Below, piece after piece: positions 1 through 21,237 of a DNA stretch of 21,237 nucleotides (positions are counted from its first letter, which is position 1; the number at the start of each line of letters is the position of its first letter). The stretch comes from a virus: IMG/VR virus record IMGVR_UViG_3300029955_000168, positions 1 through 21,237 of that record; one strand, written 5' to 3'. The translations under genes and the position numbers were made by a program. The notes under the pieces were generated by a model. That model did no database searches. It saw only the letters and a list, made by a program, of their open reading frames with translations, and had not been told where the DNA came from.

Positions 1-2
1 TT

Positions 3-386
3 GGTTTCCCCAATCAGATTGGCTATTTTGTGCTTGGATATGGAACACAAGACCAAGAAGGTCCTATTCCTTATATCGCAGTGCCATCGAAAGACACATT
101 GCTTATTAGTCCTGCCTATACGATCAAAAACACGTTCCTTCCAGGGACCAGCGTTTTCTTGGTAGCACAGAACAATCCTCCAATCATCAGTCAAGATGGT
201 CTGGACTATCCTTTCTACATCACAGACGTGGTTAGCGGTCGCGTATACGCTCAGGATCTCATCCTTAACGTGGCAGCTACAGGTATCAACATTCAGTTTA
301 TGATCCTTTATCCAAACGATATTGGTCTTGGCAAATGGGGAACCATATATTCAGAGAACCCAATCATTTGGGGCGAGGATCAATAA
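3..386 (+). CDS. C-terminal part of a virion protein (5' end outside window)
   Basis: The frame is open from the first complete codon at position 3, so this is the end of a longer gene; the GTG at 30 is probably internal. About 127 residues are visible. They are rich in Ile, Tyr, Pro and beta-branched residues, have no membrane segment, and end in WGEDQ. I recognise no family. Because it is directly upstream of, and overlaps by one base (TAATG), a tail-tube-like gene, I infer a structural tail protein such as a sheath, terminator or completion protein. That role rests on context only. Confidence 0.6.
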   Translation, partial: GFPNQIGYFVLGYGTQDQEGPIPYIAVPSKDTLLISPAYTIKNTFLPGTSVFLVAQNNPPIISQDGLDYPFYITDVVSGRVYAQDLILNVAATGINIQFMILYPNDIGLGKWGTIYSENPIIWGEDQ

Positions 387-811
387 TGGCAGTTCCAGTA
401 ATCCTAACCGGCGCTAACATCCAGGTTTACATAAACAATAAGCTGTACAAGCAGATTCAGGGTATTTCTTTCACTATTGACTACGGTGAGGTAGAAATTC
501 GTGGAATTGATTCGCCATACCCTCAAGAGATTGCAAGCAATCAAATCAGCATCAAAGGTCAAGTTACGGGTATGCGCGTTAAGATGAGTGGTGGATTGCA
601 GGCTGTAAGGATGAGACCATTGTTCAATGACTCAGCGGCGTCACCTTATGTGTCTTTTAGGGTGCATGATCGCGTGACTAGCGAAGATATTATATTCATT
701 CCAAACTGCAAGATCACTCAAGAATCTCACCAGATCGTCACGAAGCAAACGTACAAGTTGAATTTTAACTTTACGGGCCAAGTTCCACTGATGGCTTTGG
801 ACAGATCCTAA
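386..811 (+). CDS. putative tail tube / tail structural protein
   Basis: A 141-aa protein beginning MAVPVILTGANIQVYINNKL. The ATG shares one base with the preceding stop codon (TAATG), and GAGGA lies 6 nt upstream, which decides this start over an in-frame ATG at 335. The sequence reads as alternating beta strands with conserved-looking turns: a strand-turn start (residues 8-20), an SFTIDYGEVEIRG strand pair (about 27-39), and a SNQISIKGQVTG strand (about 50-61). Size and strand pattern fit the beta-barrel tail-tube family of contractile and non-contractile phages (about 140-170 aa), which stacks as hexameric rings around the DNA channel. No single diagnostic motif is present, so another small virion protein remains possible. 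Confidence 0.55.
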   Translation: MAVPVILTGANIQVYINNKLYKQIQGISFTIDYGEVEIRGIDSPYPQEIASNQISIKGQVTGMRVKMSGGLQAVRMRPLFNDSAASPYVSFRVHDRVTSEDIIFIPNCKITQESHQIVTKQTYKLNFNFTGQVPLMALDRS

Positions 812-908
812 AATCATCGCTTTTGACAGCCATTGCAAGAAGAATAGCGATCAACGCGATTGCCATTACGATGGCCTCTTTTAGGCTACTTTTTAGCTTT
901 GTATCCAT
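771..908 (-). CDS. candidate 45-aa single-pass membrane protein
   Basis: From the ATG at 908 this frame reads MDTKLKSSLKEA, then a hydrophobic stretch of about 18 residues (AIVMAIALIAILLAMAV), then a polar tail of about 18 residues. AGGA lies about 10 nt upstream of the ATG. The start overlaps the end of the exonuclease gene by 23 nt, as in other coupled genes of this block. The hydrophobic stretch is encoded by the otherwise empty gap 812-885. The end overlaps the 3' end of the convergent tail-tube-like gene by 41 nt. With a lytic transglycosylase in the same block, a holin- or inner-spanin-like role is conceivable, but nothing proves it. The ORF could also be accidental. Confidence 0.4.
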   Translation of the reverse strand: MDTKLKSSLKEAIVMAIALIAILLAMAVKSDDFRICPKPSVELGP

Positions 909-1485
909 CGTGCATTTTCCTGGTAAGACTGTACCATAATGTGAAGGTGTTTTTGGCATCGGTAAGCGCCCTATGCTTTTCACCCTCAAATACCAGGCCC
1001 ATTCGTTTCATTGAATCTGCGAGTCCGCCAGCATACTGGCCATCCTCGAATAACTGCAAACTGACATATAAAGTTTTGGCGTCTAGAACGCGCCAGCCCA
1101 TGAAGTTTTCTTCTAAGTCGATCCTTGGAGCGTCGGGCATTTTTCGTCGAAACATCTCTGCATTACAAAATTCTTCGTAAAGAGCTAGACTATCGTTACG
1201 GACGCCTGAACCCCAAACCAACGGGTTACGGAAAGCCTTGTGTTTTTTATGGAAATCTTTTAGCAATGCCCAAGCTTCGACAATATTGGGCGCATTTTGT
1301 ACGTCACGATCACGAATACCAGTCAAATCTGTGATGTACGGCTCAATAGGTTCGCCTGGATTCACATAAATATCCAGCGTACCATGCAAGGCCGCTGAGC
1401 GAACGTCGTAGACAGCCGCACCAATCTGAATGGTCTTCTTACTTGGTTGGTTGAATTCGCAGTCTAGAACCATTATTTTTCGCAT
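886..1485 (-). CDS. DEDDh 3'-5' exonuclease (DnaQ/RNase T-like)
   Basis: A 199-aa protein with all the DEDDh landmarks. Exo I is D8 and E10 in LDCEFNQ, Exo II is D98 in WGSGVRNDS, and Exo III is H171 and D176 in HRALTDAKNT. These residues bind the two metal ions that cleave the 3'-terminal phosphodiester. It is a free-standing exonuclease domain without a polymerase, comparable in length to RNase T or phage proofreading-like exonucleases. Substrate (DNA or RNA) cannot be told from sequence. The upstream HNH gene ends inside its start region. The ATG at 1485 gives a 13-nt overlap, while an alternative ATG at 1473 would give the TAATG junction used elsewhere in this genome. Likely roles are nucleotide salvage, end trimming or RNA turnover during infection. 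Confidence 0.88.
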   Translation of the reverse strand: MRKIMVLDCEFNQPSKKTIQIGAAVYDVRSAALHGTLDIYVNPGEPIEPYITDLTGIRDRDVQNAPNIVEAWALLKDFHKKHKAFRNPLVWGSGVRNDSLALYEEFCNAEMFRRKMPDAPRIDLEENFMGWRVLDAKTLYVSLQLFEDGQYAGGLADSMKRMGLVFEGEKHRALTDAKNTFTLWYSLTRKMHDGYKAKK

Positions 1486-1910
1486 AACTTCTTTCTATAC
1501 GATGTTATTCTTTCTAAATACTTGATAAACTCGCCATATGACTTTGTTCCCTTAGCGTGATTGCATTCGCTGCAACAAGGAACGCAATTGGTGTCGCTAT
1601 ATCCCTTGCTATTATCGACCCTATCAATTCCATTTGCGAATATCCATTGTTGCTCTGCCCAGTCTGCGTGTAAACTTTTCTCTTTCCTAAACGAGCCATC
1701 GGTTTTGTGATATGCGCTATATTTCTTAGGAGCAATGTCACAATAGTGGCAATTGAGGGATACCATAGCCGAAAATTCCTCGGCAGTAATGGAAAATTGA
1801 TGCCCTCTTCTTCTTGCGTCTGAACGGTATGAGCCAAATAAGGTGTTTCTAGAGACCTCTCCTGGCGATTTCCTCCACCGTGCGTTTCTTTTGTTCCTTA
1901 TCATAGTCAC
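1473..1910 (-). CDS. HNH endonuclease (free-standing, homing type)
   Basis: A 145-aa protein. A zinc-binding pair C54-x2-C57 (CHYC) is followed by NGIDRVDNSKGY (about 93-104), N108, a second pair C113-x2-C116 in CCSECN, and K120. This is the layout of the common phage HNH subfamily in which the first catalytic position lies in an (I)DR-x-D motif. The N-terminus is strongly basic (RNKRNARWRK), suiting DNA binding. The start is GTG at 1910 or ATG at 1904; neither has a clear Shine-Dalgarno site. The gene lies between the lytic and exonuclease genes and overlaps both, by 62 nt with the transglycosylase and 13 nt with the exonuclease. Such enzymes usually act as selfish homing genes that cut a related, empty locus. 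Confidence 0.85.
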   Translation of the reverse strand: MTMIRNKRNARWRKSPGEVSRNTLFGSYRSDARRRGHQFSITAEEFSAMVSLNCHYCDIAPKKYSAYHKTDGSFRKEKSLHADWAEQQWIFANGIDRVDNSKGYSDTNCVPCCSECNHAKGTKSYGEFIKYLERITSYRKKLCEK

Positions 1911-2316
1911 ATAATATCACGTTTTTGTAATTTTCTCCTAGTTCTTTCTGTATGTTGCGAACGTATTTAAGGTTTCTTGGCAATCCAAGTGCAACTTTAG
2001 ACTCGTTGTACTTGCCAGCGTTATAGGCAGCGACGGCTTTGCACCAGTCGCCATACCTTACCTGCTGATAGCGCAGATAATTTGCCGCCCATTTTGCATT
2101 TTCTTTTGGATTTAGTAGACCTTCTGGCTTTCCTTCATAGCCAAGCATCTGTGCAGTCTCGTATTTGATACCGCAGATGCCGTAGGTGGGCGATCCACCG
2201 TCGTTGAACACTGTGATATTGGTTAGTTTGCTCTCATGGGTACAGATCGCAAGCAGGATAAGAGCTGAAGTCTTTGCTGTCTTTGCCGCAGACAGAATAA
2301 TTTGAACATAATTCAC
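1849..2316 (-). CDS. SLT-type lytic transglycosylase (peptidoglycan cleavage)
   Basis: With a GTG start at 2316 this is a 155-aa protein. The GTG has GGAGG 5 nt upstream and lies about 12 nt past a predicted transcription start. An in-frame ATG at 2346 overlaps the promoter -10 box and is rejected as start. It carries the goose-type/SLT lysozyme pattern: catalytic Glu28 in ICTHESKL, the YGICGIKY strand region (45-52), AAYNAGKYN (96-104) and a C-terminal YVRNIQKEL helix. These enzymes cleave the MurNAc-GlcNAc bond to a 1,6-anhydro product. There is no clear signal peptide, so it may be a virion-associated lysin, or a lysin needing a holin. It is the first gene of its own short transcription unit, with HNH and exonuclease genes behind it. 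Confidence 0.85.
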   Translation of the reverse strand: MNYVQIILSAAKTAKTSALILLAICTHESKLTNITVFNDGGSPTYGICGIKYETAQMLGYEGKPEGLLNPKENAKWAANYLRYQQVRYGDWCKAVAAYNAGKYNESKVALGLPRNLKYVRNIQKELGENYKNVILCDYDKEQKKRTVEEIARRGL

Positions 2317-2327
2317 TAATACCTCCA

Positions 2328-2363
2328 TAATGAGAGTATACCACATCGGGGCGGTAGATGGAA
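2328..2363 (-). promoter_or_regulatory. extended -10 sigma70-like promoter of the lytic transglycosylase unit
   Basis: Read on the - strand, TTCCAT (2363-2358) is a weak -35, followed by exactly 17 nt and then TATACT (2340-2335). The -10 box is preceded directly by TGG, giving the extended -10 pattern TGN-TATACT. The predicted start near 2328 leaves about a 12-nt leader holding GGAGGT (2326-2321) ahead of GTG 2316. A 5-bp dyad GGTAG/CTACC (2353-2357, 2364-2368) covers the -35 region and could serve an operator. Confidence 0.55.
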
Positions 2364-2381
2364 CTACCCAAAATGGTAGAT
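2353..2381. repeat. direct repeat GGTAGAT x2, 22 bp apart, at the lytic promoter
   Basis: GGTAGAT occurs at 2353-2359 and again at 2375-2381. The 22-bp period is two helical turns, so both copies face the same side of the DNA. The first copy also forms a small dyad with CTACC at 2364-2368 and overlaps the -35 box. This arrangement suits an operator, but with only two 7-bp copies it could be chance. Confidence 0.3.
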
Positions 2382-2394
2382 TAAACTAGTGAAT

Positions 2395-2414
2395 TTGCTA
2401 GATTTATCTAGCAA
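2395..2414. repeat. perfect inverted repeat TTGCTAGA-TTTA-TCTAGCAA
   Basis: An 8-bp perfect stem with a 4-nt loop lies in the gap between the zinc-ribbon gene (stop at 2460) and the transglycosylase promoter. It is AT-rich, and on the - strand, the direction of both genes, no T-run follows the stem, so it is a poor terminator. A TTTT follows on the + strand only. It may be an operator for the downstream lytic promoter or a transcript-end hairpin. Confidence 0.4.
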
Positions 2415-2459
2415 TTTTGCAACATACTGTAATTATTGATGAAATCCTCGGTATATTGA

Positions 2460-2849
2460 TTATTTTTCGGGCTTTTCCTGCTGTTTCATCAATCCCTTGA
2501 CATTTTGACTATATTTCTGCGACTTGGTGCGATATTTGCAGTTATTACATTGCCTAAAGTACCAACTATCGCCAAGTTTGGAGTAAACCGTAATTTCTAG
2601 AAAGCCTTCGTTACACTCCCTACACTTCCACTCAGATTTGAGCATGTCCAGCATCTCCATTGTAGTAGTTTCACTATCCTCACGGGCGTAGTGTTCCTCA
2701 ACAATATCGCGCACATAGGCATGTCTGTCCAAATCGAGCTTGGCCAGTGCCTTACGTAACCCTGCGTTTTCCCTCTTTAATTTTCGGTTTTCATGTAGAG
2801 CTGTCTGTAATCGATCATATTCTTTGCCGCCACGGATGTTTTTGCCCAC
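2460..2849 (-). CDS. coiled-coil + zinc-ribbon protein, unknown role
   Basis: A 129-aa protein starting at GTG 2849, with AAGGAG (2861-2856) 6 nt upstream. Residues about 10-40 are a charged heptad-like helix rich in Lys, Arg, Glu and Leu, probably a coiled coil. They are followed by an acidic helix (47-72) and a four-cysteine zinc ribbon, C76-x2-C79 and C101-x2-C104, with aromatic strands between. The tail is basic. Small zinc-ribbon proteins of this kind in phages often bind nucleic acid or RNA polymerase, but I recognise no named family. It is transcribed away from the large fibre gene and shares a 96-bp divergent control region with it. Confidence 0.75.
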   Translation of the reverse strand: MGKNIRGGKEYDRLQTALHENRKLKRENAGLRKALAKLDLDRHAYVRDIVEEHYAREDSETTTMEMLDMLKSEWKCRECNEGFLEITVYSKLGDSWYFRQCNNCKYRTKSQKYSQNVKGLMKQQEKPEK

Positions 2850-2869
2850 GGGTAGCTCCTTGATAATTG

Positions 2870-2898
2870 ATTGTACGTGATATAAAGGTTATGTGCAA
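2870..2898 (-). promoter_or_regulatory. sigma70-like promoter for the zinc-ribbon gene
   Basis: On the - strand, TTGCAC (2898-2893) and TACAAT (2875-2870) are separated by 17 nt. The boxes match the consensus at 4/6 and 5/6. The start would be near 2863, directly in front of AAGGAG (2861-2856) and GTG 2849. The spacer contains the complement of the + strand GTGATATA element, so the two opposed promoters share DNA. Confidence 0.5.
2875..2888 (+). promoter_or_regulatory. GTGATATA element, copy 1 (candidate phage promoter)
   Basis: ACGTGATATAAAGG lies 58 nt upstream of the 1150-aa fibre gene, in the only gap before it. The same core appears at 6862-6869 and 9126-9133, always in a gap ahead of a fibre gene. 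If transcription starts just after TATA, the leader here is about 61 nt and holds AGGAG 6 nt before ATG 2946. Confidence 0.55.
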
Positions 2899-2945
2899 CC
2901 CCACAATCTTATATTGGTAGCACTTAAAGGGTCTAGGAGTCAAAA

Positions 2946-5900
2946 ATGGCTGTTCAACGTCGCGTCAACTGGATATCGCAACAACGGGTAGATGTACCCG
3001 ATGTTCGTTCTATAGAATCAGCCGCTTCCAACGATTTTGACCAACTAATCCAGGCTTTTGTCACTGGAACGTCACAGGGCTATGTCCTGCGTGGTTTCGA
3101 GATCGCAATGACCGGCGCTATCGGTGGCGCAGCTTCAGGCCTGAATTTGATCGTAGACCCAGGTGCCTTGATGCACATTTCGGCCAGCCAGTCTGGTACG
3201 ATTTTTATGGTTCCCACTGGAACCGCCAATCAACAACTCAATAGTGCTACAAATACGACCGTCACAGGTGCCTTTACTCCCAACGCTATCAACTACGTTG
3301 GTATTGACTACTCTCGCTACATTGACCCTACGACTGACGCCCAGGTATACATTTGGGACCCGACCACAAATAGCGAAACTTCGCTGGTTGCTCCCCGCGC
3401 TCAGATCCTTGAATACGACATCATCATTTCGACTACTGTTTGGCCCTCGAACGTACTTCCTATCGCTATCGTCACGACTGACCCTGGTAACAATGTTCTC
3501 TCGATCACAGACTCTCGTTGGCTTCTGTTCCGCTTAGGAACTGGTGGAACTAACCCAAATCCTTTCTACGTTTATCCTTGGACTGCACAGCCTGAGGGAC
3601 GTACTGAGAATCCTCCTACATCAACTTCTGACGCAGTGAATCCTTTTGAGGGCGGCGATAAGATGCTGATGAACCTCAAAGACTGGATGAATGCTGTCAT
3701 GTCGTCTTTGCTGGAAATCAAAGGAACTACCTACTGGTATTCCATGGGTGCCGGTGGATCTATCTCGAACCTTCGTGAAGATCTGGGCAACACGGTTGTC
3801 ACAGGCGCAGGTTCAATTGCACACGGCGTATTGCCAAATACTATTCCAGTTCTCACTACAACTGGTAATACTTCTGCAAACAGCAATCAACTGACCGCTT
3901 TAGCTTCCACAACGGGCATCGTTGTTGGTCAAGTGGTTATGGGCAACGGCATTCCAGAACAAACTACTGTTCTTAGCATCGCTGGTAGCACTGTCACATT
4001 ATCTAAAGATGCAACGCAGAGTTTGTCAACTACTGCTGTTTCGTTCTACAGTCCAAACACTGTAACCGCTCCTGGTCAAGTCAACTGGGACCAAGGTATC
4101 TTCTTAGACGTAATCGGAACACGGTTAGCCTATGAATTCTTGCCCAATCCTTCGTCTGCAAATATTTTACTCGCTGACGATCAAGTAGCATACGTCAATC
4201 TCGTTCGCGGTGTTGCAATCACTCCAAACCTTATCTTTACAAGCGGCAGCGCAATCGTTCAATCGGTTGGCTCTGTATCTTGGACTTCAGGACTGGAATC
4301 AGGCGATTACGTTCGCTTAGGATCTGACACTGACGCTGGCTACTACGAGATCTCAACTGTAGATTCTTCTCTACCGCAAGTTACTCTGACAATTCCTTAC
4401 GGCGGAGTATCCACTGGAGCATCGGGCGCTAAAGCTGTCTATGCTTTCGGTTCTTACGCTAACAGTCCTACCGCACAAGCTTCTGATCGCTACATTCACA
4501 TTGCAGACCGCGATGAAGTCCCACAAACTGGGAATGTATGGTGGTTTTTACTTCGTGAAGATAACGGCGGGTCTGTTCCAACGGTTTACGTTCGTTTCAT
4601 CGGACAAGAATTGGAACAAGGTGACACCAACGTTATCGGCGACGGTTTCCCTAAAGAAGTCCTGCAATACATCGGATCGCCTTCCGAGTACACAAGCTTA
4701 CCTAACTACACTGCTGCTCTGACTCCTGGCGCTGTTCCTGAAGTATCACAAATCACGACTGGCGCTGAATCGACAATGAGTTCTGGCCAGTATTTCTACA
4801 TTAGCTCAGCTGGCAATGCTAGACAATACTACGTATGGTTCACTCTCAACGGCGTGGGAACAGACCCAATGCCTGTTGCAAACCGTATCGGAGTAAAGGT
4901 AAATCTTACTACTGGCCAAACGAATGCGCAGGTTGCTAGTGCAATCGCCGCTGCTTTGTCTGGATTGGTCGCTGGAGATTTCAATACTAGCGTTACGTCA
5001 AACGTAATTACTGTAACCAACTCGTCTGCTGGCACATGCTCTCCTCCTTCCAACGTAAGCGTCAGCGCTCCATTTGCTATCGTCGTTACACAAATCGGTA
5101 CAGGCGTAGGCAATAACGTCATCCATGACGGCGACAATTTGACTTTAGCCATCAAAGAATTGGACGAAGCTATTGGCGCAATCATTGCTAATGCGGATAA
5201 TCCTAATTACGATGAGCCGCTGAGCGTAATCACTGGCGCTCCAGCAAATAGTAATCAGGTAACTGGTCCTATTAGCTCTGGAGCAAATCTTACTCTGCCA
5301 AACAATTCTCGTGAAAGCGAAATGGCCCAATACTACACGGTCGGTCTTGGATCGCTGATGGTATTCTTGAATGGTCAATACCTTGACTTGAATGAGAGTT
5401 CCTCTTCTAGCGTAATCGTAACCCATAACATGTCTGCCGGTAGCTATACTGGCGTAGTAGGACTTATATCTCCAGCTGGTCAAGAGTATGCGATTCAATA
5501 TACTCCTACCGCTAATGCTGACTTGTCCTCGATACGATTCGCACTTTCGCAATCTCATGCTTCTGGCGTGTCTGGAAACTTGTTTGCAAATGTTAGAGCA
5601 GACGCTTCTGGAACTCCTAGCACGGTTCTTGGAACTTCGGCTAACGTATCTGCCACTGGAATTCCAAATGCCGTTGTTACTCCTATAGCCTTTACGTTTA
5701 GCTCCCCAGTTACGCTTGTAGCTGGAACCACATATTGGTTTACTTTGTCTGCTGATTCTACGTACTTTGCTAGTGCGTCTGCCGGTAACGAAGTAGTAAT
5801 GCAAGCTCAAACTGGAAGTGGAACTCCATACCAGTGGGACATTTATAACGGAACTACGTGGACTTCTGTACCTAGCACTACGCCGTCTTTTGAATTAGAT

Positions 5901-6398
5901 GGCACGACTACTTCTGGCGGATTCGATTGGACTGAAGTCGGTTCAGCTGGAACTCTATCTAATCTCATACAAATCAACCGAAACTTAGTTGTCGGTGACG
6001 TAGTTACTTTCAGAATCAACGTTGGTTCTGGCGGTGGATCTGGTGGAGGCGGCGGAGTCGGACCACAAGGGCCTCCTGGACCTGCGGGACCTGCTGGAGC
6101 AAACGCAGCTGGTGGACCAGTAGCAGTTAGCACTAAAACTTCTAGCTACACAGTTCTGTCTACGGATTGCGTACTGAAAGCGGATTGTACTTCTGGTGCA
6201 GTTGTTTTCACTTTGCCAACCGTAGCTAGCTCAACTGGACGAATCTTTTACTTGAAGAAAATTGACGCTACTTCAAATCTTATGACTGTCAAAGGCAATG
6301 GCGCAGAACTCATTGATGGAAGTAACGTTCAAACTACTTCCGTGCAGTGGACTTCCTTTACGGTTGTTTGTGACGGATCTACTTGGAGCATCTTGTAA
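2946..6398 (+). CDS. large multidomain tail fibre protein with collagen-like neck
   Basis: An 1150-aa protein; AGGAG lies 6 nt before the ATG. Visible parts in order: an N-terminal region (about 1-220) likely to attach to the tail; a G-I-P-x-x-T-x-V fibre repeat domain (about 300-370, MGNGIPEQTTVLSI); a mixed alpha/beta domain with YYVWFTLNG and VASAIAAAL (about 611-708); and an LxVFLNG...FDW beta module split by an insert (about 780-1020). The insert (about 817-990) resembles choice-of-anchor R beta-sandwiches (VTLVAGTTYWFTLSA). After it come a Gly-rich linker, a short collagen-like run GPQGPPGPAGPAGAN (1039-1053), and a C-terminal beta domain (about 1060-1150, TVLSTDCVLKADCTSGA, ending in STWSIL) that is widespread at phage fibre tips. 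It probably trimerises and contacts the host surface. Confidence 0.85.
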   Translation: MAVQRRVNWISQQRVDVPDVRSIESAASNDFDQLIQAFVTGTSQGYVLRGFEIAMTGAIGGAASGLNLIVDPGALMHISASQSGTIFMVPTGTANQQLNSATNTTVTGAFTPNAINYVGIDYSRYIDPTTDAQVYIWDPTTNSETSLVAPRAQILEYDIIISTTVWPSNVLPIAIVTTDPGNNVLSITDSRWLLFRLGTGGTNPNPFYVYPWTAQPEGRTENPPTSTSDAVNPFEGGDKMLMNLKDWMNAVMSSLLEIKGTTYWYSMGAGGSISNLREDLGNTVVTGAGSIAHGVLPNTIPVLTTTGNTSANSNQLTALASTTGIVVGQVVMGNGIPEQTTVLSIAGSTVTLSKDATQSLSTTAVSFYSPNTVTAPGQVNWDQGIFLDVIGTRLAYEFLPNPSSANILLADDQVAYVNLVRGVAITPNLIFTSGSAIVQSVGSVSWTSGLESGDYVRLGSDTDAGYYEISTVDSSLPQVTLTIPYGGVSTGASGAKAVYAFGSYANSPTAQASDRYIHIADRDEVPQTGNVWWFLLREDNGGSVPTVYVRFIGQELEQGDTNVIGDGFPKEVLQYIGSPSEYTSLPNYTAALTPGAVPEVSQITTGAESTMSSGQYFYISSAGNARQYYVWFTLNGVGTDPMPVANRIGVKVNLTTGQTNAQVASAIAAALSGLVAGDFNTSVTSNVITVTNSSAGTCSPPSNVSVSAPFAIVVTQIGTGVGNNVIHDGDNLTLAIKELDEAIGAIIANADNPNYDEPLSVITGAPANSNQVTGPISSGANLTLPNNSRESEMAQYYTVGLGSLMVFLNGQYLDLNESSSSSVIVTHNMSAGSYTGVVGLISPAGQEYAIQYTPTANADLSSIRFALSQSHASGVSGNLFANVRADASGTPSTVLGTSANVSATGIPNAVVTPIAFTFSSPVTLVAGTTYWFTLSADSTYFASASAGNEVVMQAQTGSGTPYQWDIYNGTTWTSVPSTTPSFELDGTTTSGGFDWTEVGSAGTLSNLIQINRNLVVGDVVTFRINVGSGGGSGGGGGVGPQGPPGPAGPAGANAAGGPVAVSTKTSSYTVLSTDCVLKADCTSGAVVFTLPTVASSTGRIFYLKKIDATSNLMTVKGNGAELIDGSNVQTTSVQWTSFTVVCDGSTWSIL

Positions 6399-6844
6399 TG
6401 TCGTATACTCCAAACACTGTGGGTTCACAGTTTTATGGATCGGCACGGTCGCTAGCTAGCGGCTATGCCAATGGAACAGGAGCCACTCTAACTCAGAGTA
6501 CGCCCGTTTCCGTCAATACGTCTGGTCAGATGATTCCTGTAGATATTACAAGTGACGCATCTGTAGCTGGACTTATCGGACTTGTCCAGCAGGACACTCC
6601 AACAACTGCGGTTGGTCTGGTTACTGATTCAGGACGGCTTGAAAATATTACAACGTCCTTTAGTGTAGGCGATGCTGTCTATATTAATTTTGACGGAACC
6701 CTTACAAACGTCAGACCCGATATAACGGTATCTGGATGGGTTTCCGGAATGTACATGGTCTTTATTGGTGTTATCGTTTCAAATCAATTTAATCCGTCCT
6801 TGAAAGACATCAAGATCTATCTGGACGTTATAGGTCAGTTGTAG
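6398..6844 (+). CDS. small beta-rich structural protein (fibre-associated)
   Basis: A 148-aa protein. The true start is ATG 6398, sharing one base with the fibre stop (TAATG), with GGAG 9 nt upstream; an in-frame ATG at 6383 lies inside the fibre gene. A low-complexity Ser/Gly/Thr start is followed by a compact beta domain: TPVSVNTSGQMIPVDIT (about 35-51), VAGLIGLVQQ, and FSVGDAVYINFDGTLTNVRPD (88-108). This VIG...GDAVYI...G(T/K)L order resembles the C-terminal domain of the 632-aa fibre encoded next, and DUF2190-like decoration proteins. I infer a virion surface or fibre-junction role; the family assignment is tentative. It is the last gene of the first fibre unit. Confidence 0.7.
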   Translation: MSYTPNTVGSQFYGSARSLASGYANGTGATLTQSTPVSVNTSGQMIPVDITSDASVAGLIGLVQQDTPTTAVGLVTDSGRLENITTSFSVGDAVYINFDGTLTNVRPDITVSGWVSGMYMVFIGVIVSNQFNPSLKDIKIYLDVIGQL

Positions 6845-6860
6845 GAACTGGCAATCTTTT

Positions 6861-6871
6861 AGTGATATAGG
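6861..6871 (+). promoter_or_regulatory. GTGATATA element, copy 2 (candidate phage promoter)
   Basis: AGTGATATAGGGAG precedes ATG 6880 in a 35-nt gap. TATAGGGAGT is close to the T7-class start region TATAGGGAGA. A start at the first G after TATA leaves a 10-nt leader that still contains the GGGAG ribosome site; a start 7-10 nt further on, as a sigma-type -10 box would give, would remove it. This spacing favours a single-subunit-polymerase style start, but no polymerase gene is in view. Confidence 0.55.
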
Positions 6872-6879
6872 GAGTAAAT

Positions 6880-8778
6880 ATGGCATTACAAAGTAAGTTT
6901 TTACAATTAAGCACAGGCGCAGATCGTACATACGATGCTTCAGCCTCAGGAAATGGTCTTATCGCCGCAGCAATGCAGTTGAATGGATCTACTTCTGGAA
7001 CCATCCAATTCTTTGCATCGGCAACAACTGCTTCGTATGCGGTTACATGGCCTGCTGCTCAAGCGGCTGGTGTGTTGACCAACAACGGATCTGGCGTTCT
7101 TAGCTGGGCAGCTGGCGGTAGCGTCACTGCGGTATCAGTAGCCTCTGCGAACGGTTTCGCAGGTAGCTCGTCAGGCGGTACAACTCCGATCTTGACGCTG
7201 AGCACCACTGTTACGGGCATCCTCTTTGGTAACGGAACTTCGGTTGCCGCTGCCGTCGCAGGTAACTTCCCTACTCTGAATCAAAACACGACTGGAACTG
7301 CGGCAAGTGTCACTGGCACAAACGTAGTTACGAATACAAACTTAGCTCAGATGGCCGCAAACACCATCAAAGGCAACAACACTGGTGCGACAGCAAATGC
7401 CGCTGATCTGACAATTGCTCAGGTCAACACCATGTTGGGAGATATCCTTGCGAATGGTTCCGTAGCTTTTGCTGCCAACCAATCAATGGGCGGTTTCCTC
7501 TTAAACAACTTGGCGAACGGTGTAGCTTCTGGCGATGCTGTTAACTTAGGCCAATTGCAATCGAGTATCAATGGTCTTTCTTGGAAAACCGTTGTTCGTT
7601 CTGCTACTACTGCCGCTTTGCCTGCAAACACTTATGCTAACGGTTCGTCTGGTGTCGGTGCTACTTTAACTGGTAACTCTAACGCAGCACTTCCTGCTCA
7701 AGATGGCGTAACACTTGTTGTCAACGACCGCATCTTAGTTAAAAACGAAGTTGCGCAAGCAAACAACGGTATCTATACCGTCACTCAAGTTGGTAGCGGT
7801 TCGCTGCCATACATCTTGACTCGTGCTACCGACTCTAACACTTCTGCATTGCTCGTTTTCGAAGCTGTGCAAGTTGGTAACGAAGCTTCGACGCAAGCTG
7901 GATTCGCATACCGCGAAGCAACGGCTAATCCCATCACAATCGGTACGACCGCAATCGTATATATTCAGTGGGCAACTGGTATCTCGTACACTTTCGGCAA
8001 TGGTTTGCTGACTTCTGGTTCGACGATCAGCGTTCTCGCTAATCCGACCAATCCTTCGATCCTCGTTGGCGCTGCTGGCGTGTCTGTTCTGCTCAATGCA
8101 GCTGGCGCATTGTCTAGTACTTCGACTGGATTGCAAGTCAACCTCAATCCGACCAATCCTGGTTTGGCTATCACGTCAAACAACCTCGATGTCAAGTATG
8201 GCGCTGCAATCGTTGCAAGTGCTTCTGGTATCGCATGGAATCCGGATGGTTCGTCTCTTGAAGTTAGCTCGAATGCTGCACGTATCAAAACTACAGCATA
8301 CGATCAAGTCACTATCACTGGTGGCGGCGGAACCGCAGCTAGCGTTGCTCAAGCACCCGCTGTTCGTGGTACTTATGTTGCTGGCCAATCGTTCAGTGCC
8401 AACACTACGTACATGGTTCGTTGGGGTATCACGGCAAACGGCGAGACTTCTGGTCGCGTCTACGCAGCAGATATTACAACTTCGTCTTTCGATCTTTTCT
8501 ACGTCATCGGAACAATTTCGCCTACTGGCGCAATCGTTGCTGGTAACAACGTAACAGTTACACGTTTAGGCCCTCAAGCTTTAGGATCGGCTGATACCGC
8601 ATTCGGAAGTGGAACTGACGGCAAAGCTGTTTTCTTAACTGCTGCTGGAACTTTCTCTTTGACCGCTCCTTCGGCTTCAGGTCAGGCAGTTACGAGAGTT
8701 GGTATCGTACAGGTCGGAAGCGCAACGAATACTCTTTGTATTCTTGACGTTGCTCCTGTGGCGGTTGGTGTTAACTAA
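6880..8778 (+). CDS. tail fibre / tailspike-like protein
   Basis: A 632-aa protein starting at ATG 6880 behind GGGAG. The first 230 residues are Gly/Ser/Thr/Asn/Ala-rich with fibre-type repeats (GGTTPILTLSTTVTGILFGNGT about 100-121; then GNFPTLNQNTTGTAASVTGT). Residues about 235-335 form a well-known fibre module: WKTVVRSATTAALP, then D-G-V-T-L-V-V-N-D-R-I-L-V-K, then NNGIYTV (about 295-301) and a RATDSNT tail. Residues about 370-460 contain two NPTNP repeats. The C-terminal 160 residues (473-632) form a beta domain with VRWGI, VYAADIT, VIGTISPTG and VGIVQVGS, related in strand order to the 148-aa protein upstream. No catalytic motif is evident, so adhesion rather than depolymerase activity is the simpler reading. 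It is coupled to the next gene by TAATG. Confidence 0.8.
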   Translation: MALQSKFLQLSTGADRTYDASASGNGLIAAAMQLNGSTSGTIQFFASATTASYAVTWPAAQAAGVLTNNGSGVLSWAAGGSVTAVSVASANGFAGSSSGGTTPILTLSTTVTGILFGNGTSVAAAVAGNFPTLNQNTTGTAASVTGTNVVTNTNLAQMAANTIKGNNTGATANAADLTIAQVNTMLGDILANGSVAFAANQSMGGFLLNNLANGVASGDAVNLGQLQSSINGLSWKTVVRSATTAALPANTYANGSSGVGATLTGNSNAALPAQDGVTLVVNDRILVKNEVAQANNGIYTVTQVGSGSLPYILTRATDSNTSALLVFEAVQVGNEASTQAGFAYREATANPITIGTTAIVYIQWATGISYTFGNGLLTSGSTISVLANPTNPSILVGAAGVSVLLNAAGALSSTSTGLQVNLNPTNPGLAITSNNLDVKYGAAIVASASGIAWNPDGSSLEVSSNAARIKTTAYDQVTITGGGGTAASVAQAPAVRGTYVAGQSFSANTTYMVRWGITANGETSGRVYAADITTSSFDLFYVIGTISPTGAIVAGNNVTVTRLGPQALGSADTAFGSGTDGKAVFLTAAGTFSLTAPSASGQAVTRVGIVQVGSATNTLCILDVAPVAVGVN

Positions 8779-9116
8779 TGGCTAGTACCTCGGCTCTAGT
8801 TTTAACGAATGGTTTCCCAAGGATGACCGCTATCGGCGGTGCTCCTATATACGATCAGAGCATTTCTGTCGTATCGTCTGGGACTCCTCCAGGTTCCGTT
8901 ACAGGACCCGTTACGATTGGAACTGCGCTAACCCTGCCTGCCTCTGGTACATACCAGATCAGTAGTGGCGTGGTTAGCATGAACATATATCTAAACGGTG
9001 ATCGTTTGGAGTATGGAATTGATTGGAATACTTCGGGCTCAGGACCAAATTTTACAGCATTCGTGCTGACTTTGGGCTTAGTTGTGGGCGACAGGTTAGA
9101 TTTACGGGTCGAGTAG
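8778..9116 (+). CDS. single-module beta protein of the LNG...DW fibre family
   Basis: A 112-aa protein translated through a TAATG junction with the 632-aa fibre. After a Ser/Gly-rich lead it has one compact module: ITIGTALTLPASGTYQI, then SMNIYLNGDRLEYGIDW (about 70-86), then LTLGLVVGDRLDLRVE at the C-terminus. The LNG-x-x-L...DW...L-V-x-GD pattern is the same as the split module near residues 780-1020 of the 1150-aa fibre (FLNGQYLDLN ... FDW ... NLVVGDVVTFRI). It therefore shows the intact form of that domain. The role is probably a fibre tip or connector; no enzymatic residue is visible. Confidence 0.72.
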   Translation: MASTSALVLTNGFPRMTAIGGAPIYDQSISVVSSGTPPGSVTGPVTIGTALTLPASGTYQISSGVVSMNIYLNGDRLEYGIDWNTSGSGPNFTAFVLTLGLVVGDRLDLRVE

Positions 9117-9121
9117 ATTCG

Positions 9122-9135
9122 TTACGTGATATAGG
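9122..9135 (+). promoter_or_regulatory. GTGATATA element, copy 3 (candidate phage promoter)
   Basis: TTACGTGATATAGG fills the gap after the 112-aa gene and before ATG 9152. A start at the G after TATA gives an 18-nt leader carrying AGAGG 6 nt before the ATG. The ACGTGATATA core is identical to copy 1. It would drive the seven genes from 9152 to 16340. Confidence 0.55.
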
Positions 9136-9151
9136 ATAACAGAGGTTAAAG

Positions 9152-11578
9152 ATGCCAACTCAAATAGATATTAGACAGTCAGTATTACGCTCCGCATTAA
9201 CGATGGCCGGTTCAGGCGTCAATGCTGGCGTAGACACTATTCTGATTGCCAATGATCCTTTGATTCAGCAGTTGTATCAAGATCGCAACATCACGCTTGT
9301 CGATGGTGGAACGATTACGTTTACTGGAACACAAATCCAGTTCACGCAGAATCTTGACATGGTAATAAACCAAGCTTTGGGTGCTACCGCTGCGGCTGTG
9401 ACGATCAGTCTTGGGTCTGCCAACGTAACGCTCAATAACGGTGACATGTGGTATGCGATTCTGAATCGCTCTGCAAACACTGCTACTACTGCAATTGCTA
9501 CCGCCGCCGTTGGTCTCCCTGGCGTATCGAACGCTAACCAAAATATCATCCTTTTAGCTAAACGCTTTGACTCTGCTGACGGCACCCAAATGGTGTACTT
9601 CCGCACTGGCATGTCTTTGACTGCTGGTCAATCCGCTCGCCTAGGCGCAAGCGGTGGAAATGGATCTGGCTCTGGAACTGGTGATGATCTAGATTCGCTG
9701 AATTTCAGCGTAAGCTTTACTGATACTTTCTCAGATTTGTCTACTTCGTCTTTGACTTCTGTTGATAACTCGGCTGGTCATACCAACGCTGTATATAGTC
9801 CTTCGAATAAATATTACACTCTGTCATATGATGCTTCAAAAACCGTAACTGGTACTGGCACTTCGATGACTTTGAGCGCCACTCCTGCTTACACAGTCGC
9901 AGTCGGAGATATGCTTCGCGTTGGAACTCAAGCACGCAGAATCACAGTTGTAACTAGCCAAACAGCATATACGATTGAAGCAGCATTCACTACGAATCCT
10001 ACGGGAGCAGCAGCTTGCGTTTCGCAGGCGGTTTATACCAAAGACTTAAACAACTTCGCGGTTGACGGCGTTGCTCCTAGTGCAATTTTCACTGGAAGCA
10101 TCAACAGCTTTCTATTAATCTACAATGATACTACAACTGGTACGATTTACAATTATTTAGATCCTGCTTTGATTGCTTACACGGCATCGGCTGACGGAAC
10201 TAGCTATACGAGCGTTGGTGTTCGTGAATCCAATCCTTCGATTGAAGCGTTTGCAAACTCTACGCCTACCGCTGGATCAAACCTATATTTCCGTTTCTTC
10301 TCCGATGCTTTGACTGGAAGCGGCACATACAATCTAGTTGGCTACAAAACCTTTTTCCAAAGTCAAAATGCCGTGGAAAGCGGTGGCGTACTAAATCAAG
10401 CTTACGCCTTCACCAATAACGTTGGTACTCCCTACAACTGTACGGTAACTGGTGGAAATGGAACTGCTACATCCATTGGACTTACCTGGAACTATCCAGT
10501 TGGATTGAACGTTGGCGGACCAGATGGTTCGCTACAAGTTTATCTGAACGGTCAAAAGATTCCACGTTTTATCAGTTCAACATTGACTCCTGACGCTTCT
10601 TATTTGGAAGTTAGCGGAACCGCAATTCAGTTAGACCGCGACTACTCAAGCCAAAATTTGAACATTGAAGTTGTTCAACAAGTCTATGTTGTTGATAGTA
10701 GCACTCAAAATACTACGAATATTTCTGCTCTTACCTCGTTCATCAACAATGCTTATGAAGTAGATAGAATTTTTTCAACTGGTACATCTGCTACCTTCCG
10801 TCCAGATTATATGTTCTTCACAGCATCGTGCAATGCCACTACTGGTGCGACATACACGAATAACGGTGTAACTTTTACTGTTTATCAAACCGTTGCTGGA
10901 TCTGCAATTGTTATTGCAAATGGAAACTCAGCGCCCACCACAAGTGGCGTTCTCACAAAAACTTCTGGAACTGGCGATACCACAATTACTTTCTCTTCTT
11001 GGAAGCTTCCTACCGCTATTCGAGTAAAAGTGCAAGGTCCTGGCGGAAACGGTGGCACTACTACCGGCACGACATCTGTCCAGAACTCTGTCGGCGGCGG
11101 CGGTGGCGGCGGCGGATATGCAGAAAAACTTATATATGGATCTCTTTTAGCGTCTTCTTATACGTATACCGTGGGCACGCCTGGAACAAGTTCAACTTTC
11201 GCTGGCGGCTCAATATCTTTGACGGGCGGCTCAGGAAGTACAGGCGCTGGCGGAGCAGCAGAAGGCGTCGGACCAATTTATGGAAGCGGTGGCGCTACAG
11301 GTGGAACGGCTTCTGGAGGCGACATAAATTGTGTAGGACAGTTCGGATGGCCAGGTATTGTGCTCGCTCTAGGACAATATTTAGCAGGATTAGGTGGAAG
11401 CTCAGTATTTGGATTCGCCATTAACTGCAATCAAGTCGGTAGCGGCGTGGGCGTAGCAGGACAGTCTCCTGGAGTCGGCGGCAGCGGAGCAAGTGCTGGT
11501 ATTAACCAAAGCTCTTTCGCAGGTGGCGCAGGCGCAAACGGCGTCATCGTCATACAACAGCACTATGTGGGTGGATAA
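9152..11578 (+). CDS. tail fibre with glycine-rich adhesin tip
   Basis: An 808-aa protein; AGAGG lies 6 nt upstream of the ATG. The first 165 residues are a beta domain (VDGGTITFTG, LAKRFDSADGTQMVYFRTG) followed by a Gly/Ser linker (about 168-177). The middle has repeated beta modules, among them an LQVYLNG stretch (about 463-469) of the LNG module family, and ATTGATYTNNGVTFTVYQ (about 564-581) ahead of GVLTKTSGTGDTTITFSS. From about 624 the sequence becomes extremely Gly-rich, with eight consecutive Gly near 647-654 and many GG/GS turns, and ends GANGVIVIQQHYVGG. Gly-rich tips of this type, as in T4 gp38-like adhesins, form polyglycine-II layers that display variable receptor-binding loops. 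I infer that it is a main host-range determinant. Confidence 0.82.
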   Translation: MPTQIDIRQSVLRSALTMAGSGVNAGVDTILIANDPLIQQLYQDRNITLVDGGTITFTGTQIQFTQNLDMVINQALGATAAAVTISLGSANVTLNNGDMWYAILNRSANTATTAIATAAVGLPGVSNANQNIILLAKRFDSADGTQMVYFRTGMSLTAGQSARLGASGGNGSGSGTGDDLDSLNFSVSFTDTFSDLSTSSLTSVDNSAGHTNAVYSPSNKYYTLSYDASKTVTGTGTSMTLSATPAYTVAVGDMLRVGTQARRITVVTSQTAYTIEAAFTTNPTGAAACVSQAVYTKDLNNFAVDGVAPSAIFTGSINSFLLIYNDTTTGTIYNYLDPALIAYTASADGTSYTSVGVRESNPSIEAFANSTPTAGSNLYFRFFSDALTGSGTYNLVGYKTFFQSQNAVESGGVLNQAYAFTNNVGTPYNCTVTGGNGTATSIGLTWNYPVGLNVGGPDGSLQVYLNGQKIPRFISSTLTPDASYLEVSGTAIQLDRDYSSQNLNIEVVQQVYVVDSSTQNTTNISALTSFINNAYEVDRIFSTGTSATFRPDYMFFTASCNATTGATYTNNGVTFTVYQTVAGSAIVIANGNSAPTTSGVLTKTSGTGDTTITFSSWKLPTAIRVKVQGPGGNGGTTTGTTSVQNSVGGGGGGGGYAEKLIYGSLLASSYTYTVGTPGTSSTFAGGSISLTGGSGSTGAGGAAEGVGPIYGSGGATGGTASGGDINCVGQFGWPGIVLALGQYLAGLGGSSVFGFAINCNQVGSGVGVAGQSPGVGGSGASAGINQSSFAGGAGANGVIVIQQHYVGG

Positions 11579-11581
11579 TTT

Positions 11582-12706
11582 ATGAGTAAAATTCAAGGCG
11601 TACACATTCCAGCAGACAATAAGAATCTAGCAATCAATGGAAACTTTGATTTCTGGCAACGATTTGAGGGAAACACTACCACTGTCAATACGGCCACTTC
11701 GTTAAACTCTTCTAATAATTATTTTGCAGATCAGTTTTCGTTTGCCACAGCTGGTGGAACAGTTAAAAACTTTTCGGTTGTTAGATCTACAAGTGTACCA
11801 ACGATAGCGCAATCTGGAATGGAGAGCACGTATAGCGCTTTGTTCACGATGATTACTGGAATCGCATCACCCGTAGCTGCTGACTACGTAATTCCATATT
11901 TATACAAGATGGAAGGCTTAGACTTTCAGAGAATTTACCAAAAGACGGTTGCGATTGGCTTTTGGTGTTTAGCTAGCGTTCCTGGAACCTACAATGTTGC
12001 AATAACTAACGGAGCTTTTACTAGAAGTTACAATACTTCTTTCGTTATCGCAAGCGCTAGCACCTGGCAGTTTGTAACGGTAACAGTGCCAGGAGACACT
12101 GGTGGAACGTGGAATTTCGATAATACACAGGCATTTGTAGTTTGCATAGGCGCATACGCCGGTACGACAGGCACTACGTCTACGCCAAATACATGGCAGA
12201 CTGGGGTATTCTACGCCGCAACAGGCGGAACTAATTGGCAAGCAACTAGTGGAGCTACTCTTCAGATCGCGCAATTTTCTATCATGGAAGGCGCACTTGG
12301 CGCTGGCCCTAAAGGGTTTCAACGCCAGGGTAAAGGTCTTCAACAAGAATTAGCTCTTTGTCAAAGATACTACTTCAAAACGTTTTTGGCGGGTACTGCT
12401 CCTGCCCAAAATGCTGGCAATAATAATATTTTTACATTCCCACAGACTGTGGCAGCCTCAACAGGATTATCAACAAGCCCTTCTCTTTGTTTGCCTGTTA
12501 CCATGAGAGTACAGCCAACATGTACCTCTTACAATCCTTTGGCGGCAAACGCACAGATACGAAATACAAGCACCAGTACTGATTTCTCTACAACTGGATT
12601 TGTAGAATCAAACACCAACTATATTTCTGTCACTGGAACTTCTCCTGCTGGTTCATCGGCGGGGAATTCATGCGTGATACACATAACAGCTGAAGCGGGA
12701 ATGTAA
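11582..12706 (+). CDS. fibre protein, NG-x-F-x-x-WQR family, copy A
   Basis: A 374-aa protein starting 4 nt after the Gly-rich fibre; a GGA-type ribosome site lies in the end of that gene. It opens with NLAINGNFDFWQRFEG (residues 15-30), then a jelly-roll-like region: SVPTIAQSG, YKMEGLDFQRIYQKTV, SFVIASASTWQFVTV, TGGTWNFDNT and TNWQATSGATLQIAQFSI. It then has the hallmark QQELALCQRYYFK (about 257-269) and a separate C-terminal beta domain. In many phages the same pattern, an NG-x-F-x-x-WQR start with an ELALCQRYYEK end, marks tail fibre proteins with a galactose-binding-like fold, likely binding sugars on the host. A close relative lies at 14252-15337, and each of the two is followed by a related small gene. 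Confidence 0.8.
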   Translation: MSKIQGVHIPADNKNLAINGNFDFWQRFEGNTTTVNTATSLNSSNNYFADQFSFATAGGTVKNFSVVRSTSVPTIAQSGMESTYSALFTMITGIASPVAADYVIPYLYKMEGLDFQRIYQKTVAIGFWCLASVPGTYNVAITNGAFTRSYNTSFVIASASTWQFVTVTVPGDTGGTWNFDNTQAFVVCIGAYAGTTGTTSTPNTWQTGVFYAATGGTNWQATSGATLQIAQFSIMEGALGAGPKGFQRQGKGLQQELALCQRYYFKTFLAGTAPAQNAGNNNIFTFPQTVAASTGLSTSPSLCLPVTMRVQPTCTSYNPLAANAQIRNTSTSTDFSTTGFVESNTNYISVTGTSPAGSSAGNSCVIHITAEAGM

Positions 12707-12707
12707 A

Positions 12708-12881
12708 ATGAATTATCAACAAGTTAATGACCAAAATTCAGTACTTAGAACCAATATGATTACCAGACTTAACGACGATGGAACGGTATCTTGGATTCCC
12801 AACGATCCCGCCAACAGTGATTGGGTAGCCTATCAAGCATGGCTTGCAGCTGGAAATACTCCAGAAGCACCTACGGAATAA
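12708..12881 (+). CDS. 57-aa fibre companion protein, copy A
   Basis: It begins MNYQQVNDQN one base after the preceding stop and ends AWLAAGNTPEAPTE. The core is SWIPNDPANSDWVAYQAWL (28-46). The pattern I-P-x-D-P-x-N-x-D-(W/Y)-x-x-Y-x-x-WL-x-x-GN-x-P is common in small phage proteins next to tail fibres and in parts of fibre-assembly proteins, so an assembly or capping role is likely. It is 57 aa long. A clear homologue (58 aa) lies at 15340-15516, also directly after a WQR-family fibre gene; both carry YQQVND and WIPNDPAN. Confidence 0.78.
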   Translation: MNYQQVNDQNSVLRTNMITRLNDDGTVSWIPNDPANSDWVAYQAWLAAGNTPEAPTE

Positions 12882-12884
12882 TAT

Positions 12885-14243
12885 ATGCCAATTACTAAAG
12901 CGATTAGCTCAAAAACGAATACAAAACAGCTTACGAATGCTGACTCGCCCAACAATCCTAATCAGGTTGTAACGGCTGTCTATGGTCCCGTAGCGTCTAC
13001 TGCTGGTCAAACCGTAATCAATTTATCGTTTGCGGTAAATACTTCAGCGACTTCCAATTTCTTCTTATATGTTGATGGCAAACTGTTGTCTTTAGGCGCT
13101 GGTAACGATTACACATTTACTAGTATTCAGGCCAATGGAACTAGCTCACAGGTTACTCTAAATCAATCGTTACCTGCCAACTTAAATATCCAAGCTTTCT
13201 ACTTGGGCGTTGTTGTTCCTACTTTCTCACTGTCTACTCTGACTGCTTCTGTCAACACTTTGACCGCTAGCACTCCTGCAAATCAACTCATCAATGGTGG
13301 ATTCGAAGTTTGGCAACGTGGCACTTCAACCACGATAGCTAACGGAGCTACTACTGGCCAGTATCAAGCTGATCGCTGGTATGCTAAGAACTCGTTGGGC
13401 ACTTCAGGCATATTGACTTATTCTCAGACTGCTGGAGCCAATACTGGATCTAAATTCGGAGCAAGTCTTCAAATCACTACTGCTCCTACGGCTTCGCAGG
13501 CTAATGGCTGTGAGCTATACCAGACACTAGAGAATCTGAACACTATTCCTTTGCTCAATCAAACGCTGTCTTTCTCTTGTTTAATCAAGGGCCTTAACAA
13601 CGTTACTTCTATTGGATTACAGTTTTACTACGCAACTACTGAGATTAAAGTTACCACCCCACTTGGATCAGAGCAATCTGTAACCGTTACAAACTCTGGT
13701 TTTGTTAGTGGAAAACTACAAGGCATCGCAATTGGAACCCTACCCACTAATGCCGGATCTATCGGCGTTCGCATCAGAATTTTGGGCGTTTCCTCAGGAA
13801 ACACTTACGATATCAGCAATGGTTTCGTAGTCGAACAGGCCATGATGAACATTGGTGCCACTGCTGCAAATTTTGCACGTGCAGGACGCAACTATGCCGA
13901 CGAATTTGCTATGTGTCTGCGTTACTGCGAAGTTTTTGGACTAAGCGCTGCAAGTGGCCGTCCAATGGCAATGGGTACGGTAATTTCATCTGGTAGCAAT
14001 CAATTTATTATTGCGTTTGCCGGTAAGAAACGCGTAAACGCAGTAGCTACGTGTAATTCGGCTAGCTCATTTGTGATTTCCAACGGAACTAATACAGGTT
14101 CTGCCACGGGATTTTCCGACAATGGATGCGGAGTAGATGCAGGATTCGTAATTTTCACGGCTACTTCTACTTCTGTTAATGCTTCTACTTTATTGACGCA
14201 ATCTGTAAGCACAGGCCGCATCTTCTTCGATTCGGAAATATAG
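12885..14243 (+). CDS. fibre protein, WQR family, divergent copy B with extra N-terminal module
   Basis: A 452-aa protein with two parts. Residues about 25-110 form an LNG-type module (AVYGPVASTAGQTVINLSF, FFLYVDGKLLSLGAGNDYTF, LPANLNIQAFYLG) comparable with the 112-aa protein, followed by a short TLTASVNTLTAS repeat. From about 138 it has NQLINGGFEVWQRGTS, then QADRWYAKNS, a jelly-roll-like domain, FARAGRNYADEFAMCLRYCEVF (the counterpart of the ELALCQRYY motif) and a C-terminal beta domain ending FFDSEI. It is clearly related to its neighbours on both sides but much more divergent, and has no small companion gene behind it. The stop codon lies in a decayed-looking copy of the promoter element. 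A sugar-binding fibre role is inferred. Confidence 0.78.
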   Translation: MPITKAISSKTNTKQLTNADSPNNPNQVVTAVYGPVASTAGQTVINLSFAVNTSATSNFFLYVDGKLLSLGAGNDYTFTSIQANGTSSQVTLNQSLPANLNIQAFYLGVVVPTFSLSTLTASVNTLTASTPANQLINGGFEVWQRGTSTTIANGATTGQYQADRWYAKNSLGTSGILTYSQTAGANTGSKFGASLQITTAPTASQANGCELYQTLENLNTIPLLNQTLSFSCLIKGLNNVTSIGLQFYYATTEIKVTTPLGSEQSVTVTNSGFVSGKLQGIAIGTLPTNAGSIGVRIRILGVSSGNTYDISNGFVVEQAMMNIGATAANFARAGRNYADEFAMCLRYCEVFGLSAASGRPMAMGTVISSGSNQFIIAFAGKKRVNAVATCNSASSFVISNGTNTGSATGFSDNGCGVDAGFVIFTATSTSVNASTLLTQSVSTGRIFFDSEI

Positions 14244-14248
14244 GATAA
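14229..14248 (+). promoter_or_regulatory. possible degenerate copy of promoter element 3
   Basis: GATTCG-gaa-ATATAGGATAA here matches GATTCG-ttacgtg-ATATAGGATAA at 9116-9139: six and eleven identical bases with a 4-nt shorter middle. The GTG of the core is missing. AGGATAA also works as the ribosome site of ATG 14252, so part of the match is explained by that function, and the rest is coding for the end of the preceding gene. Confidence 0.25.
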
Positions 14249-14251
14249 AAC

Positions 14252-15337
14252 ATGGCACTTACAAATTTAAACGCAGTTCCCTTAAAAAATCTAGCCATCA
14301 ACGGTGCCTTCGACTATTGGCAACGATTTGAAGGCGGAACGCAGACTTTGACATCGGCTGGCGAATACGTTGCAGACATGTATGTTTCCACCGTATCTGG
14401 TTCATCGACAAAAAGTATTTCGTTTCAAAGATCTACTTCTGTCCCTACCATAGCTCAATCTGGATTCAATAGCACGTACAGCTTCTTGTGTACTAGCAAT
14501 ACCGCAGTTCCATCTCTTGCTGCAAATGAAAACGTATGCGTCGCAGAATACCGAATGGAAGGCCTGGACTATGAAAAGATCCACGCAAAAACCATCACGC
14601 TTAACTTTTGGATGAATGCGTCTGTTGCAGGCGTATATTCGATCTATTTCTTGAATAACGCAGGCACACGTTCTTACATCACTACTGTTACTCAGACTTC
14701 TGCTAGCGTATGGCAGCTTCAATCCGTAACTTTGACTCTAGACAGCGCGGCCAATTCAGCCAGCTGGAACTTCGACAATACTGTTGGTCTTAAAATAGGC
14801 TTGTGTGCAATATCTGGAAGCACTACCCAAACAGCAAATCTTAACCAATGGCAAGCAGGCGGATTCTTGTCGGCTACGACTGGAACCAATTGGTTAGCTA
14901 CGGCTGGCGCTACGGTACAGCTTGCGCAGTTTTCTATCGCTGAAGGTCCTATCGGAACTACGGTTTCTGGATTTTTACGAGCAGGTAATACGATCCAACA
15001 AGAACTGGCTCTTTGCCAACGCTACTATGAAAAGAGCTACGACATTGGGACTGCTCCTGGAACCGCAAGTTCTGTTGGAGTATCCAATTTTACGGCGGTT
15101 GTTACTGGTCAGAATATAAATACGCTATTTTTTAGATCAACCAAGCGCACAGAGGGCACTGTAACATTTTATGCTTACGCCGCAGCGAACACGACGGCCA
15201 ATTGGACATTGAACGGTACGACCAATACTGCTGCTACTCTCCAGGTTTCTGGCACTAACTCTATTTCGGTGAGCGTTACTGGATCTTCTGGAAATCCAAA
15301 TTTAGCAGGACATTGGACCGTAGAGTCGGGACTGTAA
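14252..15337 (+). CDS. fibre protein, NG-x-F-x-x-WQR family, copy C
   Basis: A 361-aa protein; AGGA lies 6 nt before the ATG. It follows copy A (11582-12706) from end to end: NLAINGAFDYWQRFEG (about 13-28), RSTSVPTIAQSG, YRMEGLDYEKIHAKTI, SWNFDNTVGLKIG, TNWLATAGATVQLAQFSIA, QQELALCQRYYEKSYDIGTA, then a C-terminal domain ending TVESGL. Protein similarity is obvious, but third codon positions differ widely, which points to an old duplication with retained protein function. The C-terminal third differs most from copy A, as expected if that end recognises different receptors. It is followed after 2 nt by its own small companion gene. Confidence 0.8.
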   Translation: MALTNLNAVPLKNLAINGAFDYWQRFEGGTQTLTSAGEYVADMYVSTVSGSSTKSISFQRSTSVPTIAQSGFNSTYSFLCTSNTAVPSLAANENVCVAEYRMEGLDYEKIHAKTITLNFWMNASVAGVYSIYFLNNAGTRSYITTVTQTSASVWQLQSVTLTLDSAANSASWNFDNTVGLKIGLCAISGSTTQTANLNQWQAGGFLSATTGTNWLATAGATVQLAQFSIAEGPIGTTVSGFLRAGNTIQQELALCQRYYEKSYDIGTAPGTASSVGVSNFTAVVTGQNINTLFFRSTKRTEGTVTFYAYAAANTTANWTLNGTTNTAATLQVSGTNSISVSVTGSSGNPNLAGHWTVESGL

Positions 15338-15339
15338 TC

Positions 15340-15516
15340 ATGACTTATCAGCAAGTAAACGACAATCAAGGCAATCTGCGCACTGATGTTATCGTGCGTA
15401 CCAACGACAGCGGATCTATCTCGTGGATTCCTAATGACCCCGCTAATAACGACTGGATCATCTATCAGGCCTGGCTTAATGACGGCACCGGCAACGAGCC
15501 CTTGGCTCCCGCTTAA
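15340..15516 (+). CDS. 58-aa fibre companion protein, copy C
   Basis: The true start is ATG 15340 (MTYQQVNDNQGNLRT), not the upstream in-frame ATG at 15313, which lies inside the fibre gene. It shares YQQVND near the N-terminus, SWIPNDPANNDW (29-40) and YQAWL with the 57-aa protein at 12708-12881, and ends GNEPLAPA. No strong Shine-Dalgarno site is visible, so translation is probably coupled to the fibre. The conserved pairing with WQR-family fibres in both copies argues for a dedicated partner, such as a fibre-folding chaperone or terminal cap. Confidence 0.78.
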   Translation: MTYQQVNDNQGNLRTDVIVRTNDSGSISWIPNDPANNDWIIYQAWLNDGTGNEPLAPA

Positions 15517-15518
15517 AC

Positions 15519-16340
15519 ATGAAATATTTTCCAATGGTTCAACCGGCAATCGACGCCCAAGGTGTGATTACGGAAGGACCGACAGACAATTTTGACGGTG
15601 GAGACACCGCACAGCGCGAAGGTATGTTCGCTTTCGCAGCTTATTTGTTACACTCTTTAGGAAAGATGGACGATGCAGAATTCGGATTTTGTTCTGATCG
15701 GTATGCTAAAATTATTTCTCTTCTTAATGACCCGAATCATTCTGGGCTCATTAGGCGCTATCCTGCTTTGCCATTTTGGGGTGCTTACTCTGACAGATTG
15801 TCCAGAGATCAAGCTACCTCTAATCTTCCTGCTCTTGGGCTTCTCAACAGAACTGCTCTTAAAAGCTTTTGCTGGGCTCATCTTAAGTATCGAGGATTAC
15901 TTTTTCTAACCAATACTAGAAATAATGGCGCTTTGCCAGGCACTCCAGCATATGCTTGGAAGCTTCCAGACATCACAGTATTGGACTTTCACGGTATGTA
16001 TGTTCGTGCGCTTAGAGCGTGGCCTTTATACCCATTCTTGTGGCTTAGTGATCTAGCTATGCCAGTAAATGCTCTGATTAAGGTGTTTTCTTATGGAAAG
16101 GTTTCAACTAATAATGATGACTTGAGCTTTTTGATGGAGCTATATCAAGCAGAAATGTCGATGCCGACTCTTTGGTCCAAGCTGGCTAAGTGGATCTACA
16201 AGTTCAGACCACTTCCTTCAAATTGTGGCGATACTAAGAATCCAGCACAAGCGTGTATGAACGCCTACTTCAATGGCTCTAACCCAGGACCTAGACTTGA
16301 TCTAGTCTATCTTGAGATTAACTCGCACTTTTTTGGTTAA
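15519..16340 (+). CDS. unrecognised 273-aa protein at the end of the fibre unit
   Basis: It begins MKYFPMVQPAID two nt after the companion gene, without an evident ribosome site. Unlike the Thr/Ser-rich fibres before it, it has many aromatic and hydrophobic helical stretches: FDGGDTAQREGMFAFAAYLL (25-44), YSDRLSRDQ (90-98), WAHLKYRGLLFL, a hydrophobic stretch LRAWPLYPFLWLSDLAMPV (about 164-182), and CGDTKNPAQACMNAYF. The GGDTAQREGM and DR-x-SRDQ segments look like conserved sites. Comparable proteins with GGDT...SRDQ occur near phage fibre genes and could be alpha/alpha-barrel, glycosidase-like enzymes, but this is recollection, not proof. Position suggests a tail- or capsule-related function. 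Confidence 0.7.
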   Translation: MKYFPMVQPAIDAQGVITEGPTDNFDGGDTAQREGMFAFAAYLLHSLGKMDDAEFGFCSDRYAKIISLLNDPNHSGLIRRYPALPFWGAYSDRLSRDQATSNLPALGLLNRTALKSFCWAHLKYRGLLFLTNTRNNGALPGTPAYAWKLPDITVLDFHGMYVRALRAWPLYPFLWLSDLAMPVNALIKVFSYGKVSTNNDDLSFLMELYQAEMSMPTLWSKLAKWIYKFRPLPSNCGDTKNPAQACMNAYFNGSNPGPRLDLVYLEINSHFFG

Positions 16341-16371
16341 TCGAATATGACTTCATTACCTTTTGTTATAT

Positions 16372-17364
16372 TTATTTTTTTGATTTTTTCCATATCTTGT
16401 CATTTTTTACCATTTCTTCTACGGATTTTCTAATCAAGTCATTGTCTTGACCTAAATTAAAGCGTCCAAAACTATCATCTGCTCCCATATCAGATCCTTT
16501 GGTCCAGGATATTCCCGATTTACTTAGTAATTCTTCGCATTTTTCGTCTATTTTGCCCCAGTAAAACATGCCATCGTGACAAACAGGGCGTCCTTCGAAG
16601 AACTTTTCGAGCTTGCTCCATTCCTCGCGGTTGTTATCCAGATTACTCTTGGCAATTGTTTCAAACAAATCCCAATCAAAATCGAACAGAACATTCTTTA
16701 GGATCTCGACTGAGGCCACGGATATGCCGCAGTACTCGCCCACTATCAGTTCCTTGATACGCTCAGCAAGCAGGTCATCATCGGTGGCAATCCAGCCCAC
16801 GCGCAGGCCATTAAGCCCTAGAAGCTTTGAGTAGCTACCACAGAGAACATCGTGGGCAATGACAGGTACAAAGTATCCAGCCAGGTAAACCCGATTGAAA
16901 TAGACTGCATCTAGTATAGTGGGAGCTATGCTAAACCTTATGCCACTCGTAAACCCCTGTGGATTCGATGGAATATCTAGCAAAACCACGCCTTCTTCAG
17001 GGTCAATTCCTTTGCTTTCTTCAAGCTGAATCAATCCAGAAGCCTTAATCATAGAGGGATAACGCAGATACCAAGGAGCATTCCTAGTGTAGCAAATACT
17101 CTTTCCACGTTGTTTCATAGCACGTAGGGCTATTGTGGCTGCACCAGTTGCTCCGTTTGTAATGTAGACGTGTTTTTTGGTGATGCCCATTTGTCGCAAA
17201 ATGACATCTCGTGTAATTTGTATCAGTTCTGGATCGCCGTATCTGTCAGGGTAATCAAATTTGCTTAGACCATCTTGGGTAAAGACTATCATCTCTCCAT
17301 GATAAGAATCTAGGAAGGCCTGTCGTATGCAGACGCTATTGCCAAAGCCTAAGTCGTATTTCAT
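16372..17364 (-). CDS. fold-type I PLP-dependent aminotransferase (class I/II)
   Basis: A 330-aa protein with the full set of class I/II aminotransferase landmarks: cofactor-phosphate loop TNGATGAA (69-76), Asn134 in IPSNPQGF, Asp152 and Tyr155 in LDAVYF (pyridine nitrogen and O3' contacts), SYSKLLGLNGLRVGW with the Schiff-base Lys180 and Arg188, and Arg301 in SFGRFNLG, the usual substrate-carboxylate arginine. Length is closest to HisC- or CobD-like short members (about 330-360 aa). It should therefore be catalytically competent, moving an amino group or decarboxylating an amino-acid substrate; the substrate cannot be read from sequence. It is the last gene of the - strand operon, overlapping the 276-aa gene by 4 nt (ATGA). 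Such enzymes are rare in phages. Possible roles are amino-sugar, cofactor or modified-nucleotide synthesis. Confidence 0.9.
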   Translation of the reverse strand: MKYDLGFGNSVCIRQAFLDSYHGEMIVFTQDGLSKFDYPDRYGDPELIQITRDVILRQMGITKKHVYITNGATGAATIALRAMKQRGKSICYTRNAPWYLRYPSMIKASGLIQLEESKGIDPEEGVVLLDIPSNPQGFTSGIRFSIAPTILDAVYFNRVYLAGYFVPVIAHDVLCGSYSKLLGLNGLRVGWIATDDDLLAERIKELIVGEYCGISVASVEILKNVLFDFDWDLFETIAKSNLDNNREEWSKLEKFFEGRPVCHDGMFYWGKIDEKCEELLSKSGISWTKGSDMGADDSFGRFNLGQDNDLIRKSVEEMVKNDKIWKKSKK

Positions 17365-18191
17365 TTTGTCTTTACGCCAGCACCAGCGGCGGCAATGATT
17401 GTTCCAGGCATTCCCTCTTGTCCCCTGATTAGCTGAGTCAATTGAACCTTTATAGCTCTATCTTGAAGCTTGTCAGCAAAGTCATAGAAGGCTTTCATAA
17501 CGTGTACGTAAGAATTACAAAGTATCTCACCTTGCTGAGTCAAAGAGGCATTGTTTCCACGGGCTAAATTCTTTACGCGTGCGGCAATTTTATAGATGTC
17601 AGTCGAGTCATTCTGCTTAGCTTCCCATTCTTCAATCTCATCCATAGTCATTTCGGACAGTTGCTTTGGATGTACCTTCTTGATTTTAGTCCGCTTTTGA
17701 CTAAACATGCGCTCTAATTCTTCTTCTGACATTTCAGGGCCAAACTTAGCCTCTTCAACGTTGGCTTTCATGTTTAGCTTGTCATCAAATTGGAGTCCTG
17801 GCAGACCAACGATATGGCCATCGTCTTGCTCGATTCTTTCGATTACACCGAAATTTGGCTTAGGAGGGCCTTCTTTAACCATTAAATGTTGATCGGCTCT
17901 AGATAAGACTGCGGGTAAGTTCTTAGGCACTTTGATTGCTCCAGCATCTACTTGACGTTGATAATTTGCCTCATTCCAACGGCGGGTATCATGCTCGCCC
18001 TTGATGTTTCGAAGCTCTTTAAACAATAGCTCAGCATCCTTGAACCATTCGTCATCGTCGTGCTCCGAAGCATCCATAGCATGGGTCAACAACTGCGAGA
18101 ATCGTTCAATAAGCACGGTTTGCATATTGGAATGGGCAATAATATGAGTTATATACTCATTAAAACTGATAGGATCAAGTGGGTATTTCAT
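17361..18191 (-). CDS. unrecognised 276-aa charged protein
   Basis: It overlaps the HNH/AP2 gene and the aminotransferase by 4 nt each (ATGA), so all three should be translated together. The N-terminal 70 residues look helical (LDPISFNEYITHIIAHS, DEWFKDAELLFKELRNI). The middle is polar with Pro-rich turns (VKEGPPKPNFGVIERIEQDD), followed by acidic and basic helices (MSEEELERMFSQKRTKIKKV; MTMDEIEEWEAKQ). The last 75 residues form an amphipathic helical region ending in a small-residue tail, TIIAAAGAGVKTK. No catalytic motif, zinc site or membrane span is seen. It may be a scaffold or partner of one of its neighbours; no family is recognised. Confidence 0.72.
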   Translation of the reverse strand: MKYPLDPISFNEYITHIIAHSNMQTVLIERFSQLLTHAMDASEHDDDEWFKDAELLFKELRNIKGEHDTRRWNEANYQRQVDAGAIKVPKNLPAVLSRADQHLMVKEGPPKPNFGVIERIEQDDGHIVGLPGLQFDDKLNMKANVEEAKFGPEMSEEELERMFSQKRTKIKKVHPKQLSEMTMDEIEEWEAKQNDSTDIYKIAARVKNLARGNNASLTQQGEILCNSYVHVMKAFYDFADKLQDRAIKVQLTQLIRGQEGMPGTIIAAAGAGVKTK

Positions 18192-18700
18192 TCTGGGTCC
18201 TCAGGAAAATTTAATTTTCCACAAAACTCGCCACGTGTTTCTTTTGCGGCTTTGTCGAAGGCTTTAGCCGCTTCTTCAGGTGAATCAAAATATCCTAAAC
18301 GTATGACCTTGCCCTTGTTGCTTAATTGAGCAGTCCATTTTTTCGTGTTATTATAGAAATATTTTACTACACCTCTATATCCAGTGGTATTGTCTGATCT
18401 AAGATTAACCTGATTAGCAGTATTTTGGTGGCTTTGGCATACTCTTAAATTATATTTTTGATTGTTCAGAGTGTCGCCATCTATATGGTCTACATCTAAA
18501 TTGGTATCGGTAACTCCTAAGATATGCCTATGCATCCTGATAACCCTTGGGCTTTCACCTTTAACGTAAACGGAATGATGGGCATAAAATGAATCGCCAT
18601 TTTTGTTGTACCAGGCATGCCATCTCATTTTAGAAATTCTATCAAAATCTTCATCGTCTATCAAGGCTATTTGGTCTTGAGTTAATACGATTTCTTTCAC
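18188..18700 (-). CDS. HNH homing endonuclease with AP2 DNA-binding domain
   Basis: A 170-aa protein. The HNH core is LDVDHIDGDTLNN (68-80) with the Asp-His pair D71-H72, followed by YNLRVCQSHQN (83-93) with N84 and H91. The C-terminal half is an AP2-type DNA-binding domain: TTGYRGVVKYF (105-115), KWTAQL, IRLGYFDSPEEAAKAFD (133-149), then AAKETRGEF and LNFP. This HNH+AP2 order is typical of phage homing endonucleases, which cut related genomes lacking the gene. It is unusual that both ends use a 4-nt ATGA overlap with neighbours, so the gene is spliced into a coupled operon without a gap. Confidence 0.93.
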   Translation of the reverse strand: MKEIVLTQDQIALIDDEDFDRISKMRWHAWYNKNGDSFYAHHSVYVKGESPRVIRMHRHILGVTDTNLDVDHIDGDTLNNQKYNLRVCQSHQNTANQVNLRSDNTTGYRGVVKYFYNNTKKWTAQLSNKGKVIRLGYFDSPEEAAKAFDKAAKETRGEFCGKLNFPEDPE

Positions 18701-19311
18701 TTTGAATCCGTGCGATACATGTCAAAAAGGCTAAGTTTAGTTCGTTTTCTCGCGTTTATACCAGTGTCCAATAAAATTGCCTCGTACTTTTCAACGACTT
18801 CCCAGGCTTGTTTTTCGGTCAATTGATCTATAGTTTGTTCGTCCACTTCAATCTCTATGAAATGTGCCTCTTTATCGGAACCTTCAGATACTACAGTATA
18901 GAACACTATTGTGGCATCAGCGAAAGTATAGATGTAGCAGGTCTTGTGGATCTTTCCTACTTTATTAAAACCCATTCTTTCAGCGCCAGCATGGATCTCT
19001 TCTGGTGGAGTTCCTGTTACTATCCAATTGCTCTCGAAACGATTGATAGAATTCTTAGCACCTTGGCGTTTTTCTTTTATAGTCCACTGAGCAAATAGGT
19101 TGCCGTTCTCATCTGGCGTTTCGCAATGGCGATAGCGACCAAAAGATCCTTCGTCCTTGACATAAAAAATGTCTGGACCTTTTACGTATAGATAGGATTG
19201 CTGGTCTGGAATTTTACTGGCGATCTTTTTAAAGATAGGCAACACGTCCAATTCTGTACGGTATTTGCATTCGAACTCAGTAAATTTGGACAACTTTTCT
19301 TCAGTTTTCAT
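18697..19311 (-). CDS. CYTH-domain protein (triphosphate tunnel metalloenzyme)
   Basis: With ATG 19311 this is a 204-aa protein; an in-frame ATG at 19356 would overlap the upstream gene by 41 nt and adds residues without domain signal. It shows the CYTH sequence signature: E12-x-E14-x-K16 in TEFECKYR on strand 1, basic GRYRH (58-62), TIKEKR with K79, K81 and R82, NRFESNW (90-96), KIHKTCYIY (120-128), D132, and EIE (153-155) near the last strand. The family folds as an eight-stranded tunnel that binds triphosphates with divalent metal. Members include CyaB-type adenylate cyclase, thiamine triphosphatase, tripolyphosphatase and RNA 5'-triphosphatases. Activity here is undetermined; a triphosphatase is the safest guess. 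Confidence 0.82.
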   Translation of the reverse strand: MKTEEKLSKFTEFECKYRTELDVLPIFKKIASKIPDQQSYLYVKGPDIFYVKDEGSFGRYRHCETPDENGNLFAQWTIKEKRQGAKNSINRFESNWIVTGTPPEEIHAGAERMGFNKVGKIHKTCYIYTFADATIVFYTVVSEGSDKEAHFIEIEVDEQTIDQLTEKQAWEVVEKYEAILLDTGINARKRTKLSLFDMYRTDSK

Positions 19312-19315
19312 ATTA

Positions 19316-19612
19316 TCAATGTTCGTAGTGAGTTTCTTTGCCCTGTAACCACGCACCTAAAAGAATGCGTTTGCCAGTATTCTTGTCAAAAAACAAGAAA
19401 TTAAGCTTATCATCGGTTGTCCAAACCCGAATACGGGGAATTGGTGCCGTCAGACCAAGCTGTTTCTGGTACTTTGCAAGCATCGAAGTCAGGTCACGCT
19501 GGATGGCATCTGCCTTATCCATGTTATATCCGCCCTCAATGGTTTTCTGAAGAGGGCCGAAGCGCTTCTCCATCCATATCAGGACTTCAATTTCGTCCAT
19601 GTCATCATTCAT
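19316..19612 (-). CDS. 98-aa protein of unknown function
   Basis: The ATG at 19612 has GAGGA 8 nt upstream, inside the end of the ClpP-like gene, and overlaps that gene by 8 nt; an ATG at 19627 is possible but lacks such a site. The N-terminus is acidic and helical (MDEIEVLIWMEKRFG), followed by a helix with DAIQRDLTSMLAKYQKQLG (about 36-54) and a basic beta hairpin (PRIRVWTTDDKLNFLFFD, then GKRILLGAWLQG). No motif points to an enzyme. The position between ClpP-like and CYTH genes suggests a small partner protein, without further support. Confidence 0.7.
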   Translation of the reverse strand: MNDDMDEIEVLIWMEKRFGPLQKTIEGGYNMDKADAIQRDLTSMLAKYQKQLGLTAPIPRIRVWTTDDKLNFLFFDKNTGKRILLGAWLQGKETHYEH

Positions 19613-20219
19613 GTGGTTCTTCCTCATTTAATACCTTGTCGGCGAGACCCAGGTCTACAGATTCTTGTGCAGTTAAGAATGTATCATGGTCAAGCATCTT
19701 TTTCAAGGCCCCTAAAGTAAACGATGTATTCTTCTCTTTAATCTTAGCCAGATACATGTCTTCCATCCACTGGTCGATCTTGACGCCCTCATCAGACCAT
19801 TTTCTGGCCGTCTTAGCGTGATCGCTGACACCCCAGGTGCCGTAGTGGATCATTTGGCGTGAAGTAGGAGCCATAATACGCTCGTCAGCCGCCTGAAGGA
19901 TAATTGAGCCCATAGACATAGCATGTCCAAAGACTTTAATCGTAACCACTGATTTGCAGGCTAGGATAGCGTCATACATGGCAAAACCATGGTACTCGTC
20001 GCCGCCTATGTTATTCATCAGGATTGTGATTGGCTCTTTGTTAATGCCTTCAAGGATATGCAGATTCTTCACGACGCGCTCTGCCATCTTTCCATCAGTT
20101 CCAGATTCACCATCGTTTAGATCGAACTCTTCTGAGCCCATCCAAATAGTTCGGGTTGGGATATATAATCCGTAATCATGGAACTTGTCTACGTCGTCTC
20201 GGTTTACTCGTTTGCTCAT
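19605..20219 (-). CDS. ClpP-like serine protease (peptidase family S14)
   Basis: A 204-aa protein with the ClpP fold signature and an intact catalytic triad: Ser102 in FGHAMSMGSIIL, His125 in RQMIHYGTWG, and Asp179 in LDHDTFLTAQESVDLGLAD. The last segment matches the ClpP C-terminus, where the triad Asp lies just before the x-F-L-(S/T)-A run. The oxyanion-loop Gly-Gly is in NNIGGDEYHGF (70-80). Length equals bacterial ClpP (about 195-207 aa). In many phages, ClpP-like enzymes mature the capsid and lie next to portal and capsid genes. Here the gene sits between a primase and small unknown genes, so a non-structural role, or an unusual gene order, is possible. It overlaps the primase gene by 4 nt. 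Confidence 0.92.
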   Translation of the reverse strand: MSKRVNRDDVDKFHDYGLYIPTRTIWMGSEEFDLNDGESGTDGKMAERVVKNLHILEGINKEPITILMNNIGGDEYHGFAMYDAILACKSVVTIKVFGHAMSMGSIILQAADERIMAPTSRQMIHYGTWGVSDHAKTARKWSDEGVKIDQWMEDMYLAKIKEKNTSFTLGALKKMLDHDTFLTAQESVDLGLADKVLNEEEPHE

Positions 20220-21082
20220 TCTGTCTTCTTATCAACGTGTTTGAAAGCACTGTGGATGGTTGTTTTCCATTCTTTTTCTTTAAAGTCTCGATCTGGGGTA
20301 AAAAAACCGCCCAATATAGTTATTGCATCTTCTATTGAGTAACCTGACAAGCAGAATTCGAAGGCTAGCGCGAACCATTGATTTGACCGACCTTTTCGTG
20401 GATCTAAACCGTTTATAAGTCTTTTCCTGGCCCAAGGTCGGATTTTGTCAAATGCTGTTACGCCACTCTTTTCTCTTAATGGCCCTTTAACTGGCCTAGC
20501 CTCAGGATGCTTCTGTAACCACGCTACGAGGTCTTGTATATCCACCGGACCTTTGTATTCCAATAACTTCTGTTGCTTCCCAGGTTCCCTGTACGCGCCT
20601 GGTATGCGTATGCTACGGCTAGGGTTGAAGGTCTTCTGATCTGCGATTGGTATGGCTTTGAGTATCCATTGAGCAAACATCCGGTAGACGTCTTCATTAG
20701 GAAGATCTTTAGACAATGAAATCAAAGTGTGAGCAGACCTATTTCCCGAAAACACCACACAACTATAGGGAATACCAATAGCATGGATATGAGCCAGCTG
20801 TGAATCTATGGTACCTATGTCTATCTCTACTAAAAAATTGCGAAATGACGTACAGTTTTCATCGGTTCTCCATCCCTTACTAGGGTTCAAAGACACCAAA
20901 GTAAGTCTGTCGCTATGTACGTATTCTACAGGAACGTTGGCATTTGGAGATACTAGAGTTACCTTGTCGGAAACAGCATTCTCTATAGGTATTGAATGGT
21001 ATCCAAATTTATTGTGACTAACGCAGACACGCTCCCCTTGTCTAAACATTAAGCCTAACACACTCTTGCCTTCTGGACTCAT
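20216..21082 (-). CDS. archaeo-eukaryotic-type (AEP) primase with PriCT-like C-terminus
   Basis: A 288-aa protein; AGGA lies 9 nt upstream of ATG 21082. The catalytic domain shows the three AEP motifs: metal site E86-x-D88 in FLVEIDIG, SGNRSAH (112-118) with the nucleotide-binding His118, and a third region NPSRSIRIPG (153-162). The first acidic position is Glu instead of the usual Asp. The C-terminal 70 residues (about 220-284: ARKRLINGL, GRSNQWFALAFEFCLSGYS, WKTTIHSAFKH) resemble PriCT domains, which link primases to helicases. It probably makes primers for phage replication. No helicase domain is fused. A 4-nt overlap couples it to the ClpP-like gene. Confidence 0.75.
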   Translation of the reverse strand: MSPEGKSVLGLMFRQGERVCVSHNKFGYHSIPIENAVSDKVTLVSPNANVPVEYVHSDRLTLVSLNPSKGWRTDENCTSFRNFLVEIDIGTIDSQLAHIHAIGIPYSCVVFSGNRSAHTLISLSKDLPNEDVYRMFAQWILKAIPIADQKTFNPSRSIRIPGAYREPGKQQKLLEYKGPVDIQDLVAWLQKHPEARPVKGPLREKSGVTAFDKIRPWARKRLINGLDPRKGRSNQWFALAFEFCLSGYSIEDAITILGGFFTPDRDFKEKEWKTTIHSAFKHVDKKTE

Positions 21083-21136
21083 TTAGATGTCCTACCGTCG
21101 CCTAGGATTTTTGGTGAATGGATTACGTTTCATTTT

Positions 21137-21235
21137 CTACTTTACGGCAGAACCAAACGCCGACTCGTGTACTTCTTTGAGGGCTTTGTGTTTGGCTTCA
21201 GCCGCAGTTTTTTCCTCAAGTTGTTGTTTTTGAAT
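21137..21235 (-). CDS. C-terminal end of a further - strand gene (partial)
   Basis: From the window edge one frame stays open for 32 residues: a charged helix (QQLEEKTAAEAKHKALKEVH) followed by ESAFGSAVK and TAG. Its composition is clearly more protein-like than the other two frames. It is transcribed in the same direction as the primase gene, which starts 54 nt after this stop. The gene is cut by the window and cannot be identified. Confidence 0.5.
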   Translation of the reverse strand: MQKQQLEEKTAAEAKHKALKEVHESAFGSAVK

Positions 21236-21237
21236 CT

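Follow-up and report, generated by a model that had tools for sequence, protein, structure and literature searches.

Genes of a large group of phages related to Myxococcus phage Mx1 are preceded by two short, strict sequence words, TGATATA and (C)AATCTT[AT]A. The model that best accounts for them is a two-class cascade in which TGATATA would be read by a sigma70-type (host) polymerase and AATCTT by a phage-encoded sigma factor, a reading to which we assign a probability of about 0.8 on the basis of sequence. We computed motif enrichment, strictness, and orientation, the initiator, the distribution of leader lengths, the split between gene classes, and the fold and truncation of the sigma factor; from these we infer the reading polymerase, the timing of each class, and the pairing of the phage sigma with AATCTT.

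The window, that is, the whole stretch of DNA analyzed, is the entire IMG/VR record IMGVR_UViG_3300029955_000168 (21,237 nt), itself a fragment. A preliminary description had pointed to an 8-mer, GTGATATA, in every long gap of its fiber region, and these counts were reproduced: the word occurs exactly three times, always on the plus strand (Table 1), within the gaps at 2850 to 2945 (96 nt), 6845 to 6879 (35 nt), and 9117 to 9151 (35 nt). All other gaps before or between the plus-strand fiber genes are 30 nt or shorter when the small open reading frame (ORF) at 12707 to 12880 is counted. No other 8-mer is shared by the three gaps, and when each gap was dinucleotide-shuffled separately, any shared 8-mer arose in just 2 of 20,000 sets. 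The division of the region into transcription units, proposed at the same time, can be kept as far as the units are bounded by promoters; a scan of 2400 to 9300 for terminators and sigma70 patterns returned no more than chance. Immediately downstream of each of two paralogous fiber genes is a small ORF (12707 to 12880 and 15313 to 15516); the two ORFs are themselves paralogous, share the ending ...WIPNDPAN..DW..YQAWL..., and perhaps encode small fiber-associated proteins.

Table 1. Candidate promoter elements and genes of the fiber region of the window
Feature	Position	Strand	Remarks
TGATATA core, copy 1	2878–2884 (GTGATATA 2877–2884)	+	predicted +1 G2893; 53-nt leader to ATG 2946
CAATCTT core, late type, same gap as copy 1	2904–2910	+	predicted +1 G2917; 29-nt leader with AGGAG
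Long fiber-type protein	2946–6398	+	directly follows copy 1; 77% identity to G001 over the N-terminal 150 aa
Small protein after first fiber gene, copy 1 unit	6401–6844	+	
CAATCTT core, late type, overlapping copy 2	6852–6858	+	predicted +1 A6865; 15-nt leader keeping GGGAG
TGATATA core, copy 2	6863–6869 (GTGATATA 6862–6869)	+	predicted +1 A6878; 2-nt leader to ATG 6880, near-leaderless
Tail fiber-like protein behind copy 2	6880–8778	+	phrog_8745
Small protein, copy 2 unit	8778–9116	+	
TGATATA core, copy 3	9127–9133 (GTGATATA 9126–9133)	+	predicted +1 G9142; 10-nt leader GAGGTTAAAG, GAGG from +1
Tail fiber protein behind copy 3	9152–11578	+	phrog_863; first gene of 9152–16340 run

Because the window is a fragment, the significance of GTGATATA was decided in its relatives. 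A long relative, IMGVR_UViG_3300050821_010761 (G001; 168,807 bp), encodes proteins 67 to 77% identical to those of the window, and its capsid protein has 51% identity to the one encoded by Mx1 (169,621 bp), the only close annotated relative found in the collection searched. Using the G001 capsid protein as the query, 63 loci were found; shorter records also carry genes related to those of the window, and the first 8 kb of the window, searched as nucleotides against phage records, gave no match. The Mx1-related family is large and almost unstudied: the Mx1 genome paper is an announcement, and we found no paper on Mx1 transcription. The data sets were a clade set of 13 near records plus the window (14 records, 1.71 Mb), an outgroup of Mx1 and four more distant whole records, and a hold-out set of 24 near, previously unused loci. 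A 4.9-kb record, IMGVR_UViG_3300031788_000418 (L003), is near-identical to the left part of the window (99% for the DnaQ-like protein) and includes the copy 1 promoter gap. The minus-strand ORF at 16372 to 17364 looks by eye like a PLP-dependent aminotransferase, with no strong family match, and has an apparent relative in G001 at 32538 to 33518.

In the clade set, TGATATA occurred 126 times in gene-upstream gaps against 5.8 expected from its own rate outside gaps (~20-fold), the counts being not fully independent since the clade genomes share ancestry. The same word ranked top in an unsupervised count of 7-mers, and all 21 of its single-base variants were near background in these gaps. Orientation was equally marked, with 72 sense and 6 antisense copies in co-directional gaps (25 and 1 for GTGATATA) and only 0 and 2 in convergent gaps. 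What relatives conserve is the seven-base core: the leading G is present at 36% of sites, against 39% with A, and the following base is A in 52, T in 48, G in 22, and C in 11, so that of the "core plus purine run" described earlier only the core TGATATA carries over. The longer pattern GTGATATARR matched at most once per relative genome because its flanking letters are not conserved. The sites of the window are themselves retained. Copy 1 has a syntenic counterpart at G001 21639 with conserved GATTGTACGTGATATA...CAATCTTAT, and 11 of 13 relatives retain, in the orthologous gap, the AATCTT that lies beside copy 1; the order CAATCTT then TGATATA in the copy 2 gap recurs in G001 at 25145 to 25158; and the TGATATA of copy 3, whose gap holds no AATCTT, is kept in the orthologous gaps of three relatives (G003, G008, and G018). 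Dinucleotide shuffling of the entire window gave three copies of GTGATATA in 2 of 100 trials, which might be taken to leave room for coincidence; however, the excess in relatives and the retention in orthologous gaps make the likelihood of three chance copies negligible, and the family-wide counts refute it.

The downstream bases indicate where transcription would begin. With identical sites only removed (as also in the leader, −35, and hold-out analyses), the base 15 nt from the first T was A in 57, G in 41, T in 18, and C in none of the gap copies (n = 116; 84% purine), compared to C in 36 of 171 copies inside genes (P = 2 × 10−9), and the base before it (−1) was T in 68 of 130 sites. This T-then-purine (YR) step falls where the +1 of an extended −10 promoter is expected and therefore fixes the geometry, which we read from the sequence as T−15 G−14 n−13 T−12 A−11 T−10 A−9, with a predicted start 9 nt past the last A. 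A Shine-Dalgarno sequence, where found, began at or after this +1 in 32 of 34 sites and before it in 2. Leader lengths, measured to starts from a simple gene caller that favors Shine-Dalgarno sequences and is thus biased against leaderless calls, were bimodal: one group of 28 sites lay between −1 and 3 nt, with 14 at exactly 0, and the other began at 9 nt; leaders of 4 to 8 nt were avoided (1 of 55 within the range −1 to 13; P = 9 × 10−9). The hold-out loci agreed for both the TGATATA and AATCTT cores. Enrichment upstream of genes, strand specificity, strict conservation, and a fixed initiator together bear out the earlier proposal of a promoter specific to this phage group.

The same data bear on two other readings of the motif. 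It had been proposed that the three copies are late promoters, perhaps for a T7-like single-subunit polymerase, with initiation right after TATA (TATAGGGAG), and TATAGG is indeed present in copies 2 and 3. However, there is no initiator signal at base 7 and a strong one at base 15, most copies lack a purine run, leader lengths are bimodal around the base 15 start, the motif also drives nonstructural genes, and the relatives encode a sigma-70-type factor instead, leaving this reading very improbable. A search for RNA_pol (PF00940) in five relatives gave no match, as was likewise the case for the control genomes. The supporting argument, that the ribosome sites of copies 2 and 3 survive only if transcription starts right after TATA, is not needed given the starts predicted at the window copies; the GGGAG of copy 2 is retained solely by transcripts that begin from the overlapping CAATCTT. 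Alternatively, TGATATA might be no promoter at all but a site in the 5′ region bound by RNA or protein (an operator or translational element), as the palindrome TGATATATCA in some divergent gaps could suggest. Most copies are nonpalindromic and strongly sense oriented, one fixed downstream base is a purine and never C, and a Shine-Dalgarno sequence rarely precedes that base, so we consider such a site improbable and retain the promoter reading. The palindrome forms the core in several gaps (G001 at 7804, 21639, and 25152; G007 at 37726), and one such site could provide promoters on both strands.

Bacterial extended −10 sigma70 promoters (TGnTATAAT) carry TG at −15/−14 and TATA at −12 to −9, with an optional −35 box at about 17 nt. 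Counted from the independent +1 signal, TGATATA has TG and TATA in these positions. TTGAC was present at the sigma70 −35 spacing (15 to 20 nt, six positions) in 10 of 133 sites, compared to 2 in 36 other positions, which favors sigma70-type reading; such a box is thus occasional. Unlike its bacterial counterpart, the element in the clade of the window needs A at −13 and leaves −7 random, and in other lineages −13 is fixed as G or T; T at −7 was found only in G024 and G027. On these grounds, TGATATA appears to work like an extended −10 sigma70-type promoter but not to be a standard member of that class. The form of TGnTATA changes by lineage, from TGATATA in the clade of the window to TGGTATA in G025 and G026, TGTTATA in G027, and TGATATNNT in G024, where T at −7 is present in 13 of 13 elements, the sigma70 form. 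Across G025, G026, G027, and G024 (L181–L188, L198–L206, and L215–L230), the −13 base varies (A, G, T) and AATCTTTA is constant.

Since a free −7 and a strict A at −13 are not required by plain host sigma70, a phage component may take part in reading TGATATA. Extending this, the seven bases might be a code used by the phage only, read by a factor other than the conserved sigma, for instance a modified holoenzyme or a small activator made early. In favor of this, each of the seven bases is needed with no variant tolerated, −7 carries no information though sigma70 needs T there, lineages differ at −13 (A, G, or T), and canonical TTGAC-TATAAT-like promoters form a separate third class (TTGAC[AT], 16 to 18 nt, TAnnnT; 54 upstream of genes in the clade compared to 5.4 expected). 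Against this stand the sites with TTGAC at sigma70 spacing, the sigma70 form of the element in G024, and the finding of just one sigma-like gene per genome; we regard such a factor as possible, if unlikely. Similarly unlikely is the fuller version, in which a phage-specific factor imposes the seven-base code and has changed its −13 base between lineages as the AATCTT/sigma pair stayed fixed. If this were true, the temporal switch would involve leaderless starts, among them those of the sigma gene in several lineages. We favor reading of TGATATA by a sigma70-type polymerase. Many of the 54 third-class sites are in G010, mostly before small unknown genes, and they are probably an early class.

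The second core, (C)AATCTT[AT]A, was as strict and as sense oriented in the clade as TGATATA. The base 12 nt from its first A was C in 0 of 91 sites, and AATCTT would accordingly occupy −12 to −7, with (C)AATCTT[AT]A spanning −12 to −5. No −35 signal was found at these sites, which thus show the features of a single-element promoter: a strict −10-like element, no −35 element, and a fixed start. The core is family-wide, occurring as AATCTTTA in distant lineages and also in Mx1, where the GenBank annotation places the start codon at CAATCTT+13 at 36563, 75289, and 121405. Both classes are predicted often to give leaderless mRNAs (0 to 3 nt) or short leaders with a Shine-Dalgarno sequence at the 5′ end.

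The candidate reader of AATCTT was located through the annotation of Mx1, which lists a "putative RNA polymerase sigma factor" (WNM70309.1; P0001). Of the 33 relative records searched, 25 carried an orthologue, among them all near or distant ones longer than 72 kb, and the gene is absent from the 21,237-nt window fragment; the G001 and Mx1 proteins are 39% identical. PF04542 was detected in the Mx1 protein at an E value of 9 × 10−4, under the curated cutoff, and a Sigma70_r2 Pfam search over the relatives gave no match to the divergent sigma, with the control matching. A 24-sequence profile searched against the PDB retrieved sigma-70 factors (best E value, 3.8 × 10−6), one of which aligned from region 2 up to the beginning of region 4. 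An AlphaFold model built from a 56-sequence alignment (pLDDT 86) matches primary sigmas; the overall TM of about 0.4 probably reflects a different placement of the domains. A model from 13 close sequences had a pLDDT of 46 and was set aside, and the corresponding profile gave no match in the PDB. The last residue of the model aligns to residue 566 of Escherichia coli sigma70, in whole records the homologues stop close to where region 4.1 begins, and the −35-binding part of region 4 (4.2) comprises sigma70 residues about 573 to 600; region 4.2 is therefore missing. Region 2 was thus recognized by both sequence and fold, and the region 4.2 helix-turn-helix for the −35 box was lacking. As modeled, the protein would be a sigma-70-fold factor with regions 2 and 3 that ends before region 4.2, and such a factor suits a core without a −35 box.

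The two cores precede different genes. With gene class assigned by orthology to annotated Mx1 proteins, TGATATA was found in 19 of 39 gaps before nonstructural genes and AATCTT in none; gaps before structural and other late-type genes carried AATCTT in 52 of 144 cases, 22 of these with TGATATA too (P = 4 × 10−7 for the split). TGATATA lay upstream of sigma in 7 of 9 genomes and upstream of groEL in 8 of 9, and it also precedes helicase, fiber, and baseplate genes. The label "late" given earlier to this motif is therefore apt for the fiber and baseplate genes but not for sigma, helicase, and groEL, and by sequence the truly late-looking core is (C)AATCTT[AT] rather than TGATATA. Distant lineages had the same class split, each with its own TGnTATA form in which the −13 base is switched. 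The timing of both classes is deduced from gene content. For the sigma genes of G008, G017, G033, G010, and G025 (L103, L105, L113, L115, and L119), the predicted leaders are −1, 0, 0, 3, and 0 nt, respectively; in several lineages the sigma mRNA is thus predicted to be leaderless or near-leaderless.

According to the two-class model, TGATATA (TGGTATA or TGTTATA elsewhere) would function without an obligatory −35 box, with the start at the purine after T, and would be read by a sigma70-type holoenzyme, most likely that of the host, perhaps with a phage helper. Genes under this class would be those for the phage sigma, helicase, and groEL, together with several structural operons. With the phage sigma bound, the core polymerase of the host would then read (C)AATCTT[AT]A and drive structural genes. 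The two cores lie in tandem in the first fiber gap and overlap in the second, with TGATATA alone in the third, a layout that would let the fiber units be transcribed in two phases. For these environmental phages, a large group on which we found no transcription study, the analysis provides a predicted transcription map at base resolution, and it would match a sigma that has no region 4.2 to a promoter that has no −35 box. It also indicates unusually frequent leaderless or minimal-leader phage mRNAs; since the group has a cultured member, leaderless initiation could then be tested in a lytic system.

Several known systems resemble parts of this arrangement. T4 late promoters (TATAAATA) have a strict AT-rich element near −10 and are read by gp55, a sigma without region 4. 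Their sequence differs from AATCTT; common to both are the one strict AT-rich element near −10 and a phage sigma lacking region 4. The T4-like word TATAAATA, tried as a promoter here, was not concentrated in gaps. Likeness to T7 and SP6 promoters is confined to the TATAGGGAG letters of copy 2; there is no 23-bp consensus here, and the start site lies elsewhere. In phiEco32, the middle and late promoters are read by the phage sigma phi32_gp36, itself a middle gene product without a recognizable region 4; they consist of a single −10-like element (consensus tAATGTAtA) with no −35 box, and transcription starts 6 to 8 bp downstream (PMC8948821). The AATCTT class is similar in its single −10-like element, its lack of a −35 box, its start a few bases downstream, and a phage sigma without region 4.2; it differs in its core (AATCTT compared to tAATGTAtA), in belonging to unrelated phages, in coexisting with a second, extended −10 class, and in frequent leaderless starts. 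The early and late promoters of AR9, with motifs AAATATATATTAT and AACA-(6N)-TA/G, are read by phage multisubunit polymerases (PMC5312081). As in AR9, the phages described here have short genome-wide motifs at a fixed distance from +1, and some genes carry both classes.
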